Shown: positions 1-64,000 of the stretch, piece by piece
How positions within the stretch are numbered: the first letter of the stretch is position 1
Layout: every line of letters starts with the position of its first letter
DNA from: Vampirovibrionales bacterium
GTDB lineage: Bacteria > Cyanobacteriota > Vampirovibrionia > Vampirovibrionales > Vampirovibrionaceae
NCBI GenBank assembly: GCA_029262635.1
Contig: JAJCZA010000005.1
Location: forward strand, 124,001 to 188,000
Direction of reading: 5' to 3'
Length of the DNA: 64,000 nucleotides
Made by a program: the position numbers and the translations under genes
The notes under the pieces: model-generated
What the model was told of the DNA's origin: nothing
Databases searched by the model: none
What the model saw: the letters and a program-made list of their open reading frames with translations, nothing else

Positions 1-66
1 ATTATATAGAATAAAAGCGGAACAAATGCGAAAAGTGACCCTTCATTTTAAGTTAAATTCTAAAAT

Positions 67-113
67 AGAGCCTTTTTCTTCGAAATGCGTTGGCTTTCGT
101 TAAAAAAGGCTCT
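67..113 (-). terminator. Rho-independent terminator of the glycine-zipper gene
   Basis: An 11-bp perfect stem (AGAGCC plus five T against five A plus GGCTCT) closes a 25-nt loop that itself holds a small CGAAA/TTTCG stem. It lies just past the stop codon of the minus-strand gene ending at 138. On the minus strand the stem is followed by ATTTTAG. Confidence 0.7.
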
Positions 114-137
114 AATTAGAATAAGATTAAAACGAAT

Positions 138-1088
138 TTATTGACCGTAATACCCACCACCGTTGCCATAGGGATTGGCAGGCTGTTGGGGTTGGGTATA
201 TCCACCACTGTTACCGTAAGGGTCAGCGGGCTGACCATAGCCACCACCATAGGGATTCTGTTGGGGTTGGCCGTAACCACCACCATAAGGACTCGCTTGC
301 TGACCATACTGCTGAGGCTGAGCGTTATAGCTGGGTGGCGAATTATAACCACCTGCATTGTAACCGCCTACGCTTGGAGTAACGGTTACAGGGGTGTCCA
401 AAACAATATTTAAAGGCTGGCCCGCAGGTAAAACGGCTTCAACTCCTTTTTTTGCACCCGCATAGATGGCACCTAAACCGCCACCAATGGCCGTTCCGTA
501 AATAGCACCTCGCCCTACTTTTCCACCTGAAACCGCTCCCATAGCAGTCCCTAAAGCAGCGCCCGCAGCGGCGCCACCACCGGTTCTTAAGGCGGCCTTG
601 CCTAAAGTGCCCTTGGTACTTCCGCCTTTAAGGATACCTGTACCGTCTTCCGTTTGAATCCGGGCAGAAATAGGAACACGCTGCCCGTTGGGTAAAATGG
701 CGGTGGTAAAACGAATATCCAAAGAGCCATTTCGTCCACCTCGACGAGCACTTCGAGCCGAAACAACCTGGCCCTCTATCTGGCTACCGGCTGGGATCAC
801 AATAGCGCCGCCAGCTGTTACGGCAGTTCCTAACGTTGCGTTAAAACGATCGCCTGGGCGTGCATATTCGCTAGTTAAAGGAGACTGGACGGTTGCCGTC
901 ATATAAGTCCCTGCGGGTGCCGTTACAACATGTCCCTGCAAAGGAGGGAGCCCTTGACCAATAAGGGTTCCATTGCCCGGCAAGCCCTGGGTTGAAAAAA
1001 CAGGCTCTTCCGCCAACCCTAGAGAGGGTTGAAATAACGCCAAAGTTAAAGCTAAAAAAGTGGGTATCAACTTAAATGTGACTTTCAA
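138..1088 (-). CDS. Secreted glycine-zipper protein with Tyr/Gly/Gln/Pro-rich tail
   Basis: Product of 316 aa with unknown function. The start is the TTG at 1088, because GGAG lies 8 nt upstream; an upstream TTG at 1109 would place the SD inside the gene. Residues 1-26 form a signal peptide (basic, hydrophobic, then a GLAEE cleavage region). A beta-rich region follows, containing PAGT, PGDRF and IPAGS motifs typical of periplasmic proteins that set the properties of conjugation or envelope components. Then comes a Gly/Ala-rich segment (about 160-205) resembling glycine-zipper membrane-spanning motifs. The last 75 residues are low-complexity repeats of the type NPYGGGYGQP. A paralogue with the same layout lies at 34686-35456. 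The exported location is well supported; the role is unknown. Confidence 0.75.
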   Translation of the reverse strand: MKVTFKLIPTFLALTLALFQPSLGLAEEPVFSTQGLPGNGTLIGQGLPPLQGHVVTAPAGTYMTATVQSPLTSEYARPGDRFNATLGTAVTAGGAIVIPAGSQIEGQVVSARSARRGGRNGSLDIRFTTAILPNGQRVPISARIQTEDGTGILKGGSTKGTLGKAALRTGGGAAAGAALGTAMGAVSGGKVGRGAIYGTAIGGGLGAIYAGAKKGVEAVLPAGQPLNIVLDTPVTVTPSVGGYNAGGYNSPPSYNAQPQQYGQQASPYGGGYGQPQQNPYGGGYGQPADPYGNSGGYTQPQQPANPYGNGGGYYGQ

Positions 1089-1295
1089 AATAAGGTCTCC
1101 TTCACGCAATCAATAGAGGGAACTGATCAGACAAGACGATAGTTGCCCCTTATTGTTCCATTAAAAGGTCTAAATATCCACCCATTAATAGAGAAATCCC
1201 CCCCTAAACTCAAAATCCTGTGCTAATCTAAGTAAAAAAGCGTCCCACATTTTTATGATGGTTTTCCTGTTCATTCCAAAAGAGGCAAAGTAACT

Positions 1296-1979
1296 ATGGG
1301 AAGCTCTCCTCCCCAACCTGGAGCCCCTGCATCCGGTTCCCCATTTGAAAAACTTCAACAGCAAATTTTATCCCTGCCCCTCTGGGTGAAGCAGGTGTTC
1401 TATTCTGTTTTAAAACAGGAACTGGAAAGTATTCTGTCCAAAAGAACCCTGGATACATTTCAACCTGAAGACACTCTTCAAGTTTGGCACCCTGAGCTTA
1501 CCCATGCCGGATCTAAAGCGCTAGATGTACCATCAGGAGAGTACTCTCCCGAATTAATTAAAGTCCTTCGCATGGCTCGCCAAGGGAAGGCCGTTATTGA
1601 CATTACCCTGCTTAACCATTGGACACTGGAAGAATGTAGCATCCATCTGCTCACCGCCATTAGCAAAGAACTGATTCTGGCGCCCAAGTCGGGTATTATT
1701 CAAGCCACCATTCTCTACCTTGCGGGCCGGGTTCGCCTAGGTGAGTATCTGGTAAAGATCGGGCGCGTTACGGTAGAACAACTGGATCAGGCTCTACGCA
1801 CCCAACGCTATATTGAAGAATCACTTGGCGAACGGACTGGCATTGCCAATGTTCTTATTAATTTAGGCTATATTAATAAGATGGATAGTGAAGGCATTCT
1901 CTTTTTAAAAGAAGAAAGTCGAAAAAGCTACTCAACCCATGATTTATTTGGCTCGCTGGGTAATGGGAACAGCGGTTAA
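1296..1979 (+). CDS. Hypothetical protein with C-terminal MshEN/GspE-N-like domain
   Basis: Product of 227 aa. No signal peptide or membrane segment is seen. Residues about 145-205 (LGEYLVKIGRVTVEQLDQAL, then GIANVLINLGYI) match the two-helix repeat pattern of the GspE/MshE N-terminal domain, which binds cyclic-di-GMP in some type IV pilus and type II secretion ATPases. The ATPase itself is absent, so this would be a free-standing adaptor or sensor. The N-terminal 140 residues are unfamiliar. AGAGG lies about 11 nt before the ATG. It is a single-gene unit, divergent from the gene at 138-1088. The domain assignment is by eye and moderate. Confidence 0.7.
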   Translation: MGSSPPQPGAPASGSPFEKLQQQILSLPLWVKQVFYSVLKQELESILSKRTLDTFQPEDTLQVWHPELTHAGSKALDVPSGEYSPELIKVLRMARQGKAVIDITLLNHWTLEECSIHLLTAISKELILAPKSGIIQATILYLAGRVRLGEYLVKIGRVTVEQLDQALRTQRYIEESLGERTGIANVLINLGYINKMDSEGILFLKEESRKSYSTHDLFGSLGNGNSG

Positions 1980-2099
1980 ATCGTTAAAGATTCAAGTCGC
2001 TCACCTTGGTTTTTTATTAAATTACCCCGCACCAGCCATCCTTTCGATCGGTATTCCACAATCCTCTATTTTATTAATAATTTATTTAGATTATTAACG

Positions 2100-2201
2100 T
2101 TTGTTACAAAACAGGTTGGATATTTGACATTTGTAACACAAAAAGCCTCTGCTTTGTTTTTATGCAAATAACAAGTCTACGGGGAATATCTTTAATATAG
2201 T
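2100..2201 (+). promoter_or_regulatory. Possible promoter/operator region upstream of 2237
   Basis: An inverted repeat TGTTACA (2102-2108) and TGTAACA (2132-2138) flanks a TTGACA at 2124-2129. A TATAGT hexamer sits at 2196-2201 without a good -35 at the right distance. This could be the regulated promoter of the small coiled-coil gene at 2237. The case is weak. Confidence 0.25.
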
Positions 2202-2236
2202 ACTTAATCTCGTTTCACCTATAGGGGGGGAAATCT

Positions 2237-2584
2237 ATGGGATTTGCAGCCAGTCAAGGCCGGCTTCAGATGTTGACAGCTCGTAAAAACGATATGGAGC
2301 TGAAACTACAGATGATCCAGCAACAACGTATGTTCTGGGCCGATGTTGCGACCAAGTTAATGATGGCCGCCGCTCGCGATCCAGAAGCATTCGATTCGGA
2401 AAGCCAACAAGGAAGAAGGCTTGAAAGTGATCGGGCGGTTGTCGCTCAGATTGATAAACTGTTGGAAATGGAAGCCAATCGATTAGATAAGCAGCGTGAA
2501 GCAGCTGTCACCGAAATTCAGGCCGTTCGAAAAGTCATCTCCAAGAACATCCAGCAAAGTTTCAGCCTCATGGGTAATGCATAA
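2237..2584 (+). CDS. Small coiled-coil protein (ASQ-R-LTARK type)
   Basis: Product of 115 aa, entirely helical and charged, with no signal peptide or TM segment. The conserved-looking head contains MGFAASQ, then LTARK, then a Gln-rich QMIQQQR stretch. The rest is heptad-rich, as in short flagellar/secretion chaperones or filament-like proteins. A G-run SD (2224-2230) precedes the ATG by 6 nt. I do not recognise a named family; the sharp N-terminal motif suggests a lineage-specific paralogous family. It stands alone between two converging or distant genes. Confidence 0.7.
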   Translation: MGFAASQGRLQMLTARKNDMELKLQMIQQQRMFWADVATKLMMAAARDPEAFDSESQQGRRLESDRAVVAQIDKLLEMEANRLDKQREAAVTEIQAVRKVISKNIQQSFSLMGNA

Positions 2585-2751
2585 GGTTTCATACCCTCAG
2601 GATCTGAATTAAATTATCAACTATCTTAAACCGGAATCATTGCAAGGCCACGACATGATGGTTCCTTTATCAGTGCCAAATTAGAGAGTCACGTGTGTAA
2701 GGAATAAAAAATAAAATACTAAACCCATGACCGGCGCAGGTCTTTGATTTA

Positions 2752-3318
2752 TTACCCCGAACCAAACACATCGTCTGGATCGACACCCAGGGTGTCCATA
2801 ATTTCTTCAATCCGCTCCCAATTTTTGTGGCTCTGTTCCTCGAAACCACAGCCGGGATGATAAACCGTATTTTTATGCGGAAACGGATAAGCACGGCAGC
2901 CCAACGGACGATCTTCGTGAACCCCGCAACGGCCATCCTCTAAGACAAAGCGGCATTTGAAAAATGTGATTTTGTCCGGATCTTTACCCGTTTCCTCCGC
3001 TCGCTTACGCACCCGGTTAACAAATTCGTCAGCAATTTCCCGAACAGCCGTCTGTGATTCATAGGCTTCAAAAATGGAGGCGAACACCCGAGCATGCTCC
3101 GCATTGGGTTCATGGGTTTTACCCAACGCTTTAATTTCATCAAGACTCAACGAGCCTTTAAAGGTCGCTATTTTGCAACAAATACCCCGTTGTTTGCACA
3201 GGTGTTGCGGCATTTTTAACAACCGCTCCACCTCTTTCGCAAATCCCAACGGTGAGTCGGAAGTTACTTCAGATCGAAGCGGCGGATTTGAGGAGGCGTC
3301 CTGTTCGTCCATATCCAT
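2752..3318 (-). CDS. YkgJ-family cysteine-cluster protein (second copy)
   Basis: Product of 188 aa. The start at 3318 is chosen because AGGGA lies 5-6 nt upstream; the longer frame would run into the upstream gene. The cysteine pattern CKQRGICC, then FKCRF, GRCGVHEDRPLGCRAYPF and PGCGF is the signature of the YkgJ zinc/iron-chelating family. It follows its paralogue (3326-3940) by 7 bp, so the two are an operon. YkgJ proteins are proposed to bind a metal or Fe-S cluster; their substrate is generally unknown. Confidence 0.8.
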   Translation of the reverse strand: MDMDEQDASSNPPLRSEVTSDSPLGFAKEVERLLKMPQHLCKQRGICCKIATFKGSLSLDEIKALGKTHEPNAEHARVFASIFEAYESQTAVREIADEFVNRVRKRAEETGKDPDKITFFKCRFVLEDGRCGVHEDRPLGCRAYPFPHKNTVYHPGCGFEEQSHKNWERIEEIMDTLGVDPDDVFGSG

Positions 3319-3325
3319 GTGTTCC

Positions 3326-3940
3326 CTACCAATAATCTGCGCCAAAACGCTTCCAGGGTTTAATTTTTGCTTCAACCATTTCGCGTAAGTCCTGCAATGT
3401 CGTTTCGGGGCGCAGGGGATGGGTAACACCGTCCGGCGACATCTGCGCCAATATGTAGGCGCTGGTTTTTAAGTCTCGGATCCAACGTTTCTGTTTTTCG
3501 CGTTGTTGAAACTGCCAGCCTTCAAAACCGCATTCTGGCGGCATCACCGACCAACCGTGGGCCGGGGCTTCCTGACAACAACGGGGTCGTTTTTCGTAAA
3601 TACCACATAAGCCTTCGGGTGTTACATATCGGCAATGATAAAATGTCATTTCACTGACATCGAGATCATCACTGGTTTCGGCCTCTTTCAACACCTGCTC
3701 TACCTGCTCAGGCACAACCATGCGAGCAGCCTCAATGGACTCATAGGGCTGGAAAATGCTTAAAAACTCGATGGCTTCCTTCTCACCCCGTTCCGCCATT
3801 TCTTTCAGCTCTTTGTAAGGGGCATAGGTTGTAGCAGAACGACAACAACGTCCGCACTTATGACAAAAATCCGGTAATCCGGCTGATTCTTCACCCTCGG
3901 CGACCAAAGCCTCCGTTCCATAATAGTTCAAATCATACAT
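3326..3940 (-). CDS. YkgJ-family cysteine-cluster protein (first copy)
   Basis: Product of 204 aa. It carries CHKCGRCC near residue 27, then FYHCRY, GLCGIYEKRPRCCQEAP and PECGF, the eight-Cys arrangement of YkgJ-like proteins. The ATG at 3940 has GTGAG 8 nt upstream. It is the first gene of a two-gene operon with a diverged paralogue. Compared with the second copy, the third block reads PRCC rather than PLGC, so the cluster geometry may differ. Cytosolic by sequence. Metal binding is family knowledge; the biological role is not known. Confidence 0.82.
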   Translation of the reverse strand: MYDLNYYGTEALVAEGEESAGLPDFCHKCGRCCRSATTYAPYKELKEMAERGEKEAIEFLSIFQPYESIEAARMVVPEQVEQVLKEAETSDDLDVSEMTFYHCRYVTPEGLCGIYEKRPRCCQEAPAHGWSVMPPECGFEGWQFQQREKQKRWIRDLKTSAYILAQMSPDGVTHPLRPETTLQDLREMVEAKIKPWKRFGADYW

Positions 3941-4081
3941 TGTAAAAACTCACGCCCTACCAGCAATCACTACTCTTTATCCTAACCCATCGACAAAAAT
4001 CCGACGACCTTTAAACCAACGAGTTGGCTCTAATTTAAGCTTTCTGTAGGATTTCAAAACGACCTAAAGAAATTAAGCGGG

Positions 4082-4741
4082 TTAAACGGTGCCGAAGGTT
4101 CGGTCACCAGCATCACCAAGGCCCGGTACAATATAGGCCTTGTCATTTAGGCATTCGTCTACAGCACCGGCGTAAATACGAACGCCCGGATGGGCTTCGA
4201 CAAGCTTTGAGACGCCTTCGGGTGCCGCGATAGTGCAAATAAAATACAAATTTTCAGGCTGAACACCCAGCTTTTTAATAATATCAATGGCTGCCACTGC
4301 CGACCCCCCCGTGGCAAGCATGGGATCGAGAACAAAAATCCGGGCCACTGAGTAATCAATATTGGCGGGCAATTTATTGTAATAGGTTACGGGCTTTAGA
4401 GTCTCTTCATCCCGATACAGGCCAATATGATACACGCTAGCCGTCGGCAGAACGTCCAGAGCAATATCCGAAAGCATTAAGCCCGCTCGGAGAATGGGAG
4501 AAATAATAATAGGAACACTGGGATCCAACCGCTTACACTCAGCCTTACTTACGGGGGTTTCTACCAGTACCCTGGCCAAAGGTAGCTGACGAGTGGCTTC
4601 TTCCATTAAAACTCGGCCAATCCGAGCCATGGCACTTCGGAACAATTCATTGGACGTGTTTTTATCCCGTAGAATACTCAAATGGTGCTGAACCAACGGG
4701 TGATCACAAATGGTTACGGAAGGGTGACTCACGATTGCCAT
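4082..4741 (-). CDS. upp: Uracil phosphoribosyltransferase
   Basis: Product of 219 aa, converting uracil and PRPP to UMP in pyrimidine salvage. The PRPP-binding loop DPMLATGGSAVAAI is intact, and the C-terminal PGLGDAGDRTFGT is diagnostic of bacterial Upp. The ATG at 4741 is preferred (AAAGGAG 10 nt upstream) over the in-frame TTG at 4747, which would leave only 4 nt spacing. It is a single-gene unit, divergent from the putative peptidase at 4892. Confidence 0.96.
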   Translation of the reverse strand: MAIVSHPSVTICDHPLVQHHLSILRDKNTSNELFRSAMARIGRVLMEEATRQLPLARVLVETPVSKAECKRLDPSVPIIISPILRAGLMLSDIALDVLPTASVYHIGLYRDEETLKPVTYYNKLPANIDYSVARIFVLDPMLATGGSAVAAIDIIKKLGVQPENLYFICTIAAPEGVSKLVEAHPGVRIYAGAVDECLNDKAYIVPGLGDAGDRTFGTV

Positions 4742-4891
4742 GGCCAAAATGCTCCTTTATTGACTGGGTTCAGCGTATCAGAAAAAAAAAGGCAACAAAA
4801 GCCGTTCAGGTGGTTTAATGACAATAACCAGCGCAAAAGCCTAATTCAGAAAAAGCACGACCATAAAAACAAGGACTATTTCTCTTTCGCC

Positions 4892-5668
4892 ATGGCTACT
4901 TATCCATACGCTTATACACCATCTATCTTTCCAGGGGCTTACACAACGGCACAACCAAAGCCAGGGGCGATTCCAGCATATCCTTTTTATCTTCAAGCAA
5001 TTCAGCAGCTTCCCGGTGCAAGCCAAATGTCCGATACCATTAAGAACGCACTGATGCTGGTGGGCCAAATTCAACACTTACCTCGAGATGAAGCTTATAT
5101 ACGACAATTAGGCGTGGATCTAATTTTCAAAAATGGGGCCGAAGCGCTGAACCTCATCCTGCAAAAACAGCCTCGGGTTGAATTTGGCGACATGGGAGAT
5201 AGTAAAGCCCATGCCCAATGGATTAAAGAACAAAATCTGATTATGATTAACCAAAAATACAAGAACAATTCGTCACGGGAAGCCCTGTACGCCATTTCTG
5301 AGGCCATCTACCATGAAGCCGGTCATGTGGCTCGATTAGGAGATAACCAAGCATCTATCCAGGAAGAAACCAATTGCCTTGCCCTAAACACACTTGCCAA
5401 CCGCTTCCATGCTTATAACGACCCGGCTTATGCGAATAGCTCTTCAGATTCCCGCCTCATTGCCGATGGTGTCGCCCTTTACCCCAAGCTCTTTTTTGAC
5501 TCCGATCCCAATAAACAGGGATTGGTGAATCGAATTATCGAAAAATACGGTATGCTCCCGCCGGAAACACCGGATCACCCGATTCCTCGCACGCCTTATG
5601 GGCTCTCTCTTGTTGACCGCATCCTCCGACAAATTCAACAAAACAACACCATGCAATGGGTGGCTTAA
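4892..5668 (+). CDS. Putative HExxH zinc peptidase-like protein
   Basis: Product of 258 aa if started at the ATG at 4892; a longer frame would overlap upp and is less likely. There is no clear SD. A HEAGH motif at residues 141-145 is followed 13-14 residues later by two glutamates (ASIQEE), the HExxH...E layout of gluzincin-like metallopeptidases. The first 45 residues are Tyr/Pro/Ala-rich with no signal peptide and contain SIFPG, a weak match to the N-terminal motif seen in other orphans here. No named family is recognised. Peptidase activity is inferred from the motif alone. Confidence 0.7.
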   Translation: MATYPYAYTPSIFPGAYTTAQPKPGAIPAYPFYLQAIQQLPGASQMSDTIKNALMLVGQIQHLPRDEAYIRQLGVDLIFKNGAEALNLILQKQPRVEFGDMGDSKAHAQWIKEQNLIMINQKYKNNSSREALYAISEAIYHEAGHVARLGDNQASIQEETNCLALNTLANRFHAYNDPAYANSSSDSRLIADGVALYPKLFFDSDPNKQGLVNRIIEKYGMLPPETPDHPIPRTPYGLSLVDRILRQIQQNNTMQWVA

Positions 5669-5774
5669 TCATTGTTCCTTCCCCCTTCTCGTCAGAATCA
5701 TTTCAAGGCATAATAAGAAGGAAAAACAATCAATAAAACTCATGAGCGTGATATTAAGTTTAGGAAAGTGACCT

Positions 5775-6122
5775 GTGACATTGGCGAATTCAAGTGATTG
5801 TCTATTTTGCAAAATTATTAATGAGGATATTCCTGCCGATATCGTCTATCAGAATCCAAAAGTCACGGCGTTTCGGGATATTAACCCCCAAGCGCCCACC
5901 CATATTTTGGTCATTCCAAATCACCATGTGGACAGTGTTTCACAAACAGAGGACTCTGATACTTTCAGCCATGTCCTTTCTGCCGCTAAAACAATCGCCG
6001 CCCAGGAAAGCCTGACAGACTTCCGGCTCGTCATTAACAATGGTGCCAAAGCGGGACAAACGGTTTCCCATCTGCATTTGCACTTGCTCAGTGGTCGCCC
6101 CTTTAGCTGGCCGCCAGGCTAG
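5775..6122 (+). CDS. HIT-family (histidine triad) nucleotide-binding protein
   Basis: Product of 115 aa with a GTG start; AGGA sits 9 nt upstream. The opening CLFCKIINEDIPADIVYQ, the middle HILVIPNHH and the HLHLHLL histidine triad near residue 101 identify a Hint-branch HIT protein, which hydrolyses purine nucleoside phosphoramidates. The length and the position of the triad near the C-terminus match the Hint group. Just upstream of rpsU, but separated from it by a promoter-like region. Confidence 0.93.
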   Translation: MTLANSSDCLFCKIINEDIPADIVYQNPKVTAFRDINPQAPTHILVIPNHHVDSVSQTEDSDTFSHVLSAAKTIAAQESLTDFRLVINNGAKAGQTVSHLHLHLLSGRPFSWPPG

Positions 6123-6213
6123 CCTGCCAAAGAGCCGAGGATTTACAGTTTTAGTTCTCTTGCCCCCCTGTCATTCCCGTCTTCGTAAGCCCCCAGCATT
6201 TTTACCAACCCCA

Positions 6214-6242
6214 TTGAAAAAGCCCCCCTCGTATGCTAACGT
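6214..6242 (+). promoter_or_regulatory. Possible rpsU promoter
   Basis: TTGAAA (6214-6219), 17-bp spacer, TAACGT (6237-6242). The -10 is weak (three of six consensus bases), but spacing and position upstream of rpsU fit. Confidence 0.35.
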
Positions 6243-6317
6243 AACAGGATAACGATGAGACGATTGATGTAGCATCTATTTGTGTCCTATAGTTTTTTGG
6301 AAGGTGGTGACTCCTCC

Positions 6318-6491
6318 TTGGCCGAAGTTGAGGTTAACCCAGGCGAAAGTATTGAAAGCGCACTGAAGCGGTTCAAAAAGAAAATCCAGAAAGCGGGTAT
6401 TCTTTCTGAAGTAAAGCGTCGTGAGCGATACGAAAAGCCCAGCGTTCGACGTAAACGAAAAGCGGAAGCGGCTCGTAAGCGAAGTCGATAA
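6318..6491 (+). CDS. rpsU: 30S ribosomal protein S21
   Basis: Product of 57 aa starting at a TTG codon at 6318. AAGGTGGTGA ends 7 nt upstream and the residues after it ([20 protein letters not shown]) match the normal S21 N-terminus; an upstream in-frame start would add 12 non-S21 residues. The basic tail ([12 protein letters not shown]) is typical. S21 sits near the anti-SD helix of 16S rRNA and aids initiation. It is a single-gene unit ended by the hairpin at 6528. Confidence 0.95.
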
Positions 6492-6527
6492 CGCTTTATC
6501 TACTTATTTAAAGACTTAAAAAAAAGA

Positions 6528-6553
6528 AGCCCTTGGATTAAATCCGAGGGCTT
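6528..6553. terminator. Bidirectional terminator between rpsU and 6733
   Basis: The stem AGCCCTTGGA / TCCGAGGGCT has one T-G pair. An A-run lies on its left, which reads as a long T-run on the minus strand, and TTTAAGT lies on its right. It serves rpsU and, more strongly, the minus-strand gene ending at 6733. Confidence 0.8.
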
Positions 6554-6732
6554 TAAGTCTGTTATGACTTGTAAGAGAGAGCATTTTGAAAATTTAAGTG
6601 AGAGCTTCGATTCTAAGTGAAGTTTGTGAGTACTTTTAAACGAATGAGACCGATGTGCTGTGATGTCCCCTGAAGGGGTGAACGTAAGTGAGAGAGCGTT
6701 AAGTTAATACATTAAAATGGTTTTAAATCTTT

Positions 6733-6915
6733 TTATTGAAAAATAGCATTGTTTAGCTGTTTGTTTAATCCTTGGCTCGCTACATCAGGTGCTTTAACCT
6801 TTTGGGCTAATAAATTCTCCTGCCCTGATGACGGTTGGGTTGGCTTTTCTTCCGGCTTAGGTACAGTGGGTAAGTTGTTAGCGGCACCTCGCATAAAATT
6901 TTGAACTCCGAACAT
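6733..6915 (-). CDS. Small hypothetical protein
   Basis: Product of 60 aa, starting MFGVQNFMRGAANN and rich in Pro, Gln, Asn and Lys, probably disordered. It has a good SD (AGAGGT, 8 nt before the ATG at 6915) and a terminator downstream at 6528-6553, which together make a real gene plausible. There is no signal peptide or domain. The region downstream of its stop (6554-6732) holds several AAGTGAGAG-like short repeats and a CCCCTGAAGGGG hairpin but no gene. Confidence 0.5.
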   Translation of the reverse strand: MFGVQNFMRGAANNLPTVPKPEEKPTQPSSGQENLLAQKVKAPDVASQGLNKQLNNAIFQ

Positions 6916-7360
6916 ATCAATAAACCTCTTTTCATTCCCTACACTGATTGACTCATTAACACGAATTGAATTTTTTTAAGCGAAGCATCAGGGCTTAAGC
7001 ACCCCATACTTTTCTGTGTCCTTTAAAAACGTGACTTTTAAGATAGTGATGAATGGGTTTTCTCTTTCTGTTTTCTCTTTCGTTCTCTTCCTTTCTTTAT
7101 AAGATAGACGTAGATGGCTTGTTGTCGATGGCGTGAATTTGTTTTCTTTCGTACCAAAATAAAAACACGGTATATTTTTGAATTGCTTACTCTTAAGGCC
7201 GCCTTTAGATTTGCTTCACGGTTCTTAACGTCATCTCATTTGATTCAGCCGCTCTTGCTCTCTGCTTCTCACCTTTTATTATGATGATAGTTGATTCTGT
7301 TCCCCGCTTCCTATAAGCTGTCTTCAGGCTGTATCGCTAACTTAAAAGGAGCTGTTTCCA
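6916..7360. other. Pyrimidine-rich intergenic region
   Basis: About 445 bp without a credible gene. The + strand is strongly T/C-rich from 7055 to 7110. A TATGAT hexamer at 7279 could be the -10 for the gene at 7361, but its -35 spacing is poor. I see no tRNA, riboswitch or long hairpin. Confidence 0.5.
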
Positions 7361-8107
7361 ATGTCGATTCATTCGTCTTATTATCTGCCGACCCCCCCGA
7401 TAAAATTCAGTGCCATCTCATTCCCCTGGACACCCCAAAAAAAGCCTGTCGACCCAGAACAAGCCACCATCGACACCCTTCACACTTTTCGTTCTGAATT
7501 AGAATCAACAGCTGGTTATTACTCCACAGTCAATGCTGATCAGTATAAAGCACTTCGAGAAATGGCGGCACTAAAGGCCGCGGGGGGAGTTGAATCACTT
7601 GAGAAGCTAGACCAATTAAGAAAAGACCACACGGCTCTATTAAAGCCCGGATTTAATAGCATTCGGAACGATTTAGCAGAAGCCGGTCTGGTTCAATTTA
7701 AACAGCCTGACCCTCCTGAAGAAGGTTGGATTGATGCCTCTTTACCACAAGAGTATCCACCTGTTTTATTCAAATTCCAGCATCCTAAACTCGCCGATCA
7801 AGTCCTGAGGATCGTTCAACGTAATAAGCTAAGAGAATTGCTGTTTAAGCTGGGGCAATCCGAGCAGAATCAGACGGATTTCTCCCCTCTGTCAAGCCCA
7901 CTCCGTCAGGAATGGGGCGAAGATAAGATAATCGGATACATGAAGGAGCTGGAAGACTTAGGGTTTATTATCGTGGAAGGAATCCGAAACCCTCAACCTC
8001 GATTAACGGACACTGGCCGGACGTTTGTCCGGGGATTTTTCAAAGATAAATACAGCGATCAACTGACCCAAGCGCACCCAAAATTCCAAAAGGCTCCTCT
8101 TAAGTAG
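7361..8107 (+). CDS. Orphan protein with winged-helix-like C-terminus and IKFSA motif
   Basis: Product of 248 aa. AAAGGAGC lies 8 nt before the ATG. No signal peptide. Residues 14-18 (IKFSA) match the N-terminal motif shared by other orphan proteins in this window. Residues about 45-90 are helical. The C-terminal 70 residues (a helix with EDKIIGYMKELEDLGFI, a beta wing, then RLTDTGRTFV) resemble the winged-helix DNA-binding layout of MarR/PadR-type proteins, as in the gene at 19442. It converges with serA, with only 2 bp between stop codons. Function unknown; DNA binding is an inference. Confidence 0.7.
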   Translation: MSIHSSYYLPTPPIKFSAISFPWTPQKKPVDPEQATIDTLHTFRSELESTAGYYSTVNADQYKALREMAALKAAGGVESLEKLDQLRKDHTALLKPGFNSIRNDLAEAGLVQFKQPDPPEEGWIDASLPQEYPPVLFKFQHPKLADQVLRIVQRNKLRELLFKLGQSEQNQTDFSPLSSPLRQEWGEDKIIGYMKELEDLGFIIVEGIRNPQPRLTDTGRTFVRGFFKDKYSDQLTQAHPKFQKAPLK

Positions 8108-8109
8108 TC

Positions 8110-9729
8110 TTAGAGGTGAATATAAAGGGCTTCGATAATGCCCGATTGAGCCTGAATAGCGCTGAGGGTTTCGGGAGAAATCGGAGTATCCAGATTAAAC
8201 ACCATCAATGACTGGGCTGTTTCGACAGATTGATCAGCTGATAGAGCCGTGCCCTGACGCCCCACCTGAAGCGAACTGATATTAATATGCTCGTTTCCAA
8301 GAATTCCAGAGACAAGCCCTACCATACCGGGCTTATCCTCATGGGGGGTGAAAAGCAAATGGGGCGTATGCTCCAAAGTGAGTCGGCATCCATCGATGTT
8401 GATAATACGGAAGTTATCCCCATGGATTAAAGTACCGGCCACAGTATACGTTCTTTCATCGGTGGTCAGGTGAATAACCAACATGTTCTGATAACTTTTC
8501 AGGGTCTTAACGGAGGACTCTTTAAGACTAATGCCCCGCTCCTCGGCAATCAGCCGGGCGTTAACATAATTTACCCCTTCTCGGGTCAGGGAGAGCAGAC
8601 CTTTCAGCACGGCCAACGTCAAGGGCGATGTGTCCACGTCATGAATGCTTCCCTTGGCAACAATTTCAACCGATTGAATGCCGCCCTTAGCAATCTGCCC
8701 GACCAGTGAACCCAGTACTTCGGCCATAGGCATGTAGTGTTTCACGGGATCAAGAATATCTTTTCGTAACATGGGGATATTCACCGCACTTTGGACGAAT
8801 CCATCTTTGAAGAAATCGCGAATCTGCTTGGCCACATCAATGGCCACATTCACTTGCGCTTCCTCTGTGCTGGCACCAAGATGTGGCGTCAATACCACTT
8901 TATTGCCCAGAGTTAATAAAGGGTTATCAGGGTTGATGGGCTCAGATTCAAACACATCCAAAGCGGCTCCAGCCACATGGCCGCTGATTATAGCGTCAGC
9001 CAAATCGGCTTCGTTAATAATGCCGCCTCGGGCACAATTCACTAGGCGAACACCCGGTTTACATTTTTTTAATGTCTCAGCGTTAAGAAGATTAGCAGTT
9101 TCTCGGGTCTTTGGAGCGTGAATGGTAATGAAGTCCGAATGCTCCCAGATTTCATCTAAAGCGGCCAGGGAAACGCCCAAATCCTCGGCACGGGCTTGAG
9201 AGAGATAGGGATCGTAAACCCGAACACTCATCCCCAAAGACAGGCAGGTTTTGGCGACACGACCGCCAATCTTACCAAGACCAATCACCCCTAATGTTTT
9301 GCCAAAAACTTCCACACCCGTAAGTTGGCTTCGGTTCCATTGGCCTGCTTTCAAGGTTTGATCCCCTTCCGGGATATGACGGGCCAAGGCCATCAACATA
9401 CCCACAGTATGCTCCGATGCGGCAATGGTATTCCCTTCCGGAGAATTAACCACAATCACCCCGTGCTCCGTGGCTTTATCCAAATCAATATTATCCGTCC
9501 CCACACCGGCCCGGCCCACAATTTTCAGTTGATGCGCCTGATTGAGAACATCGTCTTTAACCTTGGAGGCGCTTCGAATCATCAGGCCATCAAACGTCGT
9601 GATTTGCTGAATCAGCTCCTCGTTGGAGAGGGCCTTCTCATACACGACTTCGGCCACGCCGTTTAAGATATCCACGGCCTTCGGGTTGATGTTATCAGTA
9701 ATAAGAACGCGAGGAAGAGTGTTAGCCAT
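8110..9729 (-). CDS. serA: D-3-phosphoglycerate dehydrogenase (long form)
   Basis: Product of 539 aa, which oxidises 3-phosphoglycerate to 3-phosphohydroxypyruvate, the first step of serine synthesis. A Rossmann motif GLGKIG lies at 150-155, with catalytic R234 (NCARGG), E263 (ESEP) and H283 (TPHLGAS). After residue 310 come the intervening ASB domain and a C-terminal ACT domain (from about 465), as in the type I enzymes of cyanobacteria and Bacillus. It is second in an operon, 33 bp after a class V aminotransferase. Confidence 0.97.
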   Translation of the reverse strand: MANTLPRVLITDNINPKAVDILNGVAEVVYEKALSNEELIQQITTFDGLMIRSASKVKDDVLNQAHQLKIVGRAGVGTDNIDLDKATEHGVIVVNSPEGNTIAASEHTVGMLMALARHIPEGDQTLKAGQWNRSQLTGVEVFGKTLGVIGLGKIGGRVAKTCLSLGMSVRVYDPYLSQARAEDLGVSLAALDEIWEHSDFITIHAPKTRETANLLNAETLKKCKPGVRLVNCARGGIINEADLADAIISGHVAGAALDVFESEPINPDNPLLTLGNKVVLTPHLGASTEEAQVNVAIDVAKQIRDFFKDGFVQSAVNIPMLRKDILDPVKHYMPMAEVLGSLVGQIAKGGIQSVEIVAKGSIHDVDTSPLTLAVLKGLLSLTREGVNYVNARLIAEERGISLKESSVKTLKSYQNMLVIHLTTDERTYTVAGTLIHGDNFRIINIDGCRLTLEHTPHLLFTPHEDKPGMVGLVSGILGNEHINISSLQVGRQGTALSADQSVETAQSLMVFNLDTPISPETLSAIQAQSGIIEALYIHL

Positions 9730-9762
9730 GGGGGGAGATCCTTTTAGTAAAAGAAGGGAATA

Positions 9763-10944
9763 TTAGGAAACAGTTTCAGGCCGTTTTTGTGCCGCCTGAA
9801 CAGCGTTTCGTGCTGAAGACACCGCACTTCCGGGTGTAACAGGATGACCTAAATCGCTCAGGACTTTTTCCAGAGCAATCAGAGTCATCTCGATATCCCG
9901 ATCAAACTGATAGCCCAAGTGACCGATACGAAAAATCTGACCTTTCAGCTCTTTCTGACCGTTGGCGACAATCAGGCCAAAGTCTTTCTTTAGACCGGCT
10001 CGAATCGCATCCACAGAAATTCCGGCTGGCGGTCTTACACTGGTAACAGCGGGGCTGGCATCGGTATCGGCCATGACCAGCAGTTCAAGCCCCAAAGCTT
10101 TGACACCGGCACGAGTCATATCCCGCAATCGAGCATGACGCTCGAAAATTTCCGTTAACCCTTCCGTTTCCATCATAGCCAGCGCTTGATCCAGCGCCAG
10201 AATCAGATGCGTGGCGGGGGTATAAGGGGTACTGAAAGCATCCTGTGCTTTTTTATATTTTTTAAAGTTAAAATACAAGCCCGGTCGCTCGCAGGTTTCA
10301 AATACACGCCACGCCCGGGGGCTAACCGAGAGAAACGAGAGTCCGGGTGAGATCATAAAGCTTTTTTGACTGCCCGAAATGGCGATGTCAATATCCCATG
10401 CATCAACCGGCACCGAAGTAGCCCCCATGCTGGTCACAGCATCAACAAAAATCAGGGTATCCGGTGTTGCTAGTTTTCTAACAGTCTCGCAAAGAGCCTT
10501 TAAAGGGTTCAGTACGCTGGTAGACGTTTCACTGTGGGTAAATACAATGGCTTTATAATCATTTTTTACGTTTAAAGCCGCTTCAAGGGAAGTAACGGTG
10601 TTAATTTTTCCAGACTCAACCTGAATTAGGGTTACTTTAGCACCGAGAAGTTCAGCCATTTCAGCCCAACGTTCACTAAACACACCGCAACAAAAAACCA
10701 AAACCTCGTCGCCAGTGTTCAAAGTATTAATCATACCGGCTTCCATGGCGGCTGTTCCGCTAGCCGTTAGTAGAAAAACATCGTTTTGAGTTTGGAAAAG
10801 CCATTTTAAACGGGGAAAAACTCGTTCAAGGACGGTTTTAAACTCACCACCCCGGTGACCAATGGCGGGAGTGCCCATTGCTTCTCGAACCAACTCAGGG
10901 AACGGTGTGGGGCCAGGTAACATAAGATGCTCAGGTGGGTTCAT
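9763..10944 (-). CDS. Class V aminotransferase (serine-pyruvate/alanine-glyoxylate type)
   Basis: Product of 393 aa, a PLP enzyme. The N-terminus LPGPTPFP and the HRGGEF loop are typical of the AGXT/SPT group. D168 (FVDAVTSMG) and Schiff-base K194 (SGSQKSFM) are present. GGAG lies 9 nt before the ATG. It precedes serA in one operon, so it may serve as the transaminase of serine synthesis, as proposed for cyanobacteria and some archaea, or interconvert serine and glyoxylate. The substrate cannot be fixed from sequence. Confidence 0.92.
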   Translation of the reverse strand: MNPPEHLMLPGPTPFPELVREAMGTPAIGHRGGEFKTVLERVFPRLKWLFQTQNDVFLLTASGTAAMEAGMINTLNTGDEVLVFCCGVFSERWAEMAELLGAKVTLIQVESGKINTVTSLEAALNVKNDYKAIVFTHSETSTSVLNPLKALCETVRKLATPDTLIFVDAVTSMGATSVPVDAWDIDIAISGSQKSFMISPGLSFLSVSPRAWRVFETCERPGLYFNFKKYKKAQDAFSTPYTPATHLILALDQALAMMETEGLTEIFERHARLRDMTRAGVKALGLELLVMADTDASPAVTSVRPPAGISVDAIRAGLKKDFGLIVANGQKELKGQIFRIGHLGYQFDRDIEMTLIALEKVLSDLGHPVTPGSAVSSARNAVQAAQKRPETVS

Positions 10945-11157
10945 CGAGAAGTCTCCAAAGGGATAGGGCGTTTACTTTAACCCGCCTATTTTAGCCTAAT
11001 CCGTGAAAACCACCAACCTTTCGATCGAACACAAGAATAATAGTTTTTATTTTGATATCAATCATGCTATAAAAAGAAGGTGAGCAAGGGGCATGTTGGA
11101 GAAGGGTTTGGGTTTTAAAGGGATAACTTTGGTGTCAAACAAGTAAAGGGATATGTT

Positions 11158-12492
11158 GTGATATTGCAAGGGATGAATCCGAGTCGCACGATTCATAACC
11201 ATGCCGGAAAGCTCGGGGCTGGCAGTGACCCGATCGCATTTTTACATCAAAAAAACACGCGGACTTTGCCTTCTTTATTGCCCTTGCCCTCTGATTTAAT
11301 CCGATTTAGCGGACGAGAAACCGATAAACAGATTGCCCAGCGATTTAAAAAAGAATTTGAGATCGATGTGGATCAGATCAGGGAAGTCCGATCCTTATTT
11401 CCTGAAGCACAGCCCATCGCAGATAAGCTGAAACCAAAAGACATTCGAAAAATAGCGATTGAGGCTTTGCGAGCCTATACCCAAGCCTGGAAAAATTCGA
11501 AACTGACCAATTTTTCCAATCATTATTGGGGATACAGCATGCAGCTTCAAACAGGCCATTGGGAGCTGGCCACCAATATTGAGCACGCCCGAGATTGCGC
11601 TTATTGTGGCGAGCGGGCTGCTTTTGACAGGCTTTGGAACAACAAAATAGAGCAAGTCCCGGTTGAAAAATTTAAAGACAAACGTTCTTTAGAGCACTTA
11701 AGGAAGACTTTACAGGTTAAAACCATTGTCATGGCGGACGCTGAAACAGAAATTCCCTACTATTCGTCCGTTAAAGCAGGAAAAATGAGCCCCTGTTCTG
11801 AATGTCTGGATACGATTAATGCGGGCCGTTATTATTCTCCGGAAACCCAGATGATGATGCTCTGTCGGGATCCATCATCTGGAGAATTCTATTTAGGGTT
11901 CCGACAGATGAAAGATTTTCTCCCGGTGATGGGCAAACAACAAGTCTCGTTGAGCGATAAACCCATTGAAAGCCTCCCCCTTCAATTTTCAGAACGTGCT
12001 AAAACCTTTTTAAACAAGAAAGGCAAGGGTAAAAGTAATCAAAGAGACACCTCTTGGTGGGAGTCTCAAATAAAAAATCACTTAAAAGCCGCTCAAGCCG
12101 AGTACAGAAAGCCCGGAGAGCCTCCTAAAGGCACACTCAAAAATATAAAACACCTCGACTCAAAACAAGTTTATGTAGCGACCCTCTTTAATCGAGGCGA
12201 TTATTCTCAGGTCGCCACCCGGGTGGAGAACTCCAAACGGTGGAACACTCCCGCGGAAATCTGCGCCGAAATCATGGCCGTTCATCAGTTTTCCAACCTT
12301 AAGAATCAAGGCGAACTAGAGGTTAATCTGATGGCCTACTATGGGGATGACCCCGTGAGAATCCCCAATTTAAAAAGCTTAGGTCCCATCGCCGCCCTTC
12401 GAGGCAACCCCGAAACCCTTCTCGCTATGATTGAGAATGGCACCATCCATGTCCGAACCATCCGAGACTACATGCCTTACCTCTATTTATAA
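11158..12492 (+). CDS. Tandem cytidine-deaminase-fold protein
   Basis: Product of 444 aa with a GTG start (AAAGGGA about 6 nt upstream). The N-terminal extension of about 95 residues includes LIRFSG (47-52). Domain 1 (about 95-258) follows the CDA order: helix, NIEHA (N140/E142), zinc and catalytic CGERAAF (C150, E152), VKTIVMADAE, PCSEC (C213, C216), then FRQMKDFLP like the CDA ending 'eLLP'. A roughly 30-residue insertion separates the motifs. Domain 2 (about 300-444) repeats the layout, TRVEN then ICAEIMAV (C369, E371) and a final IRDYMPYLYL, but lacks the PCxxC cysteines. E. coli Cdd has a similar active-plus-degenerate tandem. Substrate (nucleoside, nucleotide or nucleic acid) is unknown. 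A 76-aa gene follows 72 bp later. Confidence 0.8.
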   Translation: MILQGMNPSRTIHNHAGKLGAGSDPIAFLHQKNTRTLPSLLPLPSDLIRFSGRETDKQIAQRFKKEFEIDVDQIREVRSLFPEAQPIADKLKPKDIRKIAIEALRAYTQAWKNSKLTNFSNHYWGYSMQLQTGHWELATNIEHARDCAYCGERAAFDRLWNNKIEQVPVEKFKDKRSLEHLRKTLQVKTIVMADAETEIPYYSSVKAGKMSPCSECLDTINAGRYYSPETQMMMLCRDPSSGEFYLGFRQMKDFLPVMGKQQVSLSDKPIESLPLQFSERAKTFLNKKGKGKSNQRDTSWWESQIKNHLKAAQAEYRKPGEPPKGTLKNIKHLDSKQVYVATLFNRGDYSQVATRVENSKRWNTPAEICAEIMAVHQFSNLKNQGELEVNLMAYYGDDPVRIPNLKSLGPIAALRGNPETLLAMIENGTIHVRTIRDYMPYLYL

Positions 12493-12564
12493 ATTAACAC
12501 ATTCAATACCCTTGAGGCGGTTTATATAGAACAGATCCAATAGACACCAACAAGGAGTTACCCC

Positions 12565-12795
12565 ATGCCAATAAATCCGATAAGATTCAGCGCCATCACC
12601 ATCGGCGATATTCAACCCGGTGTTAAATTACAAAGCGATACAGGCCATACTTTTGTTCCTTCTGAACCCGGCACCTCAGGGACAATGCGCCACTCTAAAA
12701 CCTTCGGCCCCATGTTAAATGTCAAAGGCGATTTCATGGGCGTCAATAACAACCCTGGTAATCACGCCGAATTAATTCCGTCTTGGCGAGGATAG
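12565..12795 (+). CDS. Small orphan protein with IRFSA motif
   Basis: Product of 76 aa, starting MPINPIRFSAITIGDIQPG. AAGGAG lies 7 nt before the ATG. No cysteines, no signal peptide and no TM segment. It is downstream of the tandem deaminase-fold gene, on the same strand and 72 bp away with no terminator between, so it is probably co-transcribed; a shared hairpin ends the unit. It could be a partner or immunity-type protein of the deaminase, but only position and the shared N-terminal motif suggest this. Confidence 0.65.
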   Translation: MPINPIRFSAITIGDIQPGVKLQSDTGHTFVPSEPGTSGTMRHSKTFGPMLNVKGDFMGVNNNPGNHAELIPSWRG

Positions 12796-12852
12796 AAGTG
12801 GTACCGACAAAAAATGGTCGGTCGTTGGTTAATTAAACGAGCCCTTCGACAA

Positions 12853-12886
12853 AAAGCTCCCTAAATCATGTGATTCAGGGAGCTTT
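12853..12886. terminator. Bidirectional terminator between 12565 gene and fusA
   Basis: The long stem AAAGCTCCCT / AGGGAGCTTT continues after one mismatch as AATCA / TGATT. On the minus strand the stem ends in a run of five T, closing the rpsL-rpsG-fusA operon; on the plus strand it ends the 11158-12795 unit. Confidence 0.85.
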
Positions 12887-12904
12887 AAATATCGTTTTTA
12901 GTTT

Positions 12905-15004
12905 TTAGGCGTTCGCTTTACTTGGCTCGCCTCGGAATTTAGTAATGAGCGGATCCGCAATGTTTTTTGGCATAGCTTCGTAGTGCTCAAACTCCATGGA
13001 AAACGTGCCTCGGCCTTGGGTTTTGCTTCGGATGTCCGTGGCGTAACCAAACATTTCACCCAGCGGAACCATGGCACGAACCTGTTGGGTTCCGGTACCC
13101 TCAATGGGTTCCATCCCTTCAATTCGGCCTCGGCGGCTGTTCAAATCGCCAATAACGTCACCCAGAAAGTCATCCGGAACTTCAATTTCCACTTTCATGA
13201 CCGGCTCAAGTAATTGGGGTCCAGCTTTAGGGACACCTTCCTTGAGCGCCATAGAGCCAGCGATCTTAAAGGCCATCTCATTGGAATCCACATCGTGGTA
13301 GCTTCCATCGTAAAGAGTGACCTTAACATCAATCAGCTCAAATCCAGCGATAATGCCGCCTTTTAAAGCCTCCTGAACGCCTTTGTCAACAGCGGGAATG
13401 TATTCACGAGGAACCGCACCCCCCACAATCTTATTAACAAACTCGTACCCGGCACCTTCTTCTTGAGGTTCCAGTTTAAGCCAGACGTGACCATATTGAC
13501 CCCGGCCACCCGATTGCTTAACGTACTTGCCTTCAATTTCAACCGGTTTGGTAATGGATTCCCGATAGGCCACCTGCGGTTTGCCCACGTTAGCATCAAC
13601 TTTAAATTCTCGTAAAAGGCGATCCACAATAATTTCGAGGTGAAGCTCGCCCATCCCGGCAATAACCGTCTGACCGGTTTCAGAGTCAACACGAACCTTA
13701 AAGGTCGGATCCTCTTCCGCCAGTTTGCTCATGGATTGAGATAACTTATCATGATCAGCCTTCGTTTTCGGTTCAATGGCCACCTCAATAACCGGCTCGG
13801 GAATATGGATCGATTCCAAAATAACCGGGGCGTTTTCTGCGCAAAGGGTATCACCCGTGGTGGTATCTTTCAATCCAACCACCGCAAAAATATCACCGGC
13901 ACGAACTTCAGGAATCTCAAGCCGATCATTGGCTTCCATCTGAATGAGACGACTGACCCGCTCTTTTTTTCCTTTGGTCGCGTTGGTGACATAACTACCG
14001 GAAGGAAGGGTACCACTATAACACCGACAAAAGGTCAGGCGACCCACGAAAGGGTCGGTCGCGATTTTAAAGGCCAGTGCGGCGAAAGGCTCACTATCAT
14101 CACTTTTTCGGATCGCTTCTGAACCATCTGAGTTAAGCCCTTCAATGGCGGGAACATCTAGTGGTGAGGGCAAATAATCGATCACCGCATCCAGCATGGG
14201 CTGAACGCCTTTATTTTTAAAAGCGGTTCCACAGCAGACCGGGGTAATTTGCACGTTACAGGTGGCTTTTCGAAGGACCCGTTTTAGATCGGCCACTGGA
14301 ACTGATTCTCCATTGAGATACTTTTCCAGCAGTTCTTCATCATGCTCAACAATGGCCTCCACTAGCGCCTCATGAGCGGTTTTGGCTTCATCCGCATATT
14401 CAGCCGGAATCTCCGTGGTTTCCATAGAAGTGCCCTGATCATCCTTATAGATAGTAGCCTTCATCTCGATCAGGTCAATAACCCCTTGAAAATTGTCTTC
14501 AGAGCCAATGGGAAGTTGAATTGGGTGAGCATTAGCGCCTAACCGGGTTCGAACCTGTTCAACAACTCGGCTGAAGTTGGCACCCGTCCGATCCATTTTA
14601 TTGACAAAGACCATTCGAGGAACGTTGTATCGGTTGGCTTGTCGCCAAACCGTTTCCGATTGGGACTGAACACCACCAACGGCGCAAAATACAGCGACAA
14701 CACCGTCGAGAACCCGGAGCGAACGTTCAACTTCGATGGTGAAGTCAACGTGCCCAGGGGTATCAATAATGTTAACCTGATGATCTTTCCAGTAAGCACT
14801 GATGGCGGCAGAAGTAATGGTAATACCCCGTTCCCGCTCTTGCTCCATCCAGTCGGTCACGGCGGCGCCATCATGAACTTCGCCAATTTTATGTACCTTT
14901 CCGGTAAAGTAAAGAATACGCTCGGTTGTTGTTGTCTTTCCTGCGTCAATATGTGCCGCAATACCGATATTACGGTATTTATCAAGAGGGTACTTTCTAG
15001 CCAC
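12905..15004 (-). CDS. fusA: Elongation factor G
   Basis: Product of 699 aa, the GTPase that drives translocation of tRNAs and mRNA. GTP motifs are [12 protein letters not shown] near residue 17, DTPGHVDF and VNKMDR; domains II to V follow with normal length. The start is GTG (AAGGA 8 nt upstream). It is the last gene of the str operon here, 49 bp after rpsG. The usual next gene tuf is absent; a terminator follows at 12853-12886. Confidence 0.98.
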
Positions 15005-15053
15005 GGGTGTTGTCCTTATCTATTACTGTTGAGCAAACTTGTTGATATACAAT

Positions 15054-15524
15054 CTAGAAACGGTAGTGGGCAAAGGCTTTGTTGGCTTCAGCCATTCGGT
15101 GAACATCTTCACGTTTCTTAAGCGTTGAGCCGGTACCATTATAGGTATCCAAAAACTCATTGGACAACTTATCAATCATGGAACGTCCATTTCGCTTACG
15201 TGCATGTTCAATGAGCCAACGTGAACCAATCGCAACGCCTTCTTCCTCACGGACCTCAATGGGAACCTGATAGGTCGAACCGCCAACCCGGCGAGCCTTA
15301 ACACGAACCAATGGTTTCGCTTTACTCAGAGCTTTCAGAAAGATTTCAAGCGGTGGGTCATCTGCTTTGCCTTCTAGTTTTTCAAGGGCACCGTAGAATA
15401 CCCGCTCGGAAACACTCTTCTTTCCTTTGAGCATGAGGCGGTTGATAAATTTAGACACCGAGGTGTTATTATAAACTGGGTCTGGTGTGGGAACACGCTT
15501 AATGGGTTTATACCGACGAGGCAT
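15054..15524 (-). CDS. rpsG: 30S ribosomal protein S7
   Basis: Product of 156 aa, the normal bacterial length. The start MPRRYKPIKRVPTPDP and the end EANKAFAHYRF are typical of S7, the primary assembly protein of the 30S head. It lies 30 bp after rpsL and 49 bp before fusA, in one operon. Confidence 0.97.
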   Translation of the reverse strand: MPRRYKPIKRVPTPDPVYNNTSVSKFINRLMLKGKKSVSERVFYGALEKLEGKADDPPLEIFLKALSKAKPLVRVKARRVGGSTYQVPIEVREEEGVAIGSRWLIEHARKRNGRSMIDKLSNEFLDTYNGTGSTLKKREDVHRMAEANKAFAHYRF

Positions 15525-15554
15525 GGATAGTGGACTCCTTTAAATTACTTGGGG

Positions 15555-15938
15555 TTATTTTTTATCCGCTGATGCTTTTTTGGTTCCGTATTTGCTTCGG
15601 CCTTGTGATCGATCTTTGACACCCGCCAAATCCAAAGTACCTCGAACAGTATGGTAGCGTACCCCAGGCAGATCTTTAATCCGACCGCCCCGAATCAGAA
15701 CCACCGAGTGTTCTTGCAGGTTATGACCAATACCAGGAATGTAAGAGGTAACCTCAAATCCATTGGTCAAACGGACTCGGCACACCTTACGCAAAGCGGA
15801 ATTCGGTTTTTTAGGGGTCGTGGTGTAAACCCGAGTGCAAACACCTCGCTTTTGAGGGTTACATTTTAAAGCCGGTGAACCGGTCTTCTTTTTTGTGCTT
15901 TTTCGAGCTTTCTTAACGAGTTGTGCAATGGTTGGCAA
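15555..15938 (-). CDS. rpsL: 30S ribosomal protein S12
   Basis: Product of 127 aa, part of the decoding centre. The motifs [13 protein letters not shown] and [10 protein letters not shown] are intact, and lysines at 43 and 44 correspond to the streptomycin-sensitive form. First gene of rpsL-rpsG-fusA, under the strong promoter at 16070-16098. The C-terminal tail is Lys-rich. Confidence 0.98.
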
Positions 15939-16020
15939 GGGAGTAACTCCTAGTTATTTTCTTAAAAAGTAATCAAGACCTAGAATCGCTTTAAAACAGA
16001 TGTATCTGACGTTTCTCCAG

Positions 16021-16066
16021 TCATCCTTTCTGCTTTTAACCGACTAAAAAAGACACAGAAGGATGA
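16021..16066 (-). promoter_or_regulatory. Leader hairpin at the 5' end of the rpsL transcript
   Basis: An inverted repeat TCATCCTTtCTG (16021-16032) / CAGAAGGATGA (16056-16066) would fold at the very start of the mRNA from the promoter just upstream. It might stabilise the message or take part in ribosomal-protein feedback. No match to a known leader family is claimed. Confidence 0.45.
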
Positions 16067-16069
16067 TTT

Positions 16070-16098
16070 AGGGTATCCAAACCAAAAAGCATTGTCAA
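16070..16098 (-). promoter_or_regulatory. Promoter of rpsL-rpsG-fusA
   Basis: A consensus TTGACA (16098-16093) and TACCCT (16075-16070) are separated by 17 bp. It lies about 130 bp before rpsL, leaving an AT-rich leader. The 250 bp beyond it, up to 16351, hold no gene that I can see. Confidence 0.7.
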
Positions 16099-16351
16099 TC
16101 AACAAGCACTTTATTTTTCATGGCAAAGGTTTTTCATTTTTTTATATAAAAATTTTAATAAAAACTTAAGGCCTAAAAACGGTTAAAAGCGTTTTTATAC
16201 AGATACAAGGTGAAAAAACACCAACGCTAGTCGGCAAGCAATTGAACATACAAGGGTAGAAGAAGGAACTTCCTAACTTACGGATTCTCTTTGACCCACT
16301 GGGAAAGAGTATCAGTAAGTAAAAAGACAAAAGGACAGTGAGAAAAAAGAA

Positions 16352-17077
16352 TTATTTTTTCTTTTTCTTACGGGTCATGCCTTCGGGGATTAGCCGATAG
16401 CCGCCGCCGTAGATGGTTTCAATGTATTCTTTCTCAGAAGCGACTTTTTCTAGCTTGGCGCGAAGATGGCGGACATGAACCCGGATGGTCTCTACGTCAT
16501 CATCGGCATTGTAGCCCCAAACATCCTGCAATAGCTGACCGAGAGAAATGGTTTGACCATGGTTTTGGACCAGGCAGTTAACGATTTCAAACTCTGTTGG
16601 CGTTAATTTCACGATTTGATCCACGATTTTGACTTCCAAATTCTCGGGAATCAGGGTGAGGTCGCCAATATTAAGAATTTCAGGCAAACCACCGGTTGAC
16701 GGGGTTTCCCCGGAACGACGAAGAAGCGCTCGAACCCGGACCAGTAGCTCAGGGATCTCAAACGGTTTAACCAGATAATCGTCCGCACCAACATCGAAAC
16801 CTTTAATCTTATCGTCCAAAACCCCAAGAGCCGTGAGCATGAGAACGGGAGTTTTCTCCGTACCTTTATTTTTTCGAATCCGTTGACAAACCGTATAGCC
16901 ATCAACACCGGGCATCATCACATCAAGAATAACCAACTGTGGGTTTTCCTGTTGAACCAGCGCAAAGCCCTCAATGCCTTCAGGTGCCGTAAACACCTCG
17001 TGTCCCTGCATTTCAAGGTTGATTTTGACCAGCTCCAGAATGGACGGGTCGTCGTCTACTGCTACAATTTTGGCCAT
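16352..17077 (-). CDS. OmpR/PhoB-family response regulator (RpaA/RpaB-like)
   Basis: Product of 241 aa. The receiver domain holds the acidic pocket at residues 8-10 (VDDD), phospho-acceptor D52 (ILDVMMPGVDGY), T82 and K104 (YLVKPFE). A winged-helix trans_reg_C domain follows (about 135-232; RVHVRHLRAKLE and the GGGYRL wing). The sequence style resembles cyanobacterial RpaA/RpaB. No histidine kinase gene is adjacent. The extreme C-terminus is a Lys run (RKKKKK). It is transcribed away from the HtrA gene's stop, 100 bp downstream of it. Confidence 0.93.
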   Translation of the reverse strand: MAKIVAVDDDPSILELVKINLEMQGHEVFTAPEGIEGFALVQQENPQLVILDVMMPGVDGYTVCQRIRKNKGTEKTPVLMLTALGVLDDKIKGFDVGADDYLVKPFEIPELLVRVRALLRRSGETPSTGGLPEILNIGDLTLIPENLEVKIVDQIVKLTPTEFEIVNCLVQNHGQTISLGQLLQDVWGYNADDDVETIRVHVRHLRAKLEKVASEKEYIETIYGGGYRLIPEGMTRKKKKK

Positions 17078-17178
17078 GGTGTTGGGTTCCTGTCGATTAA
17101 TATTTTTCTATTTTACTTCTTTTTTTGAAATTGGATGAGGGGTTTTTTACCGGCTGGTTTTTCCCTGACCGAAACAGC

Positions 17179-18411
17179 TCACTGAGAGCGCTCTTTTTCG
17201 GTGAGTTCAATGTTAACAGTTTGTTTTCTTTTATTACGAATAAACGTTAACTGGATTTTATCGCCAGCTCGGCGGGACTCAATGTAATCAATAAATTGAA
17301 CTGCGTTATGTGTTGGCTTACCGTCGACAGCCGTAATAATGTCGCCCCCCAATGTAATATAGCGGTCGCCATTTTCTTCTTGGTAGCTTCCTCCCCGAAG
17401 CCCGGCCAAATCGGCGGGACTGCCCTTTTTAACCCGTTTAATGATTAACCCTCGGGAGACCGGCAGATTGAATTCTTTTGAAAGTTGAGGCTGGATTTCG
17501 ATTTCCACCTGAACTCCGAGCCAGGGACGAATCACTCGCCCATATTTCTTTAAATCGTCAACAATGCGTTTGGTTGTGTTGACAGGAATGGCAAACCCAA
17601 TGCCCGCACTACCGCCAGAGGGGCTGTAGATAGCTGTATTAATGCCAATCAGCTTCCCTTCGGTATTAAGTAAAGCGCCACCGGAATTGCCCGGATTAAT
17701 GGCCGCATCAGTCTGAATCATATTGTTGATAAAGCTCGAATCAACCCGACGGTGCAAGCTACTGATGACCCCGGAGGAAAAAGAGCTTTTCAGGCCGAAT
17801 GGCCCACCAAGCGCAAACACTTTCTGGCCAACCGCCAGTAGTTCAGAATTACCCATTAAAATAGAGGGTAAAGGGCCGCCATTGTCATTGGGATCGATTT
17901 TTATTAAGGCCACATCGTGTTCGTCGCCAGTACCAACGAGCTTTCCAATGAGTACATTACCATCCAGCAAGGTAATTTTAATACGGTCAGCATCTTCAAC
18001 CACATGGCTGTTGGTTAGGATATAGCCGTCACCCGAGATAATGACCCCGGATCCGGTCGCCTCAAACGGGAATAAACCCCAGTAGTAATCTTTGCTTCTA
18101 CCCGTCACGGCAATGTGGACAATAGCTGGACTCGCACTTTCGTACACATGAATATTCTGTTTTTCTTCCGGAGTCAGTTGTTGAGACACTTTTTCAAAAA
18201 CAGGAGAGACCTTTTTCTCTAGTCTCTGAACACTTTTCCCTTCAGACAAGCCGGGTTCGTTAGACACATTCGGCTCGGCAAAGCCCGCATTCAGGCTGAT
18301 TGAGACGTAAATGACCAAAAGGAAGAGACAGGTCCGTAAAAGCCTGAAAAGGGGTCGACGTTGAAAAACGTGGCTGTTTTGTTTGTTTCTGAGAAAATAA
18401 ACCATACTCAT
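17179..18411 (-). CDS. HtrA/Deg-family serine protease with PDZ domain
   Basis: Product of 410 aa if started at the ATG at 18411. An N-terminal hydrophobic helix (LFRLLRTCLFLLVIYVSISL) is a signal anchor, so the protein is periplasmic or envelope-bound. The trypsin-like triad is H136 (NSHVVED), D166 (HDVALIK) and S243 (GNSGGAL). One PDZ domain follows (about 300-405; RPWLGVQ, then GDIITAVDGK). Members degrade or refold damaged envelope proteins. The longer frame to 18510 would overlap the divergent prenyltransferase gene. SD support is weak (GGTAAG 9 nt upstream). Confidence 0.93.
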   Translation of the reverse strand: MSMVYFLRNKQNSHVFQRRPLFRLLRTCLFLLVIYVSISLNAGFAEPNVSNEPGLSEGKSVQRLEKKVSPVFEKVSQQLTPEEKQNIHVYESASPAIVHIAVTGRSKDYYWGLFPFEATGSGVIISGDGYILTNSHVVEDADRIKITLLDGNVLIGKLVGTGDEHDVALIKIDPNDNGGPLPSILMGNSELLAVGQKVFALGGPFGLKSSFSSGVISSLHRRVDSSFINNMIQTDAAINPGNSGGALLNTEGKLIGINTAIYSPSGGSAGIGFAIPVNTTKRIVDDLKKYGRVIRPWLGVQVEIEIQPQLSKEFNLPVSRGLIIKRVKKGSPADLAGLRGGSYQEENGDRYITLGGDIITAVDGKPTHNAVQFIDYIESRRAGDKIQLTFIRNKRKQTVNIELTEKERSQ

Positions 18412-18432
18412 TAAGGATCTTACCGGATTACC

Positions 18433-19332
18433 ATGGAGTTGACCTCCCATATGAATAGGGTTTTTAAAGAACGGCTTTTTGAATACGCGGATTTGGTCAA
18501 GTTTGAGCACACGGTTTTTGCTTTACCGTTTGCCCTGTCGGCCATGTTACTGGCTTCTCCCATCGGCGAGTGGCCTTCTGTTTTCACGGTGCTTTGGGTC
18601 TTACTCGCCATGGTGGGTGGACGTACCTATGCTATGGCAGCTAACCGGCTGATTGACGCGAATATTGACAAAGCCAACCCTCGAACTCAGGGACGCAGTA
18701 TTCCGGCCGGTCGGGTAAAAAAGGGGGAGGCGCTGGTGTTAGCCCTTGTAGCCGCAGGAGCATTGATTTTTGCGGCGTTTCAATTACCGACAATTTGCCA
18801 GGCCTTGTTACCCGTGGCGTTTGTGATTCTAACCCTCTACTCTTATATGAAACGGTTCTCTTCTCTGGCACATCTGGTTTTAGGAATCGCCTTAGGCTCA
18901 TCCGCTGTCGGTGGATGGCTTGCCGTTACAGGGGAGTTGTCCTGGTTGCCTGTGGTTTTCGGGTTTGCTGTCGTGTTTTGGGTCGCCGGATTTGATGTGA
19001 TTTATGCCTGTCAGGACGAAGCTTTTGATCGAGAGTATGGCCTGTTTAGCCTGCCTGTTGCTTTAGGGGTTGCCGGTGCCCTGACACTGAGCAAAGTGTT
19101 TCATTTACTGTGCATTTGTCTCATGGTTGCATTTGGTGTTCTGTATCCCAACACGGGAATGGGGTATTGGTTAGCCACGGGGGTCATGGGTGTTTTACTA
19201 ATCTATGAACAGCGCTTGGTCAATCCCGAAAATCTGGATAAAGTAAACGAAGCCTTTTTCGTGGTGAATGGTCGCATTAGCTTGGCAGTTTTTCTTCTGG
19301 TTCTTTTGGATAAGGGCTTTCAGTTTCTATAA
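18433..19332 (+). CDS. UbiA/MqnP-family polyprenyltransferase
   Basis: Product of 299 aa, with about eight TM helices. The two Asp-rich motifs are NRLIDANIDKANPRTQGR (N71, D75, D79) and DVIYACQDEAFD (D188, D195, D199), which bind Mg-prenyl diphosphate. The IPAG and QDEAFDREYGLFSLP stretches fit the UbiA/MqnP branch (menaquinone or ubiquinone side-chain attachment), rather than haem O or chlorophyll synthases. The starts at 18433 and 18451 are both possible. It is divergent from htrA, with start codons about 20 bp apart. No other quinone gene is in the window. Confidence 0.9.
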   Translation: MELTSHMNRVFKERLFEYADLVKFEHTVFALPFALSAMLLASPIGEWPSVFTVLWVLLAMVGGRTYAMAANRLIDANIDKANPRTQGRSIPAGRVKKGEALVLALVAAGALIFAAFQLPTICQALLPVAFVILTLYSYMKRFSSLAHLVLGIALGSSAVGGWLAVTGELSWLPVVFGFAVVFWVAGFDVIYACQDEAFDREYGLFSLPVALGVAGALTLSKVFHLLCICLMVAFGVLYPNTGMGYWLATGVMGVLLIYEQRLVNPENLDKVNEAFFVVNGRISLAVFLLVLLDKGFQFL

Positions 19333-19441
19333 ACAAAAATTAAAGTTTTGTAACACTTCTGTTCGAATGGATCAATCTCTCTTCTGGAGCATCTTTATTG
19401 TTTGAGATACTGCCTTAAACGAAAGAACAGGATACCAAGCC

Positions 19442-19849
19442 ATGACATTTAGCTCACCGATGGGCCTCTCTTTTTCAGGAGCGGCCATGCGTCCGGCTCG
19501 ACAAACGGCCCAACAGCCCGTTGCCTATTTTGGCAGTAAGCTGAACAACTCTCAAGATCAAATTCTAGAATGTCTGAACAATCTAGAATGTCTGAACAAT
19601 AGAGCAACCGCAGCCGATGTGTTAACCGACATTTATAAAATAGGACTACAACATTCTGATAAGATGCTCCCTCTTTTATTAGTAATTGTACTAACTATGA
19701 ATGAAGAGCGCGAAACCTTGATAGACGCCTTAAATCGGTTAGAGTCTGGCGGCTTTGTGTTGAGAGTTTCTGATGAGAAGAACAACCGTTATGCCTTATC
19801 AAGCAAAGGGCTGAACATGCTCAGAAAAGTATATCCAAAGATAAACTAA
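19442..19849 (+). CDS. Orphan winged-helix-like protein with LSFSG motif
   Basis: Product of 135 aa. The N-terminus MTFSSPMGLSFSG carries the recurrent motif (9-13), with a second AYFGS at 28-32. Residues 42-52 hold a direct duplication (ECLNNLECLNN) from an 18-bp tandem repeat in the DNA. The C-terminal half (DALNRLESGGFVLRV, then RYALSSKGLNML) looks like a MarR/PadR-type winged helix. No signal peptide. Just upstream of mlaE on the same strand, but probably not functionally linked. Unknown function. Confidence 0.65.
   Translation: MTFSSPMGLSFSGAAMRPARQTAQQPVAYFGSKLNNSQDQILECLNNLECLNNRATAADVLTDIYKIGLQHSDKMLPLLLVIVLTMNEERETLIDALNRLESGGFVLRVSDEKNNRYALSSKGLNMLRKVYPKIN
19564..19599 (+). repeat. 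18-bp perfect tandem duplication inside 19442 gene
   Basis: TCTAGAATGTCTGAACAA occurs twice head to tail (19564-19581, 19582-19599). The frame is kept and six residues (LECLNN) are duplicated. Identity at the DNA level suggests a recent slippage event. Confidence 0.95.
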
Positions 19850-19909
19850 CCCGTCGTAAGATACCCCTTGTCTTTTGTTTAAGGTGTTTTCTGGGGTAAG
19901 ATAGGGGGT

Positions 19910-20746
19910 ATGGTGAACCCTATTTTAATATCTGAAGAGGGCCGGGAGAAACAGCTTTTCCCCATGACCCGCCAAGCTTGGCGATGGTTTTCCAATGAAG
20001 TGCATTCGATTTTAAAAACCTTGGGACAGGCCGTCGAAATATCTATAAGCATGGGGCGCTTCTTGCTAAAAGGCCGATTAAGCGCTCGGCATTTTTTTGA
20101 GCAGGCGTCATTTGTTGGCTTGGATACACTGGGCATTGCCTTAGTACTAGTGACCTTTTCCGCGATGGTCATTGCACTTCAGGTGGCCCAAGAAATGGCA
20201 AAACAGGGCGCGGGAAGTTATGTCGGGGCACTGGTATCCATTTCTGTTCTCCGAGAGCTGGCACCTGTCATGACAGCCGTGGCCGTAATCTCCATGGCCG
20301 GATCAGCCTTTGCCGCAGAACTAAGCACCATGCAAATCACCAAACAGGTTGAAGCCCTTCGGAGCCTGCATGTCGATCCGATTCGCTACCTGGTTCTACC
20401 CCGGGTGATGGCTGGCATCACCATGATTCCCTTGATGACGGTTGTAACGGCAGTTTGCGGTATTCTGGCGGGCATGGTTGTGAGTGAGGCTCTGGCGGAA
20501 ATTCACCCTTACGTTTATCTGGAGTCCGTGTGGCGGCAAACCGAATATAAAGACGTTTTTTCAACGCTCGTAAAATCTAGCGTGTTTGGTTATATTATTG
20601 TGATTCTATCCACTTCGATTGGCTTACATACAACCGGCGGCGCAAGAGAAGTGGGTGTTGCCACAACGCGGGCCGTCGTCTGGTCTTTTTTGGCTATTTC
20701 CGTTGCGGATTATATTTTAACTTATCTTATTTACGGCAGTACTTAA
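19910..20746 (+). CDS. mlaE: MlaE-family lipid ABC transporter permease
   Basis: Product of 278 aa with five or six membrane segments. The stretch LAPVMTAVAVISMAGSAFAAEL with QITKQVEALRSLHVDP is the hallmark of MlaE/YrbE/TGD1 permeases. With the ATPase at 20772 and the MCE protein at 21707 it forms the inner-membrane complex that moves phospholipids between inner and outer membranes. A GTG at 19913 is an equally good start, because GGGGG lies only 1-2 nt before the ATG. Direction of transport is not known. Confidence 0.93.
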   Translation: MVNPILISEEGREKQLFPMTRQAWRWFSNEVHSILKTLGQAVEISISMGRFLLKGRLSARHFFEQASFVGLDTLGIALVLVTFSAMVIALQVAQEMAKQGAGSYVGALVSISVLRELAPVMTAVAVISMAGSAFAAELSTMQITKQVEALRSLHVDPIRYLVLPRVMAGITMIPLMTVVTAVCGILAGMVVSEALAEIHPYVYLESVWRQTEYKDVFSTLVKSSVFGYIIVILSTSIGLHTTGGAREVGVATTRAVVWSFLAISVADYILTYLIYGST

Positions 20747-20771
20747 AACTCAATTTTCAGGAGTGTGTTTC

Positions 20772-21554
20772 GTGATGTCCATACCTCATGCCCCCGTCGG
20801 AGAGACCATGATTACGGTCAGGGATGTTCATAAATCGTTTGGCGATAACCATGTGATTAGAGGAGTCAGTCTGGATGTTCATGAGGGCGAGGTTTGTACA
20901 ATTATTGGGATTAGCGGATGTGGGAAAAGCACGGTCCTCCGAATGATTAGCGGGCTAGAAACCTATGACAATGGTGAAATTCGCCTTGGCAACCCAAATT
21001 ATAGCTTTGTGTTCCAGTACTCCGCCCTCTTTGATTCATTAACTGTTCTGGAAAACGTGGCTTTTTCCCTACTGGAAGAACCGGACGAAGGGGGTTACGA
21101 TCGTCCCCATTATACGGAACGAGAGATTCGGGCGTTGGCCATTGACAAACTTCGCCTAATGGGACTAGAAGGCGTTGAAGACAAGTACCCCAACCAACTT
21201 TCGGGAGGAATGAAAAAGCGGGTTAGTTTTGCTCGTGCTATTGTCAGTGATCCCAAAATTATTCTTTATGATGAACCCACAGCAGGGCTGGATCCGGTGG
21301 CCTCTACCGTGGTGGAAAACTATATCTTAAAACTGCGGGACGAACTGGGAGCGGCCAGCGTGGTGGTAACTCATCAGCAATCCACCATTCACCGGGCGGC
21401 TGACCGCGTTTGTCTACTTCATGACGGGGTCATTCAGTGGAGCGGTACTCCAGAAAATTTGTTAAAAACGGATAATGCATATGCTCATCAATTTGCCAAA
21501 GGCAGTTTAGAAGGACCGTTAACCGCAAAGGGTTCTGCTGGTGGTTTTGTGTAG
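20772..21554 (+). CDS. mlaF: MlaF-family ABC transporter ATPase
   Basis: Product of 260 aa. The GTG at 20772 is chosen because AGGAG is 8 nt upstream; an ATG follows at the next codon. Walker A is GISGCGKST, the signature is LSGGMKKR (the M-K-K-R form is typical of Mla ATPases), Walker B is IILYDEPTAGLDP and the switch is VVTHQQ. It lies 25 bp after mlaE. It energises the lipid transporter. Confidence 0.95.
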   Translation: MMSIPHAPVGETMITVRDVHKSFGDNHVIRGVSLDVHEGEVCTIIGISGCGKSTVLRMISGLETYDNGEIRLGNPNYSFVFQYSALFDSLTVLENVAFSLLEEPDEGGYDRPHYTEREIRALAIDKLRLMGLEGVEDKYPNQLSGGMKKRVSFARAIVSDPKIILYDEPTAGLDPVASTVVENYILKLRDELGAASVVVTHQQSTIHRAADRVCLLHDGVIQWSGTPENLLKTDNAYAHQFAKGSLEGPLTAKGSAGGFV

Positions 21555-21592
21555 TTTTACGAATTTAGGAAGCAAGGGGACTGCTCTTTGAG

Positions 21593-21598
21593 TATAAT
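21593..21598 (+). promoter_or_regulatory. Possible -10 element upstream of mlaD
   Basis: A perfect TATAAT in the 152-bp gap between mlaF and mlaD, without a matching -35. It may allow extra transcription of mlaD. Confidence 0.3.
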
Positions 21599-21706
21599 AG
21601 GGAATAAGAGATAGGGTTTTCGCCTTTAGCAGAAATCAAAATATAGAGTCGAGATAGCCTCCAAAAGTAGAAAACACACATGATGATGACAAGGAACGCT
21701 TAACCC

Positions 21707-23053
21707 ATGTCCGCCCATCGATCCTCCACAGTGAAAGTCGGCGCTTTAGCAATTATTAGCATTTGTTTGCTGGTGTTTGTCATGATCTGGCTTCGAGGAC
21801 GAGGCATTACGGCTGGCGAGACTTATGAAGTGCGCTTCAACGATGTGGACGGCATGCGAGAAGCCGCCTCAGTCCAGATGATGGGAATTCGTATCGGCTT
21901 TGTGGACCACATCGAACCGCAGGTGGTGAACGGAAAGTACTATGTCAACGTCTCTTTTAGTATTAATAACCCGTCAATCACTCTAGCCAAGGGATCTCGC
22001 CTCTCTATTGAACAGTCAGGGATTATTGGCGAAAAATTTCTGGAAATCACTCCCCCTCAGCTCCAGGATATTACTTTAGCCACGTTTGCTGAAACCGATT
22101 ATGCCAACCAGATTAAAGCCCCCATGCCCGTAAAATTTGTTTACGAGGATGGCCTACTAACCGTCGGAAAAATCGAACGGGTCGACAATTTAAGAGACGA
22201 AAACCTGATTCGGCATAAACTGTATTACCGGATTACCCACCCTGGTGCGGAGATGCCAGAACACCCCATCTACGAGCTGAAAGAATCAGAACAAGGGGAA
22301 AGCTATCTGCTGATTGTTTCTCGAGAGCCCCGTCTGATCAAAAAACCCGATAGCGCCTTGGTGTTTACGGTTGAAGAACCGGTTCGAATCAAGCGGTTTC
22401 TTGAGATTCAAATGGAATCGGCAGAAGCCTTGAAGGTAACCAATGACAAAATTACACAACTATTAACCGATGAGACCATCGCCACACTAAGTAGTACGGT
22501 AAAAAACACCGAGGTATTGACGGCTCGAGCAACAGATGTGCTGGATAGCGCTAATGAGCTGTTCCAGATTGCCAGTGCCGACATGGAAGAATTGGTGAAA
22601 ACATCGGAACATTTGGCCAAAAACCTGATTGAGGTAAGCGATAACCTGAACGAAGTGATTGGCGACCCTCAATTGAAAGAAGATCTGGTGTCGACCATTT
22701 CCTCTATTCAGGAGTCCACCCATGGGCTGAACCAGATTATTCAGGACCCAGCCATGAAAGAAACGCTAGACTTGGTCAAGGACACATCCAAAGACGCGTC
22801 CGAACTGGTGGCATTGTTGAAAGAAACCGCCAAGGACAAGGAGTTGCAAACCCGGCTGGATCATTCACTAACCACGCTGAATCAATCACTGGATAAGCTC
22901 TCTGCCGTACTGGGTAATCTAGATAACCTGACGGATGACGAGGATCAAACCGTGAGAGGGATTATTGATGACACCCAGGAAACCACCCGTAATCTGAAAG
23001 ATTTTTCAAAAAAACTGAATGGACGATTTGCCCTGTTTCGCCTGATGTTTTAG
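21707..23053 (+). CDS. mlaD: MlaD-family MCE-domain protein
   Basis: Product of 448 aa. AAGGA lies upstream of the ATG. A single N-terminal TM helix (about 10-28), an MCE domain (about 38-125; YEVRFNDVDGMREAASVQMMG) and a long helical tail (from about 240) that would extend into the periplasm. E. coli MlaD (about 183 aa) lacks this tail; long tails occur in cyanobacterial and plastid TGD2-like proteins and in PqiB/YebT-type bridges. The C-terminus is FALFRLMF. Third gene of the mla set; outer-membrane partners are not in the window. Confidence 0.92.
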   Translation: MSAHRSSTVKVGALAIISICLLVFVMIWLRGRGITAGETYEVRFNDVDGMREAASVQMMGIRIGFVDHIEPQVVNGKYYVNVSFSINNPSITLAKGSRLSIEQSGIIGEKFLEITPPQLQDITLATFAETDYANQIKAPMPVKFVYEDGLLTVGKIERVDNLRDENLIRHKLYYRITHPGAEMPEHPIYELKESEQGESYLLIVSREPRLIKKPDSALVFTVEEPVRIKRFLEIQMESAEALKVTNDKITQLLTDETIATLSSTVKNTEVLTARATDVLDSANELFQIASADMEELVKTSEHLAKNLIEVSDNLNEVIGDPQLKEDLVSTISSIQESTHGLNQIIQDPAMKETLDLVKDTSKDASELVALLKETAKDKELQTRLDHSLTTLNQSLDKLSAVLGNLDNLTDDEDQTVRGIIDDTQETTRNLKDFSKKLNGRFALFRLMF

Positions 23054-23094
23054 TGTTTTTAAGAATTTTCAAGAAATAGAAGGTTATTTTTATC

Positions 23095-23847
23095 ATGCTT
23101 CGAACTGGAAACCCGGCTTTTAACGAGACAACCTTTCAAAATAACGGCCCTTCTCTGGCTCGGCAAGATGGGCATACCATGACCGTTCGAGGCACCGTGA
23201 ACAAAACAGCCATCCTTCTGGGCTGTACATTTACCGCCGCCATGATCACATGGAACTTGCTCTTTACAAACCCTGGCCTCGCCATGGGGCTGAGCATGTT
23301 TGGGTTTGTCGGCGGCATTATTATGTATTTTGCCATTTTCTTTAAAAAAGAATGGTGCCCGATAACAACCCCTATTTATGCGGCCCTAGAAGGCCTTTTT
23401 CTCGGTGGAATATCCATAGCCATTGAAATGAAGTATCCAGGGATCGCGATTCAAGCGGTTCTTCTGACCTTTGGCACCCTGTTTGCCATGCTCATGGTCT
23501 ATACTGCTGGGTGGATTCGGGTCACGGAAAAATTTCGCTGGGGCATGATGGCCGCTATGGGTGCGATTTGCCTAACCTATTTTATCAATATAATCCTGGG
23601 ATTTTTCGGCATGAGTGTTCCCTTTCTCCATGACGCCGGACCGATTGGTATTGGCATCAGCTTAGTGATTGTTGGGGTTGCCGCCTTAAACCTGGTCTTG
23701 AATTTTGATTATATTGAGCAGGGCGCTCGCCAAAACGCGCCTAAATACATGGAATGGTACGGCGGCTTCGGCATGCTGGTTTCTCTTGTCTGGCTCTATC
23801 TGGAAATTCTCCGGCTCCTCATGAAGCTTCGAAGCAACCAACGCTAA
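23095..23847 (+). CDS. Bax inhibitor-1/YccA-family membrane protein
   Basis: Product of 250 aa with about seven TM helices. The RTGNPAF start and the order of helices match the YccA/YetJ-like BI-1 group, some of which conduct Ca2+ in a pH-dependent way or modulate FtsH proteolysis. It follows mlaD by 41 bp and may be co-transcribed. The role here is unknown. Confidence 0.85.
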   Translation: MLRTGNPAFNETTFQNNGPSLARQDGHTMTVRGTVNKTAILLGCTFTAAMITWNLLFTNPGLAMGLSMFGFVGGIIMYFAIFFKKEWCPITTPIYAALEGLFLGGISIAIEMKYPGIAIQAVLLTFGTLFAMLMVYTAGWIRVTEKFRWGMMAAMGAICLTYFINIILGFFGMSVPFLHDAGPIGIGISLVIVGVAALNLVLNFDYIEQGARQNAPKYMEWYGGFGMLVSLVWLYLEILRLLMKLRSNQR

Positions 23848-23863
23848 ATTTTTCCAGATTTTT

Positions 23864-25528
23864 TTAATGGGGCACTGAGCCATCGTCCGTGGCAGACACC
23901 CCAAACTGATAATCAAGCGCCTTCTTTTTGTTATCAGAAGACGACTGCACCCCTTTCTCTGAAGGAACAGAGACGCCAAAGGTTCTTAATTTTGTCGTGG
24001 CACGGGTGACTCGTTCATCATCCCCTAAGAACCCCTTTGGGTTTTTCTTAGCCAGTTCCACAAAGCGAGATAGAGTTCTTATAGCAGGCTCTGGCTGGTT
24101 CATGTCCACATAGAGCATCCCCAGATTATATTGAATATCGGGATCGTCCGGCGCAATGACTTCCGCTGCCCCGTAAAGTGCCAAGGCGTTGGCTTGCTGG
24201 TTTTCCTCTCGAAGGAGTCCCGCAAAATTGATTAAAACATCCGGCTTCAATGCATGCCGGTATTCTCTAAGGGCTTTGGTGACATTGTTGTCTCGATGAT
24301 AAGCATAGCCTAACGCTTTTAACGCGGCAATATCATCAGGGTTGGCATTAAGAATCCGCTTCAGTTCGACCATGGCAGCCTGAGGATGATTAGCTTTTAG
24401 TTCGGTAATGGCCAATCGATAATGCGCCAACCAGTGACGAGAATCCCTAGCCAACACCCGAAGGTAAAAGTCTTTGGCCTGAGGCACCTCCCCTTGAGCT
24501 TCTAATAATAGTCCCTTCGCATAAAGTAAGTCGGGCTGTCCAGGAAACAAGACCAGTGACTGTTTCAGTAGTTCTTCCGTCTCTGAAAAATTCCCTTCTT
24601 TTAAATTAAGCCGCACCAGATCAATCCAGGCGGGTAAAAAATACTCATTTTGTTTTAACGTTTTTTGAAGCGCCATGGTCGCCCGTTGGTTTTCATCACC
24701 CGCCAGATGAATCAACGCCAGCAAGTAACGAGCCAGATGATCTTTTGGACGTTGACTCAAATAGGATTCCAACATCATTTGCCCGCTGTTTAAACGCCCT
24801 TGACGGTATTCTCCCCAAGCTTGCCGAATGACCCCATCTACCCTTGGGTTTTGAATCTCGGCATAAACGGAAAAACCCGATTGCGACAAGCCCGTGTTAT
24901 TTATCGCCGAAGGGCTGGGACCAACCAGAGGAGAGACGGCATTACGTTTTGATGGGTTTTCCTTTTCCTTTTTTGGATCAAGGGTAATCGTCGGTAACTC
25001 AATCGAAGTGGCCTGTTTGGATCTACGTTTTAAAGCCTCCTGCTTTGAGCGAGTCACATCAGTAGTGGTTACCCGAACAGCCTTTGCTCCCTGAAGCGAG
25101 AGGGTCACCAACGAACCCGTATTGGAACGAATTTGTGGCTGAATCCGTTGACGGGTCTGAATGGTTAGCTTGAAACCCGGTAATTCAGCTGACCCCGAAG
25201 AAGAAAGCTGAAACGATTGCACACCCTCAACCGACGCTTTCAGCTGGCTGGCCAGTTTCTTGGATTCATCTTTTAACATCGGTCCCAGTTGAACCCCTTC
25301 CCCCTCAATGATTAGGTTAAACAGATTATCATTAAAGGGAACCAGCGAAAGAATAGGGTCAAACGCACCTCCTTCCACCTGAAATACCAGATTCAAAGTC
25401 TCCGGCTCTAGACGAATAGATACAATCTGAGGAGTTTCTCCCGAACGGCTTTTTGCGCCAGAAAACGACCCAACGAAAGCCAAAATCAACACAAGCCCTA
25501 TGATAAAATAACGTGCTGTAGCTGACAT
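23864..25528 (-). CDS. Secreted AMIN-like plus TPR protein
   Basis: Product of 554 aa. A hydrophobic N-terminal segment (6-22) serves as signal peptide or anchor. Residues about 30-150 form a beta-rich AMIN-like domain (peptidoglycan-associating in PilQ and AmiC). A low-complexity linker with a Ser/Lys-rich region follows, then about eight TPRs (230-500). It lies 97 bp downstream of the 1782-residue protein at 25626, which has the same two-ended design, so the pair is probably an operon. It may be a cell-wall-linked scaffold. Confidence 0.78.
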   Translation of the reverse strand: MSATARYFIIGLVLILAFVGSFSGAKSRSGETPQIVSIRLEPETLNLVFQVEGGAFDPILSLVPFNDNLFNLIIEGEGVQLGPMLKDESKKLASQLKASVEGVQSFQLSSSGSAELPGFKLTIQTRQRIQPQIRSNTGSLVTLSLQGAKAVRVTTTDVTRSKQEALKRRSKQATSIELPTITLDPKKEKENPSKRNAVSPLVGPSPSAINNTGLSQSGFSVYAEIQNPRVDGVIRQAWGEYRQGRLNSGQMMLESYLSQRPKDHLARYLLALIHLAGDENQRATMALQKTLKQNEYFLPAWIDLVRLNLKEGNFSETEELLKQSLVLFPGQPDLLYAKGLLLEAQGEVPQAKDFYLRVLARDSRHWLAHYRLAITELKANHPQAAMVELKRILNANPDDIAALKALGYAYHRDNNVTKALREYRHALKPDVLINFAGLLREENQQANALALYGAAEVIAPDDPDIQYNLGMLYVDMNQPEPAIRTLSRFVELAKKNPKGFLGDDERVTRATTKLRTFGVSVPSEKGVQSSSDNKKKALDYQFGVSATDDGSVPH

Positions 25529-25625
25529 CCTGTTCCAAGTCTCCTCATGCTCAAGATCCCGAAGGGTTCACCTTGCGATTATACCTCAAGCCCATTACAG
25601 GTTGAATAGCTTGTTTGAATCGCCT

Positions 25626-28600
25626 TTAACCTTGAAGTTTTTGAATATACTTACGAACCACATCACCATTTCTGGCGTTGGGTGACAACTCAAGGAAGCG
25701 CTTCAGATGCTTAAGAGCTTTTTGCCGATCCTCAAGGCGGGAATAAACGAGCCCCAGATTATAATGTGCCGCAGAAAAATCCGGACGTAGCGCAATGGCT
25801 TGTTCATAAGCATTCTTGGCTTTTTGAAGAGCCGTTGTCGAGTTGTAGAGGTTGCCCAAGTTGAAAAGAAGATCACTATCATTGGGATTCAGCGAAAGGG
25901 CGACGAGAAAAATCCGTTCGGCTTCTTCAATTCGTCCCATTTTCTTCAATGTGGTCGCGTAATTGTTCAGCACGCTGACTGGAATCGCTAATGAAAAGGC
26001 CTGTTGAGCATCTTCAATACGTCCATTCAGCAAGTGAGCTTTTCCCAAAAGGTTATAAGCTTCCAAGTCATAAGGACTATTAGCAACAAAGCCTTCCAGA
26101 ATTCGAGTGGCTTCTCCGTAATTTCCTGTCTGTAGCAAGCCCTCGGCGTAGGTTGTTGCGTACTCTGAACGATTAGGCTCAAGCTTGTAAGCATCTCGAA
26201 ACATGACCGTCGCCTCTAGAGACTTCCCATTATCCTGAAGCTCCTGACCCCGAACATAGTACCTTTCAGCCCGAGAGTTCGGTTCAGATGGAATTATATT
26301 TTTGGATTTTGCTCGTTTTAAAGCAACCTCTGCGTTTTCCCGTGCCTGAATCGCTCGTTGCAGATCGGATTTTAACTGGGAAATTTCCCCTTCTAACTGA
26401 ATCGTATTATCGCTACTTGAGGAATGGGAAGCCAAAAGAGCCCTATCCAATTGTTGTTTGGTTTGATCCAGTTCGTTTTGCAAGGGCGTTAGTCGTCCCA
26501 ACGCTTGACGATAGTTGTCGTCCGTTTGTTCTAGCTCTGCTGTTAAACTGGTTATTTTTTGCTTTAAACCCGAAACTTCTGTCGAATCCACTTGATCCTT
26601 TTGAACATTGGCTGAAGCCTTTGCAAGTTCACCACGCGCTTCTTCCAATTCCTGTTTCAAGAATGAGGAGTCCTGCTGAAGGCTCTGATAGTCCGATTGG
26701 GCTTCTACGAGTTGATCTTTCAAGCGGATGGCTTCATCTTGAAGGGCTTGGGTTCTATCTTGAGCCTGAGATGAGTCGGACGAAACATTGGCTAGTCGTT
26801 GTTGTGCCGAATTTAATTCTTCTTGTAATGAGGCGACTTTAGAACGCAAAACCTGAGCCGCACTCTTCAGAGTATCCGCCTCGTTGGCCAGCGTGGCTTT
26901 ATCCTGATTAGCGCTCTGGAGTTCCTTGTTTAAGGTTTTCAATTTCGCTTGCAAAGAGGCCAATTCCACGTGCCCCTGAGACGCATTTTCCAGTAAAGCT
27001 TTTGTTCGGGTCAATTCCGTTCGAAGGCTACTCGCTTCTTCTTCCAAGGCTTCTTTATTACCATCAGACTGTGCTAATTTCGCTGTCATATCCGCCAGTT
27101 CTTGCTGAAGGAGAGTAAGCTGAGAATTCCCCTGCAAAGCATGGGTCAGCAAATTTTTCGTCTCCGCCAGTTCTTTAGTCACTGTTTTATTCTGAGTTTC
27201 AAGCGTACTATTCTGACGTTTCGTAGCGGCCAACAAAGTACTTAGTCGAGCTTCTTCCCCTCTCAAGGCCAACAGCTCCTCATGTTCTTGAGAAGCATCT
27301 ATCAATTTTTCCTGAACTTGTTTTAGCTGTTGTTCCAAAGTCTTTGAGCGTTGCGTCGATTTTTGGTAATTATTATTAGACTCTCTCAAATCCCTTTGGA
27401 GAATAGCTATCCTATCTTGCATAGAGGTCAAATCAGCTTGCCCTCGAGAAGCATCAGCTAATAACTGCTTGGTTTGTTCTAACTCAGCTTTAAGCGAGGC
27501 CATCTCGCTTTGGCCTCGTTCATAGCCATTCGTTGTTTTCTCGAGTTGAGCCTGCAGATTAGTAATCCGCTGGTTCAGAGCATTGACATCCGTTTGACCC
27601 TGCTGTGCGTTGGTCAACAACTGCTTGGTTTCGGCTAATTTGGCTTTAATGGTCTGGGTTTCCTGAACGGCTGTTTTATGGTTTGCCTCAGCCTGTGTTA
27701 ATTTACCTTGTAGCTCAACAACTTGGTTCTGAAGGTTTGAAACAGCGGCTTGCCCTTGTGTCGCACTAGCCAATAAGGCCTTTGTCTTCATTAGTTCTGC
27801 TCGAACCGATTCGGTTTGCCCGTTGGCTCGACGAATTTCCTGTTGAAGTCTCTCAATCTGACCCTCAAGCTTTGCCTGGGAGGCTTGGCCTTGACTTTCT
27901 CCGCTAGTCGATTGAGTTAATTGTTGTTTCACTTGTTCCAACTGGCTTTTTGTGACTTTCGCTTCATTGGCCACCGCCTGGTATTTGCTTTCCGCTGTTC
28001 GTAATTGGGATTCCAGTGTTGAAACCCTTTCCTGAAGCTGGGATGCATCAGAATGGTCTTGAGAGCTTAAAGCCAGACGACTTTTTACTTGTGCCAATTC
28101 ATCTTGCAGTGTGTGAGTTTGAGCTAAGGTCTTTTCGTACTGTTCGTTCACACGGGTCAATTGACCTTTTAACGTGTTAAGTTCCTGCTGAAACGTTGCT
28201 GAAGACGAGCTGTCCTGAGTCGTGTCTGCCCATGTTTTTTTAAGGCGCTCTAACTCATTTTGAAGAGCTGTTGATTTTTCCACAGATGCGGCGTATTTCG
28301 CTTCATCATCTCGAATTCGGGCCAGCAATTGGGAAAGTTGTTGTTTTTGTTGCTCGTTTTTAGAGGCCAACTTAATATACGTTGGATTTTCTTCGATATT
28401 TCCCGTAGCAGGCTGACCGCCACCCACAGCTTTCAACTTATTATTTGCCGATTCAAGACTGGTAACCAAGTTCTTTACCGTATTACGCAACATCGCCCGT
28501 TCTGCCGCCGAGGCGGCTAAGGCATCTTGGAGTTCATCCATACGGTTCTTCATCAAGTGGTGTGTTTCACCCGTCGTTCCTGAGGCCAGCAGGGATTTCA

Positions 28601-30974
28601 AATCTCTTTCCAGCCCGGTATTCTCTTTTAAAAGAAGGGCCAGTCGAGTCTGAAGATTTTCTAGTTGCCCCCGAATCGTCACGTTTTCTTTAGTGACCAG
28701 CGTGATTTGAGAGGACATCGCATGAATTTGCTCCGCACTATCACTGCCTTGCGTAAACATCGAACTCTGGAGCACCTTTTTTTCAGCTTCAAGTTCGGCT
28801 ATGCGTTGGTTCATAGCCGTTCCAATACGCTGATTTTCCCCTTTGACACTCATGTATTGTTTTTTTAAATCATTATGCTGCGTATTTAATCGGTTAATCT
28901 CAGCGGTTAGGACCTGAAGCTTCTCAGCACTCGTACCGTCCTGAAGGGTTAGTGCCTGCTTCAACCGCTCTTTTTCTTGATGGAGGGTCGCATATTTCGA
29001 TTGAAGGGCATTTCGATCCGACTCTAACGAGGCCAACTGTTGGCTCAAAGTCTGGATTTTAGCCGAACGCTCTCCGCCCTGAAGGGTCAATGCCTGCTTT
29101 AATCGCTCTTTTTCTTGATGGAGACTCGCATATTTTGATTGAAGGGCATTTCGATCCGACTCTAACGAAGCCAACTGTTGGCTTAGAGTCTGGATTTTAG
29201 CCGAACGCTCTCCGCCCTGAAGGGTCAATGCCTGCTTCAATCGCTCTTTTTCTTGATGGAGACTCGCATATTTTGATTGAAGGGCATTTCGATCCGACTC
29301 TAACGAAGCCAACTGTTGGCTTAAAGTCTGGATTTTAGCCGAACGCTCTCCGCCCTGAGAGGCTATATTTTTTTTCAGCGCCTCTCTTTCTCTTTCCAAT
29401 TCCTGAATCCGACGGTTCATAACCAGCATGGTCTCTTCAAAGTCACCATGTCGGGCAAGTCCTTCTTTTAGACTCTTATTATAGGAACGCAAGCGCTGGT
29501 TGTCGGCTTCCAGCATTTCCAGCTTATCGTTCAAAATAGTAATCTGATCCCGTGCGGCCTGCTCAAGCCCTCCTTTCAGATCGTTTAAACGCTCATTTAA
29601 ACCAGCAATTTCTCGATTTTGCTGATTAATGATATCGACCGATCGCTCGAGCGATCCTTTAGCTCGTTCCAACTCTTTTTTTAAATAATCTAACCGGAGT
29701 TCGTTTGCCTGTAAGCGCTTATTCTCGTCCAGTTGCTCATTATACTTTCGATTCAAAACCGCAATGGTCTTTTTCATGTCATCAATAGAAAAAGAGGGTT
29801 GCGATGCCCGCTCCCTTTTTAAGGATTGCTCTAGCGAACGGTTTAATGATTGCAACTTGCCATATTCGGTTTTAACCAATTGATTCTCGTCACTTAAGGA
29901 GCGAACCTGACCCTCTAGCTGAGCAACGCTTTTTCGAAGTCGTTGAAGCTGTCCTGAATCATTGGAGCGATGTTGCTGATTTGCCATTTTTAACGAACGA
30001 ATCTGATTCTCCAATTCCGCAATACGATTACTTAATCGCTGAGCCTGTTCTCGATTTTCATTAGTACTCCTCTGTGAAAGCGTGACACGAAGCTGACTAT
30101 TTTCCTGCCCCAACGATTGAAGCTCCGTTTCCAGCTGACGGATCTTATTCCGGGCTTCGGGCGAAATTTGAGGCGAATTTTGCGCACGCTCAAGGACGGT
30201 TATCTTTTCTTGGTAATGGGCCAACTTCCCCCTTAAATCACCGATAAGCTGACGGCTATGTTGATAACGATTTGAGAGTGCCTCATGACTTTTTTTCTGA
30301 GCTTCAGCCCGCCCCAACGCCTCTTGAAGAGCTGCTAATCGCTGACGCAATTGATCAATTTGTACCAACTTATCCGCTGCTTGAGCCAATTGCCCTTGCA
30401 GAATAGCCTTTTCACCCCGCAAAACTTCAACGGTATTTAATGCCCGCTGATAAGCCACTGGATCCAGCCCGTTACTCGCCGCCCCTCTTGGCCTTTCCCC
30501 TGCCAAACGTCCTCTTTCAACGGATGGCGACGTCGCACGTGTTATTTTAGGAGCGACACTCAGTTCGACAGACCCGTTTGCCTGAGTAAGACGACCACTA
30601 TAACCATCCCCGGTCAATTCAATAATAATCCGAACAACGGAATTCGCGCCCCCAAATTGGCTAACAAACACCTTACGAATCATGGACCACTCAGATTGCA
30701 ACCCTTTGAGCAAAAGGGCATCACGCGGAAGTGTCAACCCAACCTCTGCGTTTTCCAAATCGATAATAAGACGCTGATTACCCCCAACAGCAACTGAGTG
30801 AAGCGTCGCGGTAATATCACCCGATTTTAAAAACGAGAAAGTATGGTTATTTCTATTGTAGTGAATTGCGTTCAGCGACCCTTCACTCGCCCATGTGACC
30901 ATGGGCGACATTTGAATAATCAGGCTCCCAATCAGGGTTAGGGCAACCGCACGAAATCGCTTTTCTTTGCTCAT
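25626..30974 (-). CDS. Giant secreted coiled-coil protein with AMIN-like head and TPR tail
   Basis: Product of 1782 aa. A signal peptide (1-29, ending TWASE) is followed by an AMIN-like beta domain (about 33-140; RLIIDLENAEVGLTLP, VRIIIELTGDGYSGRL). About 1400 residues of Gln/Leu/Glu-rich coiled coil come next, then four or five TPRs (from about 1560). Three near-identical 46-residue units (starting QGGERSAKIQTLSQQ) show recent expansion. The coil could be of the order of 200 nm long if continuous. A GGAGG SD lies 14 nt from the ATG. Possible roles are a periplasmic tether or surface fibre; nothing identifies one. Confidence 0.85.
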   Translation of the reverse strand: MSKEKRFRAVALTLIGSLIIQMSPMVTWASEGSLNAIHYNRNNHTFSFLKSGDITATLHSVAVGGNQRLIIDLENAEVGLTLPRDALLLKGLQSEWSMIRKVFVSQFGGANSVVRIIIELTGDGYSGRLTQANGSVELSVAPKITRATSPSVERGRLAGERPRGAASNGLDPVAYQRALNTVEVLRGEKAILQGQLAQAADKLVQIDQLRQRLAALQEALGRAEAQKKSHEALSNRYQHSRQLIGDLRGKLAHYQEKITVLERAQNSPQISPEARNKIRQLETELQSLGQENSQLRVTLSQRSTNENREQAQRLSNRIAELENQIRSLKMANQQHRSNDSGQLQRLRKSVAQLEGQVRSLSDENQLVKTEYGKLQSLNRSLEQSLKRERASQPSFSIDDMKKTIAVLNRKYNEQLDENKRLQANELRLDYLKKELERAKGSLERSVDIINQQNREIAGLNERLNDLKGGLEQAARDQITILNDKLEMLEADNQRLRSYNKSLKEGLARHGDFEETMLVMNRRIQELEREREALKKNIASQGGERSAKIQTLSQQLASLESDRNALQSKYASLHQEKERLKQALTLQGGERSAKIQTLSQQLASLESDRNALQSKYASLHQEKERLKQALTLQGGERSAKIQTLSQQLASLESDRNALQSKYATLHQEKERLKQALTLQDGTSAEKLQVLTAEINRLNTQHNDLKKQYMSVKGENQRIGTAMNQRIAELEAEKKVLQSSMFTQGSDSAEQIHAMSSQITLVTKENVTIRGQLENLQTRLALLLKENTGLERDLKSLLASGTTGETHHLMKNRMDELQDALAASAAERAMLRNTVKNLVTSLESANNKLKAVGGGQPATGNIEENPTYIKLASKNEQQKQQLSQLLARIRDDEAKYAASVEKSTALQNELERLKKTWADTTQDSSSSATFQQELNTLKGQLTRVNEQYEKTLAQTHTLQDELAQVKSRLALSSQDHSDASQLQERVSTLESQLRTAESKYQAVANEAKVTKSQLEQVKQQLTQSTSGESQGQASQAKLEGQIERLQQEIRRANGQTESVRAELMKTKALLASATQGQAAVSNLQNQVVELQGKLTQAEANHKTAVQETQTIKAKLAETKQLLTNAQQGQTDVNALNQRITNLQAQLEKTTNGYERGQSEMASLKAELEQTKQLLADASRGQADLTSMQDRIAILQRDLRESNNNYQKSTQRSKTLEQQLKQVQEKLIDASQEHEELLALRGEEARLSTLLAATKRQNSTLETQNKTVTKELAETKNLLTHALQGNSQLTLLQQELADMTAKLAQSDGNKEALEEEASSLRTELTRTKALLENASQGHVELASLQAKLKTLNKELQSANQDKATLANEADTLKSAAQVLRSKVASLQEELNSAQQRLANVSSDSSQAQDRTQALQDEAIRLKDQLVEAQSDYQSLQQDSSFLKQELEEARGELAKASANVQKDQVDSTEVSGLKQKITSLTAELEQTDDNYRQALGRLTPLQNELDQTKQQLDRALLASHSSSSDNTIQLEGEISQLKSDLQRAIQARENAEVALKRAKSKNIIPSEPNSRAERYYVRGQELQDNGKSLEATVMFRDAYKLEPNRSEYATTYAEGLLQTGNYGEATRILEGFVANSPYDLEAYNLLGKAHLLNGRIEDAQQAFSLAIPVSVLNNYATTLKKMGRIEEAERIFLVALSLNPNDSDLLFNLGNLYNSTTALQKAKNAYEQAIALRPDFSAAHYNLGLVYSRLEDRQKALKHLKRFLELSPNARNGDVVRKYIQKLQG
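28947..29359. repeat. Three tandem 138-bp coding repeats in the coiled-coil gene
   Basis: The period is exactly 138 bp (the TGGATTTTA mark recurs at 29053, 29191 and 29329), encoding 46 residues. Units two and three differ at only a few bases; unit one is slightly more diverged. The multiple of three keeps the frame and the heptad register nearly constant. Confidence 0.92.
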
Positions 30975-31071
30975 TTAACGTTTTAAGCCCTCCAAACGTC
31001 TAAATCTCTATCTGAATATGATATAAAATTTGAAGGGTTTACGCCTTTGTTCAAGGGACTCTACGAGCAGA

Positions 31072-31080
31072 AGTATAACA
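31072..31080 (-). promoter_or_regulatory. Possible extended -10 for the coiled-coil gene
   Basis: TGTTATACT on the minus strand (TGnTATACT), about 95 bp before the start at 30974. A second candidate TATAAT lies at 31110-31105. Neither has a good -35. Confidence 0.35.
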
Positions 31081-31152
31081 CGTATTGAGAGAGGTGGGGT
31101 GTAGATTATAGAGAAAGCCCCAATTCTTTCACTATTTTATTAAGGGGCATAG

Positions 31153-31164
31153 ACCTGTACAGGT
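31153..31164. promoter_or_regulatory. 12-bp perfect palindrome, possible operator
   Basis: ACCTGTACAGGT is self-complementary over all 12 bases and lies upstream of both candidate promoters of the coiled-coil gene. Its core resembles CTGT-ACAG operators such as LexA-type sites, but no regulator is identified. Confidence 0.3.
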
Positions 31165-31177
31165 TGGTATATAACAA

Positions 31178-31213
31178 CAAAAAACCTCGAACAATCAGGG
31201 GCTCAAGGTTTTT
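31178..31213 (-). terminator. Terminator of the HEAT-like protein gene
   Basis: The stem AAAAACCT / AGGTTTTT, extended past one mismatch by GA/TC, is followed on the minus strand by a run of T. It ends the gene at 31270-32352. Confidence 0.7.
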
Positions 31214-31269
31214 CGTTACTTTTAATTTATTCACAAACTAATTTTGTTTACTTGTTTTAATCTATCTAT

Positions 31270-32352
31270 TTATCTTAACTGAAGCGCCGCTGGAATCGGA
31301 ATTGTCTTTCCACTTAAGGCTTCTTTGGCCAAACGACTGACATTTGGATCCTTATCCTTACTGGCTTTTTTCAAGACCTTTTTGATGCGCTTATCGTTCG
31401 GTCGGTTAATAACCTGAAGCGCTTGAACGGAAGCAGATTTTACATCGGGATTCTCACGCTTGTCTTTCAGGATTTGCTCAATCGCGTTTAAGCCAGGCAA
31501 GCTATCGGTTGGGACGGTCGCATTTTGAGCCTTGTTGAGCATACCCAATGTCCAAAGCGCTGCCTGTCGAACGTAATTGGCATCATCTTTAGCCAGACCT
31601 TCCAGGTGGTCTGTATTCGCTAATGCCTCACGCTGAAGAAGCTCGTAGGTTTTTGGCGTACCAAAGCCCCGAACCCCAATTTCCTCCATGGCATCAACTC
31701 GTTCTTGTAGTGTTGCAGGCTGATCAACCATGGTATTTAAATCTTCAAGGGTTGCTGTTTGTGGCGTATTTGCCGGAGGAGCGAGCGGTTGCTCTTGATT
31801 AGGCTGAGTTGAAACTTGCTGTGGCTGAGGCGACATCATCCCTTCGGGTGATTGGAACGGCTGCTGCGGCGGGTAATATTGGGGCTGAGGTTGGGGAAAG
31901 TAAAACGGATTGTTTACCGGCTGTCCTTGAGGGTAGTATTGGGGTTGAGGTTGAGGCTGTTGCTGAAACGTCATAGAATTCAGCTGATTCGCCATATTCA
32001 GGTAGGAATTTCTGGCCTGTTCTGCCATGGTTCGCGCTCTTAAAGCTTCCGCGTAAGCGTTTTGAAGTGATTGCCTCGGATCCATCGCCGGGAACGGCGT
32101 GCCAAAAGAATCACCCGCCATCGGCGAAGTGCCCGGAGGCGAGCCTACCGGCACCGGTGAGAAAGGAGCCGTTGGTTGGGTATTATAATAAGGAGGGATT
32201 GCCGCAGGAGAATACGGAGAAGGAGGCATGCCTGGTGAACCCGCACCGGTTACCTGGCCTGGTACGGCACCCCCAGGAAAATTCTTTGGCTCGATAATTT
32301 GAATATTAACGGCTGAAGATGTTTGAGGTAATTGTGGATAGGATGAAACCAT
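31270..32352 (-). CDS. Pro/Gln-rich protein with C-terminal HEAT-like repeats
   Basis: Product of 360 aa. No signal peptide. The first 200 residues are low-complexity, with a helix around 92-125 and two copies of PQPQPQYYP-type repeats. Residues about 205-350 form helical pairs (VRQAALWTLGML, VKSASVQALQVI, VSRLAKEAL) typical of HEAT/PBS-lyase-like repeats, which bind proteins. Only a distant AAGGGG precedes the ATG. The disordered N-terminus and helical C-terminus suggest an adaptor. No family name. Confidence 0.72.
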   Translation of the reverse strand: MVSSYPQLPQTSSAVNIQIIEPKNFPGGAVPGQVTGAGSPGMPPSPYSPAAIPPYYNTQPTAPFSPVPVGSPPGTSPMAGDSFGTPFPAMDPRQSLQNAYAEALRARTMAEQARNSYLNMANQLNSMTFQQQPQPQPQYYPQGQPVNNPFYFPQPQPQYYPPQQPFQSPEGMMSPQPQQVSTQPNQEQPLAPPANTPQTATLEDLNTMVDQPATLQERVDAMEEIGVRGFGTPKTYELLQREALANTDHLEGLAKDDANYVRQAALWTLGMLNKAQNATVPTDSLPGLNAIEQILKDKRENPDVKSASVQALQVINRPNDKRIKKVLKKASKDKDPNVSRLAKEALSGKTIPIPAALQLR

Positions 32353-32742
32353 TGTGGCTTTAAAACCCCTTCGTTCTGTAATCTTTTTCTAATTCGACCG
32401 ACCGATTAAACTAATGGGAGAAATCAATACATTTCTTTTAAGAACTTCATTATAAGTAAGGCCTCTCAATACGCTCTGTTGCTAGTAGCTTCTTGAATAT
32501 TAATTTTTTGTTACAATCAAGACTGCCCAATGAACCAAAATATCCGCGAATTAGTTCGAACTTGGCATGACAATTGTTTTTTATAGTAAACACCTTGGAG
32601 AAGAGAGACCCACGCCTCTCCCACCATGACCATACCGTCTTTTAAGGAACCATAAAACGACGTTGTAGGCAATCCTTTATCACCGTTTGAAACAGCCAAC
32701 CCTTAAAAAATACTTAAGGGCTATGGATGCCGTTTATATCAC
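32353..32742. other. Long intergenic region with possible small RNA
   Basis: About 390 bp without a convincing gene. On the + strand TGTTACAAT (32509-32517) is an extended -10 candidate. It is followed by small hairpins (CGAA/TTCG at 32547-32558, GAGAG/CTCTC at 32603-32620, CCCTTAA/TTAAGGG at 32700-32720). No T-run follows the last hairpin. I cannot match it to 6S, tmRNA, RNase P or SRP RNA. Confidence 0.3.
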
Positions 32743-32751
32743 TGGTATAAT
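32743..32751 (+). promoter_or_regulatory. Extended -10 promoter of grpE-dnaJ
   Basis: TGGTATAAT matches the extended -10 consensus fully. It would give a leader of about 115 nt before grpE. No CIRCE inverted repeat is seen. Confidence 0.6.
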
Positions 32752-32873
32752 AAGAAAAGCTCTGATCGCTTTGGTTTATAAGGTGCTGGCTTTAAAAAAC
32801 GCCCTTTACAAGGTGCTTTATTTCATTCAGAGTATTTCTTACTTTCTTCGCACAGCTGTCAGATAGAAATGGA

Positions 32874-33509
32874 ATGAACATGGAACAAGACTTACCTAAA
32901 TCCGAAGCAGAGACGACCGAACACTCTTCTTCGGAGACACCGGAGTCCGCAGAAGACAAACTGGAAAAAGTGACTGAGAAAAGCGATTCGCCTAAAGAAC
33001 TCAGCCTTCAGGAAAAGCATGATGAACTCACCGATCAGCACTTACGACTGGCGGCTGACTTTGAAAACTTCCGGAAGCGTGCGGCTCAAGAGCGGGCCTC
33101 CTTGTTGAAGTATGGCGCTGAAAACACGGTTCAGGGTCTACTCCCTATTCTAGATAATCTGGAACGTGCTTCTAATAGTCTGAATGAAGATTCGGATCCT
33201 AAAATGCTTTATCAAAGCTTTAATCTCTTAACCAATCAGTTATTGGAGACCTTAAAACATCAGGGACTCCAGAAAATAGAAACAACCGGGCAATTGTTCG
33301 ACCCCAATTTCCACGAAGCCACAGCCCAGATTGAAACGCTGGACCAGCCTGAAAACACCATTGTTCATGAAATGCAAAGCGGTTTCATGCTCCATGAACG
33401 TGTTATTCGTCCGGCATTGGTATCGGTCGCAACACCACCCAATCAGTCAGAAGTCCCCGCAGAGAACAACCCGTTTGCTCATTCTCAGGAGACGGAACCA
33501 AACTCATGA
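32874..33509 (+). CDS. grpE: Nucleotide exchange factor GrpE
   Basis: Product of 211 aa. An acidic Ser/Glu-rich head is followed by the long helix ([20 protein letters not shown]) and the conserved C-terminal beta domain ([30 protein letters not shown]). GrpE releases ADP from DnaK. ATGs at 32874 and 32880 are both possible. It overlaps dnaJ by 4 bp (ATGA). dnaK itself is not in the window. Confidence 0.96.
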
Positions 33510-34675
33510 GTTCAACCAATCAAGACTATTATGACATTCTTGGGGTGAATAAAACCGCCACAAAAGACGAGATTAAAAAAGCGTTTCGCAAGAAAGCCAA
33601 GCAATACCATCCCGATGTGAACAAATCGTCTGACGCGGAAAGCAAATTCAAAGAATTAGGCGAAGCCTTTGATGTGCTAAGCAATGAAAACAAACGGCAG
33701 GTCTACGACCAATACGGTCATGATGGGCTACGCTCCAGTGGCTACGAAACCAACTGGAGCAATATGCAGCAGGGGTTTCCTGATTTAAACGATCTATTTG
33801 CCTCCTTTTTTGGCGGCGATTTTGGGTTCAGTAGTCAACGGAATCAGGGGCCTTATCAAGGCGAAGACCTCCGCTTTGATGTTGAGCTAGACTTTATGGA
33901 CGCTGTTTTTGGTACTAAAAAAGAAATTGAAATCCGCCGCCTAAACCATTGCGAATCCTGCGAGGGGTCTGGAGCCAAGCCGGGATCAGGACCCAGTGTC
34001 TGTCAGGGTTGTGGCGGAAATGGACAAGTGCGCCAAACGACCCAAACGATTATTGGTCATTTTACACAAATTGCCAATTGTCCCCAGTGTAATGGTCAAG
34101 GACAGATAATCACCGACCCTTGTAAAGACTGTAAAGGGCAAGGCCGTATTGAAGAACGAAAAAAGCTGACCTTGACTATTCCGGCCGGAGTTGACACCGG
34201 TACCCGCCTTCGTGTTGGTAATGAAGGCAATTCAGGCCCCTTGGGTGGGCCATCCGGAGACTTATATGTGTTGATTCATGTAACACCTCACCCGGAATTC
34301 AAGCGAGAAGGGTATACTATCATTTCTCAGGAAGAGGTCCCTTACACAACCATGGTTTTAGGCGGGCACATTGAGGTCCCCGTCCTCGAAGGGAGCAAAT
34401 CCCTTAAGATTCCCGCCGGAACACAAAACGGCCATGTGTTTACCTTAAAAGAACATGGAGTGCCTCACCTGAACAACCCGAACCGAAAAGGGGAACACTA
34501 TATTCAGGTACAGGCTCATATTCCAACCCGATTTTCCAATGAAGAGAAGAAGCTTCTGGAAACACTTCACGAACTGACATTGAAAAAACCGGCGAAACAG
34601 AAGTTAGATAACACGCAGAAAGAATCGTTTTCATTTTTTGATCGGTTCAGAGAAGTGATTGCCGGACCCGTATAA
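33506..34675 (+). CDS. dnaJ: Chaperone protein DnaJ
   Basis: Product of 389 aa, type I DnaJ. The J domain holds the HPD motif (QYHPDVNK), followed by a Gly/Phe linker, four CxxCxGxG zinc motifs ([32 protein letters not shown]) and the two beta-barrel substrate domains. It stimulates DnaK ATPase and delivers unfolded clients. Translationally coupled to grpE by a 4-bp overlap. Confidence 0.98.
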
Positions 34676-34685
34676 TCACATTGCG

Positions 34686-35456
34686 CTACTCAGTGGGCAG
34701 GCTAAAGGCCCCTCCAAAATCAATATTAACCGAATCGCCCGGCTGAATAATCACAGAGTCGCCTCGCCCAATCAATGCTTTTACGCCTTTACCCGTCGTC
34801 ACAGCGGTGCCCGCAAAAGCACCGCCTAACATGGCCGCCGGAACGGTTAAAATCATACCGGCGCCACCAGCTACATCCTTACCGGTTTCAACTCCGGCAT
34901 GCCGAAACTTATTGAACGTAGACACACCACTTTCCAGCCCCTTATGAACTTTAAACCCAACACCTGGATCGGAATAAAGAGCATACTGTTCCGCTGTCTC
35001 CCCTTCGGAACGAACCCGCTTAACCTGTTCATTTCGTGCCGATAAATTTAAATCCAGCGGGAGCAATTCACCCGAGGGGAGGACCACATGGTCAAATGAT
35101 AACAGGATGGTTCCACCCTGGCTAAACAGTCGAGGTTTGGTAACCTTCTCAATGCGGCCCCGAACCATGGTTCCTCGGGGGAAAATAACACGAGGAATGA
35201 GAGCGGCTTGGGGTTGAGTGATAAAGTCTTTTTCAATAAAGGCGGAAAAGGATTCACCGGGTTCCGTAATTCGGGCGTCCATGGCCGTATTAAAAGTAAT
35301 ATTGAGCAACGTCCCCGCGGGTACTTTCTGAGACCCTGTATTCATTTTTAAAGACGTCGTCGGCTGAGCTTCCTGAGTCCACCCTGTGGGCCAGCCCATG
35401 ACCAAAATGAGTCCAAGCCAGATAACCCATACTCTCTTAAAGATATTACATTGCAT
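34686..35456 (-). CDS. Secreted protein, paralogue of the 138 glycine-zipper protein
   Basis: Product of 256 aa from the ATG at 35456 (AAGGA 9 nt upstream); the frame extends to 35495 without an SD. Signal peptide at 1-27 (WVIWLGLILVMGWPTGWTQ). The beta-rich region has PAGTLLNITFNTAMDARITEPGE-like wording, parallel to the 138 protein (PAGTYMTATV...PGDRF), and IPRVIFPRGTMVRGRIE parallels IPAGSQIEGQV. A Gly/Ala zipper (about 190-225) and a PGDSVNIDFGG end follow. It lacks the low-complexity tail. Function unknown; envelope location likely. It converges with dnaJ. Confidence 0.78.
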   Translation of the reverse strand: MQCNIFKRVWVIWLGLILVMGWPTGWTQEAQPTTSLKMNTGSQKVPAGTLLNITFNTAMDARITEPGESFSAFIEKDFITQPQAALIPRVIFPRGTMVRGRIEKVTKPRLFSQGGTILLSFDHVVLPSGELLPLDLNLSARNEQVKRVRSEGETAEQYALYSDPGVGFKVHKGLESGVSTFNKFRHAGVETGKDVAGGAGMILTVPAAMLGGAFAGTAVTTGKGVKALIGRGDSVIIQPGDSVNIDFGGAFSLPTE

Positions 35457-35554
35457 GACAGGATCCTTGTTCCAATTACAGATGATAAAAAACAAAAGAA
35501 ATCGAGCGGAACACCGCTCTTCTTAAAATTGTAGCGCATCTGAAGCAAAGAAAC

Positions 35555-37312
35555 TTAGGTTATCTTTGCTTCGTCCACGTCAGGCAACATAACCGCCTGA
35601 CGGTAATCACTGCACATGGCAATGTAATGTTTTCGGAATATTTCAATGGCTTGGGTCAGACTCTTTTCATCAGGGGGATCAGATATTTGTGTCGTGCTTT
35701 TCCAGCTGTATCGATCCAAAATAAGCTGACGTAAATCATCAACATCAGTTTGAGCCGGAGTATAACGGTGACTCTCATGGAACCGGGACAACCGCTCAAC
35801 GCCGGTCAGTTCCTGTATCCCTTTTAATATAGAGACAAAAACAGCTCGTTGCCAAGATAAGGCACTATTTCGAGAGGCTTTTGGCAAGTCATTAATATTA
35901 CTATCCAAAGACCCAATATAGGAACGAAGCCGGTCGACCAGCGCTTCACCTTCAGGACGAACTTCTAAAATTTTATGCGGGCTTAACAACAATGGATCTG
36001 AATTAATCAAAGCCAATGCCGAAATTCGGCCACTTCCGGTCACCTCATCATGATGGCTGAACAGGGATAGCCCTTGAACGGGCCATTGCTTAATCACATC
36101 ATGAGCGTCACATTGTCGGGATAATAGTATCTGGGTTAAGTCTTGCAACATGTCCTTATCTGGGTAATCCCCATCGATAATTTGTTGGTATAGCTCATCA
36201 GCTCCGCTCGTTGTCAGATTAAGTCCTGCCTGTCGACAAATTTCGTACCACGGCTTTTTCAAAATACCTAAAAGTCCGCTATCAAGGCGAGTTCTTTCGA
36301 TGGCCTTACAAAGCTCCCGATCAAACGATTGAGGGAAAGTGCCTTGAGAAGGAGCGGCTAATCGCTGTTGGTGACGATCCCATAAAGCCATTCGCATTTC
36401 TCTGGCCTTTTCCTCCTCGCTACTCTCATTCTCAAACTGTTGTGTAATCTGTAAAGCAATCTGATCAAAAATAAAACGCTCGGAAACAAAGCGGGAATCG
36501 TTATTAATCGAAAGGGCTTCAGCGACACCAATGGCAAAAGCATCGATACTCATATTGCCAAAACAAAGCACTCGGGTTAGGGGGTTCACGAAGTCAGCAT
36601 AGTTCAGTAGATGCCAGGCAATAGCACTAGCAAGAAGCGGATGAGTCGACAGATTATCAATGGACAAATCCACATCAAATTTAGGATCATGGATCCAGCC
36701 CACAAGAGCCGACTGTAAAATATCCACTCGAGTAGCGCTTTCCATAGCCGCCTTTACAACACATAAACGAGCAACTTGCGAGGAGTGGTGAGCCGCATCA
36801 GGATACCCCATGGAATAGAGGATTTTAATTGTATGAGCCACAAAAAGCTGAAAACACTCGGTTTCCGCATCACGAAAATCAAAGAAATTCCGAAAAAACA
36901 GAAGGGTATCGACATTCTGAACCGCCACCTCAAGTAAAAAGTCGTGAGCTTCCTTTTCGTAGGCGGAAGCCGGAAGATTTTTCCGCAACATAAAAGGCAG
37001 CCGTTTGCCCAAGGCATAATGATTCATCACCCGAGCCTTAGCCAATGCCAACTGGTAAACCATTCCTGAAAAACCCGCATCATCGCTCAGGCGTTGTTTA
37101 ATATCTGACTCCTTCAGGCCATCCCCATGAAGATCAATTGCAAACTGGAAAAGGTTTAAAAAATTCTGAGCCAAATCGGATGAAGTGAAAAAATCGGGCG
37201 CATAAAAGTCATCTTCCGGCTGGGCGCCGTGAAGCCCCTGAGCTAAGTAACGTAGCTCGTCACGTTTCGGAGCATATGATTCGTTAAACGTTGAACTCGC
37301 CATCCGTTCCAT
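35555..37312 (-). CDS. Large helical protein with degenerate HD-like domain
   Basis: Product of 585 aa, with no signal peptide or TM helix. Residues 170-235 (PDAAHHSSQVARL, then LVGWIHDPKF with H208-D209, then H224 in THPLLASAIAWHLL) follow the H...HD...H spacing of metal-dependent HD phosphohydrolases or HDOD-like domains, though motifs are only partly conserved. The C-terminal 300 residues are helical and unfamiliar. The ATG at 37303 is an alternative start. It is a single-gene unit between two conserved operons. Signalling-type function is a guess. Confidence 0.7.
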   Translation of the reverse strand: MERMASSTFNESYAPKRDELRYLAQGLHGAQPEDDFYAPDFFTSSDLAQNFLNLFQFAIDLHGDGLKESDIKQRLSDDAGFSGMVYQLALAKARVMNHYALGKRLPFMLRKNLPASAYEKEAHDFLLEVAVQNVDTLLFFRNFFDFRDAETECFQLFVAHTIKILYSMGYPDAAHHSSQVARLCVVKAAMESATRVDILQSALVGWIHDPKFDVDLSIDNLSTHPLLASAIAWHLLNYADFVNPLTRVLCFGNMSIDAFAIGVAEALSINNDSRFVSERFIFDQIALQITQQFENESSEEEKAREMRMALWDRHQQRLAAPSQGTFPQSFDRELCKAIERTRLDSGLLGILKKPWYEICRQAGLNLTTSGADELYQQIIDGDYPDKDMLQDLTQILLSRQCDAHDVIKQWPVQGLSLFSHHDEVTGSGRISALALINSDPLLLSPHKILEVRPEGEALVDRLRSYIGSLDSNINDLPKASRNSALSWQRAVFVSILKGIQELTGVERLSRFHESHRYTPAQTDVDDLRQLILDRYSWKSTTQISDPPDEKSLTQAIEIFRKHYIAMCSDYRQAVMLPDVDEAKIT

Positions 37313-37528
37313 TCTACTAATCTACTAATTAGGTTAATTACTAAAAAATGACCTGATTATTTTCATCTCTACCTTACCATTATACTGTGATTGCGTACAC
37401 AATTCACCGCACTAACAGAGGACCTTTTCATCTATTTAATGGAAGTCCTTGGGGAATACGGAAAAAGATCAGATATTCCTCTATGCCCAACCATTGGGTT
37501 TGGAAAACTTCAAAAACCCTTCAAAGTG

Positions 37529-37556
37529 TTGACGAGGCAACTTGATGTGGCACAAT
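37529..37556 (+). promoter_or_regulatory. Promoter of atpD-atpC
   Basis: TTGACG (37529-37534), 16-bp spacer, CACAAT (37551-37556), about 65 bp before atpD. The rest of the 37313-37620 gap holds only a doubtful TTG-initiated frame. Confidence 0.5.
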
Positions 37557-37569
37557 CAATTCATATTAA

Positions 37570-39060
<1,491 letters not shown>

Positions 39061-39066
39061 GTCTCT

Positions 39067-39468
39067 ATGCGCCTTAAAATCCTGACTCCAGAGCGTACAA
39101 TTCTTGACGAAGAGAATGTGGATGAGGTGTTTGCCCGATCCACGGAAGGGGAGTTTGGCGTTCTACCTCAACACTTGCCCTTAGTTGCCCCATTGGCTAT
39201 TTCCTTACTGCGCTATACTAAAAACGGTAAGAAGGACGTCGCTGTCGTGATGGGCGGCATGTTCAGTACGGACGGTCAGTCGGTGACTGTTCTGACGGAT
39301 GCGGGCGAATTGTCTTCTGAAATTGATAAAACACGAGCAAACCATGCCATCGAACGAGCCACAGCCCGCCTACGAGAGAAAACCTCGGACACCGACCTCG
39401 ATTCTGAACGAGCCCAACGCTCCTTAGATAGAGCCCAAATCCGTCTTAAGGCGATGGTTAGTTCTTAA
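39067..39468 (+). CDS. atpC: ATP synthase F1 subunit epsilon
   Basis: Product of 133 aa. The N-terminal beta sandwich (MRLKILTPERTILDEENVDEV, STEGEFGVLPQHLPLV) is followed by a two-helix hairpin (ERATARLREK) that inhibits ATP hydrolysis. It starts 6 bp after atpD, with AAGGAG overlapping the atpD stop. Its stop overlaps that of the minus-strand gene at 39465 by 4 bp. Confidence 0.96.
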   Translation: MRLKILTPERTILDEENVDEVFARSTEGEFGVLPQHLPLVAPLAISLLRYTKNGKKDVAVVMGGMFSTDGQSVTVLTDAGELSSEIDKTRANHAIERATARLREKTSDTDLDSERAQRSLDRAQIRLKAMVSS

Positions 39469-39809
39469 TCTTTTAACCTGTTAGGGTTTAAATCAAGCTC
39501 TTTAATTGAACCTTGATGGCCTTCAATAAAGCTTGGCTCAAGATTATTTACAACACCGACAATAACTTTATTATAAGAATCTTGTTGCGTAAAAACATCA
39601 AGAGGACTTTCCTTAAGTGCTCTTTTTAATGCTTCGTAGTCCTTAGCTTCGTCACCCGTAACGAGGTAAGGAACCGAATTCGCTTCAATTAAAAAAGCAC
39701 CTTCTCGAAAGCTGACTGCTTTTTCCATAAACCGTTGGGTATTCTCTGGCTTAAGTCCCTTTATTTTATAAATATGCCCAAATTTAACCGAGGATAATGG
39801 ATTCATCAT
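39465..39809 (-). CDS. Orphan protein with VKFGH motif
   Basis: Product of 114 aa, ATG at 39809 with GGAG 10 nt upstream; a second ATG follows at once. The N-terminus MMNPLSSVKFGH carries the recurrent orphan-protein motif (8-12). The body is alpha/beta, with no Cys, signal peptide or TM segment. It has its own promoter at 39846-39874 and converges on atpC with a 4-bp overlap of stop codons. No known family. Confidence 0.68.
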   Translation of the reverse strand: MMNPLSSVKFGHIYKIKGLKPENTQRFMEKAVSFREGAFLIEANSVPYLVTGDEAKDYEALKRALKESPLDVFTQQDSYNKVIVGVVNNLEPSFIEGHQGSIKELDLNPNRLKD

Positions 39810-39845
39810 AATTCATAAACTCCTACTTTCCAAAATACCCCTACA

Positions 39846-39874
39846 AATATAACACACGCCATAAAACTCCTCAA
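39846..39874 (-). promoter_or_regulatory. Promoter of the 39465 orphan gene
   Basis: TTGAGG (39874-39869), 17-bp spacer ending in TGT, TATATT (39851-39846). The TG makes it an extended -10. Confidence 0.55.
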
Positions 39875-39930
39875 GATAAAAATGACCTCGTCTAAATAGG
39901 TTAATCGCCCTTAAACTATTCGTACGCCCC

Positions 39931-39956
39931 TTAAATAAAGCCAGCTTGCTGGCCCT
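39931..39956 (-). terminator. Terminator of lysC
   Basis: GCCAGC-AA-GCTGGC stem followed on the minus strand by TTTATTT. A near-identical stem sits upstream of lysC at 41258-41276. Confidence 0.75.
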
Positions 39957-39963
39957 GGTTGGT

Positions 39964-41223
39964 TTAGTAGCCTAATTTTTCGTTCACTAGCGTTTCGGCG
40001 GGCTCTTTGGCGTAGGGGAAAAATTGGTCGTGGATCACTTGAACGGCAGTTTTGGCTTGTTCTTGCGCCACAAGACAACTGATTTTAATCTCACTGGTGG
40101 AAATCATCTTGATATTAATTCGAGCCTTAGCCAGCGCCCGGAACATATCCGCCGCAATACCGGGCCGATCAATCATACCGGCGCCGACAATACTGATTTT
40201 TGAAATGGCTTCGTCCTTTGAAATGGCCTTGGCGCCAATGTGCGCCTTTACTTTTTCCAGCACTCGAATCGCATCGGCCAGATCCGTCCCACTCACGGTA
40301 AAGGCAATGTCATTGGTATTCTCTGTATTCAGAGACTGAATAATCATGTCCACGCTGATGTTCTCTTCGGCGAGACTACCAAACACTTCTGCCGCGATGC
40401 CTGGCTGATCCGGCACGCCGGTTAATGCGAGTCGGGCTTGGTTATCATCACAGGCAATACCTGCGACACTGCGATCCAGTTCCATGATACTTGCTCCTAA
40501 AACCCGTGTTCCCGGGTCATCTAAATCAAACGTACTTCGCACACATACCATCACGTCGGCCTGACGGGCGGTTTCCACCGCTCGGGGATGAAGAACATTG
40601 GCACCCACTCGGGCCAGTTCCATCATTTCGATATAGGCCATTTTATCCTGTTTCACCGCTTCCGGCACAATACGAGGGTCCGTGGAAAACACCCCACGAA
40701 CATCCGTAAAGATATCACAGCGCTCCGCACCCAACGCTCCGGCCAAAGCGACAGCCGATGTATCGGATCCGCCTCGACCCAAGGTGGTAATATTGCCTTG
40801 GCTATCGATGCCTTGAAAACCGGTGACAATCACAATGGTTCCTTTTTCAAGGTGCTTGTTAATCTTATCGGTTTTAATTTCCAAAATCCGAGCTCGGTTA
40901 AACAAATCTTCGGTGACGATCCCCGCTTGCTCCCCATTCAGGCCAATAGCATCGTAGCCCATGCTATTCAGAGCCATGGCCAGTAATGCGGTCGTGACTT
41001 TTTCGCCTGTTGCCAGCAGAGCATCATATTCTCGCCCGGTAGGACTCTCACACAATTGGCTTGCCAGCATCACTAGATGATCTGTGGACTTACCCATGGC
41101 CGAAACCACCGTAACAACTTTATTTCCCTTATCGTAAGCATCTGCGATAATTCGAGCGACATGGCGAATTTTTTCCACATCCCCAACCGAGGTACCACCA
41201 AATTTTTGAACAACCAAGGCCAT
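39964..41223 (-). CDS. lysC: Aspartate kinase
   Basis: Product of 419 aa, which phosphorylates aspartate, the entry to Lys, Thr, Met and diaminopimelate synthesis. The KFGGTSVG start, GRGGSDTSAVALAGALGAERCDIFTDVRGVF region and two C-terminal ACT domains (allosteric; SVDMIIQS and INIKMISTSEIKISCLV) are typical. Start at 41223 because AAAGG is about 7 nt upstream; five residues of extension are discarded. It is a single gene with its own terminator. Confidence 0.97.
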   Translation of the reverse strand: MALVVQKFGGTSVGDVEKIRHVARIIADAYDKGNKVVTVVSAMGKSTDHLVMLASQLCESPTGREYDALLATGEKVTTALLAMALNSMGYDAIGLNGEQAGIVTEDLFNRARILEIKTDKINKHLEKGTIVIVTGFQGIDSQGNITTLGRGGSDTSAVALAGALGAERCDIFTDVRGVFSTDPRIVPEAVKQDKMAYIEMMELARVGANVLHPRAVETARQADVMVCVRSTFDLDDPGTRVLGASIMELDRSVAGIACDDNQARLALTGVPDQPGIAAEVFGSLAEENISVDMIIQSLNTENTNDIAFTVSGTDLADAIRVLEKVKAHIGAKAISKDEAISKISIVGAGMIDRPGIAADMFRALAKARINIKMISTSEIKISCLVAQEQAKTAVQVIHDQFFPYAKEPAETLVNEKLGY

Positions 41224-41257
41224 CGAGAAACCTTTCACCGGCGAAGTATTTTTATTG

Positions 41258-41276
41258 AAGCCAGCTTGGCTGGCTT
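41258..41276. repeat. Hairpin upstream of lysC, matching its terminator
   Basis: AAGCCAGC-TTG-GCTGGCTT, an 8-bp stem 35 bp before lysC. Its core equals the terminator stem at 39940-39953. It may be a transcription attenuator in the lysC leader or a dispersed palindrome. Confidence 0.5.
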
Positions 41277-41329
41277 TCAGGGCTTCTATGTTACCCTTTC
41301 CGGTGTGCCTGTGTCAAAATATACCCCAT

Positions 41330-41878
41330 ATGAGCTATCACGTTGAACAACACGGAAAACAACTGCTAATCACCCAGTCTCATGAGCTCACCGCCATGAT
41401 GATGCTGGTTTTTGGCTTGGCTACGGGATTTGGAAGCTTTCTGTTTCGAAGTCAAATTTTGCTCCAGACCCATGGGACACATGAACACAACCTCTTGCTC
41501 TGGCTCCTGACAGCCCTTCTGATTCTAGCCGGGCTCCTGACCTTAGGCGGTAGCATCACCTTTTTTCTGAAATCTCATACCACCATTGATTACACGACGG
41601 ATACCGTGACTCAAACGTTTCTCCAAACCCAAACCATTCCATTTAAGGCCATCGAAGAACTCACGGTGAGAAAACACCCTCGCCCCACTTCAAACCATCT
41701 GGATAAAACCTTGGGTGAGAGTATCCCTTATTATTGGACCCTTTCTCTAAAAATCGAGAACCTTAAAACCGATCTCATGCTTCTGGAAGTCTACAGCGAA
41801 CTCGACATGCGTCGCTTCCTCGCCGAAATCACCAAAGAAGCCGACTGGCCTGTTGTTCATATGGAAAGCGACGAGTAA
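41330..41878 (+). CDS. Hypothetical two-TM membrane protein
   Basis: Product of 182 aa if started at the ATG at 41330; the frame is open from 41255 but that part covers the hairpin and lacks an SD. Two TM helices (about 20-36 and 52-75) sit after a short N-terminal tail, then a 100-residue soluble domain with beta-type signature (TTDTVTQTFLQTQTIPFKAIEELTV), reminiscent of PH-like YdbS/DUF domains. Function unknown. It faces the YciI gene. Confidence 0.6.
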   Translation: MSYHVEQHGKQLLITQSHELTAMMMLVFGLATGFGSFLFRSQILLQTHGTHEHNLLLWLLTALLILAGLLTLGGSITFFLKSHTTIDYTTDTVTQTFLQTQTIPFKAIEELTVRKHPRPTSNHLDKTLGESIPYYWTLSLKIENLKTDLMLLEVYSELDMRRFLAEITKEADWPVVHMESDE

Positions 41879-41931
41879 GCAGGTGGAACTCGCCACTTTT
41901 AAAACACTCCTTAACCTTGCCAGCCTCTGAA

Positions 41932-42222
41932 CTATTTTATAAATGACGGCCCAATTTGACAGGGTAAAATCGTAATGTCCTGCCAGACTTTAGCCGTGAC
42001 ATAAGGCTCGGATTTCAACCAGTTGTCTAAATCTTCAGAAGAAGGGAAATCTACGATCATAACCGACCCGTTCATCTCTTTACTCTCATTCAGAGTTGCG
42101 GCACCCATAATCATATGACGCCTATTTTCTTCAATGTTTTGAATGTGCTCTTCTCTGACATGGAGTCGTCTTTGAAGCACTTCTGTGTCAGACCCGTCCT
42201 TAGCGATAATTACAAACTGCAT
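41932..42222 (-). CDS. YciI-family (YCII domain) protein
   Basis: Product of 96 aa, dimeric alpha+beta barrel family. Motifs: FVIIAKDG, then R..H, then MIMGAATL and GSVMIVDFPSSEDLDNWLKSEPYV, where the middle of the family is well kept. GGAG lies 5-6 nt before the ATG. YciI proteins include chlorinated-compound dehydrochlorinases and many of unknown activity. A conserved His-Asp dyad is not obvious, so activity is uncertain. Confidence 0.88.
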   Translation of the reverse strand: MQFVIIAKDGSDTEVLQRRLHVREEHIQNIEENRRHMIMGAATLNESKEMNGSVMIVDFPSSEDLDNWLKSEPYVTAKVWQDITILPCQIGPSFIK

Positions 42223-42313
42223 TTCTACTCCTCGGTGTTCAGTGACTACCTATTATTAAATCGTAAATCTTTAAATTAACGAAACAGCTTTAATCGAATT
42301 TAAAAGCCCTTTC

Positions 42314-43117
42314 CTAGTCTTTAACACACTGCCAGAAGGTTTTAATAGGCTTGTTCTCAGAAACGCTTTGAGCCGGTACTTCTTCTTGGATGAATAGCTC
42401 AGCGAGGTGGAGAGGCTCTTTCTCGATTATTTTGAACCCACATTGCGTTAAGTGTTTCTCCAGAACAGATTCCGGGTGATAGCACTGAATAACCTTATCC
42501 TCATTGACCGTGAATCCGTTTTCGGTATGTTCTTCAGCGGTAATATGGACTTCAGCTCGCCCAGTCTCCAGATTATAAATAGATTGAAACGATAGACGAA
42601 AATTAGGGCCTTCGTCCATGTCGCTTCCTTGCCAGAATTGTTTGTAGTTTGCTTCGGTATTAACATCAAACAGGAGCAGTCCACCGGGCAGTAAGGCGTT
42701 ATGCATGGCCCGAAACGTTTTTTCTAAGTCATCGATCGAAAGGAGGTGGTTCAGGCTATCGGTATAGCAGAGAATGGCCGAAACCGGTGTATCAAGATGA
42801 AACGTTCGCATGTCACCCTCTCGCCATTGAATATTTTTAAGCGTTTCCGGCGTTTTTTTACGGGCCTGCTCAAGCATCTCAATGGAAGCATCAATCCCAA
42901 TCATATCCCAACCTTGTTGAGCCAGTTCAATAGCGATGGTTCCTGTGCCACAAGCCAGATCCAGAACAGAAGCCGAAGGCTGGAGTCCTTGTTTTTCAAG
43001 CCGAAAACGGGTTTTCTCGGCAAGAATTTCTGAAAAATCCATGGCACCAGGCCAATCATAGAGGTGAGCAAGAGCATGATACATGATTGGAGAAGCTTTC
43101 TGTTGCTGTGAGTCCAT
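42314..43117 (-). CDS. SAM-dependent methyltransferase (class I, small-molecule type)
   Basis: Product of 267 aa. SAM motif I is VLDLACGTGTIAIEL; the later IGIDAS, REGDMRTF and LLPGGLLLFDVNT follow the usual order. Length and the YDSLNHL-like substrate stretch (CYTDSLNHLL) fit the small-molecule methyltransferase group with MeTrfac-type additional domain. It is driven by a strong promoter in the gap to the divergent ABC ATPase. Substrate unknown. Confidence 0.9.
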   Translation of the reverse strand: MDSQQQKASPIMYHALAHLYDWPGAMDFSEILAEKTRFRLEKQGLQPSASVLDLACGTGTIAIELAQQGWDMIGIDASIEMLEQARKKTPETLKNIQWREGDMRTFHLDTPVSAILCYTDSLNHLLSIDDLEKTFRAMHNALLPGGLLLFDVNTEANYKQFWQGSDMDEGPNFRLSFQSIYNLETGRAEVHITAEEHTENGFTVNEDKVIQCYHPESVLEKHLTQCGFKIIEKEPLHLAELFIQEEVPAQSVSENKPIKTFWQCVKD

Positions 43118-43137
43118 TTTTATAGTCCTAGCGATTC

Positions 43138-43167
43138 ATCATAACGACTAAAATCATGGTTTGTCAA
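43138..43167 (-). promoter_or_regulatory. Promoter of the methyltransferase gene
   Basis: TTGACA (43167-43162), 18-bp spacer, TATGAT (43143-43138), about 20 bp before the ATG. Confidence 0.65.
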
Positions 43168-43195
43168 AAATAAGAAATCCGGTGATAATAAGGCC

Positions 43196-44251
43196 ATGGC
43201 ACAAGTCATTTTAGAGCACGTTTCCAAATCGTTTGGTGAAACATCGGTGATTCAAGATCTATCACTGACGGTGAAAGACCATGAGTTTGTGGTGCTTGTC
43301 GGCCCCAGTGGGTGCGGAAAGTCAACAGTGCTTCGAATGATAGCGGGTCTGGAAGCCTTAAGCGATGGCGATATTCAAATAGGTGACCGGGTGGTAAACG
43401 ATGTCGCACCCAAAGATCGGGACATTGCCATGGTGTTTCAGAACTACGCTCTGTATCCGCACATGAGCGTTTTTGACAACATGGCCTTTGGCCTGAAGAT
43501 GCGTAAAATACCCAAAAAGGAGATTCAAAAACGGGTTGAGGCGGCGGCGAAAATTCTGGATTTAGAGCATTTATTACACCGAAAACCGAAACAACTTTCG
43601 GGCGGCCAGCGCCAACGGGTTGCTTTGGGGCGGGCCATTGTCCGGGATCCTCAGGTTTTCCTTATGGATGAACCTTTGTCTAATTTAGACGCCAAACTAC
43701 GGGTTTCCATGCGCCGAGAAATTGCCCAACTCCATCAACGATTGAACGCAACCACGGTTTACGTCACCCATGACCAAGTGGAAGCCATGACCATGGGAGA
43801 TCGGATTGTCATTTTGCATCAAGGAGTGATCCAGCAAATGGATACGCCGACAAAAGTTTATGAACAACCGGCCAACCTTTTTGTCGCTGGATTCATTGGG
43901 CAAATGAACCTGATCAAGGGAACGCTTCAAAATGAACGATTTGTGTTTGAAGACGGCACGTTTGTGTTACCGGAGACCTTGAGACGAGAGGCTGAAAACA
44001 GGCCCGTAGTACTCGGCATTCGTCCTGAACATTTCACACTGCCGGACGAAAATCAGGCATCTATCAATATCATGCCAGAGCAAATTGAGATTCTGGGGAG
44101 CGAAAAGCTGGCCCATTTCCAATTAGCCGGGGCGCCACTGACAGCTCGTTTATCCCCAGACGTAGATATCCATGTGGGGCAAAAGATAACCCTCGGGGTG
44201 GCGTTAACCCATGCCTCGTTATTCGATGCTCAAACCGAAAAGCGACTTTGA
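43196..44251 (+). CDS. Sugar-type ABC transporter ATPase (MalK/UgpC/MsmK-like)
   Basis: Product of 351 aa. Walker A GPSGCGKST, signature LSGGQRQR, Walker B VFLMDEPLSNLDAKLR and switch VTHDQ are intact; the C-terminal TOBE/OB domain (about 240-345, GIRPEHF) marks the carbohydrate-import subfamily. No permease or binding-protein gene is nearby, so it may serve several importers, as MsmK does. Confidence 0.93.
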   Translation: MAQVILEHVSKSFGETSVIQDLSLTVKDHEFVVLVGPSGCGKSTVLRMIAGLEALSDGDIQIGDRVVNDVAPKDRDIAMVFQNYALYPHMSVFDNMAFGLKMRKIPKKEIQKRVEAAAKILDLEHLLHRKPKQLSGGQRQRVALGRAIVRDPQVFLMDEPLSNLDAKLRVSMRREIAQLHQRLNATTVYVTHDQVEAMTMGDRIVILHQGVIQQMDTPTKVYEQPANLFVAGFIGQMNLIKGTLQNERFVFEDGTFVLPETLRREAENRPVVLGIRPEHFTLPDENQASINIMPEQIEILGSEKLAHFQLAGAPLTARLSPDVDIHVGQKITLGVALTHASLFDAQTEKRL

Positions 44252-44278
44252 TTTAATCCCTAAAGCTGATTCCATCGA

Positions 44279-45256
44279 CTAGGCCGCCATGCTACCCGCA
44301 AGAAGCGCTAATAGCTGAGGCTGTTCGGCGACCAGAAGCTGTTCCAGCTGACTGTCATCGATTTGGGCCGCCACTTGGAGCAAAAACTTATCCGGGAGAT
44401 TCGCCAAGAATTTAATCAACGTTTTATTATCGAGAACCCGGAAGGAGTTGATCATGGTGGGCTTAGACATTTTATCAAACTGCTTGAAAATAAAGGACAA
44501 ACTGACATTTTGAAGAAGGGAAGGATCTTTTTTAGTAAATCCAGTGACAAACGGGGTGAGGCCTTTGTAGGGTAGAAAGCGCATACCTTCGAGAATATGG
44601 CGTTTTTTTAGTTTCATAAAAATGGCCATCATTTCTCGCATGGAAAGGTGTTGAACATTGAGCCCCGTAATTTTGCCCAGAATAAAATGCAGGTGTTTCG
44701 GCTCCATGGTTTGAAAGCCTTTGACCAATTCCCGTACATTGAGCTTTCGGGAACGAAGGATACTCATCAATTCCTTGGCCGGCATTTTTTTCATTAACTG
44801 CTCTAAAGGAAACAGATGGAGGAGCATTTTTAACAACGTGTGCTTCGGTAATAACATCAGCAATCGGAGCAGCCTGCTTTTAGAGAAGAAGCGCAAGCCG
44901 TTAATCAGTTGGTTTTTATCCAATAAAAACAGAATACGAAGCAGATCGCCTCGTTTAAGGAGACGAAGGATCATAATTTTATTTTGAGAGACCTCTAGCC
45001 CTTTAACAATTTCATAGAGATCCAGCCCGCGATGATTAACGCCACTCTGCCGTCGGGTACCAGTCGTGTTTTTTGAACTTTTAGTTTCACGAAGGTTACT
45101 GGCCGAACCACTTCGGTTGCCTGCCCAAATTTCTTCTTCGCCAAACGCCGAATAAACAGAGCCTGTTCGAACTTCAGAAGCATCGACGTTACTACTGGAT
45201 ACCTGGGCAAGTAACGTCAGCACGTTTTCTAAATTATTGATCCCCTCGATTCGCAT
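44279..45256 (-). CDS. Basic helical-repeat protein (MgtE-N/FliG-like repeats)
   Basis: Product of 325 aa. After a 75-residue Ser/Asn-rich head, residues 80-325 are about nine short helical repeats of 22-26 residues with Leu-rich faces and Lys/Arg between them (LRLLKRGDLLRILFLLDKN and similar). This spacing is like the MgtE N domain or FliG-C superhelix, but no channel or motor part is present. No signal peptide. Strongly basic. SD is distant (GAGGA 12 nt upstream). Possible protein- or nucleic-acid-binding scaffold. Confidence 0.68.
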   Translation of the reverse strand: MRIEGINNLENVLTLLAQVSSSNVDASEVRTGSVYSAFGEEEIWAGNRSGSASNLRETKSSKNTTGTRRQSGVNHRGLDLYEIVKGLEVSQNKIMILRLLKRGDLLRILFLLDKNQLINGLRFFSKSRLLRLLMLLPKHTLLKMLLHLFPLEQLMKKMPAKELMSILRSRKLNVRELVKGFQTMEPKHLHFILGKITGLNVQHLSMREMMAIFMKLKKRHILEGMRFLPYKGLTPFVTGFTKKDPSLLQNVSLSFIFKQFDKMSKPTMINSFRVLDNKTLIKFLANLPDKFLLQVAAQIDDSQLEQLLVAEQPQLLALLAGSMAA

Positions 45257-45417
45257 CGTATTCAGTTATCCTCATCGCATTGGGTTCCAACTCTCATAAG
45301 GTCTATCGGCGAGATGAGGGGACTTCTTAAAAAAGAGGTCTCGAATTGTTACATTTGTCGTTACACTAAAGGATTGACACGCATTTTTGGCACTTAAGGG
45401 GTGTTGACAACAACATC

Positions 45418-46440
45418 ATGGTTCACTTCTATCCGACTCAATTGAATACGCCAAAGTCGCCAGCTTTGTCTCATGCTCCGATGCCTCAGTTTGGCTGGAA
45501 TGAGAATGACGATTTACCGGACGACTTCGGGGTGATTGATTTAAAAGAAGTGCCCGTAAAGAGCCGTCTTTCCCCTCTCCCATTCGACCGTGATTTTTTC
45601 TGGCGGCCCAACCCCTCCCATTTAGCTCTTAAGGGGTTTCCTTACGCTTCAAACGAACTGGTCGACCAAGTGGAAAATCAGCTCAAGCGAGAGGGGCCTA
45701 ATTTTCTGGAAAAGCCCGGATTTGCTTATATTGTAACGCCTTATCCATGGTCGTCCGAAGACAATGAAAATCATGTCAAAGCTCGTTATCTGGCTTTGGA
45801 TTTAATGGGACAGCTTCAAGCCCGATCAATTGTTCCCGAAACAGAACAAAGCCGAATACAAGCATCCTTTTGGAATGATTACTTGACAGGAATGCCGGGA
45901 GGGACAACCACATACAAAAAATCCCATATGGATGTTGACACCCTTCTTTTGGGGCTGGTTTACGGGCCAGAGTCGTTAGTAAAGGGAGCCTATCCACAAG
46001 TTAGCGATATACTCGATTATTTTTATACGGAGAAAGAACCGCCGAACGCTCATTTGGAAAAATTACGAGAGAGAGGGTCTGTTGTACCCACAAATTATGA
46101 CTCAGAGTCGCTTTCACCCATGCTTCAGCAACTTGAAAAAGGGTACACCCGAACCCTTAAAAAGGGGAGTGAGTTGGGGCGAATTACGATTATGGTCTTA
46201 AATAACCTTCCTGGACTCCTTCATCGGGGTGTTTTTCATGGCGCAACCCCAGGCACCTTTTTAAATCCTGAAGAAGACGTTCTATCTACAGCTCCTCGAC
46301 AACTCTATCAGATAGGAGTGCGGTTCCCGGAGTTTAACCCTCCCAAACCCGTTAAAAAATCGATTAATTTATTGATGAAGGATGGGTTAAAAGCGCTAAA
46401 TCAAATTATCGAACCCGAGCCACCATCTAAAAAAAAGTAG
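45418..46440 (+). CDS. Orphan protein with MPQFGW motif
   Basis: Product of 340 aa. Residues 23-27 (PQFGW) fit the N-terminal motif seen in other orphans. No signal peptide, TM helix or known domain. The first 60 residues look disordered (Pro-rich), the C-terminus is Pro/Lys-rich (EPEPPSKKK). The body is alpha/beta with a GTTTYKKSHMDVDTLLLGLV stretch. Two TTGACA hexamers lie just upstream (45374, 45404), neither with a good -10. A strong terminator ends it at 46541-46576. Confidence 0.7.
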   Translation: MVHFYPTQLNTPKSPALSHAPMPQFGWNENDDLPDDFGVIDLKEVPVKSRLSPLPFDRDFFWRPNPSHLALKGFPYASNELVDQVENQLKREGPNFLEKPGFAYIVTPYPWSSEDNENHVKARYLALDLMGQLQARSIVPETEQSRIQASFWNDYLTGMPGGTTTYKKSHMDVDTLLLGLVYGPESLVKGAYPQVSDILDYFYTEKEPPNAHLEKLRERGSVVPTNYDSESLSPMLQQLEKGYTRTLKKGSELGRITIMVLNNLPGLLHRGVFHGATPGTFLNPEEDVLSTAPRQLYQIGVRFPEFNPPKPVKKSINLLMKDGLKALNQIIEPEPPSKKK

Positions 46441-46540
46441 ATTCCAAACTTAAAATGGCAACAAATAAAAATTGCGTGGTATTATTTTTTATGTTAAGCA
46501 AGATGTTAACTAATTCACATCTTCTCTTACTTCTCTTCTC

Positions 46541-46576
46541 AGAACGACATATTGATTTGTCGTTCTTTCTTTTTTC
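46541..46576 (+). terminator. Terminator of the 45418 orphan gene
   Basis: A perfect 9-bp stem AGAACGACA / TGTCGTTCT with an 8-nt loop, followed by a T-rich tract. A TATAAT at 46629-46634 beyond it may be the -10 of the next gene. Confidence 0.85.
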
Positions 46577-46722
46577 TTCAGATCCCTTTTTCAAATCCTT
46601 TAAAGAAGAAATACAGATGAAGATTGCGTATAATAGAGGGTAAGATTGATGAGCGGAAGCTCGGAAACACCCTGTAATAGGTCACATTGTGTTGACGATT
46701 GGACACGGAGAGGTCGGTTTCT

Positions 46723-49293
46723 ATGCGTTATTTAATGGATTTTACAAACATGAGCCCGTCAGCCATACCGTTGGCGCTATCGATAGTCTTGTTAACCGGG
46801 CTTTTCAATAGCGAGGCCATGGCGGCGAATCCATTAGCGCTGGACTATTATCATCAGGCTGTTAAGCAGGAGCGTGCTGGTGAACTAGACGAAGCCATTC
46901 GTCTGCTGAAAAAGGCCGTGAATCTAGAGCCTTACGACCAACTGAACCACATTAAATTAGCGGCACTTCATGCCCGGTTGGGTCATACAAAAGAAGCCAT
47001 CGCTTTATATCAAAAGGCGCTTCAACTGGGTTCAAGAGATCCCATGATTTATTTCAGCCTTGGCACGGTTTACGAGCAAGCCGACAATTATACCAAGGCG
47101 GAAGAGGTTTATATACTCGGGTTGAAAAATAACCCGGCCTACCAGTTTGGCCTGTTTCACCTCGGACGAGCACAGGCGCAACAAGGAAAATTTGCATTGG
47201 CCATTCAACAGTATGAAAAATTCTTGCAAGCGTACCCTAATCACTATGATAGTCGCCGGCACCTGGCCCATTTATATATGGTCACCCAAGCTGAAGAAAA
47301 CGCGGTTCAACAGTATGATGTACTGAAAAACAAGTTTCCCGAACGGTTTACCGACCACCTCGCCTTGGCCAAGGCGCTGAATCGATCTAACGAACCGGAT
47401 AAGGCACTAAAAGAATTAAAGCTGGCCTATGCCAAGGACGGAGACAAGGCCGATATTGCCGAGGAAATGGGCAATGCCCATGTGGTGCTGGGGCAGTTGC
47501 GCTATGCCATCCAGAATTATAGCAAAGCACTCGAATTGGCACCGGGTAATCCGGCCCTCTCCATTAAACTGGCCGAACTCTATGTGACAGATCAACAGCC
47601 CGAACTGTCGATCAAACACTATAAAACTTACTTAAACGAGTATCCGAACGATTCGAACGCTCGAAAAGCCTTAACTCATGTGTACCTCAAAACAAAAAAA
47701 TACCCAGAAGCCATTACCCTATTAAAAACCCAAATCCAAAACTTGCCCAAGGAAACAGGAGTCGATAAACGTTACCAACTGGAAAAACAATTGGCTTTTT
47801 CTTACCAGATGAACAAAAATTTACCCACTGCGATTCAACACTATGAAGGTTTACTCAATAGCGAACTAGGCCGAGGGGACGTGCAACTACAAAAAAACCT
47901 AGCCATCGCCTACCATGAGACCAACGCACTAGAAAAAGCCATTCCGCTTTATCGAGGCGTCTACACTTCGGATCCGAAACATTACGGGACACTGGGAAAC
48001 GATTTGGCCAATGCACTAGTCCATGTGGGTGACCTCATGTTTAAACAACAGAACTTAAACGGAGCGCTGACTCAGTATGAAGAAGCGCAAAAATACGTTA
48101 AAAAAGACAATATCAGTCCGTTGATTGGCATGGCGCGGGTGCATTGGGAACACCGACTGGATCCCCATTACCCGGAAGCCTCCGAAGCGGCGTATGACAC
48201 TTACCGCAAAATTTTAAAGCAACGCCCCGACGATGAGCGGGCATTGGTTGGCTTGGCCCGTCTAGATTTTGAAAAAGGGGCAATCGAAAAAGCACTTTCC
48301 CGGCTGGGGCCTTTCGCTCAGATCAACACGACCCGTCCGGCGGTATTTATCGCGATGGCCGATATCTATCAAGCCAATGGCAATACAGCGCAAGCCGTCA
48401 CCACTTATGAACGAGCGCTGAGTCTTCAATCCGACAATGATACGCTTATGATTGAATTGGGCCGCCTGTGGCAGGAATTGGGCAATCCGAACGAATCTTT
48501 AAAGTGGTTTGAGCAGGCTCGAAAAAGCAACCCCAATAACGCAATGGCACATTATAATCTGGGCGTCTTATATGGGGAGACGGGACGGCTGATCGAGTCG
48601 GAGGTAGCGTACCAAAAAACACTCGCATTAGCGCCCCAGTTTGAAAACGCCCTCTATGGATTAGCGGTAACGCAGGAAAAGCAGAAAAAGTTCAGAGATG
48701 CTTTGGCCTCATATGAACGGTACACCACGTATCAAGAGGGGGGGTATCTTGCCGAAGCGAAAGCCCGTATCGCGATTCTAAGGGAGCAGTTGAAGGCGAC
48801 ACCCGAAAAGTCGGAACAACCCTTAGCCATGCCTGTTCCTAAAGTGCCTGAGCCGAACTTTGGAACGCCCGTTTTGGATACCCTGAGCGTGCAGAAGCAT
48901 ACTTCAAAAAGCAAAGAGACGTTTCAGGAAAAGGAGCCTCTCAGAAAAGTAATTAATGAGCCCATCGGCCAACCCAAGCCAGATGAATTGATAAAAAAAC
49001 CCACACCACAGCAATTATTACCGCCCTTAAACCAGCCAGAACAAAAAGAGACTCGCTTGTTAGACGACGTTTTAGAGAAAGAGGTTTTTAAAGAACCGGC
49101 GTCATCACCCTCACTCAAAAAACAGGAGACCTCCCCCGCCTATCATGCGGTGACCGGTATGTCTGAAGTTAATACGGATTCAAACAAACACTTGTCATCG
49201 CCTTCCAAGAACGATACGCTACCCAAACGCTGGGAGCCCATCGCGCCATTTGAAAAAGCACCGTTTGATGAGCCGACTCAGCCAACAAATTAA
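46723..49293 (+). CDS. Large secreted TPR protein
   Basis: Product of 856 aa from the ATG at 46723 (GAGAGGT 8 nt upstream); the frame opens at a TTG at 46699 but the SD would then be inside. Signal peptide 1-35 (SIVLLTGLFNSEAMAAN). About 16 TPR units run from residue 37 to 690, with canonical pairs such as NYTKAEEVYILGLKNNP. The last 160 residues are low-complexity, Pro/Lys/Glu-rich. It is probably a periplasmic or outer-membrane-linked scaffold. The MBL-fold gene starts 31 bp later. Confidence 0.85.
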   Translation: MRYLMDFTNMSPSAIPLALSIVLLTGLFNSEAMAANPLALDYYHQAVKQERAGELDEAIRLLKKAVNLEPYDQLNHIKLAALHARLGHTKEAIALYQKALQLGSRDPMIYFSLGTVYEQADNYTKAEEVYILGLKNNPAYQFGLFHLGRAQAQQGKFALAIQQYEKFLQAYPNHYDSRRHLAHLYMVTQAEENAVQQYDVLKNKFPERFTDHLALAKALNRSNEPDKALKELKLAYAKDGDKADIAEEMGNAHVVLGQLRYAIQNYSKALELAPGNPALSIKLAELYVTDQQPELSIKHYKTYLNEYPNDSNARKALTHVYLKTKKYPEAITLLKTQIQNLPKETGVDKRYQLEKQLAFSYQMNKNLPTAIQHYEGLLNSELGRGDVQLQKNLAIAYHETNALEKAIPLYRGVYTSDPKHYGTLGNDLANALVHVGDLMFKQQNLNGALTQYEEAQKYVKKDNISPLIGMARVHWEHRLDPHYPEASEAAYDTYRKILKQRPDDERALVGLARLDFEKGAIEKALSRLGPFAQINTTRPAVFIAMADIYQANGNTAQAVTTYERALSLQSDNDTLMIELGRLWQELGNPNESLKWFEQARKSNPNNAMAHYNLGVLYGETGRLIESEVAYQKTLALAPQFENALYGLAVTQEKQKKFRDALASYERYTTYQEGGYLAEAKARIAILREQLKATPEKSEQPLAMPVPKVPEPNFGTPVLDTLSVQKHTSKSKETFQEKEPLRKVINEPIGQPKPDELIKKPTPQQLLPPLNQPEQKETRLLDDVLEKEVFKEPASSPSLKKQETSPAYHAVTGMSEVNTDSNKHLSSPSKNDTLPKRWEPIAPFEKAPFDEPTQPTN

Positions 49294-49324
49294 ATAAAAG
49301 CAAGAACAAAAAGAGGGTTGTATC

Positions 49325-49969
49325 ATGGCTGTTGAAACGTTTGTACATAAACCTTACGAAATCAATTCGTATCTGGTTTGGGATGAAAGCAGTCGAGATG
49401 CTCTGCTGATTGATATTGGTGGTCAGGTCCAACCCATTCTGGATAGCCTGAAGCAACATGAACTAATGCTGGAAGATGTATTTCACACCCATCCCTTTTT
49501 AGAATATTTACAAGGTCAGCCCCAGCTTCGAGAAACTCTGGATCTGGTTGCGCATATGAATCCCATTGATGAATTCTGGCTTGCTCATCTGGATACACAG
49601 GCAACCATTCTGGGAGCCGAGGCGCCACAGGCTTATGTGGATCAACAAATTTTTCCAGAGGATGTGGTTCAAGTGGGCACCATTGAAATACAAGCGCTGG
49701 ATACACCAGGCAATACGCCGGGTGGGGTTAGCTTCTATTTACCTTCGTTTCAGATTGTGTTTGTGGGAGATGTGATGACAGCCAAGGCAATGGGGCCAAC
49801 CGATGTTCCTCATGGAAGTGAGAGCCGCCTCAAACAATCCATTGAAGAACAGATTTTTACCCTGCCGGAGATGACGGTGATTTATCCGGGACGAGGCCCT
49901 TCGACTACGGTCAAAGAGGCCAAAACACATAACTCATTGGTTTCTCAGCCTTATGCGATGAAACGCTAG
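49325..49969 (+). CDS. Metallo-beta-lactamase-fold pseudoenzyme
   Basis: Product of 214 aa with the glyoxalase II-like MBL order: NSYLVWD, LIDIGG, HTHPFLEY, DTPGNTPGGVSFYLP, VFVGDV and YPGRGPSTT. The metal-binding motif HxHxDH has become HTHPFLEY, the third His is N130 (normally TPGHTPG) and the fourth is R190 (normally GHGPxT). Only D149 of the GD motif remains. Thus most zinc ligands are gone. It may be a structural or regulatory relative of the family. It lies 31 bp after the TPR gene and overlaps the pgeF stop by 4 bp. Confidence 0.85.
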   Translation: MAVETFVHKPYEINSYLVWDESSRDALLIDIGGQVQPILDSLKQHELMLEDVFHTHPFLEYLQGQPQLRETLDLVAHMNPIDEFWLAHLDTQATILGAEAPQAYVDQQIFPEDVVQVGTIEIQALDTPGNTPGGVSFYLPSFQIVFVGDVMTAKAMGPTDVPHGSESRLKQSIEEQIFTLPEMTVIYPGRGPSTTVKEAKTHNSLVSQPYAMKR

Positions 49970-50781
49970 ACTTTTACTGACAGCAATTGAAGAAAAAGGG
50001 CTTGTCGTCCGGTGTCCCCTTTACGGTGTGACCAGAACCGATCGTTATGCTCCACAGTGCAAAAGGGCAGAATATCAATCTGATGAATACCCACGCTTTT
50101 AAGCTGGTAAGCGTTGATGGTTTTAAGGTCAATAAGCGGTTTATTATTCGGGCTTTCGCCTTGGTAAACATCAACGGGGATATGGGGCGGCAAAGATTCT
50201 CTTAAAGCCAGAGCGACTTCAGGAGAGACTTCATAGTGAGCGCCGGTAATGGCAGGGCCAATGACAGCAATCATATGCTGAGGCACGCATCGATAATCCT
50301 TTTGCATCCGGTCAGCCGTTTTTGCCGCAATACTTTGAGCCGTACCTCGCCAACCCGCATGGATGACAGCCCCCACATGTTGATCCGGTGAGTACAGCAA
50401 GATGGGAACGCAATCGGCTGTTTGAATCATGACGGGCTGGTTGGGGGTTGTCAGGATAATGGCATCACAGGCACTAAAATCAGTATCATCTGAGGGTTTA
50501 ATATAACTAGAATGGATTTGGTCTGGAATAATCAGAGGGGTATCTGAAAGATTAAGCTGTTGACAAAGGCGTTGACGTTGGAGCTGAATCTCTTTCCTTG
50601 TGTGAGACGTGCCGCCCAGCGATTGAGGTTTGCCGGTAAAACCGTAAATCACCCGGTTAGTGTAGGTATTTAGGTGATTGGATTGGTACAATAGAAAGGG
50701 TGCTTCTAATAACAGATCCGCTTCTTTTGGATCCGGCAAGTTTGAGGCATGGTTTGAAGTGATATCGGCAGGATGGGTCAT
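49966..50781 (-). CDS. pgeF: Laccase-domain protein (PgeF/YfiH family)
   Basis: Product of 271 aa from the ATG at 50781. The motifs QTADCVPILL, GAVIHAGWRGT and EVSPEVALAL with a late HRKGDTGRQ are diagnostic of the family once called polyphenol oxidase. E. coli PgeF removes L-Ser misplaced in peptidoglycan precursors; others act as adenosine phosphorylases or deaminases. Conserved His and Cys for zinc are present (H75-like TRKEIQL area not obvious; ADC and HAGWR clear). Its start codon overlaps that of the divergent gene at 50780. Confidence 0.92.
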   Translation of the reverse strand: MTHPADITSNHASNLPDPKEADLLLEAPFLLYQSNHLNTYTNRVIYGFTGKPQSLGGTSHTRKEIQLQRQRLCQQLNLSDTPLIIPDQIHSSYIKPSDDTDFSACDAIILTTPNQPVMIQTADCVPILLYSPDQHVGAVIHAGWRGTAQSIAAKTADRMQKDYRCVPQHMIAVIGPAITGAHYEVSPEVALALRESLPPHIPVDVYQGESPNNKPLIDLKTINAYQLKSVGIHQIDILPFCTVEHNDRFWSHRKGDTGRQALFLQLLSVKV

Positions 50782-51376
50782 GAGACAGTTTCCATTATCA
50801 ACAGGTTTTATTTTATCGGCTTTAGGGGGCATTTGTCTTGTGTTTGTTTGGGGTAGCGGAATGCTATCTGTTCATGCACAAAATATGGACACCCTAACCG
50901 GTGAGCCGAAAGCGCTTGATACGGCTAATTCAACAACAAAATCGGTCGAGATCAGCATGATGCCCCATAAACAGATTTTTTCTCGTCGGGAAGGCCTTAT
51001 GGTTTCTTTTGTTTTTAAGGCCCTGGAGCCAGCTCGAATTTGTTTTGAAAAAGACCCCATAAGCCAATTTCAATTCAAGATCATCCGTTCCGGTAAGGGC
51101 AAGCTAAATTTGGCGCCTTTGGTGGTTCAGGATACGCGCCGCCTCTTTGGTCAACGGCCTAAAATTTTTCATTTGAACTCGGGCGATACACATACCTACC
51201 GGCTGAATTTGAAACGGATTCATTTTTTGAGTGGCGAAAAATGGATGCCCGGCGACTACAGTGTGGAAGCCTCATTCCGCTTGTGTGAACAACGAGAAAA
51301 CAACGATTGGCAGGAAACCGATGTAGAAACATCGGTTCCTGTGGTCCGACCTGCCCGGTTTATGATTATGAATTAG
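50780..51376 (+). CDS. Secreted hypothetical protein
   Basis: Product of 198 aa. ATG at 50780 with AGGA 6 nt upstream; a longer frame to 50678 would delay the signal peptide. Residues 1-35 form the signal peptide (FILSALGGICLVFVWGSGML, then VHAQN). The mature part is beta-rich with an Ig-like pattern (LMVSFVFKALEPARICFE). Two cysteines are present. Start codon shares two bases with pgeF on the other strand. Function unknown. Confidence 0.72.
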   Translation: MRQFPLSTGFILSALGGICLVFVWGSGMLSVHAQNMDTLTGEPKALDTANSTTKSVEISMMPHKQIFSRREGLMVSFVFKALEPARICFEKDPISQFQFKIIRSGKGKLNLAPLVVQDTRRLFGQRPKIFHLNSGDTHTYRLNLKRIHFLSGEKWMPGDYSVEASFRLCEQRENNDWQETDVETSVPVVRPARFMIMN

Positions 51377-51459
51377 ACCCAACTCATAAAAGTATGAATA
51401 CAGAAAAACAGAGTATAAGAGTATAATGATTGAGTGAATCAGAGGAGATTCTGTTTACA

Positions 51460-52359
51460 ATGAAAAAGCCGGTTGTCGCAGATTCTATTGTTATTATTGC
51501 CAAGACAGAAGCCTCGGCCGATCAAGTAAAGGCGTCCATTCACCTGCGGGGGTTTGATCGGGTCAAGTGTTACTCACTCGATCAGGCGGCTGGTGTGCTA
51601 ACAGATTATCCGGTAGATTTAGTAATTATGGATCCAGAGGGGGATTACCCTAAAGCATTAGGACTGATGACTCATTTAGATCCATCGGTGCCAGTTATCT
51701 TTATGGCGGAAGAATATAACGAAAACATATTTTTAACCTGCTTTGACGCCGGGGCCAAAGATTTCCTGATCAAGCCGGTAGAGCCCTCTTATCTCGCCTC
51801 CCGTGTGCTCGTGGCCTTGGATAGCCGACGAATACGAGACTTACTGCAACAGCGGGACGTAATTTTGAAAGAGATGGCAGCCATTGGAAAATATTCCAAT
51901 GTGTTTGCTACGGAGTATTTCGTAAAAATGTTGCGTCGGGAGGTGGAACGCCTAGCCCCAGAAAGCTTACCGCCGCTGAGTTTAATGGTGATTCAGTTAG
52001 CAGGATTCAATACCCGTTTAGCGGTAAATCCCGAATTCAAAAAAATGCTGTATGAAACCGCCGCCAAATTACTGCTAAGCTGTTGTCGCGGTTCGGATAT
52101 TGTGGGCGAATACTTTGAAGATAAACTCGCGGTAATTTTGCCAAATACGGGAATGAAAGGGGTTCATAGCGTTTCAGAACGGGTGATGACTCGACTAAAT
52201 GGCCGGAAGCTTCTTTTTGAGAGTGAGGAGGTCTCGCTAATAATTCATATTGGTTCAGCTGATTTCAGCGGTTGTATCCACTATGAGGATTTGTTGAATA
52301 AAGCGATGGAAAACCTGAAGCAGACTCAGTCGGATTCAGGCAAGGTGCCCATGTCCTGA
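51460..52359 (+). CDS. Response-regulator protein with degenerate GGDEF domain
   Basis: Product of 299 aa if started at the ATG at 51460 (GGAG 12 nt upstream); a TTG at 51430 is the alternative. The receiver domain has D58 (LVIMDPE) and K105 (FLIKPVE). The second domain resembles GGDEF (about 130-290), but the active motif reads GEYFEDK (216-222) instead of GGDEF, so cyclic-di-GMP synthesis is unlikely. It is followed 1 nt later by the thioredoxin gene, so they are one transcript. TATAAT at 51422-51427 may be the -10. Confidence 0.8.
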   Translation: MKKPVVADSIVIIAKTEASADQVKASIHLRGFDRVKCYSLDQAAGVLTDYPVDLVIMDPEGDYPKALGLMTHLDPSVPVIFMAEEYNENIFLTCFDAGAKDFLIKPVEPSYLASRVLVALDSRRIRDLLQQRDVILKEMAAIGKYSNVFATEYFVKMLRREVERLAPESLPPLSLMVIQLAGFNTRLAVNPEFKKMLYETAAKLLLSCCRGSDIVGEYFEDKLAVILPNTGMKGVHSVSERVMTRLNGRKLLFESEEVSLIIHIGSADFSGCIHYEDLLNKAMENLKQTQSDSGKVPMS

Positions 52360-52360
52360 T

Positions 52361-52942
52361 ATGACAGATTTAGAAAAGCAACCTGGAGAAAGATCAAAAC
52401 AGGCGTTGATTCATCAAATTTTATCGCCAACGCCACTTTTTATCGGCTTGGTTTTAGGACTGATTCTGGGACTCTTGTTGCCCAACCTTCCCGAGATAAA
52501 TCTTGGAAGTTCTAACACCTCCTCAAAATTATCCGGTGAGCCCAAAGACTTATCCAAAACGGTCTCTTGGTACACGGGCTCACAAGGCTATGAGAAAGCT
52601 TTAGCGATACAAAAAGAACAAGGAACACCCATTTTCCTTTATTTTTATGCCCCTTGGTGCAGCTACTGTGGAAAATTTAACTTACACTTAATTAATCAAA
52701 AAAAAGTGCAGTCGGCTTTGAAAAAACGTTTTTTAAACGTAAAAATTTATCCTGAAATTGACGAAGCCGGATTTGTTCTTTTTCGGCGCTATGGTGCTTC
52801 GGGCTACCCGGCAGTGTTTATTAAAAATGCCATGGGCGAAATTCAGGAAGTTGAAATCTTTAAAAAAGTAGCGGGAAACTGGATGATGAAATCTCAGGAT
52901 GAATTTATTGGCTATTTGAGCGAAATTTCAGCAACCCCTTAA
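52361..52942 (+). CDS. Membrane-anchored thioredoxin-like protein
   Basis: Product of 193 aa. One TM helix (about 25-42) anchors a periplasmic thioredoxin fold with active site C100-S-Y-C103 (APWCSYCGKF) and a cis-proline YPAVFI. The CSYC motif and anchor suggest a role in disulphide reduction or cytochrome maturation, or in the DsbD/TlpA type of pathway. It starts 1 nt after the REC-GGDEF gene. Confidence 0.88.
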   Translation: MTDLEKQPGERSKQALIHQILSPTPLFIGLVLGLILGLLLPNLPEINLGSSNTSSKLSGEPKDLSKTVSWYTGSQGYEKALAIQKEQGTPIFLYFYAPWCSYCGKFNLHLINQKKVQSALKKRFLNVKIYPEIDEAGFVLFRRYGASGYPAVFIKNAMGEIQEVEIFKKVAGNWMMKSQDEFIGYLSEISATP

Positions 52943-53058
52943 CCCAACTAAAAGAATAGTCGGGAGGATCCTTTGAACGGGTGTTTCCGAAAAGAGAGCA
53001 ATCCGGTATGATAGATTAGAGTCTTTTTAAATAATCGGATACGAGAGGAATAAGATAG

Positions 53059-54402
53059 ATGCTGACGACCACCGAAAGTGCGCCCCAGATTAAAACGGCT
53101 TTACCAGGACCGAAAACAAAAGCTCTGATCGAACGGGATAAAAAGGTCATTTCACCCTCGTATACCCGAGGTTATCCGTTTGCCATTGAAAAAGGCGAAG
53201 GGGCCGTCGTAACCGATTTAGACGGCAATACGTTTCTGGATTATTGTGCCGGAATCGCGGTATGCGCCACCGGACACTCCCATCCCAAAGTGGTTTCAGC
53301 GATTCAAGAACAAGCCGGACGTTTTTTGCATATGTCGGGAACCGACTTTTATTACGAAAACATGGTTGAACTGGCCGAACGACTGGGAAAAACCGCACCA
53401 GATTCCGGTGATCACCGAGTATTCTTTAGTAACTCCGGTGCGGAATCCATTGAAGGCGCCTTAAAGCTGGCTCGTTACCACACGGGGCGGCAAAACATCA
53501 TCTCGTTTTATCGAAGTTTCCATGGCCGAACCTATGGCGCCATGTCGGTAACCGCCAGTAAGTCCATCCAGAAAAAGCAGTTTTCTCCTCTGCTAAGTGG
53601 CGTTTACCATGCCCACTACCCCTACCATTACCGGGATCCAAAAGGTAATACGCCTGAAGAAACGGCGCAGGCCTGCTTGAACTTTATCCAAGATCACTTG
53701 TTCAAGATGGTGGTTCAGCCGGATGAAGTCGCGGCATTTCTCGTCGAACCCATTCAGGGTGAAGGCGGCTACGTTGTCCCGCCCGATAGTTTTTTATTAG
53801 GCCTACAAGCCTTAGCCCAAGAGCATGGCATTTTAATTATTTCTGATGAGGTACAGGCAGGCATTGGGCGAACCGGTAAAATGTGGGCATCATCTCATGT
53901 ACCCGGATACGAGCCCGATATTATTACCAGCGCTAAGGGCATCGCGTCGGGTTTGCCGTTGGGGGCCATTATTGCCAAGTCTCACGTCATGAACTGGGTA
54001 CCGGGAGTTCATGCCTCCACCTTTGGCGGAAACCCTTTGGCATGTGCCGCGGCGTTAGCCACCCTCGACCTCTTGGACGCTGGCGTCATGGATAACGCTC
54101 GAGTTCAAGGCGATTACCTGATGAAAAAAATAAAAGATCTGCAACAACGATTCGATGTGCTGGGCGAGATTCGGGGCCGAGGGCTCATGGTGGGTATCGA
54201 GGTTGTCAAATCTAAAGCCTCGCGAGAAAAAGCGCCGAAACTGAGAGATGCCATTGTGGATGCGGCATTTTACGAAGGCCTGCTGATTTTAGGATGTGGC
54301 GAAAACGGTATTCGTTTCAGTCCGCCATTGATTATCACAGAGGCTCAAACCGATAAAGCCGTTGAAATTTTCGAATGCGCCTTAGAGAAATCACTTCTTT
54401 AG
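53059..54402 (+). CDS. Class III aminotransferase (GABA/acetylornithine type)
   Basis: Product of 447 aa, a PLP enzyme. FFSNSGAESIEGALKLAR, the VEPIQGEGGY loop, D263 (ISDEVQAGIGRTG) and Schiff-base K293 (TSAKGIASGLPLGA) are complete. Best fit is the 4-aminobutyrate aminotransferase/ornithine-type group. No neighbours narrow the substrate. It is probably a single-gene unit, as the next gene has its own leader. Confidence 0.9.
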   Translation: MLTTTESAPQIKTALPGPKTKALIERDKKVISPSYTRGYPFAIEKGEGAVVTDLDGNTFLDYCAGIAVCATGHSHPKVVSAIQEQAGRFLHMSGTDFYYENMVELAERLGKTAPDSGDHRVFFSNSGAESIEGALKLARYHTGRQNIISFYRSFHGRTYGAMSVTASKSIQKKQFSPLLSGVYHAHYPYHYRDPKGNTPEETAQACLNFIQDHLFKMVVQPDEVAAFLVEPIQGEGGYVVPPDSFLLGLQALAQEHGILIISDEVQAGIGRTGKMWASSHVPGYEPDIITSAKGIASGLPLGAIIAKSHVMNWVPGVHASTFGGNPLACAAALATLDLLDAGVMDNARVQGDYLMKKIKDLQQRFDVLGEIRGRGLMVGIEVVKSKASREKAPKLRDAIVDAAFYEGLLILGCGENGIRFSPPLIITEAQTDKAVEIFECALEKSLL

Positions 54403-54587
54403 GGTTACGTTCGTAAGGTCAATAATCTTTTATTCTTCACAAGAATCATACACATGAGGCATTTTAGGACCATCTGACGGCACCCCTCTTCAGGCACTGT
54501 TATTCACCTATGTTTTTGTTATGGTGTACCAATAGAAACCTATCAACTAGCGATGAGCGTTTATCAAAGTTAAGGAGGGTCTTTCCA

Positions 54588-55652
54588 ATGGTTAAGAGTT
54601 TGGAACAGGAAAACATCACCATGTCAAAAACATCCGACAATGTCCTTTCAACCATCGATGGTGCCGAAAACCAGACGGAACGGTTTCTCTCCCGAGAAAT
54701 GCTGGGCGTCGTGGAAGCCGCGTCTCTTTCCGCCGGCCGCCTGATGGGAAAAGGGAAAAAAGATATGGCCGATCAGGCCGCCGTAACCGCCATGCGGACC
54801 GCACTGGAAAGCGTTCCTATTAATGGCCGCATTGTCATCGGCGAAGGCGAACGAGACGAGGCCCCCATGCTTTACATCGGTGAACGAGTCGGCAAAGGCG
54901 ACGACGACATGCCCGAATTTGATATCGCTGTGGATCCGTTAGAAGGAACCAATCTCGTCGCTCACGGTCTACCCGGCTCAGTTGCCACACTCGCTCTCGC
55001 CCCCAAAGGCGGCTTGCTTCACGCCCCGGATACCTATATGAACAAGCTGGTGGTTGGCCCGGCAGCCAAAGGAAAAATTGATATTAACGCCCCAGTTAAA
55101 TATAACCTCAACGTTATTGCCATGAGTTTAAGCCGAAAAATTGAAGACCTCACGGTCGTTATTCTGGATCGCCCTCGGCACACCCAACTCATTCAGGATG
55201 TTCGAGCCGCTGGCGCCCGGATTAAGCTGATTAGTGACGGAGACATGATGCCAGCGATTGCTTCGGCTGTCTCAGGCTCTGGCATCCATGCGGTCATGGG
55301 GACCGGTGGCGCACCAGAATCCGTTCTCAGTGCGGCGGCCATCAAGTGTTTGGGGGGTGAAATTCAAGCGACATTCAAATGGCGTTCGCCCGAAGAAAAA
55401 GCCCGCGCCGAAAAAATGGGCGTCATCGAAACCTCTGAAGAACGGGTTTATTCAACCAATGAACTCGCACCAGCCGATGAAATCGTCTTTGCCGCCTGCG
55501 GCATCACCACAGGGGACATTTTGAAAGGCGTTCAATATTTTGGCGGCGGTGCCCGCACCCACAGCATTATTCTCAGTCACAGCGCCGGCCTGATCCGTTT
55601 TGTGGATACCGTCCATATGAACCGGGACAACCCCATGCCAATCCAACTTTAG
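54588..55652 (+). CDS. glpX: Class II fructose-1,6-bisphosphatase (GlpX/SBPase type)
   Basis: Product of 354 aa. Start at 54588 because AAGGAGG lies 9 nt upstream; the frame is open from 54510 but without support. Motifs [12 protein letters not shown] and DPLEGTNL bind Mg and phosphate. In cyanobacteria this enzyme removes phosphate from fructose- and sedoheptulose-bisphosphate (F/SBPase). Here gluconeogenesis is the likely role. The gap of 185 bp from 53059 gene holds its promoter. Confidence 0.95.
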
Positions 55653-55718
55653 CTCGCCTGTTTTATTTCAATCGCCTGAAAAGAGGTATTAAGTGATAAA
55701 ATTGTTTAATTTTCTTTA

Positions 55719-56756
55719 CTAGCCCCATTGGTGCATGACAGTTTGCACATAGTAATCGAGGATTTGACGCCCCCAGAAGAGCATGGTTAACGAGCCGAGA
55801 ACCAAGGCTGGCCCTAATGGTAAATAGGTAAAGCTTTGGGTGCGCTTGACCTGACGCATTAGAATCACCACAGCCACGATGGACAGGAGCATCAACAGAA
55901 GAATCAGCCATGTTCGCAGGCCCGGCTCTAGATCGGAATAGGAAACCCAGAACGAAAGCCCCGCAAAAAGGAAACTCGCCGCCCCGGAAATCAGTGACAC
56001 ATAGGCTTTACTTTTATAATACTGATACCCCAGCATAGGAATCGCCGGAACGGCTTGAAAAACAAACCCCAGAAGTAAGGCCACCAACATGAGTTCCCAC
56101 CCCAAAAAAGCGCCCACGCCCATCATCAGGTGAGTATCGCCATGACCAAAGCCTTCAGTCCCAAACACAATTTCGCTTAAAAGAATCAACCCCTCAAACA
56201 CGACAAAGGCAACAAACACCCCGATCACCGCCGAAATAAAGGAATCAGGAATACTAATGGCCACGAGCTGAAAGGAAGATTGGGACGTTTGCCCTAAATC
56301 CAGAAACGAATAAACAAGGCCCACTGGAATCAGGGACAGCGAATTAATTTGAAAAATCAGGCTTTCCTTAAAATCCGTAATGGTAATAACCACCAGATTA
56401 CAGATTAAAAACAGTAGAAACAAGGTCTGAAGCGTTAGCCCAGAATACCAAACCACCCCAACAAACAATAAGCCCGTTGCCAACTCTGCCAAGGGGTATT
56501 CAATCCCAATCGGAGCTTTACAGGTTCGACACTGGGCCCCTTGGAAGATATAGGCGACCAGCGGAAAATTTTCGTACCATCTCAACGGCGTTTTGCAATG
56601 AGTACAGTGGGATGGGGGCTTCACAATCGATTGATCCGTTAGGAACCGGTAGGCCACCACATTTAAAAAGCTCCCCATACACAGTCCTATAATAAACGTT
56701 AAGCCATAAATAAAGGGCTGTAACTGGGGATCCAAATCCGGCATCGGTAAAATCAC
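55719..56756 (-). CDS. pilD: Prepilin peptidase
   Basis: Product of 345 aa, likely GTG start. Eight or so TM helices. The N-terminal region GSFLNVVAYR with two CxxC pairs (CTHCKTP and CRTCKAP) binds zinc; catalytic aspartates lie in ITDFKE and GHGDTHLMMG (GxGD). It cleaves and N-methylates type IV prepilins. The additional C-terminal TM segments extend it to above the usual 260-290 aa. It is 110 bp downstream of a SigF-like sigma factor on the same strand. Confidence 0.94.
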   Translation of the reverse strand: MILPMPDLDPQLQPFIYGLTFIIGLCMGSFLNVVAYRFLTDQSIVKPPSHCTHCKTPLRWYENFPLVAYIFQGAQCRTCKAPIGIEYPLAELATGLLFVGVVWYSGLTLQTLFLLFLICNLVVITITDFKESLIFQINSLSLIPVGLVYSFLDLGQTSQSSFQLVAISIPDSFISAVIGVFVAFVVFEGLILLSEIVFGTEGFGHGDTHLMMGVGAFLGWELMLVALLLGFVFQAVPAIPMLGYQYYKSKAYVSLISGAASFLFAGLSFWVSYSDLEPGLRTWLILLLMLLSIVAVVILMRQVKRTQSFTYLPLGPALVLGSLTMLFWGRQILDYYVQTVMHQWG

Positions 56757-56865
56757 AGGGCAATCAACTCTTTCTCACAGCAGGTAAGGGGGTAACGGTT
56801 AAATATCAATGAAGCGAAAGGAAGCATAAGCCTATTATATCAACAGATCCGAAACAACGGGAGCG

Positions 56866-57720
56866 TTACATTGAAGAGCGCAAGTTCGTCACATCTTCCG
56901 TATGATGTCGCTCTATGTTTTCACTTGCGTCCGAGGATTCTTCCAGACTCTTCATCAAAATATCCAACGCCTTTCGTAATCGACGCGACACCTGCATTTG
57001 GGAGATACCCAAAGCTTTGGCAATCTCTGTCTGGCTCATGTCATCGTAATAGGTCATTTTTACCACGGAACGCAACTCTTCTTTAAGGCCAGCCATGGCG
57101 TTTTCCAGATAAATTTTGTTTTCCCGGTTAATGGCCATCTCAAAGTAGCGATCATCCACAAGACGCTCAACATAGCCCGTATCTGAACTATCAGAGGTTA
57201 AGAACTGGTCCAGCGATACCGGCTGACGGCGACGTTCCACCTCTTGCGCCTGAGTAACCTTTGATAAGGGACATTCCAGAAACTCGGCAATCTCCAGATC
57301 CGTCGGTGTCCGGTCCAATTCTTCAGACAACTTCTGTACAATCTGGTTAATCCGGTAATATAACTCATATACCTGTCGAGGCGCCTTAATCATACTGGTT
57401 TTATCCCGAAGATAATGACGGATTTCGCCCGTAATTAAGTAGGTTGAATACGTCTTGAAACTGGTACCACAGAACGGATCAAACTTATCCACCGCCTTCA
57501 TCAGGCCGATACTACCCACCTGAATAATATCATCCACCGGATCCGTACTCCGGCGTGCCAGGGCATGGCTAATTTTCTTCACATACGGCATGACTTGCTG
57601 AACGATCGCATCCCGCAACGGCGATTGTTTTGGGCTACTCGTGTCTAATGCGGCATACTCTGCAAGCATTTCGTTCAGTTCAGAAGTAAAAACATCTTGT
57701 GATGGCTGATAACGACCCAT
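56866..57720 (-). CDS. Group 3 sigma factor (SigF/SigB-like)
   Basis: Product of 284 aa. Regions 2 (DDIIQVGSIGLMKAVDKFD, TYLITGEIRHYLRDK), 3 (LEIAEFLE) and 4 (MSQTEIAKALGISQMQVSRRLRKAL) are complete. This layout is that of SigF/SigB/FliA-type factors. In Synechocystis SigF controls pilin expression; its place next to prepilin peptidase fits. No anti-sigma gene is adjacent. An extended -10 (57797-57789) lies upstream. Confidence 0.95.
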   Translation of the reverse strand: MGRYQPSQDVFTSELNEMLAEYAALDTSSPKQSPLRDAIVQQVMPYVKKISHALARRSTDPVDDIIQVGSIGLMKAVDKFDPFCGTSFKTYSTYLITGEIRHYLRDKTSMIKAPRQVYELYYRINQIVQKLSEELDRTPTDLEIAEFLECPLSKVTQAQEVERRRQPVSLDQFLTSDSSDTGYVERLVDDRYFEMAINRENKIYLENAMAGLKEELRSVVKMTYYDDMSQTEIAKALGISQMQVSRRLRKALDILMKSLEESSDASENIERHHTEDVTNLRSSM

Positions 57721-57788
57721 AAATTATCCCATTTCGGTTGGTACGTTTGTCTACTTGTCTAGCCTCAGGGGAAAACCCTGACCTGACC

Positions 57789-57797
57789 ATTATATCA
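57789..57797 (-). promoter_or_regulatory. Extended -10 promoter of the sigma factor gene
   Basis: TGATATAAT on the minus strand, with a TCAGGG/CCCTGA hairpin in the leader (57762-57779). Confidence 0.5.
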
Positions 57798-57863
57798 CTC
57801 GACCTTTTCAAAACACGCCGTCCATTCTATGGATTCTTTTTATTAAAAAATCGGTCTTAAAAC

Positions 57864-57892
57864 TTGATCTTATCCTTTTAACTAACTATAAC
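57864..57892 (+). promoter_or_regulatory. Promoter of ispH
   Basis: TTGATC (57864-57869), 17-bp spacer, TATAAC (57887-57892). Transcription from it would start near 57899, which excludes the ATG-like start at 57895 and supports GTG at 57961. Confidence 0.6.
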
Positions 57893-57960
57893 TAATGACA
57901 TCACCCATCCATTGGTTTACCCTATTGTTGTTTTCGATACCATGGGAAAGGATTCCCCAC

Positions 57961-58875
57961 GTGAATCAAACCACCCTCACGGATTCTTCCACCGAGATCC
58001 CTGAAAAAGCAAATAAAACTATTCTGCTCGCCAAACACCATGGCTTTTGCCATGGGGTCAAGAAAGCCGTGGATAAGACCACCCAAACTGGTGAGGAGCA
58101 AGAAAAGCCAGTTTATGTTTTAGGACAACTGATTCATAACCAGCAAGTTATAAATAAACTATCAGAACAAGGGATTCAGACCGTTGAAACATTGGATCAG
58201 GTTCCTGATAACAGCGTTTGTGTCATTCGAACTCATGGGGCCTCGCCAGAACTCGTTCAACAAGCGGAAGCCCGAGGGATTTCAGTTAGCGATGCCACCT
58301 GCCCTGACGTTCGATTGGTTCAAAATAAAGCGACAGAGCTGGTAAAAGAAGGTTATACCGTGATTGTGGTCGGAAAAAAAGACCACCCGGAAGTTATTGG
58401 CATTACCGCCCACGCCAGCCAGATTCCCAATGCCTATATCGTGGCGATTAACGATCCGAAAGATATCCCTCAAAAACTGGAAAACCTACCAAAGCGGCGC
58501 ATCGGTGTGGTTTCCCAAACCACACAAATGGAAGAAAGCTTTTTTGACATGATCAAAGAGCTGGCAAAAGTTGCAAAAGAACTCAAAGTGTTTAATACTA
58601 TCTGTCCAGCGACGTTTTTTCGGCAAAATGCGGCTTTGGAACTCTCCAAACAGGTTGATTTTATGGTCGTCATTGGCGGAAAAAACAGCTCCAACACCAC
58701 CCATTTGGCTGAAATCTGCAAAGAGCAGGGTACCCAAACCGTTCATATTGAAACCTATCAAGAACTGGAAGGAAACCAAGAGCTGTTAGCCGCTCAGACC
58801 ATTGGAGTCACGGCTGGCGCTTCCACCCCTGAGTGGCTTGTTCAGGAAGTGACCGATTACCTGCATACCCTTTAA
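57961..58875 (+). CDS. ispH: 4-hydroxy-3-methylbut-2-enyl diphosphate reductase
   Basis: Product of 304 aa, the last enzyme of the non-mevalonate isoprenoid pathway, holding an Fe-S cluster. Three cysteine ligands: C30 (GFCHGVKKA), C114 (ATCPDVR), C215 (TICPAT). GTG start with AAAGGA 8 nt upstream. The window also holds ispD, in a different transcript. It is 45 bp before rpsA. Confidence 0.96.
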   Translation: MNQTTLTDSSTEIPEKANKTILLAKHHGFCHGVKKAVDKTTQTGEEQEKPVYVLGQLIHNQQVINKLSEQGIQTVETLDQVPDNSVCVIRTHGASPELVQQAEARGISVSDATCPDVRLVQNKATELVKEGYTVIVVGKKDHPEVIGITAHASQIPNAYIVAINDPKDIPQKLENLPKRRIGVVSQTTQMEESFFDMIKELAKVAKELKVFNTICPATFFRQNAALELSKQVDFMVVIGGKNSSNTTHLAEICKEQGTQTVHIETYQELEGNQELLAAQTIGVTAGASTPEWLVQEVTDYLHTL

Positions 58876-58920
58876 TTTACGACCCCTTAACTTACTTAAA
58901 ATTAGGAGACCACCCCTATC

Positions 58921-60081
58921 GTGATGTCTAGTATTGTTGACCCCTCTGTTTCGACCGAAGAATCCCATGAATCCCTGAAAATGGATTTCGCCAAACTCCT
59001 CGAACAGAGTTTTCAAACCGAACTGTTGCCCGGAACCATTACCGTCGGCGAAGTATTAAAGATAGAAAAAGATGGCCTGTTGGTTGACGTGGGAGGAAAG
59101 TCTGAAGGCTTTGTCTCCATAAAGGAAATTAACGGATGCCGTAATTTGGAAGAGCTTCAAACCCTTTTTGAGGTGGGACAGGTTCGGGAGTTTTTCATTT
59201 CTCGAGTCAATGACGAAGACACCAACTGCTATACGCTATCCTGCCGACGCGTGGCCGCATTCAAAAACTGGGACAAACTGAAAGACCTGAAAGCCGAAAA
59301 CACAACAGTCGAGGTCACCGTCACTGGCTCAACCAAGGGGGGGATCCTGGTCAATGTATTGGATCTTAAAGGCTTTATCCCTGCAAGCCAAATCCGGGTC
59401 GCTAAAACCCTGGATAATCTGGTCGGTGAAGTCTTAACCGCTAAAATTCTTGAAGTAGACAAAGCTAAAAACAAGCTCATCCTCAGCAACCGAGCCGCTG
59501 TTTTTGAAGAAAAGGCCGCCATGCGAGCCGAAACCCTCAGCAAGCTTAACGAAGGCGATGTTGTTGAAGGCGAAATTGTTAAGGTAACCGACTTCGGCGT
59601 GTTTGTTGACATCAACGGCATTGACGGTTTACTGCCTTTATCCGAAATTTCCTGGCAACGTATTAATCATCCTTCCGAGGTGTTAAAACTAGGCGAACGT
59701 GTTCAGGTTCGAGTTCTCACGGTTGACCAAAGCCTACAGCGCATTAGCCTCAGTAAAAAACGGCTGGAAGCGGATCCCTGGAACACTGTTCATGACCATT
59801 TCTCTATCGGTGATGAGCCGGTCGGTCGAGTTTCTAAAATTCTCTCCTCTGGCGTACTATCAGAATTAATGCCTGGAATCGAAGCTTACTGTAGTTTTGG
59901 ACCACAGGGTAAATTCTTTTATCTCAATGAATCTTACCAGTTCCGCATTGTCTCGATTAATGCCAACGATCGACGTATTACGCTGGAGTTCCTAACCGAT
60001 ATCGAGCCTAAAGTAGAGGAAGAAGCGGACGAAACCATCGAATCCGAAGGATTACAAGACACCATGGCCGACCCTCAATAA
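58921..60081 (+). CDS. rpsA: 30S ribosomal protein S1 (four S1 motifs)
   Basis: Product of 386 aa, GTG start (AGGAG 12 nt upstream; an ATG is the next codon). Three clear S1 domains at about 36-105, 115-190 and 204-275 (VTDFGVFVDINGIDGLLPLSEI is the best). A fourth one is degenerate (290-355). Cyanobacterial-type S1 has fewer repeats than the six of E. coli. It binds mRNA during initiation. It follows ispH by 45 bp and ends in an acidic tail. Confidence 0.93.
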   Translation: MMSSIVDPSVSTEESHESLKMDFAKLLEQSFQTELLPGTITVGEVLKIEKDGLLVDVGGKSEGFVSIKEINGCRNLEELQTLFEVGQVREFFISRVNDEDTNCYTLSCRRVAAFKNWDKLKDLKAENTTVEVTVTGSTKGGILVNVLDLKGFIPASQIRVAKTLDNLVGEVLTAKILEVDKAKNKLILSNRAAVFEEKAAMRAETLSKLNEGDVVEGEIVKVTDFGVFVDINGIDGLLPLSEISWQRINHPSEVLKLGERVQVRVLTVDQSLQRISLSKKRLEADPWNTVHDHFSIGDEPVGRVSKILSSGVLSELMPGIEAYCSFGPQGKFFYLNESYQFRIVSINANDRRITLEFLTDIEPKVEEEADETIESEGLQDTMADPQ

Positions 60082-60119
60082 GGGGCGGTCTTGATCCGGC
60101 TAACCATCGGTTTGAACAA

Positions 60120-60147
60120 TTGACACCGTTTTCTCCTTTGGTATAGT
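60120..60147 (+). promoter_or_regulatory. Promoter of rplU-rpmA
   Basis: TTGACA (60120-60125), 16-bp spacer ending TGG, TATAGT (60142-60147). Both -35 and extended -10 are good. Confidence 0.8.
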
Positions 60148-60168
60148 ATGGAACACCGTCTTTTGAAA

Positions 60169-60184
60169 GAGGCTTTTACGCCTC
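60169..60184 (+). promoter_or_regulatory. Hairpin in the rplU leader
   Basis: GAGGC-TTTTAC-GCCTC in the 65-nt leader before rplU. A ribosomal leader signal is possible but unproven. Confidence 0.35.
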
Positions 60185-60217
60185 ACCCGATTTAACCACT
60201 TAAAAGGACAAACCCCA

Positions 60218-60592
60218 ATGTATGCCATTATTGATTTAAATGGAAAGCAGTATGAAGTCGAAGAAGGTCGCTATGTGACCGTCGATCGCCTTCCTCAACA
60301 GCCCGGCGAATCCGTCGATGTGAGTAAGGTGTTAATGGTGGTCGACGGCAAGGAATCTAAAATTGGCGCCCCCTTTGTTGATGGCGTTCAAGTGAAGGCC
60401 AAAGTAATTGACCATTTCCGCGGTAAAAAGCTCATCGTTTATAAGATGCGATGCAAAAAAGGTTACCGCCGCAAGCAAGGACATCGTCAGGATTACACTC
60501 GCCTTCAGATTGAATCCCTTGGCGTTGGAAGCAAGAAAAGCGCCTCCACCGCAAAGCAAGAAACCCCAAAAGAAACCAAAGAGGATAGTTAA
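60218..60592 (+). CDS. rplU: 50S ribosomal protein L21
   Basis: Product of 124 aa. [20 protein letters not shown] start and [20 protein letters not shown] ([12 protein letters not shown]) end of the core are typical. The C-terminal Lys/Thr/Glu tail makes it about 20 residues longer than the usual 103. First gene of rplU-rpmA. Confidence 0.97.
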
Positions 60593-60594
60593 CC

Positions 60595-60846
60595 ATGGCG
60601 CATAAGAAAGGTGTCGGTTCTTCCAAGAACGGCCGAGACAGTCATTCCAAACGACTGGGTGTTAAAAAATACGGTGGCGAAAAGGTCCTTGCAGGCAATA
60701 TTCTTATTCGTCAACGCGGTACAAAATTCCATCCGGGTGTTAATGTCGGGCGAGGCGGTGATGACACCCTTTTTGCTTTGAGCGATGGCCTGGTTCAATT
60801 TACCCATACCCGCAACAAAACTAAGATTAACGTGGTTAGCGCTTAG
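60595..60846 (+). CDS. rpmA: 50S ribosomal protein L27
   Basis: Product of 83 aa. [20 protein letters not shown] is the standard N-terminus that reaches the peptidyl-transferase centre; there is no Firmicutes-like leader peptide to be removed. It starts 2 bp after rplU. Confidence 0.98.
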
Positions 60847-60848
60847 TC

Positions 60849-60884
60849 ATAGGACAAAGGCCTTTTCGCTCAAGTTTGTTCTAT
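60849..60884. terminator. Possible terminator of rplU-rpmA
   Basis: A 10-bp stem ATAGGACAAA / TTTGTTCTAT with one G-T pair right after the rpmA stop. It overlaps the 3' end of the convergent gene at 60870. No T-run follows. Confidence 0.4.
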
Positions 60885-61640
60885 GCGCTTAAATCCATAG
60901 TGTCGGCGTTTATTTTCCTTTAAATACAAATGCGCCGTATTTAAAGTCTGCATCTCATCCTTGTTTAAAACAATCTCTTCATCTTTTTGATCCAGAATCA
61001 TTAAGACTTCTTCAGACTCTTTAGACGACGACAAAAGCGATCGAAGGGTTGAGTCATCAGCATTTTCAGCACCTCCCACACTGGGTAAGGGACCAAAGGA
61101 CTCTTCATACATCGCCAACTTCTGAAGAGCTTCTTCATACAAAGCTCTGGAAACCGTCTCACCTAGGCATTGAGCTGGAGAAATATGAGTCATTCGCCCC
61201 TGCGAAGCCGGGTATTGCAAAACATCTACTTCTGGCGGACCAAGTACAACACGTTCATCCCTTTGCTCTGCGTTAATAAAAGCACGCTCATCCCTCTCTA
61301 TCAACTTTAGCACCAGGTCCAGACACTTAACACAAATTGGTTCCGGCGATTCCAGATTATCCTGCCGCTTACCACACACATTGCACACACTCCGCTTAAG
61401 ACTAACGTCACCCGACTCGTCGCCCCCTAGCCGATACTCTAGCGCTTGTTCCAAACGTTTTTCATCCAGAGAGGTCTGTCGGGCAATATAGCGGAAATTT
61501 AATTCTCGCAAACGAGGTGTTATTTTTTGATAGTAAAAGTCATACATCCCTCGCTCCTCATCCAAGCAACCAGAGCAGACTCTGACACCCCCCTTTTTGA
61601 TAAAAGGCTTACTGCATTGCTGACAATTGACAATATCCAT
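60870..61640 (-). CDS. Zinc-ribbon protein with YvyF-like N-terminus
   Basis: Product of 256 aa. An N-terminal CQQC...CSGC pair and a CNVC...CVKC pair (about 87-106) would bind two zinc ions. The first 75 residues (NCQQCSKPFIKKGG, then CSGCLDEERGMYDFYYQKI, then a wing-helix-like stretch) resemble YvyF/TIGR03826, a flagellar-operon protein of Firmicutes that binds transcription machinery. No flagellar genes are in view. It ends a possible ispD-pcm-ruvA-this operon; the 147-bp gap to ruvA makes this unsure. Confidence 0.72.
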   Translation of the reverse strand: MDIVNCQQCSKPFIKKGGVRVCSGCLDEERGMYDFYYQKITPRLRELNFRYIARQTSLDEKRLEQALEYRLGGDESGDVSLKRSVCNVCGKRQDNLESPEPICVKCLDLVLKLIERDERAFINAEQRDERVVLGPPEVDVLQYPASQGRMTHISPAQCLGETVSRALYEEALQKLAMYEESFGPLPSVGGAENADDSTLRSLLSSSKESEEVLMILDQKDEEIVLNKDEMQTLNTAHLYLKENKRRHYGFKRIEQT

Positions 61641-61787
61641 AAATTACGCTTCCCAGTTCAATAAACACGCATGCTTATTAAACGCTATCGGCAAGCAAAC
61701 AAAAAAATTGAATAATGAGGTTGTCACTCAACCACTTCCCTTATCTCGAGACAGCCTTATTGCCTGCCCTTCAAGCTATTAAGGCCT

Positions 61788-62435
61788 TTAAACCCTTGAA
61801 AGCCAGCGTAACGACTCACGCAACACCACTTCCGATGTGGGTGACCCTTCCTCTTCTAACTCGGTCTGAACCGCTTTCAAGCTCTCACTCACCTCATTTT
61901 GTTCATAGCCCAGAGAAAGCAGAACAGTCTCCGCTTCGATAAAGGCTTCCGAGTTCCGGGGAAGCACATGGCCCTCTGTTTTTATATCGGTTGAAAAACG
62001 CAGGGCAACCTCTCGCCAAGCTTTCATCTTTTCCTTCAATTCCAGAACAATCTTCTTTGCCAACTTCGGGCCAACCCCTTTGGCCACCGTCAAAGGCTTA
62101 TGTTCATCCAACACCACCGCCTGAACAATATCGGTCACAGCCATGTCCGAAAGCAGGGCCAACGCCACCCGAACTCCAACTCCGCTGGCGGATTGCAAAA
62201 TATTGAACAGATCTCGTTCATCCCGGTTCACAAACCCCACCAAGATCATGGCATCTTCTCGTACCACCAGCGTGGTAAAAACATGTACCTCTTCGCCAAT
62301 CGCCGGGGCCTGTCGAATCGACCGCTCATTAGTCAACACCTCATAGCCCATCCCCTGAACATCGACAATCAATAGAGCCCCTCGGGGGGATTGATCCATT
62401 TTACCGGTCAGCGTCCCTCGAACATAGGTAATCAT
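61788..62435 (-). CDS. ruvA: Holliday junction branch migration protein RuvA
   Basis: Product of 215 aa. MITYVRGTL start with domain I OB fold, two helix-hairpin-helix motifs (LQSASGVGVRVALALLS and VAKGVGPKLAKKIVLELK) and a C-terminal domain III that contacts RuvB. It is preceded by pcm (95 bp). ruvB and ruvC are not in view. Confidence 0.95.
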   Translation of the reverse strand: MITYVRGTLTGKMDQSPRGALLIVDVQGMGYEVLTNERSIRQAPAIGEEVHVFTTLVVREDAMILVGFVNRDERDLFNILQSASGVGVRVALALLSDMAVTDIVQAVVLDEHKPLTVAKGVGPKLAKKIVLELKEKMKAWREVALRFSTDIKTEGHVLPRNSEAFIEAETVLLSLGYEQNEVSESLKAVQTELEEEGSPTSEVVLRESLRWLSRV

Positions 62436-62530
62436 CTGTTGGTTTCACTCTCTTACTTACAGGTACTTCTTACTAAAGCCTATCGTGTCAGCTTCGTTAG
62501 CGACGATACCAGAAACACGACGACAAAACA

Positions 62531-63199
62531 CTACCAAGCATGTTCGCCAATGAGGGGCACAAATCGAACATCCCCATACGAGTGACGCTTAATCCCTTCT
62601 GGCGTTCGATGCATTAAAACAAGCTCCTGACCAACATCCTCATCTTTTTTTGCCGACGAATCCGGATGTACCATACCAATAGGTGCCAACAAACGGCCAT
62701 GGTCCACGTTCAGTTGATTCATGAGCGGCGCAGGCATTTTAGGCCCGCCTGCCGTTACAATAATGGCATCAAAGGGTGCCGCTTCCGGCCAGCCTTTGGT
62801 CCCATCGCCCACCCGAAGATGAACCTGATCATAGCCCAACCGCTTGAGTATAAGGCCCGCCTGTTCGGAAAGAGCGCCATGACGCTCAATACTGTAAACC
62901 TCATCGTACAACTCAGCCAATACCGCCGTTTGGTAGCCCGAGCCGGTTCCAATTTCCAATACCCTCTGTCCTGGCTGTGGATCCAACGCTTCCGTCATTA
63001 GCGCCACGATGTAAGGCTGAGAAATAGTTTGGCCCAAGCCAATCCCCATGGGGTGATCCTCATACACATCATCCCAAGAGGATTTTTCTACAAATTCATG
63101 GCGAGGCACCCGACGCATGGCCTCTAACACTCGTGGGGTTTTAACCCCACGTCCTTCAATCTGCCGCGCCACCATGACATGTCGTTCAGTCTCAAACAT
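62531..63199 (-). CDS. pcm: Protein-L-isoaspartate O-methyltransferase
   Basis: Product of 222 aa, which repairs isoaspartyl residues by methylation. VPRHEFV, IGLGQTISQPYIVALM and the SAM motif LEIGTGSGYQTAVLAEL (about 81-97) are typical. It begins 22 bp after ispD and is in the same operon. Confidence 0.95.
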   Translation of the reverse strand: MFETERHVMVARQIEGRGVKTPRVLEAMRRVPRHEFVEKSSWDDVYEDHPMGIGLGQTISQPYIVALMTEALDPQPGQRVLEIGTGSGYQTAVLAELYDEVYSIERHGALSEQAGLILKRLGYDQVHLRVGDGTKGWPEAAPFDAIIVTAGGPKMPAPLMNQLNVDHGRLLAPIGMVHPDSSAKKDEDVGQELVLMHRTPEGIKRHSYGDVRFVPLIGEHAW

Positions 63200-63221
63200 G
63201 GATACGGATTCCTCTCATTCT

Positions 63222-63968
63222 CTATAGCTTTAAGCTCTCGATCGCTTTCAGCCATCCTTCAGCTCGAATACAGTCTTCCTGAGTGGTAATTTTCAAATTA
63301 CTCTCCGAACCTTCAATTAATTGTATCCCCGGTTTCTGATCCATTTCAAGCCATTCCACCAGTTGAATGTCATCCGTCACCGACACACCCGGCAAAGCGG
63401 CCTCATGCGCCCGAAGAATAACTTCCTTTTTAAACACCTGGGGGGTTTGCGCTCGCCAGACATGCTGCCGATCCACCGTTCGAACCCGATTAGAAGCCGG
63501 ATCCACTTCCTTCAAAGTATCTTGAACCGGTACTGCCAAAAACGAGCCTGTTGCGCCCGAACACACCGATTGAATTGCCTCTTCCACCTGTCTGGTGTTT
63601 ACCAAAGGACGAGCCGCATCATGGATAACCACCAGCGTCACCTCATCCGGCAGGGCTTTTAACGCTTTATACACCGACTCCCGTCGAGTCTCTCCGCCCT
63701 CAACCCACTGAACAGGTTTTTCAAAACCGTATCCTTCCAGCGCCTGATGATACACCGTATAACAATGAGGTCGGACTGCAATAATCACGCTTTCAATACA
63801 GTCCACCTCTAGCAATCGGGCCACCGTTCGAACAATCACCGGTATCCCGTCAATGGTCGCCATAAGCTTGTCATCCTGACCAGAGAAACGTGTCCCGCTA
63901 CCACCGGCCGGAACCACGGCCCAACAACTGTCTTTAGTCCTGCCCCTTAACTGATTCATTCGTATCAC
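63222..63968 (-). CDS. ispD: 2-C-methyl-D-erythritol 4-phosphate cytidylyltransferase
   Basis: Product of 248 aa, third step of the non-mevalonate isoprenoid pathway, forming CDP-methylerythritol. CTP-binding loop VPAGGSGTRF (19-28), ETRRESV, VIHDAARPLV and VTDDIQLVE are complete. GTG 63968 or ATG 63959 may be the start; AAAGG lies 4 or 13 nt upstream. It leads ispD-pcm-ruvA. The gene is complete, though only 32 bp from the window edge. Confidence 0.95.
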   Translation of the reverse strand: MIRMNQLRGRTKDSCWAVVPAGGSGTRFSGQDDKLMATIDGIPVIVRTVARLLEVDCIESVIIAVRPHCYTVYHQALEGYGFEKPVQWVEGGETRRESVYKALKALPDEVTLVVIHDAARPLVNTRQVEEAIQSVCSGATGSFLAVPVQDTLKEVDPASNRVRTVDRQHVWRAQTPQVFKKEVILRAHEAALPGVSVTDDIQLVEWLEMDQKPGIQLIEGSESNLKITTQEDCIRAEGWLKAIESLKL

Positions 63969-64000
63969 AAGCCCTTTCTGGTTAAAAATGCTGATAGGTT

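Follow-up and report, generated by a model that had tools for sequence, protein, structure and literature searches.

An unannotated family of two-domain cytidine-deaminase relatives in Melainabacteria/Vampirovibrionia

The gene, its neighbourhood and its relatives

The DNA analysed here (the window) is a stretch of 64,000 nucleotides from a Vampirovibrionales bacterium, and the open reading frame at 11158–12492 is a genuine gene. Its GTG start is supported by the sequence AAAGGG, a plausible ribosome site 7 nt upstream. The gene and the parts of its product are as follows.

11158..12492, plus strand: complete 444-aa gene starting with GTG, with an in-frame ATG at codon 6 (48 aligned family members)
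11158..11310, plus strand: low-confidence head, residues 1-51, probably disordered, ending in IRFSG (residues 48-52) (pLDDT < 50 over residues 1-51)
11311..11418, plus strand: short helical linker, residues 52-87, with a family motif resembling '(K/E)Y/FxID...(V)xS' before domain 1 (predicted helix 56-67; alignment)
11419..11949, plus strand: domain 1, residues ~88-264, a cytidine deaminase (CDA) domain with N140/E142, C150-G-E152-R153, P212-C213-x-x-C216 and L255-P256 (hhalign, Foldseek, conservation)
11608..11796, plus strand: enlarged segment between CGE and PCxxC, residues 151-213, with predicted helices 169-173 and 175-184 (model; alignment)
12031..12489, plus strand: domain 2, residues ~292-444, a degenerate CDA domain without zinc ligands, with R361-W362, Y394-x-G396, L-G-[R] and the tail P440-x-x-aromatic (hhalign; conservation)
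12262..12270, plus strand: 'CAE', residues 369-371, a chance look-alike and no zinc motif (48-row alignment; helix 365-377)

A tblastn-type search of 58 related genomes recognized relatives in 12, a count that includes the window's own. With a 14-member profile, the family was found in 45 of 382 sampled Melainabacteria/Vampirovibrionia genomes, and in a 386-genome sample of the phylum the matches were confined to this class. No relatives of the 444-aa protein were found in searches of phages, plasmids and viral contigs, or in a single-protein scan of genome contigs. The members, 350-711 aa in length, constitute a previously unannotated but real subfamily of two-domain cytidine deaminases, which gives a name to hypothetical proteins of gut Gastranaerophilales and Vampirovibrionales-like bacteria; we found no paper linking Vampirovibrionia with cytidine deaminase. 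The N-terminal extensions of two members of family f8 (L076:6164-8299 and L026:7643-9325) are much longer, giving totals of 560 and 711 aa. In one genome (G005), four family ORFs stand in tandem on the minus strand (L024:7820-12440); two of them (11007-11831 and 11862-12440) have the appearance of a single gene broken by a stop codon.

In the window's family, the gene lies between fusA and an aminotransferase/SerA pair, and in Gastranaerophilales near rpsJ-rplC or ChrA-like genes, the names of the neighbours being taken partly from reading their sequences. Within the Gastranaerophilales loci (L078-L109), it is often accompanied by a pair of short chromate-transporter-like genes and by the ribosomal rpsJ-rplC cluster. 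The fusA and rpsJ-rplC settings are possibly the same ancestral str-S10 neighbourhood. No conserved operon partner was recognized among the neighbourhoods compared. Syntenic family genes share only 25-30% identity, as against 59% between the canonical Cdd of the window's genome and that of genome G007 and 48-84% for the neighbouring syntenic proteins compared. The gene thus diverges faster than its syntenic neighbours and, because synteny has been kept, vertical inheritance with fast divergence is supported.

Judged by motif and length, the window's genome also holds a canonical Cdd of 143 aa, a TadA and a RibD, and the housekeeping Cdd was therefore rejected as an identity for the 444-aa protein. 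Nearly all carrier genomes likewise contain a match to TIGR01354, the model of canonical Cdd; the exceptions are G010, which has none, and G014, in which the match is only fragmentary.

Relationship to cytidine deaminases

Taken alone, the window protein reveals little of this relationship: a Pfam search gave PF00383 over residues 352-387 at E = 0.061 (13.7 bits against a cut-off of 25), and single-sequence searches gave no significant NCBIfam or PDB match. The relationship to CDA is thus established only through the family profile. When that profile was compared with the PDB sequences, all significant matches, and the eight best overall, were cytidine deaminases (1zab, E = 1.2e-5; also 7zob, 1r5t and 1mq0). 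Of 31 members, 17 were matched by TIGR01354 (best 1.9e-7) and five by TIGR01355 (best 1e-5); no member exceeded the curated TIGR01354 cut-off (21-36 bits against 113.65), and Pfam scans of 14 and 31 members gave no match to the C-terminal domain PF08211.

Both domains have the five-stranded CDA fold in AlphaFold2 models of the window protein (pTM 0.74, from a 31-sequence alignment) and of a Gastranaerophilales member (pTM 0.81). In Foldseek searches with either model, the top matches (those in the PDB for the window protein) were all CDA, with probability 1.00 and TMt values of up to 0.73 and 0.77, respectively; the best match of the Gastranaerophilales model was the two-domain Cdd of Vibrio cholerae (4eg2), aligned over 333 columns with E = 6e-8. 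A viral structure library yielded weak matches only, of which the top one (E = 1e-3) is unnamed. In the models, the two domains are arranged otherwise than in Cdd crystals (rmsd over both, 15-19 A), which may reflect either a real difference or an error of prediction.

Against canonical Cdd, hhalign gave probabilities of 98.7 for domain 1 and 97.6 for domain 2. Against two-domain Cdd, domain 1 paired with the N-terminal domain (93.4) and domain 2 with the C-terminal domain (94.3), the crosswise values being 8.6 and 0.2 and column-shuffled controls reaching at most 0.7. This pairing of N with N and C with C suggests, at the level of sequence profiles, descent from a two-domain Cdd. The description in the earlier note, that of a diverged tandem CDA with one active-looking and one degenerate domain, is thus supported by profile, fold and family conservation, and the unrelated fold that would have spoken against it was not found.

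A predicted zinc site in domain 1 and a second domain without one

The zinc motif [HC]-x-E ... PCxxC is present in domain 1 only. Five residues of this domain, namely N140, C150, C213, C216 and P256, are invariant in all 48 aligned members, and R153 (47/48), E152 (44/48) and P212 (43/48) are nearly so; the motifs N140-x-E142, C150-G-E152 and P212-C-x-x-C216, first recognized in the window protein, are therefore features of the whole family. In tetrameric CDA, roles have been described for Asn42, Glu44, Cys53, Glu55, Arg56, Cys88 and Cys91, and for Tyr48 and Phe126 of neighbouring subunits; the Arg following C-x-E, equivalent to R153, tunes the three-Cys zinc site (PMC9897663). The long gap between CGE and PCxxC proved genuine: C150 and C213 are separated by 63 residues here and by 44-63 in the family, as against 33-42 in canonical Cdd. 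So did the replacement of CRQ by CLD. In place of the PCxxCRQ of canonical Cdd, the family has PCxxC followed by [L/Q]-x-W (L in 39 and W in 45 of the 48 aligned members), the C-L-D-T of the window protein being an unusual version of it; one active CDA carries CLQ (PMC9897663). Further departures of the window protein from the family are at W358 (Asn) and R410 (Pro), in addition to W219 (Thr).

The positions that read the sugar are less constant. N140, the equivalent of Asn42, is present in all members, whereas position 142, the equivalent of Glu44, is Glu in 14 of the 48 (the window protein included) and Asn in 32. CDA position 24 is mostly Arg in the family, which has no equivalent of Phe/Tyr24, and an Arg also sits near the place of CDA Tyr48.

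The four members lacking E152 carry Leu instead (CDLR) and keep all three zinc Cys. They form one well-supported clade (100/100), which corresponds to a monophyletic genus group (g5), every sampled member of which is among the four. With a dN/dS of about 0.16 for one close pair, the genes of this clade appear to remain under purifying selection; deamination may thus not be the sole conserved function of the family. Genus g5 also has a different two-domain CDA-like protein of 298-331 aa with HAE...PCGSCRQ (L149:625-1620, L150:573-1553 and L152:453-1349), the N-terminal head of which contains RFAG or CFQG in L149 and L150.

In domain 2, the CAE at 369-371 had been read as a retained part of a zinc motif. 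This reading was rejected: the relatives lack the CAE, position 369 shows no conserved Cys, and the triplet lies inside predicted helix 365-377, about four residues beyond the point where the zinc Cys would stand. Domain 2 thus retains no zinc half-site. It is conserved elsewhere, namely at R361 (47/48), W362 (42/48), G396 (46/48), Y394 (42/48) and an LGR motif. Moreover, an aromatic residue three positions after the Pro of the tail occurs in none of 48 first domains, but in domain 2 this position is Phe or Tyr in 37 of 47 members and His in six more. The same asymmetry is seen in the class's own two-domain Cdd, with ELLPHPL in the N-domain and ELLPWAF in the C-domain. In tetrameric CDA, Phe126 comes from a neighbouring subunit to line the active site, and Tyr48 of another neighbouring subunit contacts the ribose (PMC9897663).

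The family thus resembles the dimeric, E. coli-type two-domain Cdd (TIGR01355; 4eg2, 1ctt, 6k63, 6l08) in its presumably catalytic N-terminal and degenerate, zinc-less C-terminal CDA domains, in the aromatic tail kept in domain 2 only and in the pairing of profiles. It differs in its greater length (350-711 aa with an N-terminal head, compared with about 294 aa), its first zinc ligand (Cys, not His), C-[L/Q]-x-W instead of CRQ, a longer CGE-PCxxC segment, changed sugar-reading residues and scores below the NCBIfam cut-offs. With tetrameric CDA (TIGR01354; 1zab, 8x6u/8x6y, 7zob, 1jtk) it shares the three-Cys zinc site and the following Arg (C-x-E-R, PCxxC), the NxE-type motif (with its Glu in 14 of 48 members) and the LP tail; however, it has a fused degenerate second domain and altered Glu44 and Phe/Tyr24 positions, and identity in structural alignments is only about 13-19%.

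Proposed function and alternatives

We consider it probable that the protein is a divergent paralogue of two-domain (E. coli-type) Cdd, that is, a zinc-dependent deaminase whose active site is composite and whose substrate has shifted. Domain 1 would bind one zinc through C150, C213 and C216, and E152 would shuttle the proton as a cytosine-like base is hydrolytically deaminated. Domain 2, its own zinc site lost, would persist for its structural and co-catalytic contribution. Its tail, Pro-x-x-aromatic (P440/Y443), is proposed to close the domain-1 site across the interface, and the conserved R361-W362 loop probably does so as well, much as one subunit serves another in tetrameric CDA; the alignment that puts R361 close to the partner site has one to two residues of slack. 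Because the ribose-reading positions are changed (E142 to Asn in most members, mostly Arg at position 24, Arg near Tyr48), the substrate would probably be a related pyrimidine nucleoside or nucleotide and not free cytidine or deoxycytidine. These changes and the ordinary Cdd in the same genome lend indirect support to the earlier suggestion of an unusual substrate. Since the window protein keeps E142, it may act on a compound closer to cytidine than members of the Gastranaerophilales branch do. The Glu-to-Leu genus presumably keeps a non-catalytic, zinc-binding version.

The gene might instead encode an ordinary, redundant (deoxy)cytidine deaminase of pyrimidine salvage that has diverged merely in sequence. 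The fold and zinc motif are indeed those of CDA, N140 is invariant, 14 members including the window protein retain Glu at position 142, and G010 and G014 lack an intact TIGR01354 match; such an enzyme is nevertheless rather unlikely, given that nearly all carriers have a canonical Cdd, that the substrate-reading Glu is Asn in 32 of 48 members with no Phe/Tyr24 equivalent, and that syntenic copies have drifted to 25-30% identity while canonical Cdd and the neighbouring enzymes have not. A zinc- or nucleoside-binding pseudoenzyme serving as a sensor, a structural subunit or an antagonist of Cdd would account for the genus in which Leu replaces the catalytic Glu while the zinc Cys are kept and the genes stay under constraint. 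The ADAT2/ADAT3 pair, in which one deaminase-fold unit is catalytic and the other pseudo-catalytic, provides a parallel, as only the Glu is lost in ADAT3 (PMC10354150), though these HxE tRNA adenosine deaminases belong to another branch of the superfamily and the likeness is one of analogy only. For the family at large, however, this reading is quite improbable, because E152 is present in 44 of 48 members, the window protein among them, and is accompanied by R153, whose CDA equivalent tunes the zinc site.

The head of the protein (residues 1-51) is regarded as a leader of uncertain role, and its IRFSG had been thought to suggest sorting or secretion. An F-x-G-like motif in a disordered head does recur in many members, and it could conceivably guide a deaminase to a host or prey cell, where it would act on nucleotides or nucleic acid. 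Fast divergence of a vertically inherited, syntenic gene, a similar head on the different CDA-type protein of g5, and the existence in the same class of the predator Vampirovibrio chlorellavorus with a proposed type IV secretion system (PMC4451040) would fit such a role. However, a large subclade of Gastranaerophilales (g71/g76) lacks the leader, and in the window's order the crude motif is not significantly enriched at the N-termini of neighbouring proteins (16 against 13.1 expected); for Gastranaerophilales the count was 45, compared with a mean of 25 after shuffling, and orthologues enter it repeatedly. No secretion gene adjoins the gene, no conserved immunity-like or other partner was found, and none of the 14 and 31 members scanned matched a Pfam deaminase-toxin family. 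Asn42 and the CDA-like NxE also argue for a free, nucleoside-like substrate. Export through the leader is thus a bare possibility, and a deaminase acting in a host or prey cell is highly improbable. Four small proteins of the window with an N-terminal F-[GS] motif (7361-8107, 19442-19849, 39465-39809 and 45418-46440; IKFSA, LSFSG, VKFGH, PQFGW) resemble the heads of the CDA-like family; they are mostly without known relatives here, and the enrichment of the motif is not significant. An anti-phage defence system was also rejected, as neither the window protein nor L110 had a PADLOC match.

The divergent, probably deaminating paralogue of two-domain Cdd remains our preferred reading. A bolder form of it, which we put forward only tentatively and consider rather unlikely, is that of a lineage-specific Melainabacteria family in which a Cdd-like two-domain enzyme has been re-aimed at a new substrate, be it a nucleotide, a modified nucleoside or a nucleic acid and perhaps that of a host or prey, and has become a zinc-binding pseudoenzyme in one genus. 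Cytidine deaminases are textbook enzymes of salvage. Because the fold and zinc site are kept, the ordinary enzyme coexists, the sugar-reading residues are changed and divergence is fast, this family is a good place to seek a new deamination reaction. The clade without the catalytic Glu offers a natural comparison of enzyme with pseudoenzyme, and names are given to hypothetical proteins of bacteria whose biology is poorly known.

Follow-up and report, generated by a model that had tools for sequence, protein, structure and literature searches.

A conserved metallo-beta-lactamase-fold relative of YcbL has lost most of its metal ligands in three genera of Vampirovibrionales

The window analysed here, a 64,000-nucleotide stretch of a Vampirovibrionales contig (JAJCZA010000005.1, positions 124,001 to 188,000), carries at positions 49325-49969 of its forward strand an open frame that starts with ATG, has no internal stop and encodes a metallo-beta-lactamase (MBL)-fold protein of 214 residues. 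The gene lies 31 bp downstream of one for a TPR-repeat protein (46699-49293, forward strand; 864 residues from a TTG start, with an N terminus that by eye resembles a signal peptide), and this spacing confirms the one given in an earlier note on this DNA. On the other side, the stop codon of the MBL gene overlaps by 4 bp with a convergent pgeF-like gene (Cu-oxidase_4; 49966-50832, reverse strand), homologues of which are also found at the locus in G005, G010, G014, G004, G006, G008 and G009 (labels such as G001 to G016 denote genomes of the order to which the window's genome belongs, 18 of which were examined). A divergent conserved gene at 44279-45256 (reverse strand, 325 residues), whose MgtE_N match of 15.6 bits (E 0.024) falls below the cut-off of 25.9, has homologues at the locus in G001, G003, G004, G005, G006, G008 and G009. 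Between it and the TPR gene is a 340-residue open frame (45418-46440, forward strand) with no Pfam match up to an E-value of 1; at 1e-8 the loci of G001, G003 and G005 contain nothing that corresponds to it. Another forward-strand frame, 50678-51376, has a homologue at the locus in G005, G008, G009 and G010; its true start may be further downstream, since the called one falls inside the pgeF-like gene on the opposite strand. Neither a promoter scan (2 against a mean of 4.9) nor a terminator scan (5 against 4.7) did better than shuffled sequence.

The MBL protein matches Pfam Lactamase_B (PF00753) with 42.7 bits against a cut-off of 22.7, and its best structure match is also a member of this superfamily, Salmonella YcbL (2xf4). 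An AlphaFold model computed from 39 of the 48 rows of the alignment described below (mean pLDDT 93.3, pTM 0.90) superimposed on 2xf4 with a TM score of 0.93 and an rmsd of 1.4. By eye there is no signal peptide, and the first strand of the model begins at once. A profile of three sequences, namely the window protein and the two homologues in G003 and G001 that share its ligand loss, likewise had 2xf4 as its top match among PDB sequences (2.4e-31). With only these three rows as input, AlphaFold returned strands and helices much alike at a pLDDT of 68.1 and a pTM of 0.71, with values below 50 at residues 59-64, 99-107 and 150-163, which take in parts of the lid and the site loops. The window protein resembles YcbL/GLXII-2 in length, fold, single-domain architecture and the alpha-3 lid, whose DEFWL..L..Q helix aligns with YcbL residues 83-97. 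The ETHE1 persulfide dioxygenase, also of the MBL fold, was a weaker match (4chl, TM 0.81), and the PDB matches included an MBL-domain assembly factor of the trypanosome mitoribosome (6sg9_FL, 9hny_FL). The GloB glyoxalase II equivalog TIGR03413 gave 58.9 bits against a cut-off of 200.8; this model cannot separate stripped from intact proteins, because the four intact relatives scanned also failed it (76-98 bits). The descent of the protein from a glyoxalase-II-like enzyme is supported.

The metal ligands of YcbL have been reported as H56, H58, D60, H61, H132, D151 and H192 (PMC8431146). We aligned the window protein with 47 homologues (48 rows, after dropping L001, L003, L005, L048, L050, L051 and L055 as repeats of included genes) and mapped these positions from YcbL. 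The corresponding residues are H56, F58, E60, Y61, N130, D149 and R190: four of the seven are of another type, position 60 shows a conservative change from Asp to Glu, and only H56 and D149 remain. The protein thus lacks the YcbL/GLXII-2 ligand set, in agreement with the earlier proposal of an MBL-fold protein with most of its zinc ligands gone. That proposal had placed the degenerate HxHxDH motif on HTHPFLEY (residues 54-61); the degeneracy is real, but the register is not, because the alignment puts HxHxDH on HPFLEY (H56-P-F58-L-E60-Y61; 49490-49507, forward strand), so that H54 is not a ligand position and H56 is retained. Two further substitutions that it had named were borne out by the same alignment. 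In TPGNTPG (residues 127-133, for TPGHTPG), N130 replaces the zinc-1 histidine, H132 in YcbL (49712-49714, forward strand), and in GRGPST (residues 189-194, for GHGPxT), R190 replaces the zinc-2 histidine, H192 in YcbL (49892-49894, forward strand). The bridging aspartate D149 (D151 in YcbL; 49769-49771, forward strand) lies in VGDV, residues 147-150.

The same seven positions read H, F, D, T, C, D, R in the G003 homologue and H, F, E, C, I, D, R in that of G001. All three stripped proteins therefore share D149, F58 and R190, while positions 61 (Y/T/C) and 130 (N/C/I) are free to vary. No further stripped protein was seen in the other 45 rows, 42 of which have the full ligand set; L046, L047 and L049 have Glu for Asp in HxHxDH and retain every histidine. 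We read 28 more loci, and found the G003 and G001 genes again in two of them and intact proteins in the remaining 26, four of which repeat genes of the earlier alignment.

The G003 (49% identity) and G001 (47%) proteins, both from other genera of the same family and both encoded by open frames, are also the closest homologues of the window protein, and those with intact ligands, some of them at the same locus, are more distant (31-36% identity). The earlier note had suggested aligning relatives to see whether the substitutions recur, and had held that close homologues with restored ligands would point to a recent decay in this genome. We found the reverse: the two nearest homologues lack ligands at the same positions and carry the same F58 and R190. 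The loss is thus not a recent decay of a single genome. We searched 382 genomes of the class, among them all those examined from the order; three scored as the stripped form, at 387-406 bits, and the next best match scored 156. In an overlapping sample of 386 genomes of the phylum, two passed 1e-48, the window's genome and G001; G003 would pass as well and was evidently not drawn into this sample. Scanning the GTDB genome collection with two tight patterns, which may omit the window's own genome and miss more distant forms, gave 28 matches, two of which are relatives and apparently the G003 and G001 genes. A pattern search of viral contigs matched two stretches, neither of which encodes a relative.

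In a 70-row gene tree the three stripped proteins formed one clade (SH-aLRT 97). Their genomes likewise grouped together on a FusA tree, which holds 17 of the 18 genomes because no FusA match turned up in G009. Support for this group was 88/91, below the starred level, and families f1 and f2 are mixed on the tree. The ligand loss was therefore probably one old event. The gene tree does not settle where the stripped clade attaches, although the three intact syntenic proteins are nearest by path, and the orthology of the intact syntenic genes rests on synteny. Because most dS values were saturated, we give raw proportions: among the stripped trio pN was 0.36-0.37 and pS 0.69-0.83 (pN/pS about 0.43-0.54), and the second YcbL-like copy of the same three genomes, described below, had a pN of 0.25-0.33 and a pS of 0.72-0.87. 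By these counts, the stripped protein is somewhat less constrained than the second copy, yet far from free. Ligand loss combined with conservation of the gene in several lineages, the mark of an MBL pseudoenzyme, is thus seen here in three genera with pN below pS. We conclude that the product of 49325-49969 is a genuine, conserved, ligand-stripped YcbL relative.

The claim that ligands were lost in an ordered way within an intact frame was not supported as worded. Thirty-one residues are invariant in seven intact proteins, and the stripped trio keep two of the seven ligands among them and 14 of the 24 others; losses of 5/7 (a count that includes position 60, E/D/E) against 10/24 do not significantly single out the ligands (p=0.22). 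Positions 61 and 130 vary freely, and most substrate contacts have changed too. Docking has placed at least seven substrate contacts of YcbL outside the metal positions (PMC8431146), and of these seven only Q93 and G159 are retained in all three stripped proteins. The others read L for F97, T/Y/R for F154, M/L/L for V158, P for R160 and V/I/L for F163. The three intact syntenic proteins match YcbL at every listed contact except V158 (I), and in the three second copies compared F163 is L, with F97 replaced by Y in one of them. The change at F163 is thus not diagnostic, because second copies carry Leu there as well.

The lid region, alpha-3 with its flanks (residues 74-108; 49544-49648, forward strand), is where the stripped trio are most alike: 22 of its 35 residues are invariant, compared with 47 of the 179 outside it (p 5e-5, for a region picked after seeing the alignment). 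A window scan with shuffles, which corrects for this choice, gave as good a best window in 9 of 5000 shuffles at a width of 35, 4 of 5000 at 45 and 136 of 5000 at 25. The same residues number 11/35 invariants in the intact trio and 16/35 in the second-copy trio, whose best windows lie elsewhere; overall divergence is not equal among the trios. The DEFWL..L..Q helix was considered as a novelty of the stripped clade and rejected, as YcbL has the same helix, and so only part of the lid is particular to these proteins. Among ten proteins, the residues found in the stripped trio alone are H77, A87, D90, L96, Q102, A103, V105, Q107 and Q108. Judged from these patterns of conservation, a new binding surface would most plausibly lie in the lid.

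The surroundings of the gene differ across the order. In G005, G010 and G014, which represent two families, an intact orthologue follows immediately 3' of the TPR gene. In G002, G004, G006, G008 and G009 the TPR gene is present, and tblastn, with a working positive control, found neither an MBL gene nor a remnant 3' of it; the sole match at these five loci (E 0.39) lies upstream of the TPR gene of G008. In G007, G012, G016 and the four genomes of f3, it was the genome-wide search that gave no syntenic gene. Among the stripped genomes, all three of which have the divergent gene in place, G001 has the TPR gene as well (30% identity over about half), and G003 keeps the stripped MBL gene with no TPR gene at the locus or elsewhere in the genome at the thresholds used. 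Its divergent gene and its stripped gene are about 250 bp apart (L057 7345-9254). Our search with the window TPR protein at 1e-60 was strict and missed the G001 gene that is present, and a second search used the G001 protein as query at 1e-20; G007 gave no TPR match at the thresholds used. These observations show that the coupling to the TPR gene, which the earlier note had pointed out, is old and dispensable. The adjacency stands, but it says little of the role of the stripped protein, because intact enzymes have it and G003 lacks it. The TPR protein was considered as a functional partner and downgraded, since G003 keeps the stripped gene without it.

The window's own genome encodes a second YcbL-like copy (contig C2, 460575-461225). 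Such a copy was found in 15 of the 18 genomes of the order (217-510 bits), always with the full ligand set (15/15). In the 18-genome search it was not found in G005, G010 and G014, where the best match was the syntenic orthologue (99-103 bits); the other matches in G005 and G014 fall in a distinct class of longer MBL proteins. The order also has a third MBL class (L039, L040, L041, L042, L044, L045 and L056), which comprises open frames of 286-310 residues with an intact HxHxDH, and some of its members match the query in two pieces. Every one of the 18 genomes thus has exactly one intact copy, syntenic or second, and genomes that have the second copy either lack the one at the locus or, in three genera, have it in stripped form. 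On the FusA tree this correlation carries no statistical weight, because two independent copy switches suffice to explain it (sign test p 0.5), and in G010, G014 and G005, which are 91-93% complete, any single absence could be a gene that was missed.

Several known proteins offer comparisons. YcbL/GLXII-2 itself, alike in architecture, differs in that here four of seven ligands are replaced, one more is changed from Asp to Glu and most substrate contacts are altered. Arabidopsis GLX2-1, a GLXII relative in which Arg replaces one of the metal-binding histidines and the substrate residues are changed, does not act as a glyoxalase 2 but has a role under stress (PMC3997514); this plant protein has lost one metal ligand, whereas the bacterial window protein has four replaced. 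In INTS9 and CPSF100 the HxHxDH motif is destroyed, the fold is kept and the partner is an active paralogue (PMC7980224, PMC4819959), but these belong to the nuclease branch with a beta-CASP domain and the window protein is a single small domain. The C-terminal domain of ComEC calls for caution, as a changed ligand there goes with metal-dependent activity (PMC8579336). The MBL-fold pseudoenzymes in the literature consulted are eukaryotic (RNA processing and one plant glyoxalase relative), and titles and abstract openings of the open-licence PMC literature yielded no description of a stripped YcbL-type protein.

We consider it reasonably probable, on three stripped sequences, that the product of 49325-49969 is a binding pseudoenzyme derived from a thioester hydrolase of the YcbL/GLXII-2 type, which is the likeliest reading. 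The earlier note had argued for a non-hydrolase role under selection; such a role fits best, but its claimed basis in ordered ligand loss was not supported. An ancestor would have had both copies, the spare one being released from hydrolysis and recruited in one lineage to bind or scaffold other molecules in the cytosol. A salt bridge between R190, D149 and the acidic residue 60 probably takes the former zinc-2 place, and F58 probably occupies the zinc-1 site; with these in place, the fold would need no metal. The lid, which covers the former active site and is now the most conserved part, would then probably offer the surface that a ligand or partner contacts. A bolder version, in which the lid of the former glyoxalase has become a new zinc-free binding or catalytic centre, with an arginine-acid cluster in place of the metals and residues 74-108 reading a ligand or partner, is speculative, and we would give it perhaps one chance in four.

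A remodelled metalloenzyme, in which H56, E/D60 and D149, perhaps with H77, H88, D82, D90 or D106 of the lid, hold one metal for a different reaction, seems to us rather unlikely. GLX2-1 still binds two metals despite its change from His to Arg (PMC3997514). H56 and D149 are retained in all three stripped proteins, which also share an acid at 60 and several potentially metal-binding lid residues. ETHE1 has three iron ligands; H56 and D149 correspond to two of them and position 130 to the third. These positions read H, N/C/I and D in the stripped proteins and so depart from the ETHE1 set, and the Ile found at 130 has a side chain incapable of binding metal. R190, moreover, places a positive charge at the zinc-2 position, and H88, D82 and D106 are no sign of a new site, because the intact G005 protein has them too.

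Slow decay, by which a redundant and weakly constrained copy without a new role is heading for deletion as in sister genera, would account for the clean absence of the gene from other genomes of the family, for the two freely varying ligand positions and the loss of other family-invariant residues, and for an identity between genera of 46-48%, where the second copies of these genomes share 58-65%. We regard it as improbable, since silent differences are saturated or nearly so and yet all three frames are open with a pN/pS of about 0.43-0.54, the lid is sharply conserved, and F58 and R190 are identical in all three. Least probable, with little in its favour to our minds, is a regulatory subunit, which would have either the intact second copy or the TPR protein as its partner, in the way that INTS9 has INTS11. 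INTS9 and CPSF100 are precedents for it (PMC7980224, PMC4819959), the TPR gene lies 31 bp upstream, and all three stripped genomes retain the second copy. This co-occurrence is uninformative, however, because the second copy is present in all genomes of the order that lack an intact gene at the locus; YcbL has been reported to be a monomer (PMC8431146), the TPR protein appears by eye to be secreted and the stripped protein does not, and the G003 locus has no TPR gene.

To return to the binding pseudoenzyme, the retention of the gene in three related genera suggests that a spare enzyme evolved into a protein that binds rather than cuts, and a second intact copy could explain the freedom of the first to change. 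For annotation the case is a warning, as a family search alone gives the label of metallo-beta-lactamase superfamily and hides the lost ligands. Within one bacterial order, the same gene is intact, stripped or missing at the same place, so that the change from an enzyme into a non-enzyme can be tested on one protein after another. If the bolder version, with the lid as a zinc-free centre, is true, these versions at one place would show an enzyme becoming a binding protein.
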